Shown here: piece after piece, positions 1 to 64,000 of the stretch | Position numbering within the stretch: the stretch's first letter is position 1 | Layout: each line of letters opens with the position of its first letter | NCBI GenBank assembly: GCA_014376805.1 | Contig: JACMQU010000031.1 | Span: 41,550-105,549, forward strand | DNA length: 64,000 bases | Direction of reading: 5' to 3' | Source: Bacteroidia bacterium | GTDB taxonomy: Bacteria; Bacteroidota; Bacteroidia; UKL13-3 | Translations under genes and position numbers: made by a program | Notes under the pieces: generated by a model | The model's input: only the letters and a program-made list of their open reading frames with translations | Told to the model about the DNA's origin: nothing | Database searches by the model: none

Positions 1-3000
1 AGGGGATGCAATAAAGCCATCATTATAACCAGAACCCGTATATCTGAATACAGAAGTTACATTTGAAGTGTTAAACAAATTCTGAACACTTGCAAAAATG
101 CGGAATCCGTATCCTACTGTTGCGCCATCAATTTTCTTTTTCTTAATCAAAAACACTTTGTCAATATTCATATCCACATTTACCTGAGAAGGCAAATTAG
201 CACCATTAATTGTGCCTTTAACGGGGCTTCTCACTACCACTCCACTTTGAGCATCAGGAGTTGGATTTAAGTTTTGTGTATAGGGGCGGCCTGAATAAGA
301 GGTTAAAACAAAGTTTATACCTGCATTCTCAAGAATTCTTTTACCGTTAACCATAGGGCCAGTATAATCTTTAGCGCCTTCTTTATAATGGTAATCAAAA
401 ACGGCTTTAAAAGTGTGACGGGTATCAAAATCAAGTGGGAAAATGGTACGTAATGTTGGCAAACCTACCTGAATTAAAGCATTACTTGAAGTAGAATTTG
501 AACCTGTTCCATCGGCAAACTGTAACTGATAATTTGCATTTAAAGTAATGTTGCCCAAATCACGAATTTCATATTTTACACCCAGACTTTTTACTGTGGC
601 AAAATCTAAATTTCCATAGGTTGAATAATCATTAGGCCAGGCCTGCACGTACCTGTAAAGTTGAATCATATTACGAAATTCGCGGTAGGAAGCGATAATC
701 TCCAATGCTGCATCGCGGCCAATCTGCTGACGAAATCCTATTTCATAATCAGTTACCTGGGTCATTTTTAAATTAGGATTGTTTATAGCACCTTGGCTTA
801 ACCTGTTTTGTAGGTAATAATAATCGTCTATCTGACCAATATTTGTATTAGGTCTTTGTGTTAAGATATCATAAGTACCAAAGAATTGAGAGGTAGTATT
901 AATAGGGAACGAGAACCATATACGAGGTAAAACTTTTACATCGGGAATATAATCTGTGAAAGAAGAGCTTTTAGGTAGATTTGAATTTTTAGGATCAACC
1001 AGCAAAGGGATATTTCTGTTAGTTTTAGCATTACGGGCAATTTGTTGCGGATCACTTATTGGATTGCCATTTTTGTCGAACCAATTGTTTCCATCGCGGT
1101 AACCGGCAATCTGTGCATTTGACTGATCTGAAGTTTGCTGATCAGCATCTTTGTTAACATAAACAGCAAAATTGTCGCCTATATTTGAAGGGATTTGTTT
1201 CTTTAAATTCTCAAAACTACTGTTCTTTTTTACTTCACCAACTGTATATATTGGTACAATTGAGTAAGGATCTTTTAATACCGGTTGATTTGCGTCAAAA
1301 CGTTCAACTCTCACACCTACCCTAACAATCAGATCTTTAAAAACGAATTTATCTTGTAACCAAGCCGCCATATAAACCGGCTGATAGGCGGGTAAAGCAC
1401 GCGTTGCAGGATTGTTAAGAAAATCGTCGATACTTGATTTCTTTCTTACTACATTCCCAAGGTGATCGTATCCACTATAGCTTACTCTGGAATTACCACC
1501 GTTTAGCAATTCATCCGCATTTAACATTCCTAAAGTATAATCACCCGGTTTATAAGAATTAACATCAATAAAACTTGTGCTGTCAATAGGCTTTCCATAA
1601 ACATCTAATGCACCCTGGGAGATTAACTTATCACGGAAGTTTTTATCAAAATTACTTTGTACTCCGGGTATAATACGTCTTTGAAAAGAAACTGTATCCT
1701 GAAATACACCATTGGCATCAAACTTTAGAATACCATACTGGCTTGAATCTTTTAAACCGCTAAACTGCCTGTTAGCAAGCAATCGCATAAGGCCCCATAG
1801 ATTTTGCGCATCTACAAAGTAGCCTCTTCTAAATTGCTGTTCAACGTTTATACCAATTTCAATTTCGTGCCTCGCTTTAGGATTACTTTTAGATGCAATG
1901 GTAAATTCACTCATTACATACAGGTTAAATGCTTCGTTTAAACTTTTGCTATAGCCTGCTTGATTTGATCCAACATTCGCCCACATAAGTGAATAAATAC
2001 CATTCGGATTATCGCCGTTAATTAAACCACCCCTCTCGCGAACATTTCCTAAGGTTCTAATATTACTTTGACCCAAAAAATCATATACAGCTCTTGTGTA
2101 ATTTCCACGTACCTGGTTATAATTTTTATCTTGTTCAAAAGTGTATGCCGTATCTACAAAAGCAATCTGCCTCTGGTAATCAGTTAAATAAATATATTTT
2201 CCATCTTTAACTAAAAATGAATCCGGTTTCTGATCAATTGATTTAACGGTGCGGGCGTAGAATGGAGCCTGATAGGTTTTAAATTTACCTATATAACCGT
2301 AATCAAAAATGTTTTTCTGGTGCTCAGCATCCATATTTTCCGCAAACCCTCTTTCATAAGAAAACCTGACACTGTAATAGGCATTAGTGATATTAGATTC
2401 GGCTTTAGCTGTCTCTTTTTTATCTTTATCAACCGGCTCCTTTTTAAAGGTTTGAGTAAATTGTAAATAAGTCCTGACTGTGTAACCTCTGCTAAATGAA
2501 TTATTTTCGGGATTTAATAATGACTGATAACTGTTATAGTTGCGCCCCTGATTAAAGTTGCCATAGTACCCTAATCGCACATTGGTATTAAACGAGGGCT
2601 GAAAGTTAAAATTTCCATTCAAATCAACATTATAGGTGGCAACATTCTGGCGATAATTAATCTTCTCCAGATCATTTTTAGTTAAATATTCAGATGCAGG
2701 AAATAGTGTACCATTTCCTCCCGGTATTAACGGAGTGTTCTGAATTTGTTTTAATTTATCATTTTTGACTTTATAAACATCAACTGCAGGTGGCCTTCCA
2801 TCTTTTGCATAGGTAAAAGATCCAGAAACCAGGAAGCCTAAGAGTACTCTTTCTTCATTACCCCTGCCCTTATTAATAATTTTAATCGGGCCAGAAAGTA
2901 CCGTTTGAAACTGGTTATAATGAGAGTAATCAAGATAACCGTAGAAAGGAGAGGCGGTTTGTAGCTCAAAAGTTCTGATAAAGTTTCTTGTTGGTGCCTT

Positions 3001-3663
3001 GGTAGTAATGCTGATAGCTCCACCAACAAAATCACCATACCTTGCGGGAGTTCCACCGGTAATAATCTGGATATTATCAATAGCATTTGTAGGAATATTG
3101 GTTGCACCGGCTTGCACGCGCACACCATCTATATAATAAGCTGTGCCATCTGCGCGTGCCCCGCGTATATTTGGTGTACCATTGGCACGGGTTTCTACAC
3201 CCATTGTAGTACCGGCAATGGTATTTATATTTCTGCTACCACGGTTTAAAATCTCTTTAGAACCTACATTTCCTCCATTAACACCTTTTGGATCAACAAG
3301 TTGCTTCTCATATTTAATAACAACTACATCAAGCGTTGTATTACTCATGGTAAAGTTCACATACCGGTCTTCGTCGGCAACTACTTCAATTTTATCAATT
3401 TCAACATTTCCATAGCCCGCATAAATTGCTTTTAAGGTGTATTCACCGGGCTGAAGAGTTTTAATAATAAAAGCTCCGTCATCATCTGTCTGGGCTGTTG
3501 CTTTTTGAATGCCATTTAGAAAAAGCACAATGGTAGCATAGTCTACAGCCTTTTTTGTTTTGGTATCTTTTACAACACCCCTAATGGTACCCAAACCTGA
3601 TTGCGCATAGCCTGCAAACTGCATACTAAATAAAACAATCATTAATGCGTATATTTTCTTCAT
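1..3663 (-). CDS. TonB-dependent receptor with N-terminal carboxypeptidase-regulatory-like domain (3' end beyond window)
   Basis: Reverse-strand frame read from ATG at 3663 stays open to base 1 (MKKIYALMIVLFSMQFAGYAQSGLGTIRGVVKDTKTKKAVDYATIVLFLNG...; plug-like GVETRANGTPNIRGARADGTAYYIDGVRV...GGTPARYGDFVGGAISITTK). Absent from the ORF track because it has no stop in the window. Confidence 0.9.
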   Translation of the reverse strand, partial: MKKIYALMIVLFSMQFAGYAQSGLGTIRGVVKDTKTKKAVDYATIVLFLNGIQKATAQTDDDGAFIIKTLQPGEYTLKAIYAGYGNVEIDKIEVVADEDRYVNFTMSNTTLDVVVIKYEKQLVDPKGVNGGNVGSKEILNRGSRNINTIAGTTMGVETRANGTPNIRGARADGTAYYIDGVRVQAGATNIPTNAIDNIQIITGGTPARYGDFVGGAISITTKAPTRNFIRTFELQTASPFYGYLDYSHYNQFQTVLSGPIKIINKGRGNEERVLLGFLVSGSFTYAKDGRPPAVDVYKVKNDKLKQIQNTPLIPGGNGTLFPASEYLTKNDLEKINYRQNVATYNVDLNGNFNFQPSFNTNVRLGYYGNFNQGRNYNSYQSLLNPENNSFSRGYTVRTYLQFTQTFKKEPVDKDKKETAKAESNITNAYYSVRFSYERGFAENMDAEHQKNIFDYGYIGKFKTYQAPFYARTVKSIDQKPDSFLVKDGKYIYLTDYQRQIAFVDTAYTFEQDKNYNQVRGNYTRAVYDFLGQSNIRTLGNVRERGGLINGDNPNGIYSLMWANVGSNQAGYSKSLNEAFNLYVMSEFTIASKSNPKARHEIEIGINVEQQFRRGYFVDAQNLWGLMRLLANRQFSGLKDSSQYGILKFDANGVFQDTVSFQRRIIPGVQSNFDKNFRDKLISQGALDVYGKPIDSTSFIDVNSYKPGDYTLGMLNADELLNGGNSRVSYSGYDHLGNVVRKKSSIDDFLNNPATRALPAYQPVYMAAWLQDKFVFKDLIVRVGVRVERFDANQPVLKDPYSIVPIYTVGEVKKNSSFENLKKQIPSNIGDNFAVYVNKDADQQTSDQSNAQIAGYRDGNNWFDKNGNPISDPQQIARNAKTNRNIPLLVDPKNSNLPKSSSFTDYIPDVKVLPRIWFSFPINTTSQFFGTYDILTQRPNTNIGQIDDYYYLQNRLSQGAINNPNLKMTQVTDYEIGFRQQIGRDAALEIIASYREFRNMIQLYRYVQAWPNDYSTYGNLDFATVKSLGVKYEIRDLGNITLNANYQLQFADGTGSNSTSSNALIQVGLPTLRTIFPLDFDTRHTFKAVFDYHYKEGAKDYTGPMVNGKRILENAGINFVLTSYSGRPYTQNLNPTPDAQSGVVVRSPVKGTINGANLPSQVNVDMNIDKVFLIKKKKIDGATVGYGFRIFASVQNLFNTSNVTSVFRYTGSGYNDGFIASP

Positions 3664-3764
3664 TTAAGTAAGATTAGCAAATTGAAAATAAATTTTATGA
3701 GCGGTAAAATAAAGTAGTTCTTATCAAAATAACAACTATTCATTTTACCTTTCCTGTTACCCAA

Positions 3765-4748
3765 TCAGTTACTTCCTCTAAAAGTGAGTAACTTATCAAG
3801 TAAAATTTGAGAAATTTTTCTATAGCTCTCCACTGTCCAACCCCCAATGTGAGGTGATAAAACCACGTTTTTACTGGCGATTAGAAAACTAAAGTCATTT
3901 TCTTGACTGGCATTTAAAGTTGATAAATTTTCATTTTCCAACACATCAAGTGCACAGCCTAAAACTTTTCCACTTTTTATCATTTGAACCAAATCAGCCG
4001 TTTTTATCACTTTACCACGACTCAGGTTTAGTAAATAAATACTTTTTTTGAACCTGCTTACAAAATCTTTGTCAATAAGCCAGGTTGTTTCTATAGTTAA
4101 TGGCAAATGCACCGAGAGAATATCAGTTTCATTAAAAATCTGCTGTAAACTAACTTGTTTGGCAAAGTCTGTTGAATAATCAACAAGATATTTGTCATAC
4201 GCGAGCACTTTTACATCAAAACCTTTTAATTTTTTGGCTACAGCCCTGCCTGTATTCCCAAAACCTAAAATTCCTACTGTTTTTCCGGCCAGTTCTATGC
4301 CTCTGTTTGCTTCCCTTTGCCAGATTCTTTGTTTCACTTCATTATTTGCTTTTATAAGGTTATTTAAAAGGGATAAGAGCATTCCTATGGTGTGTTCACC
4401 TACTGCATCGGAATTGGCTTCACCGGCATTTAAACACGTTATATTTTTAGAAAGTGCATACAGCTCGTCTATATTATCTAAACCTGCACCAGCCCTTGCA
4501 ATGCAAAGAAGTTTTTTTGCCGCATCCATAACTTCGCTATCAACCCTTGTTTTGGTTCTGATGACTAGAATATGCATGGCTGCAATCCGATTCAAAATCT
4601 CCACTCTGGTAGCATCTGGTAAATAAAGAACATGGAATCCTGCATCTCTTAAGCCAAGTAATAACAATTCATGAACATCATCAGCAATCAGAATATTCAT
4701 GCCCCCTATTGCATTGTTTTGGTTGTCTTTCATTGTAGAAGTAATCAA
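3765..4748 (-). CDS. D-isomer-specific 2-hydroxyacid dehydrogenase (3-phosphoglycerate dehydrogenase-like, no ACT domain)
   Basis: NAD-binding GILGFGNTGRAVAKKLKGF, LHLPLT-like and NLSRGKVI...ALDVLENE motifs, catalytic LSPHIGGWT. Confidence 0.88.
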   Translation of the reverse strand: MITSTMKDNQNNAIGGMNILIADDVHELLLLGLRDAGFHVLYLPDATRVEILNRIAAMHILVIRTKTRVDSEVMDAAKKLLCIARAGAGLDNIDELYALSKNITCLNAGEANSDAVGEHTIGMLLSLLNNLIKANNEVKQRIWQREANRGIELAGKTVGILGFGNTGRAVAKKLKGFDVKVLAYDKYLVDYSTDFAKQVSLQQIFNETDILSVHLPLTIETTWLIDKDFVSRFKKSIYLLNLSRGKVIKTADLVQMIKSGKVLGCALDVLENENLSTLNASQENDFSFLIASKNVVLSPHIGGWTVESYRKISQILLDKLLTFRGSN

Positions 4749-4772
4749 AAAATTAAATTGGGTTGCACCGGG

Positions 4773-6134
4773 TTAAAAAGTATTGTATAAGAACCTGCCT
4801 AAAGTAAAGTAAATAGCAATACCTAAAAGGTCGTTGGTAGTAGTAATGAAAGGGCCTGTAGCAATAGCCGGATCAATATTCATACGGTTCAGAAAAAGTG
4901 GAATAAAAGTTCCGAAAACGGAGGCAAAAATTATAACTGTTATAAGTGCAATACTAACTGTAATTGCTAATTGAGTTGAATTATTAAAAGCTAAATTATA
5001 AAGCAATATAACAACAGAACAAATAATTCCGTTAATAAGGGCTACCCGAATTTCTTTAAGTATTTTTTGTGCAATATTTCGGGTGCCCAGCGTATCATTT
5101 GCTAAACCTTGCACTACAATTGCCGATGACTGAACCCCAACATTACCGCCCATTGCAGCTATAAGTGGCATAAAAAAAGCCATTTCCGGATGAATCAGGA
5201 TCTGGTCTTCATACATTTCAATAAATCTGGAACTCGCAATACCTCCCATAAGTCCAATTAAGAGCCAGGGCAAGCGCGCCCTTGCCAGAATTATTACTTT
5301 ATCTGTACCGTCAACATCCTCGGTTATACCGCTCATCAACTGGTAATCTTCGTCAGCTTCTTCTTTTATTACATCTACCACATCATCAACAGTAATTCTT
5401 CCAACTAATCTTCCTAATGCGTCTATCACCGGCAAAACTACCAAATCGTATTTTTTTGTAATATTTGCCAGGTCTTCTACCCGGGTTGATGTGGAAACGG
5501 AAATTACTTCTTTATTATAAACATCAGCAAGCCTGGCATCTGGCTTTGCAAGGATTAAATTTTTAAGTGTAATTAATCCAACCAGCCTTTCTAAAGGGTC
5601 TGTAACATAAACTACATAAATGCTCTCTACATTTTCTCCCTGAACTCTTATTTCTTCTATACATTGCGCTACTGTCCAGTTAATGTAGGCCTTAATTAAT
5701 TCAACTGCCATTAAACTTCCGGCGGTATTTTCATCATAATGGGTTAAGCTTAACAACTTGCTGGCATATTCAATATCCTCCAGCTGGCCAATTACATCTT
5801 CTTTTATTTTGGTTGAGAAATGATTCAGAACATATACGGCATCGTCGCTATTCATGTTATCTATAAATTCATTTGCAATTTCAAAAGGAGTAAAAGCAGA
5901 TAAAAATATTTCACGTGCAGGTTCATCCATTTCAACCAACACTTTTATTACGGTTTCCTTCTGTAACGAATTCATTAATAATCGGGCTTCCTCTTTAGAT
6001 AGCCTGTCAATAACCATCGCTATATCCTGGGGGTACATTTGATTTAACTGATCACTTACAAGCTTGAGTTCATTTTCATTAAACCAGGTTTTAAATTGCC
6101 TGATAAGTGCGTTATCTACCTGAATTTTTTCCAT
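4773..6134 (-). CDS. mgtE: Magnesium transporter MgtE
   Basis: MgtE N-domain, CBS pair (YVVYVTDPLERLVGLITLKNLILA...VDVIKEEADED) and MgtE membrane domain (RLPWLLIGLMGG...AAMGGNVGVQSSAIVVQGLA). Confidence 0.95.
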   Translation of the reverse strand: MEKIQVDNALIRQFKTWFNENELKLVSDQLNQMYPQDIAMVIDRLSKEEARLLMNSLQKETVIKVLVEMDEPAREIFLSAFTPFEIANEFIDNMNSDDAVYVLNHFSTKIKEDVIGQLEDIEYASKLLSLTHYDENTAGSLMAVELIKAYINWTVAQCIEEIRVQGENVESIYVVYVTDPLERLVGLITLKNLILAKPDARLADVYNKEVISVSTSTRVEDLANITKKYDLVVLPVIDALGRLVGRITVDDVVDVIKEEADEDYQLMSGITEDVDGTDKVIILARARLPWLLIGLMGGIASSRFIEMYEDQILIHPEMAFFMPLIAAMGGNVGVQSSAIVVQGLANDTLGTRNIAQKILKEIRVALINGIICSVVILLYNLAFNNSTQLAITVSIALITVIIFASVFGTFIPLFLNRMNIDPAIATGPFITTTNDLLGIAIYFTLGRFLYNTF

Positions 6135-6907
6135 TATCTTGTTGAAGCAATGAGCAATGTTAAATTAACAAAATCGTTTACACTTAATTCTTCTGCACGT
6201 TTTGAGGCATACTCCGCTAACTGTTCATCGGTGAGTCCATAAGAACTAATGCTGTTTCGAAGTTTTTTCCTTCTTTGGTTAAAAGCTACTTTTACAACAG
6301 TGCGGAATAATTTTTCATCACAACCCAATGGCACATTTTTTCTACTAAATCTAACTACGGCAGATTTCACTTTAGGAGGTGGATCAAAAACAGTTTCAGA
6401 TACCGTAAATAAATATTCAACTTCATAAAAAGCCTGCGTTACAACAGATAAAATTCCATAAGCTTTACTGCCATGTAAAGAACATAAACGCTGTGCCACC
6501 TCTTTTTGAAACATGCCCACCATAAATGGCACTTTTATTTTGTTATCTATAATATTAAAAACTATTTGTGATGACAGATAATATGGAAAATTTCCAATTA
6601 CACTAAATTCACTTTGAAAATATTCTTCAAAATTTATATCTAAAAAACTTTTCATTAACAAGCGTGAACTTAATTGAGGAAATTTGATATTCAGGTAAGA
6701 AACGGACTCCATATCCACCTCTACAGCCCAAACTGTAAGCGTAGGTTCAGCCAGTAAAAACTGAGTAAGAACACCCATTCCAGGGCCAACTTCTAACACA
6801 TCTCCTTTGGGGTAAACCTCTGTTAAAGAAGCAACAATATTGCGGGCGATATTCTGGTCTTTTAGAAAATGCTGACCCAAAAACTTTTTTGCTTTAACTT
6901 GTTGCAT
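6134..6907 (-). CDS. rsmA: 16S rRNA (adenine1518-N6/1519-N6)-dimethyltransferase RsmA/KsgA
   Basis: KKFLGQHFLKD...VLEVGPGMGVLT...VIGNFPYYLSSQIVFNI...VFDPPPKVKSAVVR. Confidence 0.97.
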   Translation of the reverse strand: MQQVKAKKFLGQHFLKDQNIARNIVASLTEVYPKGDVLEVGPGMGVLTQFLLAEPTLTVWAVEVDMESVSYLNIKFPQLSSRLLMKSFLDINFEEYFQSEFSVIGNFPYYLSSQIVFNIIDNKIKVPFMVGMFQKEVAQRLCSLHGSKAYGILSVVTQAFYEVEYLFTVSETVFDPPPKVKSAVVRFSRKNVPLGCDEKLFRTVVKVAFNQRRKKLRNSISSYGLTDEQLAEYASKRAEELSVNDFVNLTLLIASTR

Positions 6908-7042
6908 GATTTTTTTTACAAATAGAAAGTTTTTGTTTTACAAAATGCTATTTTAACTCTTTTATTTTAATGCAAAAAATTAATCTCTAAAAACTACCTG
7001 TGCAGCTTACTATGCAGTTTAACCAAATGTCGATTAAAATCT

Positions 7043-7050
7043 TACTTTTG
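7043..7050 (+). promoter_or_regulatory. Candidate Bacteroidota -7 element (TAnnTTTG) upstream of leucyl aminopeptidase
   Basis: TACTTTTG 18 bp before the ATG at 7069; -33 element weak. Confidence 0.45.
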
Positions 7051-7068
7051 CCATCCTATTATTAAAAA

Positions 7069-8514
7069 ATGGAAACTATAATACAATTTCAAAATAAGAT
7101 TATCTCCGGCAAATGCACCTTATATTTGTGTTCAAAAAAAGATAATCTTGCCACTTTAGGTTTTGATAAAAATGAAGCGGCGTATTTACAAAAAAAGCTT
7201 AAAGAAGGTGAGCAGTATATTTTAATTAACAGGCTAACTTCACTGGTTTTTATTCAGTTTACAGATGATCTTTCTCAAAAAAATGTATTCGAAAAGCTGG
7301 AATGTTTCCGCATGTTAGGTCACAAAATTAATGTAGCTGTTAACGCACATCATTTTAAAGATTTATTATTAACTGCTTCTGAAAATAATTTAGAAGAAGT
7401 ACTGGCTGTTGCAGAAGGTTGTGCGCTGGCAAATTATGAGTTTTTAAAATATAAAAGCGAACAAAAAAATAAACATACTTTAGAGAAAATACTTATATAT
7501 ACGACCCCGGCTAATAAGAAAAAGATAACAGAATTGCAAATTCTGATTAATGCCGTTTACACAGCCCGAACCTGGGTTAATGAGCCGCAGTCTTATTTAA
7601 ATGCAGTTAGTTTTGCTAAAGAAATGAAAGCTTTTGCTGTGGCATCAAATGTTAAGGCGGAGGTGTTAAATAAAAAGCAATTAGAATCGTTAAAGATGGG
7701 GGGGTTATTGGCAGTAAATCTGGGTAGTAAAACTCCTCCTACTTTTACCATACTGGAATATAAGCCTAAGAATGCCAAAAACAAAAAACCTTTGGTATTA
7801 GTTGGAAAAGGTGTTGTGTATGATACCGGCGGACTCAGCCTTAAACCTACTCTTCACAGCATGGATACCATGAAATGCGATATGGCAGGGGGAGCCGCTG
7901 TAGCTGCCGCTATTTGTGCTGTAGGTGAAGCAATGCTACCTTATTATGTTATCGCATTAATTCCGGCCACTGATAATCGCCCTGGAGAAAATGCCTATAC
8001 ACCAGGCGACGTGATAACTATGTTTGACGGCCAAACTGTTGAAGTTTTAAATACAGATGCTGAAGGAAGAATGCTACTGGCCGATGCCCTGGCTTATGCC
8101 AAGAAATATAATCCCGGCCTGGTTCTTGATTTTGCAACTTTAACCGGAGCTGCCGCTGCTGCAATTGGTTCTTACGGCACCGTTTGTATGGGCACCGCTT
8201 CTGAAGAGACTAAAAATCTGTTGAAAAGCACTGGTAATCTGGTGCATGAACGACTGGTAGAATTTCCCTTATGGGACGAGTATGCCAAACTGATAAAAAG
8301 TGATCTTGCCGATATGAAAAATATTGGAGGACCTGTTGGTGGTGCAATTACTGCAGGGAAATTTTTAGAAAAATACATTGATTACCCTTGGATGCACTTT
8401 GATATTGCAGGGCCGGCTTTTTTGAACACCACAGACGGCTACAGAGGTAAACATGGATCGGGCGTTGGCGTAAGGCTTTTGTTCAACTTTATTAAAAGTC
8501 TTTGCGATCAATAA
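7069..8514 (+). CDS. pepA: Leucyl aminopeptidase (M17 family)
   Basis: M17 signatures LVGKGVVYDTGGLSLKPT, NTDAEGRMLLADAL, DFATLTGAA. Confidence 0.95.
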   Translation: METIIQFQNKIISGKCTLYLCSKKDNLATLGFDKNEAAYLQKKLKEGEQYILINRLTSLVFIQFTDDLSQKNVFEKLECFRMLGHKINVAVNAHHFKDLLLTASENNLEEVLAVAEGCALANYEFLKYKSEQKNKHTLEKILIYTTPANKKKITELQILINAVYTARTWVNEPQSYLNAVSFAKEMKAFAVASNVKAEVLNKKQLESLKMGGLLAVNLGSKTPPTFTILEYKPKNAKNKKPLVLVGKGVVYDTGGLSLKPTLHSMDTMKCDMAGGAAVAAAICAVGEAMLPYYVIALIPATDNRPGENAYTPGDVITMFDGQTVEVLNTDAEGRMLLADALAYAKKYNPGLVLDFATLTGAAAAAIGSYGTVCMGTASEETKNLLKSTGNLVHERLVEFPLWDEYAKLIKSDLADMKNIGGPVGGAITAGKFLEKYIDYPWMHFDIAGPAFLNTTDGYRGKHGSGVGVRLLFNFIKSLCDQ

Positions 8515-8606
8515 AAAGTAATTTTAAAAAATTGTTTGATCTACTTTATAAAATAAATATACTTTAATAACCTTCTGTTATAAAAACCGAATTAAACCCT
8601 TCTTGT

Positions 8607-9674
8607 ATGAGTAAATTACCCGTAATAGGAATCACCATTGGCGATATAAATAGTATTGCTCCCGAAGTAGTTATCAGAACACTTATGGATAACAGAATTA
8701 ATGACTACTGCGTGCCGGTTGTTTATGCGTCACCAAAAATTATTGCCTTCTGGAAAAAAATTCTGGGTCTTTCTGATTTTCAATTGAACATCATTCAAAA
8801 CATGGACCAGATTAACCTGAAACGATCAAATTTACTGGTTTGTTGGGAAGAAGATGTTGAGATAAAAGTAGGTGAGGCTACCGAACTTGCAGGTAAATAC
8901 GCATTTAAGGCTATAGAGATGGCCACCAAAGATGCACTTACCGGAAAACTGGATGCTATTGTTACCGCCCCATTAAATAAAAACATGGTGAACACGCCGG
9001 CACAGCCTTTTAAAGGACATACTGAGTATTTGGCTGAGCAGGCAAATTCTGATTATTTAATGTTACTTACATCGGAAGATTTTAAAGTAGCCATGGTAAC
9101 CGGACATATTCCAATAAAGGAAGTGGCTGATAGTCTTAGCCGCGAATTAATTCTTAAGAAACTAAAATTACTAAATGAAAGCTTAAAGAAGGATTTCGGT
9201 ATAGTTAAGCCAAAAATCGCAGTTTTATCATTAAACCCACATGCCGGTGAAAATGGATTATTGGGATCAGAAGAGATAGAAATAATAATACCCGCAGTAG
9301 ATAAAGCCAGAAATGAACTGCAGGTTTTAGCCTATGGTCCTTATCCAGCAGATGGTTTTTTTGGATCAAACCAACATACAAAATTTGATGCGGTATTAGC
9401 CATGTATCATGATCAGGGTTTAATTCCATTTAAATACATGTCGTTTGAAAGCGGTGTAAATTTTACAGCAGGGCTGCCTTTTGTGAGAACCTCACCCGAT
9501 CATGGAACGGGTTATTCTCTAGCCGGAAAAAATACTGCAAGCGATCAATCAATGCGCAATGCCCTGTTTATGGCAATAGACATTTGGACACAAAGAAATA
9601 ATTTTGACGATATGAACAGCAATCCACTAATAATGGTACCAGGTAAAAGAGAACGTTTTAGAATTGATTTTTAA
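8607..9674 (+). CDS. pdxA: 4-hydroxythreonine-4-phosphate dehydrogenase PdxA
   Basis: GITIGDINSIAPEVV, VTAPLNK, GHTEYLAE, LNPHAGENGLLG, MYHDQGLIPFK, RTSPDHGTGY. Confidence 0.96.
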   Translation: MSKLPVIGITIGDINSIAPEVVIRTLMDNRINDYCVPVVYASPKIIAFWKKILGLSDFQLNIIQNMDQINLKRSNLLVCWEEDVEIKVGEATELAGKYAFKAIEMATKDALTGKLDAIVTAPLNKNMVNTPAQPFKGHTEYLAEQANSDYLMLLTSEDFKVAMVTGHIPIKEVADSLSRELILKKLKLLNESLKKDFGIVKPKIAVLSLNPHAGENGLLGSEEIEIIIPAVDKARNELQVLAYGPYPADGFFGSNQHTKFDAVLAMYHDQGLIPFKYMSFESGVNFTAGLPFVRTSPDHGTGYSLAGKNTASDQSMRNALFMAIDIWTQRNNFDDMNSNPLIMVPGKRERFRIDF

Positions 9675-9810
9675 AATTATCTGAAATCAATTTGAATATA
9701 TATGATTTTGAGTGTATATATATGATAAATAACAGTTTAAAACACTTTAACAAATTGATTTTGAACCTTTTTTTAAAAAAACTCTAAAATTTTGTTAGCA
9801 TCACTTATCT

Positions 9811-10371
9811 TTGATGGCTTTAATAATGGGAACTAAGTCTAAAACATATTTGATTGAATTCAATAAGTTAAAATTTGGACATAATGAATTTTCTTTTTTA
9901 TTGGATGATAAATTTCTGGCTGATTTTGAATATTCGCCTTATGATAAGGCAAATATAAAAGTTGATTTGAAACTAATTAAAGCGGAAACTTTATATGATT
10001 TAAAATTTGAATTTAAAGGGAATGTTAGCGTAGTTTGCGATACCTGTGCTGAAGATATTGATTTGCCTATAGAAGAAAAATTTGGATTATTAATTAAACT
10101 AAGCGAGGTAAATAATTTTGATGACAGTGAAATTATTTATATAGCCAGGGCTGAGATAGAATTTGATTTGAAGCAATACCTTTATGAAAGTTTATTGCTT
10201 GCTGTTCCACAAAGAAAAGGTTGTGAAGAATTGCCTGAACCAAAACCCTGTAATGTGGAAGTATTAAAAAAACTTTCACATGATGAAAAATTTGAAGATA
10301 CTGAAACTAGCAGTGAAGACCACGAAAATGAAGATCCACGCTGGAATAAATTAAAAGACTTGTTAAACTAA
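9811..10371 (+). CDS. DUF177 / YceD-like protein (start probably the internal ATG near 9826; TTG start in track)
   Basis: CDTCAEDIDLPIEEKF and acidic C-terminus ENEDPRWNKLKDLL; immediately upstream of rpmF as is typical. Confidence 0.9.
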   Translation: MMALIMGTKSKTYLIEFNKLKFGHNEFSFLLDDKFLADFEYSPYDKANIKVDLKLIKAETLYDLKFEFKGNVSVVCDTCAEDIDLPIEEKFGLLIKLSEVNNFDDSEIIYIARAEIEFDLKQYLYESLLLAVPQRKGCEELPEPKPCNVEVLKKLSHDEKFEDTETSSEDHENEDPRWNKLKDLLN

Positions 10372-10392
10372 ATTTAAAAGGAGAAGAATAAA

Positions 10393-10578
10393 ATGCCACA
10401 TCCAAAGAGGAAAATCTCTAACTCAAGACGCGATAAGCGCAGAACACATTACAAAGGAGCAGTACCTACCTTATCAGTAGATCCAACTTCCGGCGAAACA
10501 CATTTGCGCCACCGTGTTACCGCAAATGGTTATTACAAAGGCAAATTGGCCTTTCCTGATATGAAAAAAGACATTTAA
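10393..10578 (+). CDS. rpmF: 50S ribosomal protein L32
   Basis: [21 protein letters not shown]...[15 protein letters not shown]; preceded by AAAAGGAGAAGAATAAA. Confidence 0.97.
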
Positions 10579-10611
10579 CGGGTTGCTTGTAATAAGCAAA
10601 TTTTCCACTAA

Positions 10612-11571
10612 ATGAAAATCGGTTTTGATATTATGGGGGGCGATTATGCTCCAAAAGAAGCTATTGAAGGTGCAATTATTGCTCAAAAAGAACTTGGGGA
10701 TTCTGCGCGTATAGTTTTAATTGGAGATAAAGACCTTGCAGTTAAGCATTTAACTATAGGCGGAGGCAATATAGATGAATTTGATATTGTTCATGCTTCG
10801 CAGATTATTGGTATGGGAGAACATCCAACCAAAGCCATTTCTCAAAAAAGAGATTCGAGTATTTCTGTAGGCTTTGGTTTGTTAGCAAATAAGAAGATCG
10901 AAGCTTTTGTAAGTGCCGGTAATACTGGTGCAATGCTTGTAGGTTCTATGTTTTCTGTAAAACCTATTGAAGGTGTAATAAGACCCTGCATAACAGCTAT
11001 TGTGCCTAAAGCTAAAGGTGGAATAGGTATAATCCTCGATGTAGGCGCAAATGCTGATTGTAAACCGGATGTACTTTACCAGTTTGCTATTTTAGGTTCA
11101 TTAATGATGAAACATGTATATGGTATGTCTGATCCTAAAGTTGGGTTGTTAAGTATTGGAGAAGAGAAAGAAAAAGGGAATTTAGTTACTATAGCCGCAC
11201 ATCATATTATGGAAGATTCAAATCTTTTCCATTTTATTGGCAACGTGGAAGGCAGAGATTTGATCTCTGATAAAGTGGATGTTGTTGTTTGTGAGGGTTT
11301 TACAGGCAATGTTGTTCTAAAAGCTTTAGAATCCATGTACTTTGTAATGAAAAAACGCGGAATTAATGATGAATATTTGGAAAGTTTTAATTACGAAAAT
11401 TATGGTGGCACTCCAATTTTAGGAGTAAATGCTCCGGTAATTATCGGACATGGAATATCAAATGCTAAAGCGTTTAAAAATATGATACTTTCTGCCCGGG
11501 ATGTTGTTAACTCCAATCTAGTTACTATTATTCACGATGCATTTCAAAATATTGTACCACCAGCACAATAA
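10612..11571 (+). CDS. plsX: Phosphate acyltransferase PlsX
   Basis: MKIGFDIMGGDYAPKEAIEGA, SAGNTGAML, LDVGANADCKP, GFTGNVVLKALE. Confidence 0.97.
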   Translation: MKIGFDIMGGDYAPKEAIEGAIIAQKELGDSARIVLIGDKDLAVKHLTIGGGNIDEFDIVHASQIIGMGEHPTKAISQKRDSSISVGFGLLANKKIEAFVSAGNTGAMLVGSMFSVKPIEGVIRPCITAIVPKAKGGIGIILDVGANADCKPDVLYQFAILGSLMMKHVYGMSDPKVGLLSIGEEKEKGNLVTIAAHHIMEDSNLFHFIGNVEGRDLISDKVDVVVCEGFTGNVVLKALESMYFVMKKRGINDEYLESFNYENYGGTPILGVNAPVIIGHGISNAKAFKNMILSARDVVNSNLVTIIHDAFQNIVPPAQ

Positions 11572-11574
11572 ATA

Positions 11575-12582
11575 ATGAATAAAATTACTGCCGCCATTAC
11601 TGCCGTTAACGGTTATGTTCCCCCAGGTATTTTAACCAATAAAGATCTTGAAAAGTTGGTTGATACCACTGATGAATGGATAGTAAGCCGCACCGGAATT
11701 AAACAAAGACATATTTTAAGAGATCCCGCACTTGCAACTTCTGATATGGCCGTTGAAGCAGTTAATGGATTGTTAAAAAAACGTGGCATTGAAGCCAACG
11801 ATCTCGATCTTATTATTTTTGGAACAGTAACGGGAGACCTTGTATTTCCTTCTACAGCTTGTATATTGGCTGATAAGATAGGTGCCAAGAATGCTTTTGC
11901 TTATGATCTAAGTGCCGCTTGTTCTGGTTTTCTTTTTTCACTTGAAACAGGTGCGCGTTTTATTGAATGTGGTAAATACAAAAAAGTATTGGTGGTTGGT
12001 GGCGATAAAATGTCGGCAATTATTGATTACACAGATAGAAATACCTGTATTATTTTCGGAGATGGTTGTGGTTGCGTTTTACTTGAACCCAATACAGAAG
12101 GATATGGTGTAATTGATTCCATCCTTAAAGTTGATGGGTCAGGGCGACATTTTCTTCATCAGAAAGCCGGCGGATCCTTAAGGCCGCCTTCACATGAGAC
12201 TATTAATGCTAAAGAACACGCTGTTTATCAGGATGGCAAAACAGTTTTTAAATTTGCTGTAAAGGGTATGGCAGATGTTTCCGCTAAAATCATGGAACGC
12301 AATCATTTACTTCCAGCTGATGTAGCGTGGCTGGTTCCTCACCAGGCCAATTTAAGAATAATTGATGCCACTGCAGAACGTATGGGCATCCCAAAAGAAA
12401 AAGTAATGATTAATATTGACCATTTTGGCAATACTACAAATGGAACATTGCCACTGTGTTTGTGGGAATGGGAAAATAAATTAAAAAAAGGAGATAACCT
12501 TGTATTAGCAGCATTTGGTGGAGGTTTTACCTGGGGTGCTATTTATCTGAAATGGGCCTATGACAGTCCTTCTGCTGTATAA
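11575..12582 (+). CDS. fabH: 3-oxoacyl-ACP synthase III (FabH)
   Basis: TTDEWIVSRTGIKQRHI, AYDLSAACSGFLF, LVPHQANLRI, FGNTTNGTLPL. Confidence 0.97.
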   Translation: MNKITAAITAVNGYVPPGILTNKDLEKLVDTTDEWIVSRTGIKQRHILRDPALATSDMAVEAVNGLLKKRGIEANDLDLIIFGTVTGDLVFPSTACILADKIGAKNAFAYDLSAACSGFLFSLETGARFIECGKYKKVLVVGGDKMSAIIDYTDRNTCIIFGDGCGCVLLEPNTEGYGVIDSILKVDGSGRHFLHQKAGGSLRPPSHETINAKEHAVYQDGKTVFKFAVKGMADVSAKIMERNHLLPADVAWLVPHQANLRIIDATAERMGIPKEKVMINIDHFGNTTNGTLPLCLWEWENKLKKGDNLVLAAFGGGFTWGAIYLKWAYDSPSAV

Positions 12583-12658
12583 TTATTGCCAATTTTCAAA
12601 AAGACCTTTGGCATTTCGTTTTTTTAAATAATTTTGAGTTTCGTTATAAAAATAAGTT

Positions 12659-13144
12659 ATGGAATTAAAAGAGATTAAAGAACTAATAAAATTAGTGTCT
12701 GAAGCAGGTGTTTCAGAAGTAGATGTTGAACGTGGTGATTTTAAAATTTCCATTAAAAAAAATGATGGTAAAACAACTGTTTTGCAATCTCAGGCTCCTG
12801 TTATTCCACAACCTCCATCAGAATATTCGGCACCGGCATCAGATGCATTTTTATCAGAAAAGTTGGAAAGTTTATCTAGCAAAACAGATACGGTTTCAGG
12901 AAATTTTATTACCATTAAGTCACCAATGATCGGCACTTATTATAAGTCTCTTTCACCAGATAAACCTGGTTTTGTACAGATTGGCGATGAAATTAAACCC
13001 GGAAAAGTGCTTTGTATTGTTGAAGCAATGAAGTTATTTAATGAAATTGAGTCTGAAATTTCTGGACGAATTGTAAAAATACTCGTTGAAAATGCTTCTC
13101 CTATAGAATATGACCAGCCTTTATTTTTGGTTGAACCCATGTAA
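12659..13144 (+). CDS. accB: Acetyl-CoA carboxylase biotin carboxyl carrier protein
   Basis: Biotinylation motif CIVEAMKLFNEIESE; located before accC. Confidence 0.97.
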   Translation: MELKEIKELIKLVSEAGVSEVDVERGDFKISIKKNDGKTTVLQSQAPVIPQPPSEYSAPASDAFLSEKLESLSSKTDTVSGNFITIKSPMIGTYYKSLSPDKPGFVQIGDEIKPGKVLCIVEAMKLFNEIESEISGRIVKILVENASPIEYDQPLFLVEPM

Positions 13145-13207
13145 AATCAATAAAGAATAATATTTTCTGTTATTCAAAAGTGATATTATAAAATTTAATG
13201 ACACAAC

Positions 13208-14554
13208 ATGTTTAAAAAAATACTTATTGCCAATAGAGGTGAAATAGCATTACGTGTTATCCGCACCGCCCGCGAAATGGGCATTAAAACAGTTGCAGTT
13301 TATTCTACTGCAGATAAAGATAGTTTACATGTGCGCTTTGCCGATGAAGCTGTATGTATAGGCCCGCCGCCTTCTACTTTATCTTATTTGAGCATAACTA
13401 ATATAATGGCCGCAGCAGAAATAACCAATGCCGATGCCATTCATCCCGGTTATGGTTTCCTTTCAGAAAATGCTAAATTCTCACAGGTTTGCCGTGATCA
13501 TGGAATTAAATTTATTGGTGCCTCTCCCGAAATGATTAATTCTATGGGCGATAAAGCAAGTGCCAAAGATACCATGAAAAAAGCCGGAGTGCCAATTATT
13601 CCAGGTTCTGATGGCTTATTAAGCGGCTTTGAGGAAGGGATTAAATTAGCTGAGGAAATTGGATATCCGGTAATTATTAAAGCTACAGCTGGAGGTGGCG
13701 GACGCGGTATGCGTGTGATCTGGAAAACAGAAGATTTTGAAAAGAACTGGGATAGTGCCAGACAAGAATCTGCTGCAGCTTTCGGTAATGATGGTATGTA
13801 TTTGGAAAAATATGTGGAAGACCCTCGCCATATTGAAATTCAGTTAGCTGGCGATCAGTATGGTAAAGTTTGCCATTTGTCTGAACGCGATTGTTCTATT
13901 CAACGTCGTCATCAAAAACTGGTTGAAGAAAGTCCATCTCCTTTTATGACAAATGAACTTAGAGATAAAATGGGTGCAGCAGCTATTGCCGGCGCTTCTG
14001 CAATTAATTATGAAGGATTAGGTACAATAGAATTTTTAGTTGATAAGCACCGTAACTTTTACTTTATGGAAATGAATACCAGAATACAGGTAGAGCACCC
14101 CGTTACTGAAGAAGTTATAAATTTCGACCTGGTAAAAGAACAAATTTTAATAGCTGCCGGAGTTCCAATTAGTGGAAGAAACTATTATCCACTAAGGCAC
14201 TCCATTGAAGTACGAATCAATGCCGAAGATCCATATAATAACTTCAGACCAACACCAGGCAAAATCGAATATCTTCATAAACCCGGTGGCCATGGCGTAA
14301 GAGTTGATACCCATATTTATGCTGGCTATACTATACCAAGTAATTATGATAGTATGATCGCAAAAATGATCGTAAGTGCACAAACCCGTGAAGAGGCTAT
14401 TATTAAAATGGAGAGAGCATTAGGAGAATTTATCATCGAAGGACCGGGTTTAAAAACTACCATACCACTTCAGATAAAATTGATGCAGAATGAAGACTTT
14501 AAAAAAGGAAATTTTACAACTTCTTTCATGAATACTTTTGATATCAATAAATAA
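13208..14554 (+). CDS. accC: Acetyl-CoA carboxylase biotin carboxylase subunit
   Basis: [63 protein letters not shown]. Confidence 0.98.
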
Positions 14555-14568
14555 AGTTTATAAATTTC

Positions 14569-14796
14569 ATGCTTGAATTCCTGATTTTTCAAATAATATA
14601 TCCTCCGGTTGTTGGTTATTTAGCTACACAAAAAGGATATAAATACTGGACTTGGGCAGCCATCGGTTTTTTTGTACCGGTAATTTCAATCTTCATCTTG
14701 TTTGCCCTAAAAACCAAACCAATTATAATTAACCCAGAAGATAAAATACTGCAGGTAAACACAAGTAAAATACTCTTTAAACGAGAAATTATTTAG
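14569..14796 (+). CDS. Small two-TM membrane protein of unknown function
   Basis: 75 aa, GYKYWTWAAIGFFVPVISIFILFALKTK; starts 15 bp after accC stop on the same strand. Confidence 0.55.
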   Translation: MLEFLIFQIIYPPVVGYLATQKGYKYWTWAAIGFFVPVISIFILFALKTKPIIINPEDKILQVNTSKILFKREII

Positions 14797-15010
14797 TTCT
14801 TATTATGGCGTTTAATTAAACTTAAAGCAAAAATTATTTTTCAATCGGGTATTTTATATTGAACCATAACAATCAATAAAATTACTTTTTGCATTACATA
14901 TTAAGAGGCATTTCATTCTTATTTTTTCATACACAAAAGGTATTAAGAAAAACATATAGTTTAAGTATATAAGAAAATAAACAAAGGATGCTTATTTTCG
15001 CCTTATCTAT

Positions 15011-15565
15011 ATGAAATTACTTTTTATTTTATTATTGTTACTGCAGAGTTATACAAGGCCTGATCTTGAATCCGTTAAACTGCGGTCAATTGATGGGGAA
15101 TTTTGTTATATTGAAAATAATAAAAAACTAAAAGCCACCATCCTGTTTTTTGTAACACCAGAGTGTCCGTTATGCCAAAGCTATTCTCTAAATATTAAAC
15201 AACTCGCCAACCGGTATCAGAAAAAGGGTTACAGGTTTATAGCAATTATACCCGGTAAAACCATAAGCCCTGCACAGGTAATTAAATATAAAAGTGTATA
15301 TAATTTACAAAGTATTACATTTTATTTTGATCCATCATTTGAATTGGTTCACTTATTAAAAGCTACAGTTACCCCTCAGGTATTTGTATTGGATCAAACC
15401 GGAAACCTCTTATACAATGGCCAAATTGATAACTGGATTTATGAATTAGGTAAAAAAAGAAAAGTAATTACGGAACACAATTTAGAAAAAATTCTGTCAG
15501 ACATTGACCAGAATAGAAAAATTATTTTTCAAAAAACTAAAGTCCTGGGATGTTTTATTGAGTAA
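15011..15565 (+). CDS. Redoxin / thioredoxin-like (AhpC/TSA-type) protein
   Basis: Signal-like N-terminus, ILFFVTPECPLCQSYSLNIKQLANRY, cis-Pro region VTPQVFVLDQTGNLLYNGQID. Confidence 0.8.
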   Translation: MKLLFILLLLLQSYTRPDLESVKLRSIDGEFCYIENNKKLKATILFFVTPECPLCQSYSLNIKQLANRYQKKGYRFIAIIPGKTISPAQVIKYKSVYNLQSITFYFDPSFELVHLLKATVTPQVFVLDQTGNLLYNGQIDNWIYELGKKRKVITEHNLEKILSDIDQNRKIIFQKTKVLGCFIE

Positions 15566-15568
15566 TAA

Positions 15569-16960
15569 ATGAATAATCTATTTAAGTTTACTAAACATTC
15601 TTTATTTATTATTTCCTGCTTGTTCTGGATGGTCATTTCATGTAGGCAGAATGAACAAAAAAAAAGTACAATAGAACCAGTTTTGTTTGCCGAAAACATA
15701 GCCCCGATTATTTTTAAAAATTGTAGCAAATGTCATTTAGATGGAGAGGCCGCTCCATTTTCCCTATTAACGTATAATGACATTGCCCCTAAAGCTAAAT
15801 TAATTGAATATGTAATTTCCCATAAGATAATGCCTCCATGGCCGGCCGATGCAGATTATACGCACTTTGCCAATGAAACAGTTTTAAGCGGAGAAGAAAT
15901 TGAACTGATAAGAAAATGGATTACAGATGGCTTATTACCCGGAGATACCGCTCACCTGAAAAGCAATGAACAAATAAAAAAAGTACTGAATTTAGGAAAG
16001 CCGGATCTGATTGTAAAATCACCTCAACCTTTTAAAGTTTCAGGTAATAATCAGGATCTTTTTCTAGTGGTAAAGATGCCTTATGAGATCCCAAAAGATA
16101 CATTTGTAAGAGCTATAGAATTCGTTCCCGGAAATAAGCGACTGGTACATCACATGAATGCACATTTATTGCAATATGATCCCACAAAAAAATCAAATTT
16201 GTTTGATGGTAAATATTGGGTTAACCAAAATCAATCTAATAGTCAGTTAGTACACAAAGAATTAAACCTAATGCAGGATGATGACACTTACCCGCCAATG
16301 ACACCAAGTGTTTGCAATTATTTACCCGGTGCTCAATTTAGTTTTTATCCTAAAGAAATAGGCGGCTATCCTATTTCCAGAAAAGGTGCATTTTATTTAA
16401 ACGATTTGCATTTTGGACCTACGCCTTTTGATGCACTTGATTCTTCTTATTTTAAGGTTTATTACAATGCAACACCTCCTAAACGGCCCGTATCAGAGTT
16501 TCAGATAGGAACCTTAGGAATTACCCCTGTTGAACCAACTTTAATTATACCTGCAAACGAAAAGAAAACCTTCCATATAAAGTTCAATGTTCCTCAGGAT
16601 ATTTCTGTAATAAGCATTATACCTCATATGCATTTAATAGGTAAAACGTATTGGGCTTATGCCATAAAACCTGGCGGCGATACAATCAGGCTTATCCGAA
16701 TTCCTCAATGGGATTTCAGATGGCAATATTTTTATCAGCCTAAAACATTGTTAAAAATACCTATGGGCAGCACTATTTATGTTGAAGGTACTTATGATAA
16801 TACAACTGCAAACCCGGAAAACCCTTTTAACCCACCAAGGCTTATTAGAGAACGAAATGGTAGCATGCGTACCACGGATGAAATGTTTCAACTGATTATA
16901 ACTTATGTACCATATAAAAAAGGGGATGAAGCTATAAGTCTTGAAAACATAGAACCATAA
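15569..16960 (+). CDS. Secreted c-type cytochrome with PHM-like (copper type II ascorbate-dependent monooxygenase-like) domain
   Basis: Single heme motif CSKCH followed by AAPFSLLTYND...MPPWPAD; His motifs LVHHMNAHLL and IIPHMHLIGK; DNTTANPENPFNPP. Confidence 0.7.
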   Translation: MNNLFKFTKHSLFIISCLFWMVISCRQNEQKKSTIEPVLFAENIAPIIFKNCSKCHLDGEAAPFSLLTYNDIAPKAKLIEYVISHKIMPPWPADADYTHFANETVLSGEEIELIRKWITDGLLPGDTAHLKSNEQIKKVLNLGKPDLIVKSPQPFKVSGNNQDLFLVVKMPYEIPKDTFVRAIEFVPGNKRLVHHMNAHLLQYDPTKKSNLFDGKYWVNQNQSNSQLVHKELNLMQDDDTYPPMTPSVCNYLPGAQFSFYPKEIGGYPISRKGAFYLNDLHFGPTPFDALDSSYFKVYYNATPPKRPVSEFQIGTLGITPVEPTLIIPANEKKTFHIKFNVPQDISVISIIPHMHLIGKTYWAYAIKPGGDTIRLIRIPQWDFRWQYFYQPKTLLKIPMGSTIYVEGTYDNTTANPENPFNPPRLIRERNGSMRTTDEMFQLIITYVPYKKGDEAISLENIEP

Positions 16961-17046
16961 TGGTATTCATTAATGCTTATCGTTTTTAACTATTATAAGT
17001 GAGGTTATGTCAATAAATTTTTGATTAAAACATAAGATCATTTTTT

Positions 17047-18111
17047 TTAAAACATCCTCAACTGGCCATTATCAGTGCGTTTAAAAGCACTATAATTATA
17101 TTCAGGGATTATGCAATCCTTTAAATATTTCTTTTTTGCCTGAGCTATTAACTGATGAATGCTCTCTGCCAGCTTGCCATCCCCTTTCATTCTTCTCCCC
17201 CACTCACTGTCATTAACTTTACCACCATGCAATTGCTTAATTTGAGAGATGATTTTTTGCCTGCTATCAGGATAATTTTTTTCTAACCAATCCTCAAATA
17301 TATCCTTAATAGAACTATTTAAACGTAACACCGTATAACCCGCAAACAAAGCACCATGCGCTGCCGCCGCTTTTATTACCTGTGGTGTATCATAATTATT
17401 TAAACCCGGTATTACAGGGCCAGCCATAATACCGCATGGAATGCCCATCAGCGTAAGTTTTTCTATTGTTTTTAAACGCGCCTTATAAGTAGCAGTGCGT
17501 GGCTCGAGTTTTAACCGTAAATCTTCTCTCAAAGAAGTGATAGTAAACATAACCCTGACAAGATTTTTTTTCGCCATTTCCTGCAAAAGATCAGCATCTC
17601 TATATACCAGACTATTTTTAGTAAGTATACCAATGGGATTACCATACTCCATGCAAACTTCAATTAAACTGCGTGTTATTTTATACTTTCTTTCCAATGG
17701 CTGGTAACAATCGGTATTTCCTGAAAAAGAAATAACCTGTGGTTGCCATTTATCTTTGTCAAAAACTTTTCTTAACAACTCTGCCGCATTTCTTTTGATC
17801 ACAATTTTTGTTTCAAAATCAAGTCCTGCACTAAAACCCCAGTATTGATGAGAGTTTCTGGCATAACAATAAACACATCCATGCTCGCAACCCTGATAAG
17901 GGTTAATGGAATACATCATCCCCACATCCGGACTATCAACTTTATTTAAGATACTTTTAGGGGATTCAAAAAACTCCTTAGTAAGTTTATCACTTATCCA
18001 GTCTTCATCTAATCCTTCAACATGTTCCTGAACATAATTTTGACTGTTAAAAGGATTTGCAGTAAGAACCTGGGCACCTCTTCCTTTTATATATAAATTT
18101 GATGAGATCAT
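17047..18111 (-). CDS. Radical SAM protein, SplB-like (PA0069-type)
   Basis: SINPYQGCEHGCVYCYARNSHQYWG...ISFSGNTDCYQPLERKYKITR. Confidence 0.88.
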   Translation of the reverse strand: MISSNLYIKGRGAQVLTANPFNSQNYVQEHVEGLDEDWISDKLTKEFFESPKSILNKVDSPDVGMMYSINPYQGCEHGCVYCYARNSHQYWGFSAGLDFETKIVIKRNAAELLRKVFDKDKWQPQVISFSGNTDCYQPLERKYKITRSLIEVCMEYGNPIGILTKNSLVYRDADLLQEMAKKNLVRVMFTITSLREDLRLKLEPRTATYKARLKTIEKLTLMGIPCGIMAGPVIPGLNNYDTPQVIKAAAAHGALFAGYTVLRLNSSIKDIFEDWLEKNYPDSRQKIISQIKQLHGGKVNDSEWGRRMKGDGKLAESIHQLIAQAKKKYLKDCIIPEYNYSAFKRTDNGQLRMF

Positions 18112-18188
18112 TGTATGATAACTAATTTAACAATTTTGTGAACCCCAAAATAAAAAATTAATTAAACTAAAAATGCTCCGAATTTTAG

Positions 18189-18244
18189 CAAAAAAAATCC
18201 GGTTTGTATTAACTTTTAAAAAAAGGTCTTTACAATCCGGATTT
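18189..18244 (-). terminator. Probable rho-independent terminator downstream of the bacilliredoxin gene
   Basis: Inverted repeat AAATCCGGTTTGTA (18195-18208) / TACAATCCGGATTT (18231-18244) with one mismatch; followed on the minus strand by a T-rich tract (ATTTTTTTTGC). Confidence 0.5.
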
Positions 18245-18277
18245 AAAATTTTTGAACGGTCTTAACCGCATTAGGCT

Positions 18278-18697
18278 TTAACAATATTCTTCAAAAGCCG
18301 CTTTTAAATTCTCAGCAATCATTTCAGCACTCTTGCCTTCTATCATGTGGCGTTCAACAAAATGAACCAGGTTACCATCTTTAAACAATGCAATAGCGGG
18401 TGATGAAGGAGGATAGGGTGCTGTAAACTCTCTTGCTTTAGCAACTGCATCTACTTCTTGTCCTGCAAAAACAGTTAATAATTCTGTAGGTTGTTTAAAA
18501 CCTGCGTTAACGGCTGCAATTACTCCCGGGCGGGCAGTACCAGCGGCACAGCCACAAACAGAATTAAATACCAATAACTGAGTTCCACTTGCATTTTGTA
18601 AAATAGATTCAACATCCGCAGCACTCATTAAAGATTTAAATCCTACATTTTCTAATTGTTGCCTCATTGGAGCAACTAACATTTCTGGATATGGCAT
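18278..18697 (-). CDS. BrxA/BrxB (YphP/YqiW) family bacilliredoxin
   Basis: NSVCGCAAGTARPGV motif, 139 aa, thioredoxin-like AKAREFTAPYPPSSPAIALFKDG. Confidence 0.93.
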   Translation of the reverse strand: MPYPEMLVAPMRQQLENVGFKSLMSAADVESILQNASGTQLLVFNSVCGCAAGTARPGVIAAVNAGFKQPTELLTVFAGQEVDAVAKAREFTAPYPPSSPAIALFKDGNLVHFVERHMIEGKSAEMIAENLKAAFEEYC

Positions 18698-18855
18698 ATT
18701 TAATTTATAAGATTATTTTTATATAAAATGTTATACAAATCATTTGAATTTCAATAGTCGGGCCAATATCATAATATCCGTCCCTTTGTCAGTCAAACAC
18801 ACGAGATCAAATAAAGTTTATTCAAATTTTATTTTTAAAATCAGGTAGTTACACT

Positions 18856-18863
18856 TAATTTTG
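18856..18863 (+). promoter_or_regulatory. Candidate -7 element (TAnnTTTG) upstream of ahcY
   Basis: TAATTTTG 26 bp before the ATG at 18890. Confidence 0.45.
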
Positions 18864-18889
18864 CAGTCTAAATATTAAAACAAACTGTT

Positions 18890-20203
18890 ATGTCAGAAGC
18901 AAAAACTGCTCTTCCTTACAAAGTAAAAGACATTACGCTTGCCGAATGGGGACGTAAAGAAATCCGCTTAGCTGAAGCTGAAATGCCCGGTCTAATGTCT
19001 ATCAGAAAAGAATATGGCGAACAACAGCCCTTAAAAGGTGCACGCATAGCTGGTTGTTTACATATGACCATTCAAACTGCGGTATTAATTGAAACATTAA
19101 AACACTTAGGGGCTGAAGTTACCTGGAGCTCTTGTAACATTTTTTCAACACAGGATCATGCTGCGGCGGCTATCGCATCTGCAGGTATTCCTGTTTATGC
19201 ATGGAAAGGCCAGAATGAAAAAGATTTTGACTGGTGTATTGAACAAACATTATTTGCATTTAAAGGCGGGCAGCCTTTAAATATGATCTTAGATGATGGA
19301 GGAGATCTTACAAATATGGTTTTTGACCGTTATCCTGAGTTAGCTGCTAACATTAAAGGCTTATCAGAAGAAACTACAACAGGCGTTCATCGTTTATATG
19401 AGCGCATGAAAAAAGGTACGCTTGTAATGCCTGCTATTAATGTGAATGATTCTGTTACCAAATCTAAATTTGATAACAAATATGGATGTAAAGAATCTTT
19501 GGTAGATTCCATACGCAGAGCTACAGATATTATGATGGCAGGTAAAGTTGCCGTAGTGGCAGGTTATGGTGATGTTGGAAAAGGTTCTGCCGAATCATTG
19601 CGTGGGGCTGGTGCCCGTGTGCTAATAACTGAAATTGATCCTATCTGTGCATTACAAGCCGCTATGGATGGATTTGAAGTTGTAACAATGGAGGAAGCTT
19701 GCACCAGAGCTAATATCTTTGTAACAGCTACAGGAAATTTAAAGATTATTGCTGATCGCCATTTTAAAGCAATGCGTGATAAATCTATCGTTTGTAACAT
19801 CGGCCACTTTGATAATGAAATTGATATGACCTGGTTAAACAGTAATCATGGTTCTTCTAAATTTACCATAAAACCGCAGGTTGATGTTTATAATGTTGAT
19901 GGCAATGAAATTATTATTCTCGCTGAAGGCCGCCTTGTTAACTTAGGCTGTGCAATGGGGCATCCAAGCTTTGTAATGAGTAATTCATTCTCGAACCAAA
20001 CGCTGGCTCAAATAGAACTGTGGACTAACCATGATAAGTATGAAAATAAAGTTTATGTGTTACCTAAACATCTAGATGAAAAAGTAGCTTATCTGCACTT
20101 AGCACACATAGGCGCAAAATTAACAGTTTTGAATCAGGAACAAGCTGATTATATTGGGGTTAATACAGCAGGTCCTTTCAAATCTGATTTATACAGATAC
20201 TAG
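18890..20203 (+). CDS. ahcY: Adenosylhomocysteinase
   Basis: [62 protein letters not shown]-term YKSDLYRY-like PFKSDLYRY. Confidence 0.98.
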
Positions 20204-20216
20204 AATTTCAATTTAT

Positions 20217-20254
20217 AAAAAAACCGGCCTGATTTAATCATGCCGGTTTTTTTG
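20217..20254 (+). terminator. Rho-independent terminator after ahcY
   Basis: AAACCGGC (20221-20228) ... GCCGGTTT (20242-20249) followed by a T-run. Confidence 0.8.
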
Positions 20255-20477
20255 TTTTTTTTTCTGAAATACCGTTATAAATGCCATCAGTAAATAAATA
20301 TTTTGTCTTTTAGCCTCCATCATCAGGGCAAATAATTTAAAAGAAATTGAAAGCCAAAACACACATTTTTTTAAATTTACAGTTAACTATCACGCCGATC
20401 AAAAGTATCCTGATAGGTTCGATTATAAAATTAAGTGAACTAGTAAGATTTCGTAGAAATAAAAAAAAGTATTAATT

Positions 20478-20948
20478 TTATTTACCTTTTGAATCTGCAA
20501 TAACCCTGTCCAAAACAAGCAAAAAAGAAGCAGCATCATGATAACCCGGATCAATCATTAACGATTTTTTTGAAGGATTAATAAAATAAGTTGTAGGAAA
20601 CCCCGTGTTTTCACCTCTTGTTAGCTGGGCAAAAAAATCCTGAGCACTATAAGTTACACTATCAACATTGTATTTGAGTTCACTTAATTCCGGATTAAAT
20701 TTTATTACGATAAAATGTTCGTTAAGTTTTTTTATTACCTCAGCATTGGTATAAGTATCTTTATCCATTTTTTTACACCATCCACACCATTCTGTATATG
20801 CATCAACCAGAACAATTTTCTTTTTAGTTAGGGCAATCGGATATCCTTCATTCCAATCGTACCATTTTAAATTATCGCCGTCAGGTGGCGTAAACGAACT
20901 AAATAACGCTATAAAAAATAAGAGAATAAGTACTTTTTTCACCATCAT
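20478..20948 (-). CDS. Periplasmic thioredoxin-family protein
   Basis: N-terminal signal; DAYTEWCGWCKKMDKDTYTN; GFPTTYFINPS. Confidence 0.88.
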   Translation of the reverse strand: MMVKKVLILLFFIALFSSFTPPDGDNLKWYDWNEGYPIALTKKKIVLVDAYTEWCGWCKKMDKDTYTNAEVIKKLNEHFIVIKFNPELSELKYNVDSVTYSAQDFFAQLTRGENTGFPTTYFINPSKKSLMIDPGYHDAASFLLVLDRVIADSKGK

Positions 20949-21030
20949 AATATTAACCGGGTTACAACCAATAACACCATATCTTTTAATTGCAATTATT
21001 GAACCAAAAACATAACCTCAGTAACACAAA

Positions 21031-21717
21031 TTAAATAAAATATTTTCTTATTACCAGTTGCAGATAATCTGTATCTACTTTTTCAAATGCATGTGCAGTA
21101 CCCGGCAAAACTAACAATTGTGCATTCAACATTAATTTAAAAGTATCCGAAGTTTCTTTAACACTGCTCAAGGTGTCTCTATCGCCAATACCCAGCAATA
21201 CCGGAGTTTTAATTGTTGCCAGTTCTTCATCACTCATCACAATTGTTTCGGCCAGTTTATGCATCATATCACTGGTGCTCCGGAGCAAATTTTTCCAGAT
21301 ATTTAATCCATGTTGCACCATCAGATTATTGGCAAAACCAGGTACTTTATCCATCATTTTATCCGGGTCTAAAAATCCCGTTTCTTTAGCAGTACTTATT
21401 GGATCCCAGTTAAATTTAACATTCAGCGTAATAATTTTCTCTACGCGATCGGGGTATAGCCTGGCAAAATATAAAGCGGCATAACCACCCATACTAAATC
21501 CAAATAAATTAATTTTTTCAATTTTTTGTTGATCCAGATAGCTAAGAATATTCTGCGCAAAAGTGTCAAAGGTTAAACCTCCCGGAGGAATCACCTCTCC
21601 GCCATGTCCGGCGAAGTTGAGAGTATGGCAGGAATAGGAATCTTTCAACAACTCAATTAGTTGCGTAAACTGAATTTTTGAGCCCAGAGCTCCGTGTAAA
21701 AATAAAATTGATTTCAT
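21031..21717 (-). CDS. Alpha/beta hydrolase
   Basis: LFLHGALGS, nucleophile elbow LFGFSMGGYAAL, catalytic Asp/His regions IGDRDTL and PGTAHAFE. Confidence 0.9.
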   Translation of the reverse strand: MKSILFLHGALGSKIQFTQLIELLKDSYSCHTLNFAGHGGEVIPPGGLTFDTFAQNILSYLDQQKIEKINLFGFSMGGYAALYFARLYPDRVEKIITLNVKFNWDPISTAKETGFLDPDKMMDKVPGFANNLMVQHGLNIWKNLLRSTSDMMHKLAETIVMSDEELATIKTPVLLGIGDRDTLSSVKETSDTFKLMLNAQLLVLPGTAHAFEKVDTDYLQLVIRKYFI

Positions 21718-21809
21718 AGTTTTGGTTCCCTATTAAAAAATCAAATATAATAATTCAATAGGTACTTGATTCAAGCTAATTCAATTATGCTAAGGTGCTT
21801 AAAGTTTTC

Positions 21810-22349
21810 TTACTTAGGATGATTCATACTTTTATTAAATTCTTCTGAAGCGCCATTTCTTTTAGGAATGGAAAGGCTATGCCACTTATCTGATTTCACT
21901 GCTTTGGCAAGATAAACAATCTGCCCAATGTGATAGCTATAATGGGCAATCTGACGGTTGATTGCTTCAAATACCGAGTGTTCTTCACCTCTGATGTGAA
22001 TGATATCACTTAATTGTTTATTGCTTAATGAGTTTAAAGTATCAAACAGGCATTGCCATCCCTGATTCCATAAAATTAATATCTGTTGTTTAGAGAGATT
22101 TTCTTCATCAAATTCAGCATCGCGGTTTCGCCAGTCTTTTTCGCCATCTGTTGTTAAAAAGTTTGTCCACCGGCTTCTCATGTTACCATTCAAGTGTTTT
22201 ATAATAATAAAAATGCTATTACTTTCAGGTTCAGGTTTCCAATAAAAGCCATCTTTTTCAATTTGATCAAGTGCCTTAGAACCTAAGGATTCATATTGTT
22301 TAAAAATACGGATAGCTGAAGATATTGGTTCTGTTCCCGTTTTAGACAT
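21810..22349 (-). CDS. DinB-like / DUF1572 family protein
   Basis: IKHLNGNMRSRWTNFLTTDGEKDWRNRDAEF and AHYSYHIGQIVYLAK: conserved metal-binding His spacing of DinB-like proteins. Confidence 0.82.
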   Translation of the reverse strand: MSKTGTEPISSAIRIFKQYESLGSKALDQIEKDGFYWKPEPESNSIFIIIKHLNGNMRSRWTNFLTTDGEKDWRNRDAEFDEENLSKQQILILWNQGWQCLFDTLNSLSNKQLSDIIHIRGEEHSVFEAINRQIAHYSYHIGQIVYLAKAVKSDKWHSLSIPKRNGASEEFNKSMNHPK

Positions 22350-22503
22350 GGTTGTTTTTTAATTAACTGAATTCAATTTTACATAAATATTTTGTTTGAA
22401 GCCTTATTTTTTTATGTTCATTTTATTCACGGCAAGTTTTTACTTACAGAATAAACTCTTGAATAATTCATGAAATACCTCATAAACACAATGGCTAAAA
22501 ACT

Positions 22504-22511
22504 TACTTTTG
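22504..22511 (+). promoter_or_regulatory. Candidate -7 element (TAnnTTTG) for the E1 dehydrogenase gene, inside the track ORF's N-terminal extension
   Basis: TACTTTTG at 22504-22511; in-frame ATG at 22530 begins the conserved protein. Confidence 0.45.
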
Positions 22512-22529
22512 TGCACTCAATATTGCACA

Positions 22530-24551
22530 ATGATCGTATTTAACCGAAAACAATACAGCAACGAATTCTTGTTAGATTTATATAAATCAATTCTTAAACC
22601 ACGGATGATAGAAGAAAAGATGTTGATTTTGTTGCGGCAGGGACAAGTTAGTAAGTGGTTTAGCGGAATTGGTCAGGAGGCAATAAGCGCAGGCGTGGCT
22701 ATGGCCCTTGAGGCTGATGAATATATATTGCCTTTACACCGTAACCTTGGTGTTTTTACGGGTAGAGGAATTCCATTCGCAAAACTATTTTCACAATGGC
22801 AGGGTAAATTTGATGGTTTCTCGAAAGGCCGCGAACGTTCTTTCCACTTCGGCACCAACCAATACCATATTGTGGGCATGATCTCCCATTTAGGTGCAAT
22901 GCTGGGAGTGGCTGATGGAATAGCATTAGCAGGCTTATTAAAACAGGAGAAGAAAGTAACCGTGGTTTTTAGCGGAGACGGGGGCGCAAGTGAAGGAGAT
23001 TTTCATGAAGCTTTAAATACAGCAGCAGTGTGGCAACTACCGGTTATTTTTTTAATTGAAAACAATGGTTATGGTTTATCTACCCCATCAAATGAGCAGT
23101 TTAAATTTAAAAGTTTTACAGATAAAGGGATAGGTTATGGAATGGAAGCTTATCAGATTGACGGCAACAATATTCTGGAAGTATATGATACCATAAAAAA
23201 CCTGAGTGTATCTCTCAGAAACAAACCACGACCAGTTATTTTAGAGTGCATGACGTTCAGGATGCGGGGTCATGAAGAAGCTTCAGGAACCAAATATGTG
23301 CCACAGGAACTCTTTGAGATGTGGGGCAAAAAAGATCCACACAGTAATTATGAAAACTATCTTAAACAGGAAAATGTATTAACCGATGAAATGATCGGAA
23401 ATTTTAGGGCAGCATTTAAAAAAGAAATTGATAACGGAGTAGAAGAGGTTTTAGCCAAACCTGAAATTGTACCGGATACTGCATATGAAATGGCAGATGT
23501 TTATGTGCCTTTAACCTTACCAAATGAACCTACAAATCATGGAGATCTGCAACATGTAATTATTAAACCGGCAACAGAAAATAAAAGTAAAAAGCGCTAT
23601 GTAGATGCTATCAGTGATGGATTGAAACTAGCTATGCGCAAGCATGATAATTTGGTATTAATGGGACAGGATATTGCCGAATATGGCGGCGTTTTTAAAA
23701 TAACCCAGGGCTTTGTTGAAGAATTTGGTAAAGGAAGGGTGCGCAATACACCTTTATGTGAAAGTGCCATATTAGGTGCCGCTTATGGATTGGCCATTAA
23801 AGGTATGAAGGCAATGGTGGAGATGCAATTTGCCGATTTTGTGAGTGTTGGGTTCAACCAGATTGTAAACAACCTTGCCAAAAGTTATTATCGCTGGGGG
23901 CAGCCAGCAGATGTAGTGGTACGCATGCCAACAGGTGCCGGCGTGGGTGCGGGTCCGTTCCATTCACAAAGTAATGAGGCCTGGTTCTTTCATGTGCCCG
24001 GTTTAAAAATTGTTTACCCTGCTACTCCCGCTGATGCTAAAGGATTATTAACAGCAGCTATAAATGATCCAAATCCGGTATTGTATTTTGAACACAAAGT
24101 ATTATACAGAATGGTGGAACTGGAAGAAGAAGTATATGACGATTATTACATGTTGGATATAGGTAAAGCAAAGCAGGTGAGAAGCGGAAATGAAGTGAGT
24201 ATTATAACTTACGGTGCCGGTGTGCACTGGGCTGTAAATTATGTTAAAGAGACAAAAACAGATGCCGATATCATTGACCTCAGAACACTTCTACCGTGGG
24301 ATAAAGCCGCTGTAGAAGAAAGCGTAAAAAAAACCGGAAAGGCCATTATTTTGCACGAAGACACGTTAACGGGAGGCATTGGTGCAGAAATAGCAGCGCA
24401 TATTGCAGAACATTGTTTTCAGTATTTAGATGCACCTGTAATCAGAACAGGCAGCCTTGATAGTCCGGTGCCTTTTAATATAAATCTTGAACAAAATTAC
24501 CTTCCTAAAGAACGTTTTAAAACAGCACTCAAAAACCTGTTAAAGTTCTAG
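22530..24551 (+). CDS. Fused alpha-beta E1 component of 2-oxo acid dehydrogenase (ThDP-dependent; 2-oxoisovalerate/pyruvate dehydrogenase type); track ORF starts at 22470
   Basis: E1-alpha: GQEAISAGVAMAL...VVFSGDGGASEGDFHEALNTAAVWQLPVIFLIENNGYGLSTP; E1-beta: LMGQDIAEYGGVFKITQGFVEEFGKGRVRNTPLCESAILGAAYG...HSQSNEAWFFHVPGLKIVYPATPADAKGLL. Confidence 0.93.
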   Translation: MIVFNRKQYSNEFLLDLYKSILKPRMIEEKMLILLRQGQVSKWFSGIGQEAISAGVAMALEADEYILPLHRNLGVFTGRGIPFAKLFSQWQGKFDGFSKGRERSFHFGTNQYHIVGMISHLGAMLGVADGIALAGLLKQEKKVTVVFSGDGGASEGDFHEALNTAAVWQLPVIFLIENNGYGLSTPSNEQFKFKSFTDKGIGYGMEAYQIDGNNILEVYDTIKNLSVSLRNKPRPVILECMTFRMRGHEEASGTKYVPQELFEMWGKKDPHSNYENYLKQENVLTDEMIGNFRAAFKKEIDNGVEEVLAKPEIVPDTAYEMADVYVPLTLPNEPTNHGDLQHVIIKPATENKSKKRYVDAISDGLKLAMRKHDNLVLMGQDIAEYGGVFKITQGFVEEFGKGRVRNTPLCESAILGAAYGLAIKGMKAMVEMQFADFVSVGFNQIVNNLAKSYYRWGQPADVVVRMPTGAGVGAGPFHSQSNEAWFFHVPGLKIVYPATPADAKGLLTAAINDPNPVLYFEHKVLYRMVELEEEVYDDYYMLDIGKAKQVRSGNEVSIITYGAGVHWAVNYVKETKTDADIIDLRTLLPWDKAAVEESVKKTGKAIILHEDTLTGGIGAEIAAHIAEHCFQYLDAPVIRTGSLDSPVPFNINLEQNYLPKERFKTALKNLLKF

Positions 24552-24751
24552 TAAGATAAGTTGTCATAAACTAAATCTGCTGCAATTATTTTTTTAAATC
24601 GCTAAACAAATAAATTGCTTAAGCAACGGTTTTTACATTATTACAAGGCTATACTTATACATCAAAACAAAAACTATTTTTATCGTTGAGTGCTTACTTG
24701 TTAAAAATAAAAATCATCAATGAAATAACTCATATTTCGTAGTTAAGAAAA

Positions 24752-25651
24752 TTATTTAACCAGGAATTTCTCTATCGCATCCAGGTAATTTACAAAGCCA
24801 AAAGCAGCTGGTACCTCACCATGGTCTGCACCATTAATGCGGTGCGCTTCTTTATAGCTTCCGGTATAATTTTTATATACAACTTCACCATGTGTATTAA
24901 TGCCAAGAAAATTATCGTTAACACCATGAATCCAAAAGAATGGCTGTTTTACTTTTTTTATTTCTTCTGCATTATCAATTTTCAGATTTGTTACAAAACT
25001 GCCAGGCATATTTAAAGCGGCGCCATCCGCAACCATAACTGCAGCACTTGCAAAAGGAGCCTCCAGCAGCAATTTAGCAGGAGTTAAAACAGTAGGATTT
25101 GCAGTTAATTCTGTTGCAGGTGCTGAGCCCATACTAAAGCCATACAGCATTAAACAGTTCTTTTGTATACCCTTTTCTTTCAGCCATTGTAAGGCGGCAT
25201 TTACATCTGCATATAATCCATTTTCTGTTGGTGAGCCCTCAGATAAACCGTATCCCCTATAATCTACCATCATTACTCCATACCTGTGTTTAACTCCCAC
25301 ATTTGCCAGTAATTTTGCCCGCTGCCAGTAAAAATCCATGTGCCATTTATTTCCATGACAATACATAATTACGGTATCAGTTGTTATCCTGTTTATATCT
25401 CCAAGATACAATGCATAGATCTTGTATGATTTACTATCATCCGGTCCTTTCGAATCTAATGTAAGTCGATGGATCATACTATCCTGTATTTTATAAGAAG
25501 GATCCAACCTGAAATCTGTTGTGCCGGTATAATTATCCAGTTTATATTCAGTAATTTTTTCAGACAGGTTATAGAGGTTACTGTCTAAACGCAAACATGC
25601 TGCCTCAGATAAAAGCAAAATGAATAAAAACAGGTATGAGAATTTTTTCAT
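24752..25651 (-). CDS. Alpha/beta hydrolase lipoprotein
   Basis: Lipobox-like LLSEAAC; YCHGNKWHMDFYWQRAK, VDYRGYGLSEG, YGFSMGSAPA, GADHGEVP. Confidence 0.85.
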   Translation of the reverse strand: MKKFSYLFLFILLLSEAACLRLDSNLYNLSEKITEYKLDNYTGTTDFRLDPSYKIQDSMIHRLTLDSKGPDDSKSYKIYALYLGDINRITTDTVIMYCHGNKWHMDFYWQRAKLLANVGVKHRYGVMMVDYRGYGLSEGSPTENGLYADVNAALQWLKEKGIQKNCLMLYGFSMGSAPATELTANPTVLTPAKLLLEAPFASAAVMVADGAALNMPGSFVTNLKIDNAEEIKKVKQPFFWIHGVNDNFLGINTHGEVVYKNYTGSYKEAHRINGADHGEVPAAFGFVNYLDAIEKFLVK

Positions 25652-25653
25652 GA

Positions 25654-26316
25654 TTAGAATTTACGGATAAGGTTCAGATAAACACCAACGGCACCTTTAT
25701 TGTTGATCCCCATATAATCTGGTGCATTTGGCGTATTTTTTATGTCACTCATTACATATTTAAACTCCACGTTATAACTCCACTTATCCCGCGTATAAAC
25801 AATACCAAGATGTGGATTTACAAATATAAATGTTGATTGCGTTTCCTTGTGCGGGCGAATTTTACTCAGCTCAAACCAATTGGCAATACCGCCATATATA
25901 AAATATTTTTTTCCTAAACCTTTATATATATTCAAATCAATTTCCGGCCATATTTTTGTATTCCATTGCCATCTGTCTACAGCAAAATTAAGTACTGGAT
26001 TTATACTGATCCCAAAATCTTTCTCTTCGTTTTTATACAGTTGCTGACAGATACCGATATCGGTTTGAAACACCCCGAAAAGTAAAGCTGTAGTGTGTAC
26101 ACTACCGAAAAAGGTTGTACGCTCGGTTATACCCTTTGCATAAGCAATACTTGTTAATGGCAGCGGCATCGGTGTTGAACCCAAATAAACTAAGGGTCCG
26201 CCAAAATTAAATGACATCATTTGTTCTCCTTTTGCCAAAGGCTTTACAATACGAGTAGGTGCGCATGCATACAGGAAAGAAAAAAAAACAATTGCTGTAA
26301 AAATTTTAATGTTCAT
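25654..26316 (-). CDS. Putative outer-membrane beta-barrel lipoprotein of unknown function
   Basis: Lipobox FLYACAP, alternating aromatic beta-strand pattern, terminal ...VYLNLIRKF; 2 bp from the hydrolase gene. Confidence 0.6.
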   Translation of the reverse strand: MNIKIFTAIVFFSFLYACAPTRIVKPLAKGEQMMSFNFGGPLVYLGSTPMPLPLTSIAYAKGITERTTFFGSVHTTALLFGVFQTDIGICQQLYKNEEKDFGISINPVLNFAVDRWQWNTKIWPEIDLNIYKGLGKKYFIYGGIANWFELSKIRPHKETQSTFIFVNPHLGIVYTRDKWSYNVEFKYVMSDIKNTPNAPDYMGINNKGAVGVYLNLIRKF

Positions 26317-26672
26317 AATTTAAAATAATGGTAAATTTAATAAACCTTATTTCAAATCCGAACGAATTACTTATTTTTTAAAGAATAACAATTAACCTGC
26401 AATTGTTAACCTGTAAGACAAAAAAAAATTAAGAACAAAAACAGTAGAATTAATAGTTGTATTTATAATGCGTATAACTAAATTTATTTACTTTTTGTAC
26501 TTGCCTTAATTGGATCAAACCGAAGAGTTAACACATTGGTTTAAGCAAAACTGATAAGGTATAATTTAACTTAAAAGAAAATGCCATAAGGCAGTAGGAT
26601 CAAACAAAAATCAACTTAATTTAAAATATATTATTTTATAAAAAAAGTCTTTAACAATAAAAAAAATATTAT

Positions 26673-27302
26673 TTATACAAGTTTTTTCACAATAGAATAA
26701 TGAGTAAGTTCTGCATTGTTTTTAAAGTTCATTTTTTCGAGTATGCGGGCACGATAGGTGCTAATTGTGTTAACACTTAAAGAGAACACTTTGGCTATTT
26801 CAGAAACAGTTTTGCCGGAAGCAATTAATTTAAGAACATCAAACTCGCGGTTCGATAAATTTTCATGTAATTCTTTATCTGTGTTCTGGTCGAGACTTTC
26901 GGCAAGTTTTTCAGCTACGTTAACAGAAATATAGCGTCTTCCACCCAGAATTTGTTTAACTGCTTTTACAAGTTCATCTGCTACACTTTCTTTAGTGAGA
27001 TAACCAGATGCACCAGATTTTAAAACACGCAGTGCATATTGATCTTCCGGGTGCATACTTAAAATGAGCACGGGAAGTTTGGGATACTCTTCCTTTAATT
27101 GTTTGAGTGATTCGAGTCCGCTCCTACCAGGCATAGAAATATCACTTATAACGATATCAAACCTTTCTGCATGTACTTTTTTTATCAGTTCATTACCATC
27201 AGCCGCTTCATGTATATCAGCATTATGAAACTCTTCTGCAATGATTTGCTTCAATCCCTTTCTAACCACATCATGGTCATCAGCTATTAACACCCTTATC
27301 AT
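26673..27302 (-). CDS. NarL/FixJ-family response regulator (REC + LuxR HTH)
   Basis: MIRVLIADDHDVVRKGLKQII...VISDISMPGRSGLE...LSNREFDVLKLIASGKTVSEIAKVFSLSVNTISTYRARILEKM. Confidence 0.96.
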   Translation of the reverse strand: MIRVLIADDHDVVRKGLKQIIAEEFHNADIHEAADGNELIKKVHAERFDIVISDISMPGRSGLESLKQLKEEYPKLPVLILSMHPEDQYALRVLKSGASGYLTKESVADELVKAVKQILGGRRYISVNVAEKLAESLDQNTDKELHENLSNREFDVLKLIASGKTVSEIAKVFSLSVNTISTYRARILEKMNFKNNAELTHYSIVKKLV

Positions 27303-27320
27303 TACCTGTTTATTTATTTA

Positions 27321-28568
27321 TTATTGGGTTAACAATGGAACAACCAGAATGGATGTGGTTCCTTTATTTTTGGCACTCTCTATATAAAGTTCACCACCTA
27401 TCATAAATGCCCGCTCCTTCATTCCAATTAAACCCAGTGTCTTTTTTTCACTCACTTCATTCTGATCAAATCCCTGTCCGTCATCAACAATTGTCATAAC
27501 CAGATTTTTATTAATTAATTCAAAAGTAGTAATAATTTCTGAGGCATGGGCATGCCTGGCAATGTTAGTTAGGGTTTCCTGAAATATTCTGAAAATGCCG
27601 GTGGCAATGTTTTTTGAGAAAGGCAGTTCTTCCACATTATTATTAAATATACTTCTTATTCCGGAGCGTTTCTGATACTCCTCATTTTGCCATTCCAAAG
27701 CTGCTATCAAGCCCAGATCATCCAGTATATCGGGACGTAATTCTGTTGAAATTCTTCTAACTGAACTAATAGTCTGATCTATTAAGGATAGCATACCATT
27801 CAGCTTCATTTTTGTTGGCTCATCATGCCCTATTCTTTTATTTATCCAGGCCACATCCATTTTTAAACCGGTTAATTGCTGTCCCAGTTCATCATGAATT
27901 TCTCGTGCAATGGTTGTTCGTTCGTTTTCGCGGATATTTTGCAGATAGGCAGAGAGACTTCTAAGTTGTTCATTTTTTCTTAGAATTTCTTCTTTAGATT
28001 TTTTTATCTCTTCACTTGCATGATTTAATTTTGTAATATTCAACTGTCGTTCAATGGCAAAACGAATCACTCTTTCCAAGGTGCGGCTATCACTATCTCC
28101 TTTAATAAGATAATCCTGTGCACCTTCTCTTAATGCATTCATGGCTCCCTTTTCATCATGCATACCAGTAAGCACAATTATTGGGTTATCCGGAAAAAAA
28201 TTACGGATTGTTTTTACGGTATCAATTCCATAACAATCAGGCAAGGTGAGATCAAGTATAATTATAGAAATATTTTTTTTTGAAACTACATAGGCAATAG
28301 CTTCATTTAAAGTAGTAGCAAGCAACAAAGATTTTGCAGGAATTTTTATCTCTTCCAGCATAATTTTTATCAGTTCCATATCACCTATATTATCTTCTAC
28401 TAATAATATATGTGAATCTTTTTCCATAAAGCTTGATTTTAATCCCGGATCCCGCATAGGTTTAACAACATTTACATATACTTTATCAATACTATTTATC
28501 GACTTAATGAATGATCCAATTTCAAGATTCATATTTGCGAATTTAGTGAAATGTAATTTGTTACTCAT
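27321..28568 (-). CDS. Hybrid signalling protein: N-terminal REC + HisKA_3/HATPase histidine kinase
   Basis: ILLVEDNIGDMELIKIML...IIILDLTLPDCYG; HisKA_3 ERTTIAREIHDELGQQLTGLKMDVAWI; HATPase IFRIFQETLTNIARHAHASE...VDDGQGFD...GLIGMKERAFMIGG. Confidence 0.92.
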   Translation of the reverse strand: MSNKLHFTKFANMNLEIGSFIKSINSIDKVYVNVVKPMRDPGLKSSFMEKDSHILLVEDNIGDMELIKIMLEEIKIPAKSLLLATTLNEAIAYVVSKKNISIIILDLTLPDCYGIDTVKTIRNFFPDNPIIVLTGMHDEKGAMNALREGAQDYLIKGDSDSRTLERVIRFAIERQLNITKLNHASEEIKKSKEEILRKNEQLRSLSAYLQNIRENERTTIAREIHDELGQQLTGLKMDVAWINKRIGHDEPTKMKLNGMLSLIDQTISSVRRISTELRPDILDDLGLIAALEWQNEEYQKRSGIRSIFNNNVEELPFSKNIATGIFRIFQETLTNIARHAHASEIITTFELINKNLVMTIVDDGQGFDQNEVSEKKTLGLIGMKERAFMIGGELYIESAKNKGTTSILVVPLLTQ

Positions 28569-28612
28569 CGTAATTTTAATTTAATTTTAAATACTTAACC
28601 ACATTTAATAAA

Positions 28613-29623
28613 TTAAAGATCAGGACATTTTAATAATTTGCTCCTGTTACTTCTATGAGATTTAGTTTTGATTTGAAATACCATCGATAGCTCGTGAGAT
28701 CCTCCCATTGAGGTGCGGGATTTTGAAATGGTGGCATCATAGCTATAGCCTACCTTAAAAGCAGGCAGGCGCAAACCTACCAATAAAATAACAGCATCTG
28801 AATTTCGGGATGTTTGCCTAAGCCAGGCGCCAACTGTGAGTATTTGTTTTTTTAAATATAACCCTAAGTTCACCTGATAGAAATTCTGTTGTTGCATAAA
28901 TAAGATGTTGGGCGATAGAATCACCTTTTCTTCTTTATGACGTGAATGACTCATATACAGGTTGACACCGCCGTGCACTGTAGAGCGGCGTGGCAGCATT
29001 ACGGGCATATTAGTACCATCAACCACATTTAAAAACGACTGATTTGGCTGTAGCATATTATGCACCGCAATTCCACCATAGAACCCATTACTATAGGCAA
29101 GAATTCCGCAAGCCAGATTAGTAAAAGCAGTACCTTGAAAATTAAGATTTCTCAAATCATCTGAAGGCAAACCAGTAAAGCCTGCCATTTCATTTAACTG
29201 ATCTCCAAACCTCAACCTGCTAACATCATAACTTCTTTGTACAATAGATGCCTGAATTGCTGCATTAACTGCCAGATTTCGGTTCACCTGCATGTTATAG
29301 GCATAAATGCCACTCACACTTATCGTTTGTAAAAAACCATCGCCTGCCTGATCATAACTCACCAGTAAACCTAATCCACCATTAAATTTAGGTACGTTGC
29401 CATCTATAGAAAAAACCGTTGTTTTATAGTTGTTTTTTAAAGCTGTGTATTGATTTCGTATGCTGCTGCTCAGCCTGAGTTTTTTACCTTCACCTGCAAA
29501 AGCAGGATTTGTATAAAGTTGTGATGAATAGAACTGACTTAGCTGAGGATCCTGGGCCCACAGAGAATTGCCTGTTAAAACCGAAATAGTCATAAATAAA
29601 ATTCTGTGTATCGCTTTTTTCAT
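28613..29623 (-). CDS. Type IX secretion system membrane protein, PorP/SprF family
   Basis: QDPQLSQFYSSQLYTNPAFAGEGKKLRLSSSIRNQY...FSIDGNV...GGLGLLVSYDQAGDG...FKVGYSYDATISKS; classic PorP/SprF start and repeat of GLRLPAFKVGYSYD. Confidence 0.93.
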   Translation of the reverse strand: MKKAIHRILFMTISVLTGNSLWAQDPQLSQFYSSQLYTNPAFAGEGKKLRLSSSIRNQYTALKNNYKTTVFSIDGNVPKFNGGLGLLVSYDQAGDGFLQTISVSGIYAYNMQVNRNLAVNAAIQASIVQRSYDVSRLRFGDQLNEMAGFTGLPSDDLRNLNFQGTAFTNLACGILAYSNGFYGGIAVHNMLQPNQSFLNVVDGTNMPVMLPRRSTVHGGVNLYMSHSRHKEEKVILSPNILFMQQQNFYQVNLGLYLKKQILTVGAWLRQTSRNSDAVILLVGLRLPAFKVGYSYDATISKSRTSMGGSHELSMVFQIKTKSHRSNRSKLLKCPDL

Positions 29624-29694
29624 ATGGTGCTGTTGCTATTCTATAGCTGTTATATAAAGCTTTATAAGTGCTCTTGACTAGCCCCCTGCTCTGG

Positions 29695-31986
29695 TTAATG
29701 AAAGTAATTATCCTTTGTTGTAAATGAACATCCCGATGTCATATTCACATACCGCAAAGCATAGGAGCCGGGTGTTATAAGGTTAATTGAATTACCTTCA
29801 TCCTTTATCTGGTTGCCGTTATATATCCATTCATATTTAATCTGATCTACTTTCACAGCATTCAGCATCGTACCTTTTTCATCTTTAAATACAAGCGGAT
29901 AAGTTCGTGGTGTACCTTTTCTTAAGGTAAAGCCGGAGGTAGCCTTTTCCGGATGAACAAACGGATCGGTGCCAACTACCCTTATTTTGTATTTTCCGGC
30001 CGGTAAACTGTCAGGTATCATGTATTCCATATTCCCCTCTTTTAAGTCAGAATGCAGAAGTACATTTCCATTATTAAAACTTTGGTTATCGAGCGTTAAC
30101 TGCAGTACTGCATGATTTGTTTTTCCAACCTGCCCGGTAAATTTAAAAGACAAACTAATTTTATCACCATGACAATAGGTATCTTTAATATCCCAGTTAA
30201 CGTAAAAGCCAGGCGTAAACTGTTCTGTTTGTAACTGATGGATATTATTTTCATTATTTACCAAAAACAACAATCCGGGATGCAGGAAAACAGTGTTAAA
30301 TTTTGCGGCTCCTTCATTAATTTTCGTCCATTCAATGCCTTCATGCGGATGAAAATAAATATCCCCGCTTTTAGTTAATACATAAAAACCTGTTGAATCA
30401 GCTTCCAATGAAATAATTGCTGAATCTAATAAGCCAAGGTTCATAGATGAATAGGTTTTTCCTTCATCATTTGTTTTCATTACACCTTTTTCAACCGATG
30501 AAATAAGTAAGGCATTGCAATGCTTTTTAAAATGGGCAATCCCCGTAATATGTTCTATAAATCCACTGCCGGCATATTCTTCCCACTTATCTTTTTTCAA
30601 ATCTTTTTTGTACACTCCTGAATTTGAAACCGTATAAAGTATCCCGTTATAGTTTCTCAGAAGGTATGTTGAAGAGGTAAGTAAACCCTCATTGATGACC
30701 GTAACCTTTGGATCATGATCAGCTATTTTGCCAATTTTTACTTTAAACATTCCTCTTTCGGAAGAACTAATATAAAGGCACCGGTCTAATAAAAGAATGG
30801 AGTTACACTCTATACCTATAAGATCCTTATTTATGTAAAAGCCAGAAGTGCTCACGTTAAAAGTAAGTAAACCATTCTCACAAGCAATAAAAATTTCCTG
30901 CCCGCTTTGTACTGCTGAATACATTTTTCCGGAAGCATCAGAAAGGTCAAAAAAAGTTTGTCCATTTCCTCCCTTTTTAAATACAAGACCTTCCGTTGTT
31001 ATGATAAAATCCTGATCAATACCCCCAATGAAATCAATAATATTATAGGATTTAATCTGACTTCCAATGTTGAGGGTGTTTTTTGTATTCATTTGATAAT
31101 AGATACACTGACCTTCCGCATCATTATACAATAAATTTCCGTTATCAAGTAATCTCACATTATAAATATCATCGCTCAAAACATCTATGTTTACTTTAGT
31201 TGCCAGATCAAAAGCAAAAATACCACCCGAATTTTTGTAAAAAAGTTTGTTGTTATAAAACCCCAGGATTCCGGTAATAGAGTCGGCCACATTTATTTCA
31301 TTATGCTTATCAATGCCTGTACTCAGAATTTTGAGGTTATTATTGATCAGATAAAAAATGGTATTATTTAAACCATACATATCCTTCACATAAAATACTG
31401 AATCAATTTTTACTATTTTTATATATTTATTTTCTTTGGATAATTTATACAAAAAATTATTTGCACAAACAGCATAAATATCTTCACCTTTTATCATCAT
31501 TTTAATAGGGAAGGGCGATTTGATAAAAGATTGATCTTTTAAGTTCATTAAACCATCAAAAAATATAACTTTTGTTTCATCACCGGCAGAGATGATGCCC
31601 TTTATGTACCGGTCCTTAAAATTATTAATCAGTTTCCATTCCTGTTTGTAGTTGTTATAAACAAATACATCATGATCATTCCATGCATACATATTGGCAG
31701 CATCCTTAAAAATACCGCTGATATTTGTTTTTTCATTCTTATTTCCACTTGCCTTATTTTGTTGAATATTTAAGCAATACAACCTGTTATTTTTACCCAG
31801 TACAAATAAATTATCATCCAGCATCTGTGCATCTTTTAAAATTAGCGATTGCGGTGTTTGATGCTGTGTACCCGACAGTACTGATGCTTTTGAAACATTC
31901 AATAAAGCAACAGCGATGATAAAAATAATAGCAATTATTCTGATAAAAATACCTGCTGCGCAAAATCTGGTATAAAGTAAATTCAT
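29695..31986 (-). CDS. Secreted protein with beta-propeller-like repeats and C-terminal Ig-like segments, function unknown
   Basis: Signal/TM N-terminus; repeated FFDGLMNL / IFYLINNNLKIL / GILYTVSNSGVYKKDLKKDKWEEY / VLTKSGDIYFHPHEGIEWTKI propeller-type strands; C-term YEWIYNGNQIKDEGNSINLITPGSYALRYVNMTSGC. Confidence 0.65.
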   Translation of the reverse strand: MNLLYTRFCAAGIFIRIIAIIFIIAVALLNVSKASVLSGTQHQTPQSLILKDAQMLDDNLFVLGKNNRLYCLNIQQNKASGNKNEKTNISGIFKDAANMYAWNDHDVFVYNNYKQEWKLINNFKDRYIKGIISAGDETKVIFFDGLMNLKDQSFIKSPFPIKMMIKGEDIYAVCANNFLYKLSKENKYIKIVKIDSVFYVKDMYGLNNTIFYLINNNLKILSTGIDKHNEINVADSITGILGFYNNKLFYKNSGGIFAFDLATKVNIDVLSDDIYNVRLLDNGNLLYNDAEGQCIYYQMNTKNTLNIGSQIKSYNIIDFIGGIDQDFIITTEGLVFKKGGNGQTFFDLSDASGKMYSAVQSGQEIFIACENGLLTFNVSTSGFYINKDLIGIECNSILLLDRCLYISSSERGMFKVKIGKIADHDPKVTVINEGLLTSSTYLLRNYNGILYTVSNSGVYKKDLKKDKWEEYAGSGFIEHITGIAHFKKHCNALLISSVEKGVMKTNDEGKTYSSMNLGLLDSAIISLEADSTGFYVLTKSGDIYFHPHEGIEWTKINEGAAKFNTVFLHPGLLFLVNNENNIHQLQTEQFTPGFYVNWDIKDTYCHGDKISLSFKFTGQVGKTNHAVLQLTLDNQSFNNGNVLLHSDLKEGNMEYMIPDSLPAGKYKIRVVGTDPFVHPEKATSGFTLRKGTPRTYPLVFKDEKGTMLNAVKVDQIKYEWIYNGNQIKDEGNSINLITPGSYALRYVNMTSGCSFTTKDNYFH

Positions 31987-32041
31987 ATTCTTATTTTTAT
32001 TTTTTGTAAAACAATAGAGCCTTAAAAGCTAAACATTGATA

Positions 32042-33076
32042 TTATTTTAAAAGGGTAACTGATCCATTGAAGGAATAAGACTTACCGCTATTTCCGATAG
32101 CCTCTATTGAATATCCATAAGCATCGGATGGCAGAGCATCTCCTTTATCAAAACCATTCCATCCATCCAGTATCGAATAAGATTTAAAGATCTCTTCACC
32201 CCAGCGATTAAAAACAGTCATGCGGAATGTTTTTATGCCATGTCCAACCGCTTTAAATTCATCATTTAATTTATCACCATTGGGTGTAAATGCATTTGGC
32301 ATGAAGATATGTTCATCCTTAATGTTGATCATTTTAATAATCGAATCCCTGCATCCAGCATTGTTTACCGAAACAAGTTTTATATAAGCCTGTCCTGTAT
32401 CTATAAAAGTAACATTGATGTTTCGGGCCACAATTTTATTATAGGTAGATTTCTCCAGTTCCCAGCTAACATTATCAAGTGGACTGCCCATATAGTTGAA
32501 CAGTACATGCTGATCTTTGTAAAATACACTTATATCCGGGCTGAAGGATGCAACCGGATTTTTAACTGCTTTTATTTTTATTGGGAAAGAATCTGTCTGG
32601 ATCCCACAAACATTTGCAGAAATTCTTATCACCATGGAAGTGTCCCTTACTAATTTTATACTTATCGAGCTATTAGTATCACCGTTACTCCACAAGTACC
32701 GGTCTCCACCATTTCCCGTTATAATAACGGTATCATTGATACATGCCTGTGGTGGATAATTCACTTTAAAATTCTTACCTCTTATTAAAACAAATGCTTC
32801 AACTTGATCTCCCGCACAATTCAATATGTTTTTTTCGAGAACTGAAAGGTGGTATAAGCCCGGCTGGCTGAACCAATCAACAAGGATGGTTGCCTGACCA
32901 TTTCCGGAGCGGATCCTTCCACCATTAATATTCCATTGATAGGTTGATCCTGCATGTTGATCTACAGAATAGATAACATTTATATCTCCGGCACAAACTG
33001 TATCTATAATCTGTGAGCGAACTTCGCAGACGATGAACAGCAGGAGCAAAAGTGATATGTTAATTTTCAGAATCAA
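32042..33076 (-). CDS. PKD-like protein with gliding-motility-type (CHU_C) C-terminal T9SS domain
   Basis: GSTYQWNINGGRIRSGNGQATILVDW PKD-like; CHU_C: FMPNAFTPNGDKLNDEFKAVGHGIKTFRMTVFNRWGEEIFKSYSILDGWNG...SYSFNGSVTLLK. Confidence 0.93.
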   Translation of the reverse strand: MILKINISLLLLLFIVCEVRSQIIDTVCAGDINVIYSVDQHAGSTYQWNINGGRIRSGNGQATILVDWFSQPGLYHLSVLEKNILNCAGDQVEAFVLIRGKNFKVNYPPQACINDTVIITGNGGDRYLWSNGDTNSSISIKLVRDTSMVIRISANVCGIQTDSFPIKIKAVKNPVASFSPDISVFYKDQHVLFNYMGSPLDNVSWELEKSTYNKIVARNINVTFIDTGQAYIKLVSVNNAGCRDSIIKMINIKDEHIFMPNAFTPNGDKLNDEFKAVGHGIKTFRMTVFNRWGEEIFKSYSILDGWNGFDKGDALPSDAYGYSIEAIGNSGKSYSFNGSVTLLK

Positions 33077-33102
33077 TTTTTTTGGATTATTTTTTCAAGC
33101 AG

Positions 33103-33129
33103 GTGTCCGCCTCAAGCAGGCGGACACCA
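33103..33129. repeat. GC-rich perfect palindrome (11-bp stem, 5-nt loop) with embedded CAAGCAGG direct repeats
   Basis: GGTGTCCGCCT CAAGC AGGCGGACACC; CAAGCAGG at 33097-33104 and 33114-33121. Confidence 0.8.
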
Positions 33130-33164
33130 TTTTATTTGTAAACAGGGTAGGATTTAAATTAAGA

Positions 33165-33824
33165 TTAGTAATGTATAATTGCCGAGGTAGTTGGTTTTGG
33201 AAATACAGTAACTGATGCAGTACCTGAATAAGTTCCAGTGCAGCCAAACCTGTCTGTTAGTGTAGTTGCTACATATCCTTTTACACCAGGAGTTGTGAAT
33301 ACCTGAGAGTTGAAATTATACTTTGTTGAAGAAGTAATTACTGATCTGGTAGTTCCAGCTTCTGTGTATTGTACAGACCATGGAGCATAACCTGTAAAGT
33401 TCATTTCAAGCTTGTTTAAAGTTGTTGCTGAGTTTAAACAGATAGAATCCGTTCCGCTTAATACAACTGTTGGTGGAGCCAAACGTACTACCACTAACTT
33501 AACAGGATCACCCAAACAACCTAAGGTATTTGCTTCAACAACAGTAAGGGTGTCGATGCCCGGTGTAGCAGACCAGTTAACGGTAATAGAATCTGTTGTG
33601 CCTCCGCTTGTTTTTGTTCCACCACCACTAAAAGTCCAGGTGAAAGTACTGCCCGGTAAACCAGATATTTTATAAATTTTGTTTAAGGAGCCTGAGCAAA
33701 TTGAATCGGTTGTTGCTGAGCTTTGTGCATTAGCGTTTGCTGCTGCGAAAGTAGTTAATAATAGCATGGCAGCTATTTTACAAATTGACTTTGTTTTCAT
33801 ATTGATTGTAATTAAATTTTTCAT
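33165..33824 (-). CDS. Small secreted PKD-like protein (likely start 33800)
   Basis: Signal peptide MKTKSICKIAAMLLLTTFAAANANAQ; SGLPGSTFTWTFSGGGTKTSGGTTDSITVNWSATPG; ends PKPTTSAIIHY. Confidence 0.8.
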   Translation of the reverse strand: MKNLITINMKTKSICKIAAMLLLTTFAAANANAQSSATTDSICSGSLNKIYKISGLPGSTFTWTFSGGGTKTSGGTTDSITVNWSATPGIDTLTVVEANTLGCLGDPVKLVVVRLAPPTVVLSGTDSICLNSATTLNKLEMNFTGYAPWSVQYTEAGTTRSVITSSTKYNFNSQVFTTPGVKGYVATTLTDRFGCTGTYSGTASVTVFPKPTTSAIIHY

Positions 33825-34066
33825 GTGATTGTTTTTTTTTTAAGGTTTTTAATATTATTGTTTGTTGTGTTTGTTATTTGTTTTTTGGGTATAGAGTTTA
33901 GGAAGGATTTTAGCTAATATGTTCAATTAATTTATCCCGGACTCCTGGCTTTACACTGAATATTTTTTTGTTTTGTTACCAAAACGGTAACAGGTTTAGA
34001 ATGGATTCTTAATGATTGCATTGTTTTGTTTTTATTGTTATGTATTGCTTATTTTTTATTTCTATT

Positions 34067-37000
34067 TTAATAATGATATAGCGTTGAAGGTCCTGGTAAT
34101 GTTAATATGGTAATTGTCATAATTTTTGAGGCAAAACAACCATAGATATTGGTTTGAGTAACGGTTACATTACCTGTACCTGCTGCACCCCATAACAACG
34201 AAATCAGGTTAGTGGAACTGGTTCCAATAATATTACCACCTGCGCTTGACCATTGGTATGTACTACTGGCTACAAAAGGCACTGAATACACGTGTGTTTT
34301 TCTCGAGCATGGTGTACTATTGCCTGTTATTACCGGAACCGGAGTTGGATTTATTGTTACGTTTTTTGAAACGGTTGAATCGCATCCAAAAGAATTAACC
34401 TGTCTAATACTTACTGCTCCTATGCCTGAGGCACCCCATGTGATAAAACAGGCAGTGTCGGTACTTACACCTATTATTGTGCCACCACTTACTGTCCAGC
34501 TATATGTATTTCCCGACGCTGAAAAAACATAAAATCTGTTGCCTACAGTTGCACATCCGGTATTGGTGCCATTAATAGAAGGTACAGGCGTAGGCCTGAT
34601 AGTAACGCTTACCGATACTATTGAATCACATCCCAAACTGTTTGTTTGTTTTATGGTTGCTGTTCCTGTACCTGCAATACTCCATAATACAGTTATAGAT
34701 GAAGCAGTGTTTGATCCGGATATATTGCCCCCTGTTACAGTCCATAAATAGGTGCTGCCTGTTAAGCCTGCTATTGAATAAGATGCTTGTTTACCTGAAC
34801 AAACAATTGTAATTCCGGTTATAACAGGCACGGGCCTTGCCAGTTTAATTATTTGTTTAGCGATTGTACTGTCACATCCGCTGCCGCTTGTTTGTGTAAC
34901 AGTAAGAGTACCAATACCCACTAAACCCCATTTAACCTGTACAGTATTTGAAATAGTAGATCCTTGTATTACGCCGCCATTTGCTAACCAGATAAAAGTA
35001 TGTCCTGCAGTTGCATTAACAGAATAGGTAAGCAATGTATTTTCACAACTACTGTCTGCTCCATTTATTACCGGTGCAGGTGCAGGTTGAATGGTAATGC
35101 TCTCAAATACCGTGCTATCGCATCCTGTAGAAATAGACTGAGTAAGCAATACTGTTCCACTGCCCGATAAACCCCATTTTATCTGTACAGTATTGCCCCT
35201 GTTGCCTCCCATAAAGCTCCCACCAGTTGTGGTCCACAAATATGTATGACCGGCTACAGCAAGTGTGTTGTAGGTATAAATTCTGTTCTGACAGGTTAGG
35301 TTATTACCTGTAATTACCGGAGTAGGTGGAGCTAATATGATAATGTCTTTTGTTATGGTACTATCGCAACCAAATACATTGGTTTGTTTAAGCGTTAAAA
35401 ACCTGTTGGCTGCAATTCCCCATTTCACTGTTAATGTATTTAATGTGGCTGAACCTATAATTGTACCACCGGAAGATATGCTCCACAAATATGTATTGCC
35501 TGTAATTGAAGCAACAGAATAGGTGTAATTTTTATTTGCACATACACTATCATAACCACTCATCACGGGAACAGGTGATGGATTTATAAGGATACTTTTT
35601 GAAATGGTGGTATCACAATTTGTGGTTGTATATGTTTGTTTTAAAGATATAATTCCGGTACCTGCAACTATCCATTTTACAGTTACTGAATTTGTACCCG
35701 CACCTGATAAAATATTGCCTCCTGAAATCGTCCAGAGATATATACTTGCAGAAGGGTCTGATGGCACGGAATAGGTATAAGTATAGTTATAAGTGCATAC
35801 CGGCGATGGTCCTGAAATAACAGGTTTTGGTTTAGGATAAATTGATACCGGAATTGCTATATTTATAAAATCCATCAGTGTTTTACCGGAGCAACTTCCG
35901 TCCATAAATGTTCCCATTATCGCATTGCCCGCGCCTATCCAGTATAAAGAGCGGCTTAATGGTGCCTGATAAGACCATACAATGGAGTCGTCAACTAATA
36001 CCCTCGCTACACCTGATGCTGAATCATAACAAAAAGTATAGTATTTAAAATTGTCATCATTTGGTACTGTGTAAGTAGTTAATAATGGTCCAATATCCGC
36101 ATAGCCGCCGGCTCCGTTGTTTATTCTCATTTGAATACTAAGTTTACCACCAGTGATATAAAACCGCGTACCTCCCCTGTTAAAAAAATCAGCTTCGGCT
36201 TCATCTCTCTGAAAACTGAAAGTCATACACATTTTACCCCTGTCAAATATGGATCCGGGAATAGTTATATCAGCTCCTTTACTACTTCCGCAATTACTTG
36301 TAATCTGGTAACCGAAACCATTTGAATACGCATCAGTATCACTACTTATTGCATCGGGGCCAATTGTTGCTTTAGTTATAGGGTTTGAGTTCAGGTCAAA
36401 TCTTGAAATGGTTTGCAAACTCCCAATTCCTTTACATCCTGATACTGCTGTTTGTATCATATAAATATAACCGGGTCCTGCATTACCCCAGTTAACCGAA
36501 ATATTGGCTGTTCCCTGTCCACCGGCTATTGTTCCGCCCACTACATGCCAATCATAACTATTACCTGCTACTGCTGGTGTATTGTAAGGTATTCCTAACG
36601 TGTATTCGCATAAATTCAGGGAGCCGGTTATCATTGGTACCGGAGCCTGATTAATAGTGATGCTAACCGTATCTCTTGCAGGCGTGCATCCATTATTGCC
36701 AGTGGTTGTAAGTATAAGTTTAACAATCCCGGCATTTATCTCAGAAAGTGATGGAACATAAATTGCATTAAGGGTAGTATCATACGGAATAAATTTACCG
36801 GTACCGCCGCTCCACTTTCCACCTGTTGCAACCTGAATTCTGCCCCGTAAATTAACAGTGTTTATTGATGAACAAACGGTTGTATCATTACCGGCATTTG
36901 CAGTAAATGGCAAATTATTTACGGTAATTATGCTCGTATCTCTGGCAACAATACACCCTAAAGAATCTGTCATAGCAACACGGTAGGTACCTGCACCAAA

Positions 37001-37927
37001 TGTCTTCACCCTCGATGTATCATTTGTATTCCATAAATATTTATATGGAGCCAATCCACCTGTAGGGTTTGCAGTTAGTGCAAGTGTGGTGCCTCCTCCG
37101 TAACAAATTATGGGGTTTCGTGGTGTAATGGCAACTATTGGATTATCAACAAGTATTACATTAAAAGTATCACAGGTTGATGGGCTTGCACATGCTCCGG
37201 TTACATTACCGCAAACTTTATAAGTAAGGGAAAGCGGATATGAAATAGGCCCGGGTACTATACTAACAGAATCACAATTAGTGCGGCAGCTTAAATAACT
37301 ATTACTGATGGTAGTAGATGGTATTGATGTCCAGGTAAGACCGGCTGTTTCAAAACCTTTGGCTTTAATATAAATTCCGCATGCCGGTGAGCCTGCAAAC
37401 AATCCTTGTACTTTTGGCTTAGGAATAGCTTTAATCTGGTAAATATTTGAATTGCCGCCTGGTTTACAAAAAGTAATCCTGAAAGGACCGGTACCGATAA
37501 GACAAATAGGCTGACCAAAAGATAATGCCGGACCACAACCCACTCTGTAATTTAATGCCCCGCCTGGTATAGCTCCAGATATAATATCTAATTGTATTCC
37601 GGTTGAATTTACACTGAGCGTAATATTGAATTCTACACAGTTGGAAGTGGCGCAACAGTTACCTCCTCTTGTTATAGATGGACTTGTCCAGGTACTATCG
37701 TTATTTGCTGAAAGATTTACATTGTAGCTCGGTGATCCTACGCAGGGTTGTGCCTGAATTGGTTCAGACAGCATTAAGCTAAAAATAAAAATAAGTAACG
37801 TAAAAAAATTAAACTTCCATTTAGTATTCGTATTTGAAAACCTTTTACCAAATAACCTAAATGTAGCAACCTGTTCGGTAAGAACAAGTACTATATTGAT
37901 GATTATTATGGTTATAAGGAATTTCAT
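34067..37927 (-). CDS. Large secreted multi-PKD-like repeat surface protein (adhesin-like)
   Basis: 1286 aa; N-terminal hydrophobic segments; eight related modules of the form PVPVITGxxxxCxxxxxYSVxxxxGxTYLWTVSGGxIxGxxxxNxxxVxWGxAGxGxxxxxQTNxxGCDSTxxxxxTI; ends LPGPSTLYHY. Confidence 0.85.
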   Translation of the reverse strand: MKFLITIIIINIVLVLTEQVATFRLFGKRFSNTNTKWKFNFFTLLIFIFSLMLSEPIQAQPCVGSPSYNVNLSANNDSTWTSPSITRGGNCCATSNCVEFNITLSVNSTGIQLDIISGAIPGGALNYRVGCGPALSFGQPICLIGTGPFRITFCKPGGNSNIYQIKAIPKPKVQGLFAGSPACGIYIKAKGFETAGLTWTSIPSTTISNSYLSCRTNCDSVSIVPGPISYPLSLTYKVCGNVTGACASPSTCDTFNVILVDNPIVAITPRNPIICYGGGTTLALTANPTGGLAPYKYLWNTNDTSRVKTFGAGTYRVAMTDSLGCIVARDTSIITVNNLPFTANAGNDTTVCSSINTVNLRGRIQVATGGKWSGGTGKFIPYDTTLNAIYVPSLSEINAGIVKLILTTTGNNGCTPARDTVSITINQAPVPMITGSLNLCEYTLGIPYNTPAVAGNSYDWHVVGGTIAGGQGTANISVNWGNAGPGYIYMIQTAVSGCKGIGSLQTISRFDLNSNPITKATIGPDAISSDTDAYSNGFGYQITSNCGSSKGADITIPGSIFDRGKMCMTFSFQRDEAEADFFNRGGTRFYITGGKLSIQMRINNGAGGYADIGPLLTTYTVPNDDNFKYYTFCYDSASGVARVLVDDSIVWSYQAPLSRSLYWIGAGNAIMGTFMDGSCSGKTLMDFINIAIPVSIYPKPKPVISGPSPVCTYNYTYTYSVPSDPSASIYLWTISGGNILSGAGTNSVTVKWIVAGTGIISLKQTYTTTNCDTTISKSILINPSPVPVMSGYDSVCANKNYTYSVASITGNTYLWSISSGGTIIGSATLNTLTVKWGIAANRFLTLKQTNVFGCDSTITKDIIILAPPTPVITGNNLTCQNRIYTYNTLAVAGHTYLWTTTGGSFMGGNRGNTVQIKWGLSGSGTVLLTQSISTGCDSTVFESITIQPAPAPVINGADSSCENTLLTYSVNATAGHTFIWLANGGVIQGSTISNTVQVKWGLVGIGTLTVTQTSGSGCDSTIAKQIIKLARPVPVITGITIVCSGKQASYSIAGLTGSTYLWTVTGGNISGSNTASSITVLWSIAGTGTATIKQTNSLGCDSIVSVSVTIRPTPVPSINGTNTGCATVGNRFYVFSASGNTYSWTVSGGTIIGVSTDTACFITWGASGIGAVSIRQVNSFGCDSTVSKNVTINPTPVPVITGNSTPCSRKTHVYSVPFVASSTYQWSSAGGNIIGTSSTNLISLLWGAAGTGNVTVTQTNIYGCFASKIMTITILTLPGPSTLYHY
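34070..35829 (-). repeat. Seven tandem PKD-like protein modules (about 82 aa / 246 bp each)
   Basis: Aligned by eye from KPKPVISGPSPVC to the C-terminus; an eighth related module (PVPMITGSLNLC...) lies upstream, separated by a non-repeat domain. Confidence 0.85.
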
Positions 37928-38461
37928 TTTTTATGTTTAGTGGGCACTTATGCTATTTAATCTGCGTTATATTTATTTGAGCTGCATTACGGGTACAAAC
38001 TAACAACCACACCGAAAAAAAATAAATAGTGATAAATATTTTTGTTTTGTAACTGTATTGTAAAAAAATTTGTGGTGGTTTTATCTACAATTATGAGCGG
38101 CTGTATTCATAATTAAGAACTTATAAAGAAGAAATAATTTGAATTTAATTTAGAATTAACTGAGCTATAATGGCTCGAATATTTTATACGGACAAATAAA
38201 AATTAAAAAGAAAAAACAGCGTAGAAATTGAATTTAATGAAGCTTACAATTTTAAATCTGTATGTATTTTTATATTATTAATACATAGAAATACTTATAA
38301 ATTGCAGATAAAATTATCCTGCCACTGAGGCAAACACTGTTGTAAAATAGAGGCAGGAAATAAAGTTTTTAAGCACCCTGAGTGATAAAAATGAAGAATA
38401 TTTAATAGCTGATAAATACCTTGTATTTAAGAGAAGATTTATAAAAATATAACCGACTAAA

Positions 38462-39865
38462 TTAATCCTTTTGATCTGCAGCGGAAGTCTTTAACACAAT
38501 ACTTTTAATAACAGCATCCAGTTCATTCGCAGAACTAAGTATATAGTTTAAATATTCGTGTGTTTCATGTTCCTCTAGTGCATCAGAATTGAACAAATCA
38601 ACAATACCCATAATTCGCGCTAAAGGTGCTCTTACAACATGCGATTGTGTCCAGGCAATTTCTTTAAGCTTCGTGTTTTGATCTTCAATAGCCTGCAAGT
38701 GTTTGATTCGCTCGGTAACATCTCTTTCAATAGCAATAAAATGCGTATGTTCGCCTAAACCATTTGCCACAGGCGCAATGGCTAATTGCACCCAGTATTC
38801 TGATCCATCTTTATGGTAGTTTATTACTTCTAATTCGCAGGATTCACCTTTTCTTAAACATTCACTTAAAGCATTCAACTTATCTTTACTGGTTTTAGGA
38901 CCTTGTAAAAAACGGGGAGACTTTCCAATCACTTCGTTACTTAAATAACCGGTCATTTTGGTGAATGCGTTATTTACATAAACAATTGCCGGACCAGGTT
39001 CTCCAAGTGGCTCGAATGCCGTTATCATAACTGCATCAGTTGCATTAGTAATTACTGATTCGAGCAGTCTAAGCCTGTTTTCTTCTTCTTTTTGCCGTGT
39101 GATGTCCTGCATTGCTCCAATCATTCTGAGAGGTTCTGCATTCTCACCTGTCATTAAAAAACCTCTGTCGAATATATATTTATAAGAACCGTCAGCACAC
39201 CTGAAACGATATTCTATCTGAAGATGAACCTCGCCTTTCTCATACATTTCAGCAAGAGCTTCGGTTACTCTTTGTATGTCTTCCGGATGCAACTTTTCTT
39301 TCCACCAAACACCAATTTCGGCTATTTCACGGGATGAATAACCGAACATTTCATGAATGCCGTTATTGTATTGCATTTTGTCATTTACAATGTCAAGATC
39401 CCATATGGTATCACTAGTAGCTTTGGCCACTATTTCGTAGCGTTCATTGCTTTTCATCAAACTTATTTCAATGCGCTTTCGTTCTCTGCTATAAGCTATA
39501 CTTTTATAGAGCTGATAGGCATTTAATTCGTCTTTTAATAAGTAATCTGATACCCCAAGAGCTAGTGTTTTTACACCAAATTCTTTATCAGAATAACCCG
39601 TCAATACAATAACAGGAATCTGGCCGGCAAGAAGCAAAATTTCCCGCACCAGTTTATCACCACTCAAATCAGGTAAAGTTAAGTCGAGCAGAATTACATC
39701 AAAATCTTTCCTTATGAGCAATACTGACTGAGCTTCGGCAAATGATTTCGCACGGCTTAAAAGAGTAGATTTTACTTCTTCTTTCAAATAATCGTCAATT
39801 AATATAAAATCGCCCGAATTATCTTCAACAATTAAAAGTTTTAAATCCTGATTAGTAATAGTCAT
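38462..39865 (-). CDS. REC-PAS-PAS protein ending in a lone HisKA/DHp-like segment (no HATPase)
   Basis: LKLLIVEDNSGDFILIDDYL...DVILLDLTLPDLSG; PAS DTIWDLDIVNDKMQYNNGIHEMFGYS and TDAVMITAFEPLGEPGPAIVYVNNAFTKMTGY; tail LKEIAWTQSHVVRAPLARIMGIVDLF; protein ends before any ATPase N/G boxes. Confidence 0.88.
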   Translation of the reverse strand: MTITNQDLKLLIVEDNSGDFILIDDYLKEEVKSTLLSRAKSFAEAQSVLLIRKDFDVILLDLTLPDLSGDKLVREILLLAGQIPVIVLTGYSDKEFGVKTLALGVSDYLLKDELNAYQLYKSIAYSRERKRIEISLMKSNERYEIVAKATSDTIWDLDIVNDKMQYNNGIHEMFGYSSREIAEIGVWWKEKLHPEDIQRVTEALAEMYEKGEVHLQIEYRFRCADGSYKYIFDRGFLMTGENAEPLRMIGAMQDITRQKEEENRLRLLESVITNATDAVMITAFEPLGEPGPAIVYVNNAFTKMTGYLSNEVIGKSPRFLQGPKTSKDKLNALSECLRKGESCELEVINYHKDGSEYWVQLAIAPVANGLGEHTHFIAIERDVTERIKHLQAIEDQNTKLKEIAWTQSHVVRAPLARIMGIVDLFNSDALEEHETHEYLNYILSSANELDAVIKSIVLKTSAADQKD

Positions 39866-39866
39866 T

Positions 39867-40307
39867 TCAATTTTTTATTTTTGTGGGTAATTGAACTATA
39901 GAAATCCAGAAATTCTCAATATAAGATACAACTTTTAAAAAATCACCTACATCAACAGGCTTTGTTATAAAGCAGTTGGCATAATTTTGGTAAGAGAGAT
40001 GAACGTCATTTTCTGACGAGGAAGTAGTTAAAATAATTACCGGTATTTGTCTTAATTTTTCATTTGCCTTAATATTTTTCAGCACCTCATGACCATTCAT
40101 TTTGGGCAGATTTACATCTAGTAAGATCAGGTCAGGGATTTGCACATCCAGATATTTGCCATTTTTTTCTAAGAACTGGATTGCCTCCCAGCCATCTTTC
40201 ACAACAGATATTATATTGGAAATTTTACCTTCATTGAGGGCCTCGGTGGTGAGAAGAATATCACCGTCATTATCTTCTACTAAAAGGATATGTATAGGTT
40301 TTATCAT
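39867..40307 (-). CDS. Single-domain response regulator (CheY/Rcp1-like)
   Basis: IHILLVEDNDGDILLTTEALNEG...PDLILLDVNLPKMNGHEVLKNIK...VIILTTSSSENDV...CFITKPVDVGDFLKVV. Confidence 0.94.
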   Translation of the reverse strand: MIKPIHILLVEDNDGDILLTTEALNEGKISNIISVVKDGWEAIQFLEKNGKYLDVQIPDLILLDVNLPKMNGHEVLKNIKANEKLRQIPVIILTTSSSENDVHLSYQNYANCFITKPVDVGDFLKVVSYIENFWISIVQLPTKIKN

Positions 40308-40458
40308 TGAATACGATGGTTATAATTACAAAATTTACAGGTTGTTAATTGTTCAATAAGTTTTACCAAAAAAATTATTTGTCAGTGAATTATACGACAC
40401 ATAACTTCCTTATTCCGATTATAAATATAAATGAACATTTTCTAATAATCAGATTTTT

Positions 40459-43400
40459 TTATTCGTGCTTTAGTATCCTGGAGATGGTAAAGTAAAAAGA
40501 ACAACCTTTTCCCGGATCGCACTCTACCCACATTTTTCCATCGTGATTTTCTACAATTTTTTTGCATATAGCTAAACCTATTCCGGTTCCTGAATATTCA
40601 TCTTTATTGTGGAGCCTTTGAAAAACCGCAAATATTTTATCAAAAAACTGCGGATCAATTCCTATACCATTATCAGTAATCTCAAATTGCCAATGGGTGT
40701 CAGTCTCTATTGATCTGATCACAATCAAAGGTTTTGTATTTGGATGCTGATACTTTAGGGCATTCCCGATCAGGTTTTGAATCACCTGTTGAATTTGCGT
40801 TTTACGAGCTTCTATAACAGGTAAATTCTTCCAATCTAAAATGGCACCTTTTTCCTCCATAATAGTGCGATTTAGTTGCGCAACACCGAATAATAATTCA
40901 TTCATGTTTACACGATCATATTCATGTTCCCTTTTACCTACTCTTGAATATTCAAGGAGATCAAGAATTATTTTGCGCATTCGCGTTGCACCATCAACTG
41001 CAAAATATATGTACTGTTTAGCTTTATCATCAAGAATATCTTTATACTTTTTTTCGAGTTGTGTAAGAAAACTTGATACCATCCGCAACGGCTCCTGCAA
41101 ATCATGTGAGGCTACATAAGCAAACTGTTCCAGCTCCTTATTTGATATAGCTAATTCTTCAGCTCGCTTTTTAAGATCTTCATTTAAATGATGTAAAAGT
41201 ATCTCTGTTTCCTTTCTATGAGTGATATCCTGGGTAGCTCCTATCATTCTCAGAGCCTCACCATTTTCATTCCTGATGATAAATCCTTTATCGAATATAT
41301 AGGCATATTTACCATCAGCTTTGCGAAAACGATATTCATGTTCACATATGTCAATACCCGGATTCTTAAAATCGCTTTGTAGTTTCTCTAATGCACCCAT
41401 AATATCATCAGGATGGATTCTATTTTCCCAAAAATTATCTTCCTTTTTGGCTTCAACCGGATCATATCCGAAAAGGACTTTTAACCCCTGTCCCGTTCTG
41501 TAAACGCCTTTGTTTTTAACATCCCAGTCATAAATTGCATCGTTAGTAGCCTTTGATACCAGATCATATCTTTCATTACTAATAAGCAATGCCCTTTCCA
41601 CTAATTTATTCTCAGTTATATTTCTACTATAACAGGCTATACCAACAATCTCATTCTGTCCATAAATAGGATTAAAAGTTGTTTCCGTCCAGGATTCCGA
41701 TCTGTTAAATACGGAAGGCGAATATATTTCCTTTTTAAAAGATTCTCCAACTAATGACCTCCTGTAACACTGTTCCCAAAATTCTTTCAAAGCATCATCA
41801 AACATACCAGGCATCAATAAGTTATCACCTGGTTTTAATACCTTACCCGTGAAAGATAAAAATGAAAACAGAAATGCGTTATTGCCTGCAATCAATTTCA
41901 GATCTTTGCTAACACTCCAAATAAAATCTTCTGTGCTGTTAATGAGTGCTTCTTTATCTCTTCGTTCAAACTCCTTATACTGTTCCTCTTTTTTGCGTTC
42001 CGTAACATCTCTGATAAAAGCACAGAAAAACACTTCATTATCCTGTTTAATTGGCAAAATTGTTAACTCTATTGGAAACTCCTTTTTTGATTTATTTATA
42101 GCGGATAACTCCAATATTACATTTAACGAGGGCCCATGTCCTGTTTGTAAATAAACATCAATGCCTAAATCATGCAATTCACGCAGTGGCTCAGGAATAA
42201 TTATTTCAGAAAATATCCGGTTTACTACTTCCTCCTTTTTCCATCCAAACATTTTTTCTGCCTGAGGGTTCCAAAATGTAATTGCTCCTAAGGTATCTAT
42301 GCAAATAATTGCATCCAGAGCCGCATTCATTATCAGTCTGGTTTTTTCTTCCGAATTTCGCATTCCCAGTTCGGCAAGTTTACGGGAAGTAACATCTTTT
42401 GCTACGGCAAAAATTAACCCTTCACTTATCATTGGTGTTGATGTCCAGGAAAGCCACTTAAGTAATCCATCTTTAGCAACATATCGGTTTTCAAATGAAA
42501 AAACCTGTCTGCTCTCCGAAAGATTATTCATTTGTATATAAGTACTTTGTTGATCCTCCGGATGAACAAAGTGCGAAAAAGGTTTGCTCATTAACTCCTC
42601 TTTGGTGTAGCCCAATAAGTGTGTTAGAGCAGAATTGATTTTTTTAAAATACCCATCATTACCCGCAATACATAAAAAATCAGGAGAAAAATCAAAAAAT
42701 AAATTTAGTTCATCTTCTGATCTTCTTCGCTGGATTTCTGAACCTATATGGGTACCTGTTCTGGTAAGTAGTTCAACAAGATTTTTATCTTCCATTTCTC
42801 TTTTTTCAGAAAACAAAATCATTATGCCTACAACGTTATTGCCCTGTAAAAGTGGAACAGTAAAGGCTGATTGAAGACCGCTCTTAGCTGCTATTTTTTT
42901 ACGGTTAAAAATTTTCCCTTTTTGCAAATCGGTAATCCATATACTTTTTTTGTTTTTTAAGGTTAAACCTGTAAGGTTATTCTCATCGTAATTACAACTT
43001 AAATCTTTTGAATACTTTTCGAAAAATTTAACTTTTGCTGCTTTTGGATTTGAAGTGGTTGCGGCAATTTTTAATATAAGTTTATCAAAATCGGGCAGCC
43101 ATATTTCTATGTGATCCCATTGAACTATCAAGTTGATCTTTTTCAAAACATTATAAAGCACTGTGCTTAAATCTGTAGATTGAGATAGTATTTTCAGCGT
43201 TTCGCCAACAATTTCCCTTTCTTTATTTATTTGCAAAATTTTAGTAAGATCAGTTACCTGTATTAGCCGCAAAATTCGATTGTCAATAGAAATCCTGTTA
43301 CTAAAAACATCCACTTTAACTATAGTTCCATCTTTCTTCTGATGTATCGTTTCCAATTTGTAAGATTCAGACCCCTTATTAAATTCAATATTTTTTATAG

Positions 43401-45543
43401 TATTTTTCTTCTCCTTTTCCGGCCGGATATCCAATACGCTAATCTCCATCATTTCATTTTTAGTGTATCCGTAAAAAGTTAAGGCCGCCTGGTTAATTTG
43501 CACAAATTCAAATGTAAACTCATCATAAGTAAACACTGGATAAGGAATAAAATCAAACAAGGTTCTGTATCGCAATTCACTTGATTTTATCAGTTCTATT
43601 GCATTCACTTTTTCAGACACATCTCTGAAATTATTCACAATTGAATTAATCCCGTTTAAATGTAAAAGATTAATAATAGTCCCTTCTACATTTATAAAAG
43701 TATTATTTTTTTTTCTTATTCTTGATACCCAGTTAAATGTTTTACCCGGATTTTCTAAAACTGATTCACTCGTTTTAATCACCTTGGCCTTATCATCCGG
43801 ATGAACAAAATTAAAAAGTCGTTTGCCCAGAAGATCCTCTTCTCTATATCCTAATATTTTATATAAAGAAGGACTGAGATATTTATCATTTCTGTCTGCA
43901 TCCATTAACAATAGCATATCGTTACTATTTTCGATAAGCGTACGGAAACGCATTTCATTTATTTCCAGTTTATCTTCCGCTTCTTTGCGTTGGGTAACAT
44001 TTTTGAAATTGGCAACTATAGCATTAATACCATCAATATTTAACATATTGGTTAGAGTTCCCTCAACCCATATATAACTGCCATCCTTTATTTTTGTTCT
44101 GATAAGAGTAGGCAATTGAATGCCGGGCTTTAGAAAAGATTCTTTCAGTAATTCATTAACCTTGTGCATGTCATCAGAATGAATAATTTCCGTTAGCCTT
44201 CTTATGTTAGTGTAGCCATAAGTACTTGCTATTACCGGACTAATATATTCAATTTCTCCTTCACCGTTAATAAGAGAGATCATATCACTACTGTTCTCTA
44301 TAATTGCTTTAAAACGGTTTTCGCTTTTAATAAAATTTTTTTGAGATTTTTTCTTTTCGGTTATATCTGATGATGTTACAAATACTCCGGTAATGTTTCC
44401 ATGGTTATCACGTGAGGGCTTAAAAAGGTTTAAGAAGGTAACCGCATTACCATCCGGTAACACTATCTCTACTTCACTTTCAAGCGTATCGCCCACAAGT
44501 ACTTTTTTGTATATATCTGCTACAATTTCTCTACGACTTGATTGAGAATAATGGAGAACATTATCACCCTTTTTTACTGTTTTTTTGTAAATCTTTCTAT
44601 ATCTTTCTTCAAATTGTTTGTTACAAATTACGATTTCTAAATTAGTGTTAACGAGTACAAAACTTTCCTCAGTATTGTTCATCAGGAGATTCCACTCTTC
44701 CTCTGATTTTTTTCTCTCTGTAATATCAATAATGGTTGAGCTTGTTTTTTCTTCTCCATTTATATCTTTAAAAACAACAGATGAAAATTCACATGGAAAA
44801 TGCTCCCCATTTTTACGAATCGCTGTTAATTCTCCTTTTACCTGCCCTTCCTTATTTCTAATTGTTAAGAGTTCAATCAATGTCGCATCTGCCCTAAAAA
44901 GAGCATTTTCATGCAGTATTTTTAATTCATCAACCAAATAGCCAAACATTTTGCAAGCCTGCACACTTACCTCTAATATGCTACCATCACACTTACCCAA
45001 AAAAAAAGCAATCATCGAATTTTCAATAATCGATTTGTATTTATTTTCACTTTGCTGAATGAGTTGCTGTGTGTTTTTCATGATGCTTATATCACTCAAA
45101 GAAACTATTCTATATCTTTTGCCATCATCATCAGTTAATAACTGTGAACAAGATATTACATCAATAATTTTCCCGTTTTTATGTATAGCCTTTCTTTCCG
45201 TTGCCGGTAGAACTATTCCCTTAAAAAATTCAGCATGAATTTTATTAAGTAACTCACGAGATCCGGGCTCAATAACCATCGTAAAATTATTACCAGTCAG
45301 ATCCTCCCTGTTATACCCATAAATCTCACAAAAAGAATCATTAACGTCTGCGATTATTCCTTGTTCCGTAATAATGCATATACCGGTGTTTGTTAAATTA
45401 AATGCTGCCGCATGCAATTTCCCAAGATTAACAGAATCAACTTTGTTTGATGTGACCGGCGTTTCCGATCTATCCATTTTAGCAGAAAATTTGTGTTTAT
45501 TTACAGGTTTTTCCATAAAACATATTTCATTATTTACAAGCAC
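40459..45543 (-). CDS. Giant cytosolic histidine kinase: about 10 PAS domains, one GAF, HisKA, HATPase
   Basis: Repeated PAS starts (e.g. NRFKAIIENSSDMISLINGEGEIEYISP; MRFRTLIENSNDMLLLMDADRNDKYLSP); GAF LSTVLYNVLKKINLIVQWDHIEIWL...; HisKA FAYVASHDLQEPLRMVSSFLTQL; HATPase NLIGNALKYQHPNTKP...DNGIGIDPQFFDKIF...GTGIGLAICKKIVENH. Confidence 0.94.
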   Translation of the reverse strand: MLVNNEICFMEKPVNKHKFSAKMDRSETPVTSNKVDSVNLGKLHAAAFNLTNTGICIITEQGIIADVNDSFCEIYGYNREDLTGNNFTMVIEPGSRELLNKIHAEFFKGIVLPATERKAIHKNGKIIDVISCSQLLTDDDGKRYRIVSLSDISIMKNTQQLIQQSENKYKSIIENSMIAFFLGKCDGSILEVSVQACKMFGYLVDELKILHENALFRADATLIELLTIRNKEGQVKGELTAIRKNGEHFPCEFSSVVFKDINGEEKTSSTIIDITERKKSEEEWNLLMNNTEESFVLVNTNLEIVICNKQFEERYRKIYKKTVKKGDNVLHYSQSSRREIVADIYKKVLVGDTLESEVEIVLPDGNAVTFLNLFKPSRDNHGNITGVFVTSSDITEKKKSQKNFIKSENRFKAIIENSSDMISLINGEGEIEYISPVIASTYGYTNIRRLTEIIHSDDMHKVNELLKESFLKPGIQLPTLIRTKIKDGSYIWVEGTLTNMLNIDGINAIVANFKNVTQRKEAEDKLEINEMRFRTLIENSNDMLLLMDADRNDKYLSPSLYKILGYREEDLLGKRLFNFVHPDDKAKVIKTSESVLENPGKTFNWVSRIRKKNNTFINVEGTIINLLHLNGINSIVNNFRDVSEKVNAIELIKSSELRYRTLFDFIPYPVFTYDEFTFEFVQINQAALTFYGYTKNEMMEISVLDIRPEKEKKNTIKNIEFNKGSESYKLETIHQKKDGTIVKVDVFSNRISIDNRILRLIQVTDLTKILQINKEREIVGETLKILSQSTDLSTVLYNVLKKINLIVQWDHIEIWLPDFDKLILKIAATTSNPKAAKVKFFEKYSKDLSCNYDENNLTGLTLKNKKSIWITDLQKGKIFNRKKIAAKSGLQSAFTVPLLQGNNVVGIMILFSEKREMEDKNLVELLTRTGTHIGSEIQRRRSEDELNLFFDFSPDFLCIAGNDGYFKKINSALTHLLGYTKEELMSKPFSHFVHPEDQQSTYIQMNNLSESRQVFSFENRYVAKDGLLKWLSWTSTPMISEGLIFAVAKDVTSRKLAELGMRNSEEKTRLIMNAALDAIICIDTLGAITFWNPQAEKMFGWKKEEVVNRIFSEIIIPEPLRELHDLGIDVYLQTGHGPSLNVILELSAINKSKKEFPIELTILPIKQDNEVFFCAFIRDVTERKKEEQYKEFERRDKEALINSTEDFIWSVSKDLKLIAGNNAFLFSFLSFTGKVLKPGDNLLMPGMFDDALKEFWEQCYRRSLVGESFKKEIYSPSVFNRSESWTETTFNPIYGQNEIVGIACYSRNITENKLVERALLISNERYDLVSKATNDAIYDWDVKNKGVYRTGQGLKVLFGYDPVEAKKEDNFWENRIHPDDIMGALEKLQSDFKNPGIDICEHEYRFRKADGKYAYIFDKGFIIRNENGEALRMIGATQDITHRKETEILLHHLNEDLKKRAEELAISNKELEQFAYVASHDLQEPLRMVSSFLTQLEKKYKDILDDKAKQYIYFAVDGATRMRKIILDLLEYSRVGKREHEYDRVNMNELLFGVAQLNRTIMEEKGAILDWKNLPVIEARKTQIQQVIQNLIGNALKYQHPNTKPLIVIRSIETDTHWQFEITDNGIGIDPQFFDKIFAVFQRLHNKDEYSGTGIGLAICKKIVENHDGKMWVECDPGKGCSFYFTISRILKHE

Positions 45544-45673
45544 ACCTTTACCACATAAATAATACTGAGAATGACCAATACAATTCTAAATCCATTGCGA
45601 TGTGTATCTATAAACTGGATCAGAAAAATAGTATTAAGTATTAACCGGTGCTTGTGCATACTATTTATAACAA

Positions 45674-48600
45674 TTATAATTTTTTAGAAATGGTGAAATA
45701 AAAAGTACATCCTTCACCAATTTTAGATTCAACCCAAAGACGACCATTATGATTTTCGACAATTTTTTTGCAAATAGCAAGTCCTATCCCTGTACCTGAA
45801 TACTTTTCCCTGTTGTGAAGTCTTTGAAAAACAATAAATATTTTATCAAAAAACTTTTCCTCGATGCCAATGCCATTATCTTTAATTGCAAATTGCCAAA
45901 AGTGAGCGGTTTCTGAGGAGCTGATTTTAATTACGGGAGTTACTTCATCTTTTTGATATTTTAAAGCATTTACGATCAGGTTTTGTAAAATCTGTTGCAA
46001 AGTAATTCCACTCCCTCTTATAGTTGCCAGATTATTCCATTCTATTACAGCACCCTTTTCTTCAATAATTGTTCTGTTTAACTGAACAGTTTGATTTACG
46101 AGTTCATTCATATCAATCGGTTCAAATGCAAATTCCTTTCTTCCTACTCTTGAATATTCAAGTAAATCAAGAATGATCTGGCGCATTCTAACAGCACCAT
46201 CAGTGGCATAATAAATATATTCTTTAGCTCTGTCATCTAACTGCTCTTTATACTTATTATTTAATTGCGTTAAAAAACCTGTTACCATTCTTAATGGCTC
46301 CTGCAGATCATGAGATGCTATATAAGCAAACTGCTCCAGTTCCTGGTTAGACACCACCAACTCATGCGCCCGTTTTTCGAGTCTGGCATTTAATTCCAGT
46401 AATTTCTCCGCAACAATATGCTCATCGGTTACATCGTGCACAACACCATAAATACCCACTGGTGTTTCATCACTTTTAAACTCATATCTGCCTTCCGTAA
46501 ATACATATCTAATCATTTCATCAGGATGTACAATCCGGTGATAAAAAGAAAAATTACTACATGCTTTTTGAGACTGAATGATCTCATGATTTACATAGTC
46601 TATATCTTCATGGTGTACAAAAGAAAGCCAGGAATCCATTGCATGGATATGTGTTCCCGGTATGAGTCCATAAATTCTGTAAGCCTCATCAGACCATTTA
46701 GCTTCATTCGATTCAAAGTTTACTTCCCAGTTTCCTACATGAGCAATCTCTTGTGCTTGTTTTAACCTTATTTCTTTATGTTCGAGATCATTTTTAACTG
46801 TTAACAGTTCATCGGTATGCAGTTGAAACTCCTTTTCAAATTTTTTTCGCTCAGTAATATTGTGTCCATAACATGCTGTTCCTATTACTTCATTACCCTT
46901 TTTAACAGGATAAAAAGAAACTTCAATCCACCATTCTTCCATTAATTTTACATGTTCCATAATGGTAAATGTTTCTCCATCCAAAGCTCTTTTATAATTA
47001 GCTTTCCATCGTTCCAGTGTATCCTTATCCATGTGCTCAACAATTACACTTTCACCTTTTCTCACAACTTGTCCCGTAAATAATTTATGTTGTGCTTCAT
47101 ACGCACTATTAGAAGTAATTAAACAAAGGTTGTGGTCTACACTCCACATCAGATTATTTGTATTATTGATAAGTGCATTAAGATTATTACTGTCGAACTC
47201 CTTTTGCAATTCGGCATTTTTTTGGTGGGTAATATCATGAGCAGTTATGCAATATCCGCTAATACGGTTATCATCAATAACGGGAATGATTGAATAATTT
47301 AACCACACAGTATTGCCATTTTTTTGTACATAGCTGCGGTTATAATTTACGGTTTCTCCCTCCATTATTTTAAAAATTGCATTTCTAAAAAACTCATGCC
47401 TTGATTCTTCAATAAAGGTGAAAAAATTTAAACCGGTTTGCAGTTCATTTTTTACATGGTGATTAAGCGTTATAATTTCTTTTGCTTTATTATTAAAAGC
47501 CTTCAGCACATGGTTCATATCTATCAGAAAAAAACCTTCAGATGTATTTTCAAAAATAGCTTTAAGATTTGCTTCGGATTCACTAATCCTGTCTTCCGAT
47601 TCTTTGCGTTCAGTTATATCCCTGAAGTTTTTTATAATGCCGGCTATTGCGGGATCATGAAGCATATTGGTGATAGTAGATTCATACCAGTGCCAGGTAC
47701 CATCTTTATGCTTTAACCTACCGGTATAACCCGGTATTGATTTACCCGGATTAGCGAGTGCCTCCTGCATAACTTTTTTAATGAAAGCTATATCATCCGG
47801 ATAGGCTAAAGTCAACAAATTTTGTTGCATGGCTTCTGATTCGGAATACCCAATAACCTTTTCAATTGAAGACGAGACATACAGCGGATTACCTTCTGCA
47901 GATAATATAACAACTGCATCAGCTCCATTTTCTACTAATGTCCGGAAACGTTTTTCATTATTAATTAATTGCTCCTGAGATTTTTTTATTTCAGTTATAT
48001 CTCTGGCAACACTCAAAACAGCATAAACCTCACCATTTATATTTTTCAGCGGAACGGCATTAGACTCCATCCATTTCTGTGTTTGTCCTATACCCAACAT
48101 TCTGTAATCTGCGGTGCCCGTTTCACCATTGCAAATTCTATTATGCAAATCCGCATAGATCTCTTTATCTTCCGGATGTACGAAATCAGTTGCCTTTTTA
48201 CCAATAATATCTTTTATGTTCTGAACACCAAGAAGTGAAAGTCCCGCAGGGTTCATCTCCAGCAGTGCACCAGAGAGATCAACAGTTTTAACACATTCAG
48301 GTTCGTTGTCGATAATTATTCTTAAGTGCTCTTCATTATTGCGCAACTTTTCTTCAGCTTCTTTTCTTTCAGATATATCTTTAATAAATGCACAAAAAAT
48401 AACTTTATTTTCTTGCTTTATAGGAATAATTGATAACTCTACAGGAAACTCTTTTTGGCCTTGGTTCAATGCAGTTATTTCCCAAACCTTATTAAGCATT
48501 CTATTCACACCTGTTTTAAGATAGTTTCTAAATCCATCTTCATGTCTTTGCCTGTATTGTTCCGGTATGATAATGTCTGAAATCCTTTTGCCATGCACTT

Positions 48601-50545
48601 CCTTTTCATTCCACCCGAAAATCTTTTCAGCACTTGGATTCCATAAGGTTATTAATCCATCTATATCCATGCAAACAATCGCATCCAATGATGAGTTCAT
48701 AATCAGACTTTTTAACTCTTCTGCGGCTATACGACTGGTAATATCACGGCCAGTAAAACATATTCCAACTACTCCTGTATCATCAATAACCGGATTAACA
48801 GTAAAATCGTGCCATATAATCAACCCATCCTTTTGGTGATAAGAACCATCGTATTGAATTGTTTCTCCATTTAATACTTTGGTAATTATATCTTCCAAAT
48901 AATTTTTTCTGCCAGGTTCTATAAAATTAAAGATGCTATTTCCAATTTCAGCTTCTTTTTCAATATTATTTAATATCATTTTTTTTGCTGCATGATTGAA
49001 ATATTTTACTATTCCATTTACATCAGTGAGTACAAATCCTTCAGAAGTATTCTCAAAAATCGCATGCAGATTTTCCTCCGATTGTATTATTCGCTCTTCC
49101 GCCTCCCTTCTCTCTGTTATATCACGGTAATTAGTTACAATAGCGTGAATATTGGGATCATGAAGCAAATTTGTAACTGTACCCTCCACCCAAACATAAT
49201 GTCCCTTTTTGTGCAGAAAACGATTTATACGGGGAATAGAAACGCCCGGATTTTTTAACAGTTCTCTGAGAATTTCTTCCGACTCTTTAATAAAATCAGG
49301 ATGCATTAGAAACGAAGCCGGTTTGCCTTTTACCTCCTCAGGCGTGAAACCGGTTACCTTCTCAATTGCTTTACTAACATATACTAATACTCCATCCTTA
49401 TCTGTTAATGAAAAAATATCTCCTACATTTTCTACCAGGGCCCGAAAGAGTGCTTCTACTTTTTTCTCTCTGTTAATATTTGTATGAATAACGATTGATC
49501 CGATAATTTTTTTTGTATTGTCTGTATAGGGTGATGCATTTATCAATAGCCATATTTTTTCGCCGGATTTTGATTTCAAACGGGTTTCATATTGAGCCGA
49601 TTTTCTCGTTTTACGTTCATTTATAATATTTCCCGTCAGATGCATTTCCTCATCATCTTGGAATAATTCATAAGCAATCTTTCCTATTATTTCATGTTCC
49701 TTATATCCTAGTAACTCATAAAACATTTTATTTGAATACATGATTCTGTCATCTGCGTCTACAATTATTATTCCCTCGTTCATCGATTCAATAATCTGAT
49801 CCCATTTGTGCTTTGGTGAATATTCAAACAACCCGTATTTTTTAATCGCAATAAGAGAACAAACGGAAAACGTAGTAAAAAGCGGGGTGCTGAGTGGGAT
49901 ATCATCCATACCGAATAAAAGGGGAAGAATAACTTCCAAAATAATTCCGCCAGTAACAGGAATAGAGAATCCAATAGCAAGTAATAATAATTGGAGGTGC
50001 TTTTTGGGGTCATTTTTTGCAGTGCTAAAATTAAACCAAAGTAGGCCTAACATCACCAAAGATGTACCGGAAATCCAGATATAAATAAGTTTAGTGGTTA
50101 AAAAGGGTAAAGGGTTAACAATCCAGTGCCATGTCTCAGAGCTGATAATACTGTATTTATCTAATCTGGCAATTGAAATTAATAATAAAATTGCCGGCGG
50201 CAGAAAAAGTGATATAAAAATAAATCGGTTTGAGATATATTTAAGAGATTTAGAAACACTTAGCGTAAAAAGGATGCCAAAAGGAGAAACAAACAATAAA
50301 AAAGACCCGCTTATCCGAGACCACTCTAATGCAGTTTCCTGCGTTACACTCATTCTAACCAAACCATCACTAATTTGGCAAAATCCAGCTAGAAATACAA
50401 AGAGCGCAAAAATATAATTGGTTAAGTTTTGTTGCAAAAAAAACAATATATAAATAAAAATACCCAGATTAATTATAGCCGGCATTAACGACATCAGAAT
50501 AACATCCCATCGCGAAAAATCCAGTTCAAATAAAGTAGTTACCAT
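45674..50545 (-). CDS. Giant membrane histidine kinase: 7TM-type N-terminal sensor, about 9 PAS domains, HisKA, HATPase
   Basis: N-terminal about 240 aa hydrophobic sensor; nine PAS units; HisKA FAYIASHDLQEPLRMVTGFLTQL; HATPase NLIVNALKYQKDEVTP...DNGIGIEEKFFDKIF...GTGIGLAICKKIVENHNGRLWVESKIGEGCTFYFTI. Confidence 0.94.
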   Translation of the reverse strand: MVTTLFELDFSRWDVILMSLMPAIINLGIFIYILFFLQQNLTNYIFALFVFLAGFCQISDGLVRMSVTQETALEWSRISGSFLLFVSPFGILFTLSVSKSLKYISNRFIFISLFLPPAILLLISIARLDKYSIISSETWHWIVNPLPFLTTKLIYIWISGTSLVMLGLLWFNFSTAKNDPKKHLQLLLLAIGFSIPVTGGIILEVILPLLFGMDDIPLSTPLFTTFSVCSLIAIKKYGLFEYSPKHKWDQIIESMNEGIIIVDADDRIMYSNKMFYELLGYKEHEIIGKIAYELFQDDEEMHLTGNIINERKTRKSAQYETRLKSKSGEKIWLLINASPYTDNTKKIIGSIVIHTNINREKKVEALFRALVENVGDIFSLTDKDGVLVYVSKAIEKVTGFTPEEVKGKPASFLMHPDFIKESEEILRELLKNPGVSIPRINRFLHKKGHYVWVEGTVTNLLHDPNIHAIVTNYRDITERREAEERIIQSEENLHAIFENTSEGFVLTDVNGIVKYFNHAAKKMILNNIEKEAEIGNSIFNFIEPGRKNYLEDIITKVLNGETIQYDGSYHQKDGLIIWHDFTVNPVIDDTGVVGICFTGRDITSRIAAEELKSLIMNSSLDAIVCMDIDGLITLWNPSAEKIFGWNEKEVHGKRISDIIIPEQYRQRHEDGFRNYLKTGVNRMLNKVWEITALNQGQKEFPVELSIIPIKQENKVIFCAFIKDISERKEAEEKLRNNEEHLRIIIDNEPECVKTVDLSGALLEMNPAGLSLLGVQNIKDIIGKKATDFVHPEDKEIYADLHNRICNGETGTADYRMLGIGQTQKWMESNAVPLKNINGEVYAVLSVARDITEIKKSQEQLINNEKRFRTLVENGADAVVILSAEGNPLYVSSSIEKVIGYSESEAMQQNLLTLAYPDDIAFIKKVMQEALANPGKSIPGYTGRLKHKDGTWHWYESTITNMLHDPAIAGIIKNFRDITERKESEDRISESEANLKAIFENTSEGFFLIDMNHVLKAFNNKAKEIITLNHHVKNELQTGLNFFTFIEESRHEFFRNAIFKIMEGETVNYNRSYVQKNGNTVWLNYSIIPVIDDNRISGYCITAHDITHQKNAELQKEFDSNNLNALINNTNNLMWSVDHNLCLITSNSAYEAQHKLFTGQVVRKGESVIVEHMDKDTLERWKANYKRALDGETFTIMEHVKLMEEWWIEVSFYPVKKGNEVIGTACYGHNITERKKFEKEFQLHTDELLTVKNDLEHKEIRLKQAQEIAHVGNWEVNFESNEAKWSDEAYRIYGLIPGTHIHAMDSWLSFVHHEDIDYVNHEIIQSQKACSNFSFYHRIVHPDEMIRYVFTEGRYEFKSDETPVGIYGVVHDVTDEHIVAEKLLELNARLEKRAHELVVSNQELEQFAYIASHDLQEPLRMVTGFLTQLNNKYKEQLDDRAKEYIYYATDGAVRMRQIILDLLEYSRVGRKEFAFEPIDMNELVNQTVQLNRTIIEEKGAVIEWNNLATIRGSGITLQQILQNLIVNALKYQKDEVTPVIKISSSETAHFWQFAIKDNGIGIEEKFFDKIFIVFQRLHNREKYSGTGIGLAICKKIVENHNGRLWVESKIGEGCTFYFTISKKL

Positions 50546-50794
50546 GTGATTGTTTTTTTTGACAATAAAATAAAAAGTGCCTCCAGCTTTAAGAATAGAA
50601 ATCTAAATCTGTCCATTCTCAGAATAAAGAACCTGGAAAATTTAGTCTTTTATTAAAAATTATTTTATTATTTAAGCTACAATTATAAAATAAATGATCA
50701 ATACCTTTTGTAGTACATTCAGCTACACTATTTTCTATAAAAAAATAGTTTTACTTTGATCACAGATAAAAAGGAGAATCTAATACAGAAGCGT

Positions 50795-52480
50795 CTAAAC
50801 TGTTAGAAAACTATCATTTTGTTCAAGGTGAGTTTTATCTACAATAGATTTTATTACTATATCCAGTTCTTTTGCCGAGAGTAAAATATAATTTAAAACC
50901 TCCGTTGTACTTTCTGTTTCAATGGGTTCATTTTCGAGTATCTGAATAAGGCCCATAATTCGGGCTAGTGGGGCTCTAACTACATGCGATTGAAACCAGG
51001 CAATTTCTTTCAACCTTGCATTCTGTTCTTCAATAGCCTCTACATACTTTTTGCGATCCGTGATATCACGACAAACATTAAACAGAATTTTCTTACCGTC
51101 AATATCAATTACATTTAAACTTATCTGTGCAAAAAGCAACGATCCATCCTTTCTTAAAAAACTAGTCTCAAATGTTTCACTCTTTGGAGGCAGGCAGGGG
51201 AATGATGCTTTTAATTTTTCGGGTGTGTTATATACAGGATCCCAATCAAAAACATGCAGGCCCAAAACAGATGAAGCATCCTTATATCCAAGCATTTCAG
51301 CAAATGCCTTATTGGCTTCAACAACCATTCTGTCTTCATTTAAAAGCATTACCCCATCTTTTGCCTGATCAAATAAAATCCTTCTTCTGATATATTCTTC
51401 CTCTAATGCTTTCCTGCTGTTTTTTATGGTTTCCCTGGCTGCTATAATGTCCGTTGCATCTCTGCCAATGCAATACATAATCTTTTCAGTCTCATCCCAA
51501 CTTGATGACCATATCATGGAAACAATCGACCCGTTTTTACGTACATACTCATTTTCAAAATTTGTGGATACAGCGCCACTTTTTGTTTTTAAATAAGCTT
51601 CATTTGATCTTGCTTTGTCTGCTTCTGCTACCAGATCGATATTTTTTTTCCTGTTAAGTTCTTCCGGCGCATAACCCCAAATATTTTTGGATGCAGCACT
51701 TACCTGAATAAAGCATCCTTCTTCGTCAATTGTGCAAATAACATCCAGTGATTGATCCATTATTTTCTGTAGTTGTTCGCGACTGTGCTTTATTTCTTCT
51801 GTGCGTTCTTTTACTTTTTCTTCAAGCTCCTTATTAAATTGTTTTAACACCGCTTCTTTTTGAACTCGTAAAAGACTGTAACGCAAAAAAATCAGTGAAA
51901 TGCTGGTGAGCAAAACGATTAATACAAGCAATAAAAAAATGATGCGGTTAAATTTATTAATACTATTAAATTTAGTTACCTGCAATTGAAATAATATTTT
52001 ATTTTCCTCCTCTTTAATACTATTGATAATATTTCTGATCTGATCCATGTAAAATTTACCGAGTTTGATGTGCGTGTGAATATCTATTGATTGCCGGCGT
52101 GTATTTTGAATAGCTTTTATAGCCAACATCGTTCTAACGCGAATTAACTCTCCAAGCGTATCAATTTTTGCCTGTTGGGAAGGGTTATCTTCAGTAAGTA
52201 ATTTTAGCCTTTTTATATTACCCGCAATCATACCATTGGAATGCGTAAACTGTTCCAAAAAATCATAGTTCCGGGTAATAATAAAACTATGATCTCCTGA
52301 TTCAATATCATTAAGGTTGGAAAGAACCTGGTCTGATTGTGCAAGCACCTGATGAGTATGTTCAACCCAATAACTCGTATTCCTGAAAGTGTTGTTATTA
52401 CGGTATGCAACAACTCCAACTATGGTTAAAGTCAGAATCAGGAAAAAGAATACGATGATCATTTTTCTTTCAAAAGACAT
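50795..52480 (-). CDS. CHASE3-like membrane sensor with two PAS domains, ending in a lone HisKA/DHp-like segment (no HATPase)
   Basis: N-term TM + CHASE3-like helices (VLSNLNDIESGDHSFIITRNYDFLEQF), second TM LLVLIVLLTSISLIFL; PAS IMDQSLDVICTIDEEGCFIQVS and LFDQAKDGVMLLNEDRMVVEAN; tail LKEIAWFQSHVVRAPLARIMGLIQILE...VIKSIVDKT. Confidence 0.88.
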   Translation of the reverse strand: MSFERKMIIVFFFLILTLTIVGVVAYRNNNTFRNTSYWVEHTHQVLAQSDQVLSNLNDIESGDHSFIITRNYDFLEQFTHSNGMIAGNIKRLKLLTEDNPSQQAKIDTLGELIRVRTMLAIKAIQNTRRQSIDIHTHIKLGKFYMDQIRNIINSIKEEENKILFQLQVTKFNSINKFNRIIFLLLVLIVLLTSISLIFLRYSLLRVQKEAVLKQFNKELEEKVKERTEEIKHSREQLQKIMDQSLDVICTIDEEGCFIQVSAASKNIWGYAPEELNRKKNIDLVAEADKARSNEAYLKTKSGAVSTNFENEYVRKNGSIVSMIWSSSWDETEKIMYCIGRDATDIIAARETIKNSRKALEEEYIRRRILFDQAKDGVMLLNEDRMVVEANKAFAEMLGYKDASSVLGLHVFDWDPVYNTPEKLKASFPCLPPKSETFETSFLRKDGSLLFAQISLNVIDIDGKKILFNVCRDITDRKKYVEAIEEQNARLKEIAWFQSHVVRAPLARIMGLIQILENEPIETESTTEVLNYILLSAKELDIVIKSIVDKTHLEQNDSFLTV

Positions 52481-52682
52481 ATTTATTTCACTTGTGTTTT
52501 TTGTTACCGTATGAATGTAAAACTAGCTTTTTAACTGAAAAAGATAGTTCCTGACAATTCATTTTATCAACAATGATAATGGATACTTTGTAATATAAAT
52601 AGAAATTTCACCCGATTAATGTTAATTAACATCAATTAAGATATATTTAAAACTATATGCTAGTAACTTGGTTCAGTAATAT

Positions 52683-53990
52683 ATGCCTGAAAACAATGTA
52701 ATGTTTTGGTTCAGAAGAGACCTTCGTTTAAATGATAACGCCGGCTTGTACCAAGCTCTAAAAAATGGTTCGGTGATACCCGTTTTTATTTTCGACTCCG
52801 ATATTTTAGAAATGTTTGACAACCGTTCTGATGAGCGTGTTATGTTTATATATCAACAGTTGGAAAATATTAAAAGAGAGCTTCAGTTATTAGGTTCAGA
52901 CTTATTGGTTTTATATGGAAAGCCGCATGAGGTATGGGAAATTTTATTAGAACAATATAAAATAAAGCAGGTGTTTTGTAATCATGATTATGAACCTGAA
53001 GCAATTGCGCGAGATCAGGTAATTACCGACTTGTTAGAGCGCAAAGGGATATCATTTCATAGTTTCAAAGACCAATGCATCTTTGAAAAAAATGAAGTTA
53101 TAAAAGATGATGGGAAACCGTACACCGTTTTTACTCCGTATTCTAAAAAATGGAAAAATAAGCTTAATACTTATTACCTGCGTTCCTACCCCAGTGAAAA
53201 ATATTTTTCCAACTTTTTTAAGGCATCAAGGTTTAGTAAACTAATAAAGTTAAAGGAGATGAACTTTATACCTGTTCCAGGTAATTATCCTGACAATATA
53301 ATATCGGATAAAATTCTTTCTGAGTACGCTGAATTAAGGAATTATCCTTCCGCAAACGGAACCACTCGCATAGGAATTCATTTAAGATTTGGAACAGTAA
53401 GTATAAGGCAGATGGCACGTAAGGCAATTAAGCTAAGTGAAACCTGGCTAAATGAATTAATCTGGAGAGATTTTTACATGCAAATCCTTTTCCATTTTCC
53501 ATATGTCGCAAAAAGTGCTTTCAGACCGGAATATAATCTTATCAAATGGCGCAATAATGAAAAAGAATTTGAAAAATGGTGCAACGGACAAACAGGCTAT
53601 CCCATAGTTGATGCAGGCATGCGTGAGCTTAATACAACAGGTTTTATGCATAACCGTTTAAGAATGGTGGTAGCAAGTTTTTTAACCAAACATCTATTAA
53701 TAGACTGGCGATGGGGCGAGGCCTATTTTGCTCAAAAACTTTTAGACTTCGACCTTAGTGCCAACAATGGAGGATGGCAATGGGCTGCGGGTTGCGGAAC
53801 AGACGCGGCACCCTATTTTAGAATTTTTAGTCCTGCCCTGCAAACAGAAAAATTTGACCCGCAAAAAACTTACATTAAAAAATGGGTTCAGGAGTACGGA
53901 ACACCTCAATATGCCAAGCCTATGGTTAATCATGAGGAGGCCAGAAAAAGATGTCTTGAGGTTTATAAACATGCCTTAGCAGCTAAATAA
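52683..53990 (+). CDS. Cryptochrome/deoxyribodipyrimidine photolyase family protein
   Basis: VMFWFRRDLRLNDNAGLYQAL; WLNELIWRDFYMQILFHFP; GQTGYPIVDAGMRELNTTGFMHNRLRMVVASFLTKHLLIDWRWGEAYFAQKLLDFDLSANNGGWQWAAGCGTDAAPYFRIFSP. Confidence 0.97.
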   Translation: MPENNVMFWFRRDLRLNDNAGLYQALKNGSVIPVFIFDSDILEMFDNRSDERVMFIYQQLENIKRELQLLGSDLLVLYGKPHEVWEILLEQYKIKQVFCNHDYEPEAIARDQVITDLLERKGISFHSFKDQCIFEKNEVIKDDGKPYTVFTPYSKKWKNKLNTYYLRSYPSEKYFSNFFKASRFSKLIKLKEMNFIPVPGNYPDNIISDKILSEYAELRNYPSANGTTRIGIHLRFGTVSIRQMARKAIKLSETWLNELIWRDFYMQILFHFPYVAKSAFRPEYNLIKWRNNEKEFEKWCNGQTGYPIVDAGMRELNTTGFMHNRLRMVVASFLTKHLLIDWRWGEAYFAQKLLDFDLSANNGGWQWAAGCGTDAAPYFRIFSPALQTEKFDPQKTYIKKWVQEYGTPQYAKPMVNHEEARKRCLEVYKHALAAK

Positions 53991-54307
53991 TGCCCATTTT
54001 GCCCATTTTTAAGCTGCTGGAAGCATCAATTTTCTCTAACAATATATTCTTATGGGTTATAAATAAACCAGCCTATAACACCCTAAAACATTTTAATGAC
54101 TATCCTGCAAATCATCAATTTAACAATATTCTGCAGATGCCTGTCACCATCCATCAGCCTAAGTTAGAAATAAAATTTCTTCGGTGCTTGCATATTTTAA
54201 AAATATCATTAGTATTGCACTATCAAATCAATTCTTCACTAACGTTTTACCGGTTCAAAGTTGATTCCAGTTGTTAGTAGAAATCAACGTTCAAATACAT
54301 TTATTAC

Positions 54308-56188
54308 ATGCACGATCAACTCTCGTTGAATGAAATGCCCGTTTCGGAGCTAAAAGAAATTGCCAAGAATTATGGCATCAACAATTTACAAGACAATAAC
54401 AAACAAACACTTGTGAAAGCAATTTTGGATTACCAGAATACCAACACAAAAGTAGCTGATGATACCGTAGCACCTAAAAAAAGAGGCAGGCCAAAGGCTT
54501 TAAAAAGCTCAGGTACTGAACCCTTGTTCAAAGAAGAGCAGACTGAAGTTGTTGCTGAACCCATTGAACCGGTTCAACAACCTAAAACCAAAAAGGTTGA
54601 AATTACACCCTCAGAAAAAATAATTGAAACAAATTACAATATTTCCAGATCAGAAGCATTTGTTCCTGTTGTAGAACCTACAGTTGATCCTGTGATAAAA
54701 CCGGCAGAAAATATACTAACAACTCCACCTGTTATTGCCGAAAATACAACACAGGAAAGAAAGGATAAATGGAGAAACGAAAGAAATGAAAGAAGTGATC
54801 GCAATAATCCTAATAACCGTCAGCAACGAAATGAGAGGCCTGAAATTGGAGGTGAAAAAAATGAATTGCGTAATGAACCAAGAAATGAACCTCGCAATGA
54901 ACCAAGAAATGAACCCCGCAATGAACCTCGGAATGAACCTCGGAATGAACCCCGCAATGAACCTCGGAATGAACCCCGCAATGAACCAAGAAATGAACCT
55001 CGGAATGAAAATCGGAATGAACCTCGGAATGAACCAAGAAACCCAAATCAGGTATCATCTCAGTATCTTGAACTCGATAGTCTTGTAAGTGCTGAAGGAG
55101 TGCTTGAAATGCTCCAGGATGGCTATGGTTTTTTACGTTCATCTGATTACAATTACATGCCATCTCCAGATGATGTTTATGTATCACCGTCGCAAATAAA
55201 ATTATTCGGACTAAAAACAGGAGATACCGTTTTAGGAACGATCAGACCACCGAAAGAAGGCGAAAAATATTTTGCACTGGTGCGTGTTGAATCCATTAAC
55301 GGACGTGTGCCTGCTGAAGTTAGAGACCGTGTTGCCTTTGAACATTTAACGCCACTCTTCCCCGACCAAAAATTGAAACTTGCTGACCATTCTTCCACCT
55401 ATTCAACCCGGATAATAGATTTACTTGTACCCATTGGTAAAGGTCAACGCGGTTTAATAGTTGCCCAACCTAAAACAGGTAAAACTATCTTATTGAAAGA
55501 TATTGCCAATGCCATCGCAAAAAATCATCCGGAGATATACCTGATTATACTGTTAATAGATGAACGTCCGGAAGAGGTAACGGATATGCAACGTAGTGTA
55601 CGTGCAGAAGTGGTGGCTTCTACTTTTGATGAGCCCGCAGAAAAGCATGTGAAGCTTGCCAATATTGTATTAGAAAAGGCAAAACGCTTAGTTGAATGCG
55701 GACATGATGTAGTGATACTGCTTGACTCTATTACACGCATGGCACGTGCCTTCAATACCGCACAGCCCGCATCCGGAAAAATCCTCTCAGGGGGTGTTGA
55801 TGCCAATGCACTTCACAAACCAAAACGTTTTTTTGGTGCTGCCCGTAAAATAGAAGATGGAGGTTCTTTAACCATTATAGCTACAGCACTTACTGATACA
55901 GGTTCAAAAATGGATGAAGTTATTTTTGAAGAGTTTAAAGGAACAGGTAATATGGAGTTACAACTTGATCGTAAATTATCAAACAAACGCATTTTCCCCG
56001 CCATAGATATTGTTGCCTCAAGCACCAGAAGAGAAGATTTATTACTTGATAAATTAACCTTGCAAAGAATCTGGGTATTGCGCAATCATCTGGCAGATAT
56101 GAACCCTGAAGAAGCAATGGATGTGGTATTGAAAAACATGCGGTCAACAAAAAGTAACGAAGAGTTTTTAGCTTCGATGAACGGATAA
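54308..56188 (+). CDS. rho: Transcription termination factor Rho with long disordered Arg/Asn-rich insertion
   Basis: Rho_N-like [23 protein letters not shown]-binding [43 protein letters not shown]; Walker [30 protein letters not shown]-loop [23 protein letters not shown]. Confidence 0.97.
54869..55036 (+). repeat. 14-copy 12-bp tandem repeat (consensus CGNAATGAACCN / AGAAATGAACCN) coding for (RNEP)n inside rho
   Basis: Counted directly: 14 consecutive 12-nt units, 13 coding RNEP and one RNEN. Confidence 0.95.
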
Positions 56189-56232
56189 AAATAAAAACCA
56201 AAAGGTGCTCTTTTTATTATTGCCGGGATGCT

Positions 56233-57057
56233 TTATGCTTTAACAAGAACAAGCAAAGGTATGTGTGTATGAAAAGCCATATTCTTACTTAAACTGCGAT
56301 GAAATAACCGGTCGAAAAAGTTGCGGTTGTGTTTGGCCATAACCAGAAGATCAGCTTGCACACTGTCTACATAATTATTAATGGTTTCTATTATATCTCC
56401 TTTTTCCAACTTAGTGTACCGGATCTTGTTATAAGTGATCTTTTCTTTATTCTTAATGAAAAAATTATTCTCTGCGTTAAAGTATTTATCCGAATCGGAT
56501 TTTACATGCACTACATCTAAAATACAATCAAATAATTCGGCATAATAAACCAGACGTATTAAGGCTGGAAACTCGGGTTCATTATAATCTGTTGCGTAAA
56601 CGATGCGGCCAATCTCTTTATAGCTTGTATTAGCAGGCACTACCAATAATGGAACTACCGTTTTGGAAACCACAGATGCGGCATTACTACCCACCAGAAT
56701 TTCTTCAAAACCACTTGCACCCGTAGTACCCATCACAATCAGATCAATCTCATGCTTTTGTGAAAAATCACAAATTTCATCAGCTACAAATCCATACCGG
56801 CTATGCAGGGCATATTTTACTCCAGACGCATTTAATACAGATTCAAGTTTTGAAAAATTTTCCTTTGTCTGATCTTCAATTTCCTTTACAAACAACTGAT
56901 AGGTTTCTGCAGGTATGGTAGCATCTACCAAAGCAACCTGGTTTATATGTAAAATCTGCATCTCGGCATTTGCCTTTATAGCCAGACCAATACCATAGCT
57001 AAGTGCATTATCTGCTGCAGTTGAAAAGTCTGTTGGAACTAATATTTTATTTATCAT
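56233..57057 (-). CDS. Universal stress protein with two UspA domains (track ORF starts at 57084; ATG at 57057 preferred)
   Basis: MINKILVPTDFSTAADNALSYGIGLA...DLIVMGTTGASGFEEILVGSNAASVVSKTVVPLLVVP; second half ends ADLLVMAKHNRNFFDRLFHRSLSKNMAFHTHIPLLVL. Confidence 0.93.
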   Translation of the reverse strand: MINKILVPTDFSTAADNALSYGIGLAIKANAEMQILHINQVALVDATIPAETYQLFVKEIEDQTKENFSKLESVLNASGVKYALHSRYGFVADEICDFSQKHEIDLIVMGTTGASGFEEILVGSNAASVVSKTVVPLLVVPANTSYKEIGRIVYATDYNEPEFPALIRLVYYAELFDCILDVVHVKSDSDKYFNAENNFFIKNKEKITYNKIRYTKLEKGDIIETINNYVDSVQADLLVMAKHNRNFFDRLFHRSLSKNMAFHTHIPLLVLVKA

Positions 57058-57185
57058 ATATGTTGTTTCCTGATTGAATGGCAAGATAATTCAAAATCAG
57101 GAAGAAACTGATCGCATGCTTAATTTTTCTTTTTTGAAGTTGTCATCGTTTGCATAGTTATTATAATTTACTATAAAAAATGAAA

Positions 57186-57217
57186 CTGGTTGGATCATAG
57201 CTGTAGGATCCAACCAG
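57186..57217. other. 11-bp perfect inverted repeat in divergent usp/MFS intergenic region
   Basis: CTGGTTGGATC (57186-57196) / GATCCAACCAG (57207-57217), 10-nt loop; T-rich runs on both sides. Confidence 0.75.
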
Positions 57218-57373
57218 AAATTTATGTATTTTTTTTACTCTGATAGTATTACAATTTAGTTTATTCAAATCATCGGGGAGATGTTTCTACAAATATTTAA
57301 AAGTACATCTGAATATAAATTTTTGTTTTTTTAAAAGCTTATGTGTTAATTCTAAAAAATTTAAAGCCTGTAT

Positions 57374-59029
57374 ATGAGCTCAGAAAAACAACAAACGCAG
57401 CTATACACCCTGATCACCGTATTCTTTTTTTGGGGATTTATTGCCGCTTCAAATGGTGTGTTTATCCCTTTCTGTAAAATTAAATTCGGTCTCGATCAAT
57501 TTCAAAGTCAATTGATTGATTTTGCTTTCTATGGTGCCTATTATATTGGCGCATTACTCCTGTTTATATTTAGTAGCATTACTAAGAAAGACCTGCTAAA
57601 TAACTGGGGCTTTAAAAAAGGTATTATCAACGGGTTACTGATGAGTGCCATTGGAGCAGCACTCATGATTATAGCAGTTACTTACGGAAATTACTATATG
57701 ATCCTGGGTGCTTTGTTTATACTCGCCTTAGGCTTCTCTCTGCAACAAACATCTGCTAATCCCTTTGTTGCATCCATGGGCGAACCACGCAGTGCATCAA
57801 ACCGGCTCAACCTTGCAGGTGGTGTTAATTCATTTGGAACAACCCTTGGCCCCATAGTAGTTTCTCTGGCAATTTTTGGCACCATTTTTTCAAGTGATGA
57901 TAAATTAACAGAAGCAATAAAAACGGTGTCGTTAGATAAAATGAGACACTTATATGTTTTTGTTGGTGCCCTGTTTCTCGCTGCTGCTGCACTGTTCTTT
58001 TTCTCAAAAAAACTCTCCGACGGAAAAAGCGACCCTGTATTTGAACCGGCTAATAAAGCCATCATCACCCTGATAGTTATTACACTTATTTTAACAGCAA
58101 TCTTTGCTTATATATTTTCACGTTATGAAGACCCTGAATACATAAGCCGTTTTATGGAAGGCAATGAAAAAGATTTCATAGGGCTGGGTTTAACAATTAT
58201 GAGCCTGTTACTTATAGTGCTGGGTTTATTATTTGCAAATACTGCCGCACAACAAAAGCCGCAGGGCTGGGGTGCCATGAGATACCCTCAATTGGTATTA
58301 GGCATGCTTGCTATATTTACTTATGTGGGAGTTGAAGTAAGCATACAAAGTAACCTGGGCGAACTTTTAAAAACAAATGCTTTTGGTAACATATCAGGGG
58401 CAGCACTTGCGCCCTATATCTCTATGTACTGGGGAAGTTTAATGATTGGCAGATGGGCCGGTGCTATTTCTGTTTTTAACCCTTCCGGCAAGGTAAAAAA
58501 CATTTTACTTATCATTGTTCCATACCTGGCATTTGGAGTAGTAATAGGGGTTAATACAATCTCCGGACAAGATGTAAAACCATTGTATGCTTATGCTATT
58601 GTAGTAGCTATTCAGATTGCAGGATTTTTTCTGGGTAAAGATCGTCCGGCACGAACGTTAATGATTTTTTCGTTGTTAGGTATGGCAGGTATGATAACAG
58701 GTTTACTAACTTCAGGAATTGTTTCCACTTATGCGTTTATGAGTGGCGGATTGGCATGCAGCATTATGTGGCCGGTAATCTTTACTCTAGCCATATCTGG
58801 CCTTGGTAAATATACCAGCCAGGGATCTGCCTTTTTAATTATGATGATCTTAGGTGGAGGAATCATACCACCAATACAAGGTAAATTTGCGGATGTATTG
58901 GGCATTCATATTTCATATATTATACCCGTATTTTGTTTTGCTTATCTGGCCTTTTTTGCAGTACGCGCAAAATCAATTTTAAAAGCTCAGGGAATGGATG
59001 AGGATAATTATGCTTCCGTTAGGCATTAA
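57374..59029 (+). CDS. MFS sugar transporter, FucP-like
   Basis: [45 protein letters not shown]...[41 protein letters not shown]. Confidence 0.93.
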
Positions 59030-59185
59030 TTGCCTTTATTTTTCAAAATATAAATTGAATTTCCCTGAATGAATATAGTTAAACCCTTGTGTAAATCATA
59101 TATCATTTCTAACGCTGTTAATTTTATATTTTTAATCTCATCACAACATTCCTTAACAGCCTATACAAGTATTTTTCTACTCAGG

Positions 59186-60238
59186 CTAAGGTTTGGAAAA
59201 ATTTACATTACTCACAAAATCTTTGTCTGTTAAGGTATTCAAAAATGCTATCAGGTCATTAATTTCTATTGGGTTCAGCCTGCCTCTTTTTTGCAAAGCA
59301 ATATTAGGATCAAGTGTGGCTGTAAGGTGAAAGTCGGAATTATAAAAGTTGATCACTTCCTTTAATGTTTTAAAGCGGCCATCATGCATGTATGGTGCTG
59401 TTAATGCTATATTACGAAGTGTAGGTGTCTTAAATTTTCCCATATCATCCGGATTAAGTGTGATTCTGTAACGACCCTCATCAGCGAACACCGAATCCAG
59501 TCCGTTATTTCTGAACTCAAAATCAGTAAAAGTACTGCCTAAAACATGGCAATGGTTACAATCACCTTTCTCTCCAATAAATAACTGCATGCCATTCCAC
59601 TCCTGTTCATCTAACTTAATTTTACCTTGCTTGTACTCATCGTATTTACTATTTGCACTTATAAGGGTGCGTTCAAACTGTGCAATAGCTTTCATTATAA
59701 GTTTGGTAGTGATACTATCTGATCCAAAAGCTTTTTTAAACATAGGCGGATAAAGGCTATGTTTTTGCAATTTTGCTATCACTTTTGTTAACGTATCATG
59801 CATTTCTATCGGATTGGTAATAGGGCCAATCACCTGATCTTCGAGTGTGGCAGCACCTCCATCCCAAAAAAATTTCTTCTCCCAGCCAAGGTTAAACAAT
59901 GCAGGTGCATTGCGGGTTCCTGTAGCTCCTGTTATACCAACACTAAACTGCAATGTGCTATCGGCAAACGCAAAATTCTGGCGATGACAGCCGGCACAAG
60001 ACAATGTATTGTTAGCAGATAATACAGGATCATAAAATAATTTCCTTCCCAATGCAACACCTTCTACTGTTAACGGATTATCTGCCGGAATAAACATAGG
60101 CGGCATGCCTGCAGGTATAATAAAATTAAAGGGAATTGGATCCCTATTTTCCAAATCCTTAATGGGCTTTTCCTTTTTACAGGAATAGACCATTATACTT
60201 GATATTAAAAATAAAAACGTAAATTTTAGTAAACGCAT
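59186..60238 (-). CDS. Di-heme cytochrome c peroxidase family protein (MauG/MbnH-like)
   Basis: Two heme motifs CAGCH and CNHCH; GRKLFYDPVLSANNTLSCAGCHRQNFAFAD; FKTPTLRNIALTAPYMHDGRFKTLKEVINFYN; lipobox-like MVYSC. Confidence 0.93.
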   Translation of the reverse strand: MRLLKFTFLFLISSIMVYSCKKEKPIKDLENRDPIPFNFIIPAGMPPMFIPADNPLTVEGVALGRKLFYDPVLSANNTLSCAGCHRQNFAFADSTLQFSVGITGATGTRNAPALFNLGWEKKFFWDGGAATLEDQVIGPITNPIEMHDTLTKVIAKLQKHSLYPPMFKKAFGSDSITTKLIMKAIAQFERTLISANSKYDEYKQGKIKLDEQEWNGMQLFIGEKGDCNHCHVLGSTFTDFEFRNNGLDSVFADEGRYRITLNPDDMGKFKTPTLRNIALTAPYMHDGRFKTLKEVINFYNSDFHLTATLDPNIALQKRGRLNPIEINDLIAFLNTLTDKDFVSNVNFSKP

Positions 60239-60242
60239 GAAC

Positions 60243-60998
60243 CTATTCTATTATTAAAATATTAAAGGATGAATTCAGGTTGTTTTTCATCCCTGCAATC
60301 CAGGTTTCATCAGCAGCAGCAGTAGACTGTCTGTCGTTATCCGTGTTAAAATCAATTGTGGCCGGATTGGTGTAAGCCTTATTTAAATTAAACCGCAGTT
60401 CTATCTTTCTTGCATTGCCATTAATACTTAAATTTATTGGAACAATAACTGGTGTTAGTGCTTTATCCGTTCCTAAATGTAAACGAAGCGGCATTGTCTG
60501 TTTACTACTATTTATAAATTGCCCTTCGTGCTTAAAAAATATATAGCCTGTATTCCACGACCAGATCATGCCATAAGAAGGATCAAGATAGCCATCCTGA
60601 ACTCCTGTATGATTTCTTGCAGAGTCTATTCCTAAATTAAACTTTGCATTTATATATTCACCTGCAGGAACATTTTTCATTGTTAATACATTTTGAGAGC
60701 TTGATCCGGCATCAATCAGGCTTACATTATTAGCTTTAAAAACTGTACCTGTTTTAGAAATCAGTTCAACATTTGAAATGTAATATTTTAACAAAGAGAC
60801 ACTATACTTATTAGATGCAGCATTGCTATAATTTAACAGCCCTAAAGCAACAGCTTGTCCATCTATAAAATTTGTAAAATTTAATTGAACCGTTGCAGTT
60901 GGTGAAGTAGAAACTTCGGTAACAGTTTGTTCCTTTTTACATGCCGCAATAAGAAGGATAAAGGTTGCAAAACCAAAAGCCAATAATTTTTTTTTCAT
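60243..60998 (-). CDS. MbnP-family lipoprotein (track ORF starts at 61052; ATG at 60998 begins the signal peptide)
   Basis: MKKKLLAFGFATFILLIAACKKE lipobox; LNFTNFIDGQAVAL...YYISNVELI; YGMIWSWNTGYIFFKHEGQF motif typical of MbnP-like proteins. Confidence 0.85.
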   Translation of the reverse strand: MKKKLLAFGFATFILLIAACKKEQTVTEVSTSPTATVQLNFTNFIDGQAVALGLLNYSNAASNKYSVSLLKYYISNVELISKTGTVFKANNVSLIDAGSSSQNVLTMKNVPAGEYINAKFNLGIDSARNHTGVQDGYLDPSYGMIWSWNTGYIFFKHEGQFINSSKQTMPLRLHLGTDKALTPVIVPINLSINGNARKIELRFNLNKAYTNPATIDFNTDNDRQSTAAADETWIAGMKNNLNSSFNILIIE

Positions 60999-61311
60999 TA
61001 TTAATAAATTTAATACGGGGTATTTTAAAAAGGTAATTGTTTGCAAAGGCACTCATCTGACTAAAATTATTAAGATACATTCTAACAAGCTACAATAAAT
61101 TCGTAAGAACTGAAACTATAGATTGAATATAAACTACTTTAATTAATAAAAATTAAATGTGGTAACTTAACTCTTTTACAAAGTTACTATTAATAGGTTT
61201 AATTAAAAACCCTCTTATTGGTTAACAGGAGTTTATGTAAATATTAATATTGTTTTTATCATATCTTTTAATTATAAACTAATATCATACATTATTATCC
61301 CTTTATTTTCG

Positions 61312-61319
61312 TACATTTG
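61312..61319 (+). promoter_or_regulatory. Candidate -7 element (TAnnTTTG) upstream of typA
   Basis: TACATTTG 20 bp before the ATG at 61340. Confidence 0.45.
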
Positions 61320-61339
61320 CAGGCCTTTTTTAATCAGAC

Positions 61340-63148
61340 ATGCAGAATATCAGAAACATAGCTATAATAGCACACGTTGACCACGGGAAAACCACACTGG
61401 TAGATAAAATCTTACACCAGACACAACTCTTCCGTGATAACCAACAAACAGGGGATCTTATACTTGATAATAATGATCTTGAACGCGAGCGTGGAATTAC
61501 CATTCTTGCAAAAAATATTTCCGTTAACTATAAAGGAACAAAGATTAATATCATTGATACTCCTGGCCACGCCGACTTTGGTGGTGAAGTGGAACGGGTA
61601 TTGAACATGGCCGATGGTGTTTTGTTATTGGTTGATGCTTTTGAAGGTCCGATGCCGCAAACACGTTTTGTGTTGCAAAAGGCATTAGCTTTGGGCAAAA
61701 AACCTATTGTTGTCATCAACAAGGTAGATAAGCCAAACTGTCGTCCGGATGAAGTGCATGATGCGGTTTTTGATTTATTTTATAACCTGGATGCCTCCGA
61801 AGAGCAATTAAATTTTCACACCATTTACGGTAGTTCTAAAATGGGATGGATGGGAAGAGACTGGCAAAATCCAACAGAAGATTTTACCGAGCTGCTTGAT
61901 GATATCTTAAAAGAAATACCGCCACCGCACGTAGAAATAGGTAACCTGCAAATGCAAATTACCTCACTTGATTATTCTTCCTTTACCGGAAGGATTGCCA
62001 TTGGTCGTATTTTGCGTGGTACCGTTAAAGTGAACCAACCTATCAGCCTGGTTAAGCGTGATGGCTCCATACAGAAATCCCGGATTAAAGAATTATATAC
62101 TTTTGAAGGCCTGGGTAAAATGAAAGTAGAAGAAGCATTTGCAGGTGATATAGCTGCCGTTATGGGCATTGAAGGATTTGAAATTGGTGATACTATTGCC
62201 GATTTTGAAAACCCTGAAGGCCTGGTTCCAATTAATATTGATGAGCCAACCATGAACATGTTATTCTGCATTAACAACTCCCCTTTCTTTGGTAAAGAAG
62301 GAAAGTTTGTAACCTCGCGCCACTTACGTGACCGTTTGTTTAAGGAACTTGAAAAAAATCTTGCCCTGCGCGTAGAGGAAACAGGTGCTGCAGACTCTTA
62401 TCTTGTATTTGGCAGGGGTATCCTTCACTTATCTATTCTTATTGAAACCATGCGCCGTGAAGGCTATGAATTACAGGTTGGACAACCACAGGTAATTGTT
62501 AAAGAAATAAATGGAGTTAAATGTGAACCCATAGAAATTCTTACCGTAAATGTACCACAGGAATCATCCGGAAAAGTAATTGAATATGTAAGTCAGCGCA
62601 AAGGCGATATGTTAGTTATGGAACCTAAAGGCGACCTGATCCATCTTGAATTTGAAATCCCTTCACGCGGTATTATCGGACTACGTAATAATATTTTAAC
62701 AGCCACTGCAGGTGAGGCCATCATGGCACATCGTTTTAAGGCATTTGAACCCTGGAAAGGTCCTATTCCGCACCGTAACCATGGCGTATTAATTTCGGGC
62801 GAACAAGGCACTGCCATTGCTTATTCTATTGACAAATTACAAGACCGCGGCGATTTCTTTGTGGAAGCCGGCGACCATATTTACATGGGTCAGATTATTG
62901 GCGAAAATAACCGCCAGGATGATATAGTGGTGAACATTACCAAAGAGAAAAAACTAACCAACATGCGTGCATCAGGAACCGATGACAAAACACGTATAGC
63001 ACCCAAGGTTAACTTTTCGCTTGAAGAATGTATGGAATACATACAGGGTGATGAGTACGTAGAGATTACACCAAACTCCCTGCGCTTACGTAAAATTTTC
63101 TTAGATGAAAACGAACGCAAACGCAACAAAAACTCAGCAAACGCATAA
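61340..63148 (+). CDS. typA: Ribosome-associated GTPase TypA/BipA
   Basis: NIAIIAHVDHGKTTLVDKIL, RERGITILAKN, DTPGHADFGGEVERVL, NKVDKP; C-term domain RGIIGLRNNILTATAGEAIMAHRF. Confidence 0.98.
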   Translation: MQNIRNIAIIAHVDHGKTTLVDKILHQTQLFRDNQQTGDLILDNNDLERERGITILAKNISVNYKGTKINIIDTPGHADFGGEVERVLNMADGVLLLVDAFEGPMPQTRFVLQKALALGKKPIVVINKVDKPNCRPDEVHDAVFDLFYNLDASEEQLNFHTIYGSSKMGWMGRDWQNPTEDFTELLDDILKEIPPPHVEIGNLQMQITSLDYSSFTGRIAIGRILRGTVKVNQPISLVKRDGSIQKSRIKELYTFEGLGKMKVEEAFAGDIAAVMGIEGFEIGDTIADFENPEGLVPINIDEPTMNMLFCINNSPFFGKEGKFVTSRHLRDRLFKELEKNLALRVEETGAADSYLVFGRGILHLSILIETMRREGYELQVGQPQVIVKEINGVKCEPIEILTVNVPQESSGKVIEYVSQRKGDMLVMEPKGDLIHLEFEIPSRGIIGLRNNILTATAGEAIMAHRFKAFEPWKGPIPHRNHGVLISGEQGTAIAYSIDKLQDRGDFFVEAGDHIYMGQIIGENNRQDDIVVNITKEKKLTNMRASGTDDKTRIAPKVNFSLEECMEYIQGDEYVEITPNSLRLRKIFLDENERKRNKNSANA

Positions 63149-63175
63149 GCACAAGCAACTATAAAATTCAACTGT

Positions 63176-63215
63176 AAAAGGATAAGGTATGTTAAGTACC
63201 TTATCCTTTTTTTTT
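63176..63215 (+). terminator. Rho-independent terminator after typA
   Basis: AAAAGGATAAGGTA (63176-63189) / TACCTTATCCTTTT (63197-63210), 7-nt loop, followed by T-run. Confidence 0.88.
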
Positions 63216-63522
63216 GTGAAGTATTAGGCATTTTTTTAATCCGTAAAGAAGCATATAAACCATCTTAATAAAACACCTGATTAAAATACCAAATATTAAA
63301 TGTTAAATGTTAAGTTGGAATACTATTTTAAATACTATCCATTAAATTCAAATCTTTCAGATTCAACAAATAGATAAAATATTCAAATACAGAATTAAGA
63401 GTAAATAAAATAGTATGTTTGATAAAACGAATCAGCTAGTAAAACCACTCCAATCTACCCACCATTAAGCAGACAGGAGATATTTTTATGGCTGGTATAA
63501 ACAAGTTACCACACATTTTAAA

Positions 63523-64000
63523 ATGACACGAAACTGGAATGACATAAAATGGATTTTTGAGCCAGACGGTTCTTTAAGGGACATTTATGTTCAAGACGTA
63601 ACGATTTTCGATTGGGAAAAACTCATTGATTTTCTGAACTCGAATTATAAAATAAAGTTTGGAGAAGAGGAGAATAAGCAAATTGACAAAGAATATGCGA
63701 TTAAATATCTGAAGGACGAAACTGGCGAAATGGAAAGCAAAGCACTGAAAATTGACTTTAATGAAATTAATTTTCATTGTTACTTTTTTCTGCCTGACCA
63801 AATTGAATTTGACATTGACCCAAAAAAGATTAAAACAATAAACGACTTTGAGAGCATCGAGAAGTTTATGGTTTCTATTAGCAAAACTCTTAAAAATCAA
63901 GTAAGCTTGACTGAAGAAAATTCGCCAGAATTTCCTTTATTCAAAATAGACTTTGAGAAGGATTTAAATATTGTTTTGACTGAAAGGGAAGTAGAAGAAC
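63523..64000 (+). CDS. Hypothetical protein, partial (runs off window)
   Basis: Frame open from ATG 63523 to the window end: MTRNWNDIKWIFEPDGSLRDIYVQDVTIFDWEKLIDFLNSNYKIKFGEEENKQID...; coherent charged/hydrophobic patterning; missing from track because it lacks a stop. Confidence 0.7.
   Translation, partial: MTRNWNDIKWIFEPDGSLRDIYVQDVTIFDWEKLIDFLNSNYKIKFGEEENKQIDKEYAIKYLKDETGEMESKALKIDFNEINFHCYFFLPDQIEFDIDPKKIKTINDFESIEKFMVSISKTLKNQVSLTEENSPEFPLFKIDFEKDLNIVLTEREVEE

Follow-up and report, generated by a model that had tools for sequence, protein, structure and literature searches.

A conserved C-terminal I-x-H tail on operon-encoded secreted proteins of Bacteroidota and its possible role as a docking strand

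Results and Discussion

Two neighbouring secreted proteins with a similar tail

Why should two adjacent genes encode secreted proteins of very different length that end, directly before the stop codon, in closely similar residues? The question is raised by an operon in the window, the whole 64,000-nucleotide stretch of Bacteroidia DNA analysed here. The larger protein, of 1286 residues (34067..37927, on the minus strand, as are all the features of this operon), consists of a unique N-terminal region, tandem PKD_6 repeats spanning about residues 698–1270 (34118..35836) and the tail LTLPGPSTLYHY (34070..34105; stop codon 34067-34069), so that the chain ends TITILTLPGPSTLYHY (...GPSTLYHY). The smaller protein, of 219 residues (gene3; 33165..33824), comprises a signal peptide, an N-terminal, acceptor-type PKD-like domain, referred to here as D1 (33426..33713; D1 HMM, E=3e-33), an Ig-like domain and the tail FPKPTTSAIIHY (33168..33203; stop codon 33165-33167), and ends SVTVFPKPTTSAIIHY (...TTSAIIHY). 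Its signal peptide was assigned by inspection, and the predicted mature N-terminus is QSSATTDSIC, from 33725. The 1286-residue protein is without an N-terminal D1.

The adjoining gene (gene4; 32042..33076), for which a TTG start is listed and the true start is uncertain, encodes a 344-residue protein. Its N-terminal domain is PKD_6-like and again a D1 (32726..33013; D1 HMM, E=7e-35), with the mature N-terminus QIIDTVC, and it carries a CHU_C, or T9SS type B, sorting domain (32054..32305; PF13585, 1.6e-14; TIGR04131). A PorP/SprF family outer-membrane protein, identified by Pfam and NCBIfam (28613..29623), is the probable carrier of this CHU_C protein. Between the two genes lies that of a 763-residue secreted protein (29695..31986) with neither tail nor D1 and with weak beta-propeller- or glycosylhydrolase-like similarity; a 716-residue apparent relative occupies the equivalent position in another locus, L084. 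Response regulators and large PAS-domain histidine kinases, recognised by inspection, are encoded on both sides of the operon (27321-28568 and 38462-45543, minus strand).

A preliminary description of this DNA had drawn attention to the shared tail and to the lack of a CHU_C or Por_Secre_tail domain on either protein. Both observations are borne out, and the phenomenon proves larger than was noted. Pfam identifies PKD_6 in the 219- and 1286-residue proteins and no match to PF13585 (CHU_C) or PF18962 (Por_Secre_tail) in either, and no T9SS sorting model of NCBIfam matches them. The organism itself uses the T9SS heavily, as seen from the 137 matches to PF18962, the type A sorting domain, in its genome. 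In the 219-residue protein, the tail lies beyond the last strand of the Ig-like domain (ASVTVF then PKPTTSAIIHY); it falls in no domain model of Pfam or NCBIfam and is not the final strand of a known domain. We found it undescribed in Pfam, NCBIfam and the literature searched, many subscription papers lying outside that search.

Conservation of the tail

Related genomes contain about 18 loci with a full-length homologue of the small protein; the named relatives are metagenome-assembled Bacteroidota, and a scan of named genomes recovered only these. In 18 aligned homologues of the same family, Ile at position −4 and Tyr at position −1 are invariant, and homologues lacking the conserved last six to eight residues did not occur. 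Because the tails of other families end IYH, IFH, IYHN, IFHD and so on, the core is I-x-H; of the H-Y motif originally proposed, the conserved tail stands but the final Tyr is not invariant. Neighbouring genes for different proteins carry the tail or a variant of it, as in LYHY, IFSY, IIAY, ISAN, IQAY, INTY and ILSY. In general, the tail proteins have a signal peptide and no type A or type B domain, and after a proline-rich linker they end in I-x-H plus at most one residue, or in I-x-x-Y/N. They include PKD_6-repeat, LTD-like, CUB and Ig_7/PKD proteins, unrelated types that share only the operon.

The bare DNA pattern [I/L/F]-x-H-[YND]-stop is found 471 times in the organism's own genome versus 452 times in a reversed control; the two window tails alone could therefore be due to chance, and the case rests on homology and genomic context, which place the tail beyond chance. 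Among 265 non-redundant genes of the homologue loci, 58 end in [IL]xx[YN], of which 52 belong to tail operons and 6 do not; the tails of orthologues do not count as independent events, and the loose definition was widened once the variants (Y, N, TPTN, ISVY) appeared, the I-x-H ends of distant families being found tail-blind. Background ends were estimated from the fetched loci. By our tally, none of about 424 non-array genes ends in I-x-H(x) and eight end in [LV]-x-H(x). The other [IL]xx[YN] ending in the window, SDLYRY at 18890-20203, was rejected as a chance match, being presumably the ordinary terminus of an S-adenosylhomocysteinase.

Tail-blind and tail-first searches

A model of the small protein minus its last 12 residues, run on 395 genomes of the class, recovered 12 full-length orthologues in 11 genomes. 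All 12 end in I-x-[HKT] with at most one residue more, and 10 of them in I-x-H. These 11 genomes all lie within the 12 that have a full-length orthologue of the CHU_C protein; with a model of the latter, a clear gap separates full-length orthologues (E < 1e-80) from other CHU_C proteins of the 395 genomes. Outside the family, in families f38, f56 and f58, all six CHU_C orthologues adjoin an orthologue of the small protein, ending IYHN, IYH, IYH, IFH, IFHN and IQHN, and in four of the six loci a large PKD protein encoded after the anchor ends IYHD, IYHY, IQH or IQH. No tails were seen near non-orthologous CHU_C genes (L164-L170, short flanks). When CHU_C proteins with an N-terminal D1 were retrieved through the D1 sequence alone, tails were present upstream of their genes in nearly all loci, the exceptions being L125 and L129, whose genomes have a tail cluster at another site.

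In the opposite direction, the DNA pattern T-[ST]-x-I-[YF]-H-[NDY]-stop gave a summed 62 hits in the 395 genomes versus 41 in the reversed control, and many single hits look like chance (L257-L261). Five loci contain two or three hits inside about 4 kb on one strand. These five and three further loci, which represent additional operons in other families, have one layout: tail protein or proteins, an adaptor with a tail and a CHU_C protein (cut off in L256), with PorP/SprF following the CHU_C gene in L248-L253. By Pfam, the tips of these operons include CUB and LTD proteins, and the adaptors include Ig_7 and PKD proteins. We conclude from the alignment of 18 homologues, the concentration of motif ends in tail operons and the searches in both directions that the tail is a real and widespread C-terminal module, the genuine tag that had been suspected.

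Operon layout and the acceptor domain

Running the D1 HMM on 29 loci from seven families revealed a rule of position. The tip has a tail and no N-terminal D1, the middle protein has a D1 and a tail, and the last protein has a D1 and a CHU_C domain and no tail. The rule fits most of the 29 loci, some of which are truncated, incomplete or split over contigs. The order of genes in f38 is adaptor, CHU_C protein, big protein, and tails and D1s still number two and two. In L248 and L249, three tails are set against two D1s; two D1-less tail proteins, one a CUB protein of ~1400 residues and the other of 320–330 residues, precede one adaptor there, which leaves room for alternative or branched tips. 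No match to the D1 HMM was obtained for the gene2 adaptors of L126 and L130. Three clusters of tail proteins (L089, L090 and L092) have no adjoining CHU_C gene; their genomes encode a CHU_C/D1 protein elsewhere (L132, L134 and L135), preceded by tail proteins of its own (IIAN, IISVY).

The mature N-terminus of the anchor, Q-x-[IF]-D-T-[VA], hardly varies: its Q, D and T are the same in all 12 aligned rows. In acceptor D1s, 5–10 residues lead from the mature Gln, directly after signal-peptide cleavage, to the first Cys. The reference for the missing strand is the internal linker of PKD_6 repeats, such as those of the 1286-residue protein. In 71 internal repeat units, P-x-P-V-I-x-G lies 5–11 residues before the first Cys, with I/V-x-G invariant and the Gly present in 71 of 71. 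Since just 5–10 residues precede the first Cys of the acceptor D1, the P-x-P-x-I-x-G strand is absent from it or cut short, and the Pfam PKD_6 match in acceptors begins at profile positions 10–17. As judged from sequence, the acceptor domain appears to lack an edge strand. The tails score like the internal-repeat strand (PSSM AUC 0.90–0.95 versus 498 other C-termini), a similarity that is partly expected because proteins ending just after a PKD domain keep the start of the linker. A tail and a D1 joined together scored no better against the PKD internal-repeat HMM than did a D1 with random C-termini.

I-x-H is not the ending of gene2-type tails or of those with a final N, although some of these face an acceptor of the same type. 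Homologous tips end QIISVY in L134 and L135, where the CHU_C gene is directly next, and INAN or INSN in L126, L127, L130 and L132, where a gene2 adaptor lies between. In L248-L256, most tip tails have I-Y-H and most tails of CHU_C-facing adaptors I-F-H, a hint of position-specific pairing.

A docking model

Docking of the tail to the next protein is the best fit to these data, because a strand-poor PKD-like D1 stands at the start of the CHU_C proteins of the operons and of nearly all adaptors; head-to-tail docking would call for such an arrangement, in which every protein except the last has a donor and every one except the tip a strand-poor acceptor. We are thus inclined, on balance, to regard the tail as a docking strand in a donor-strand-like chain that ends at the CHU_C anchor. 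The tail of one protein would insert into the D1 of the next as its missing edge strand, giving a non-covalent head-to-tail chain of tip, adaptor or adaptors and CHU_C protein, held on the cell surface by the CHU_C domain and its PorP/SprF carrier. The proposed order in the window is 1286-residue protein, 219-residue protein, 344-residue CHU_C protein, PorP/SprF. Type B proteins bind PorP/SprF proteins at the surface (PMC9143113), so a chain with a CHU_C protein at its end could be retained there, and it would probably build a multi-part surface appendage. The idea that the tag is recognised by a linked partner survives where the partner is the next protein, including the CHU_C protein. Recognition by PorP/SprF is not supported as a rule, since no such gene is adjacent to the tail loci L085, L086 and L182-L187, though it may be encoded elsewhere.

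AlphaFold2 models of read-through fusions, in which adjacent genes that are in frame and separated by a short gap were translated through the stop codon, weakly support docking. In the gene2–gene3 fusion from L087 (mean pLDDT 74), T-A-Y of the upstream tail (residues 227–229) is modelled as a short beta strand, the signal-peptide linker has pLDDT < 50 and the downstream adaptor's own, partnerless tail is coil. In the tip–anchor fusion from L134 (mean pLDDT 79), I-S of the tail QIISVY (residues 92–93) forms a two-residue strand. The block near the tail has pLDDT 53–65 in these models, the partner strand is not readable and the tether artificially favours pairing in cis. Also counting against the model are the joined tail and D1 sequences, which lent it no support, the surplus tail in L248 and L249, the gene2 adaptors without a D1 match in L126 and L130, and the tails that depart from I-x-H.

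More tentatively, we suggest that one T9SS type B signal might export or anchor the whole pre-assembled chain, the CTD-less proteins hitching on the CHU_C protein through tail-in-domain docking. This would constitute a widespread class of T9SS multi-subunit appendage, missed because a recognisable signal is present only on the last subunit. If docking is correct, it would give a function and an order to many secreted Bacteroidota proteins that match no functional family, and would offer a way for proteins that have no T9SS signal to remain surface-bound. The pairing of I-x-H at the stop codon with Q-x-x-D-T-x-C at the next mature N-terminus would then serve as a genome rule for finding tip, adaptor and anchor subunits.

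Alternative explanations

The main rival to docking is that the T9SS itself, or a PorP/SprF-type shuttle, reads the tail as a signal for secretion or sorting, one that would form a class besides types A, B and C, the signals described in PMC10202324. Such a signal would account for passage across the outer membrane, which is otherwise unexplained for proteins with a signal peptide and no type A or B domain, and it agrees with the likeness of tails within a locus whatever acceptor they face (TPTN/TPTN in L102, INAN/IIAN in L126, all HD in L248). It leaves the strand-poor D1 at the start of the non-tip proteins unexplained, however; the known T9SS signals are whole beta domains, and several tail loci have no neighbouring PorP/SprF gene. 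We consider this reading unlikely. That the tail caps its own last domain, or makes homo-oligomers, is suggested by its place directly after the last Ig-like strand, but unrelated last domains precede the same tail, and the adaptor's own tail is coil in a model that includes its own domains; we judge it quite improbable.

Still less weight can be given to the tail as a vestigial inter-domain linker from a multi-PKD protein split into several genes. P-x-P-x-x-x-I does resemble the linker before internal PKD_6 repeats, but a functionless remnant would decay, whereas I-x-H at the stop codon has been kept in different families, and also on CUB and LTD proteins, with the linker Gly changed to His. 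The least probable explanation is a processing or covalent-attachment site of a sortase-like kind. C-terminal processing is known in the T9SS, where PorU cleaves off type A domains and a lipopolysaccharide anchor takes their place (PMC10202324). Against a parallel with the tails, nothing is conserved beyond the motif, and the tail loci showed no linked gene for a protease or a transpeptidase. The acceptor begins with Gln, and in Bacteroidota such an N-terminus is expected to carry a pyroglutamate block.

Comparison with known systems

Proteins with a T9SS type B CTD (CHU_C, PF13585/TIGR04131) and PorP/SprF carriers include the pairs SprB–SprF and PG1035–PorP (PMC9143113 and PMC10202324). The tail operons resemble these systems in that the last protein of the chain has a CHU_C domain and PorP/SprF is encoded near its gene in the window and in L248-L253; they differ in that the tail proteins have no CHU_C domain. 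The pairing of a tail with an N-terminal acceptor was not found in the accessible parts of these two sources. In the sprC-sprD-sprB-sprF operon of F. johnsoniae, which is arranged similarly, genes for gliding proteins come before sprB, which encodes a CHU_C adhesin, and sprF, which encodes a PorP/SprF protein. SprD was considered as a tail protein and set aside as unsupported; a published primer that lies close to its end encodes, in the assumed frame, GKMAIVK (PMC9870892).

Donor-strand exchange in type V pili (FimA, Mfa1) is proposed to work through a C-terminal strand that one subunit lodges in a groove of the next (PMC5954841). The chain put forward here from sequence would likewise run, on the surface of a Bacteroidota cell, from a tip through an adaptor to an anchor, and a conserved putative donor segment is present at the terminus of the preceding subunit, as in donor-strand assembled subunits. 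Type V pilins are Rgp-processed and polymerise, whereas the tail operons encode PKD/Ig-like proteins with a signal peptide then Gln, a short fixed I-x-H and a CHU_C anchor. The tail proteins have no FimA/Mfa fold match in Pfam and, by inspection, no lipobox Cys, the signal peptide being followed by Gln. A Foldseek search with the fused adaptor model gave as its closest match the Aureispira grappling-hook protein GhpA (PDB 9flp, 9fly and 9flw); GhpA is one giant chain, whereas in the tail operons the domains are distributed among several genes.
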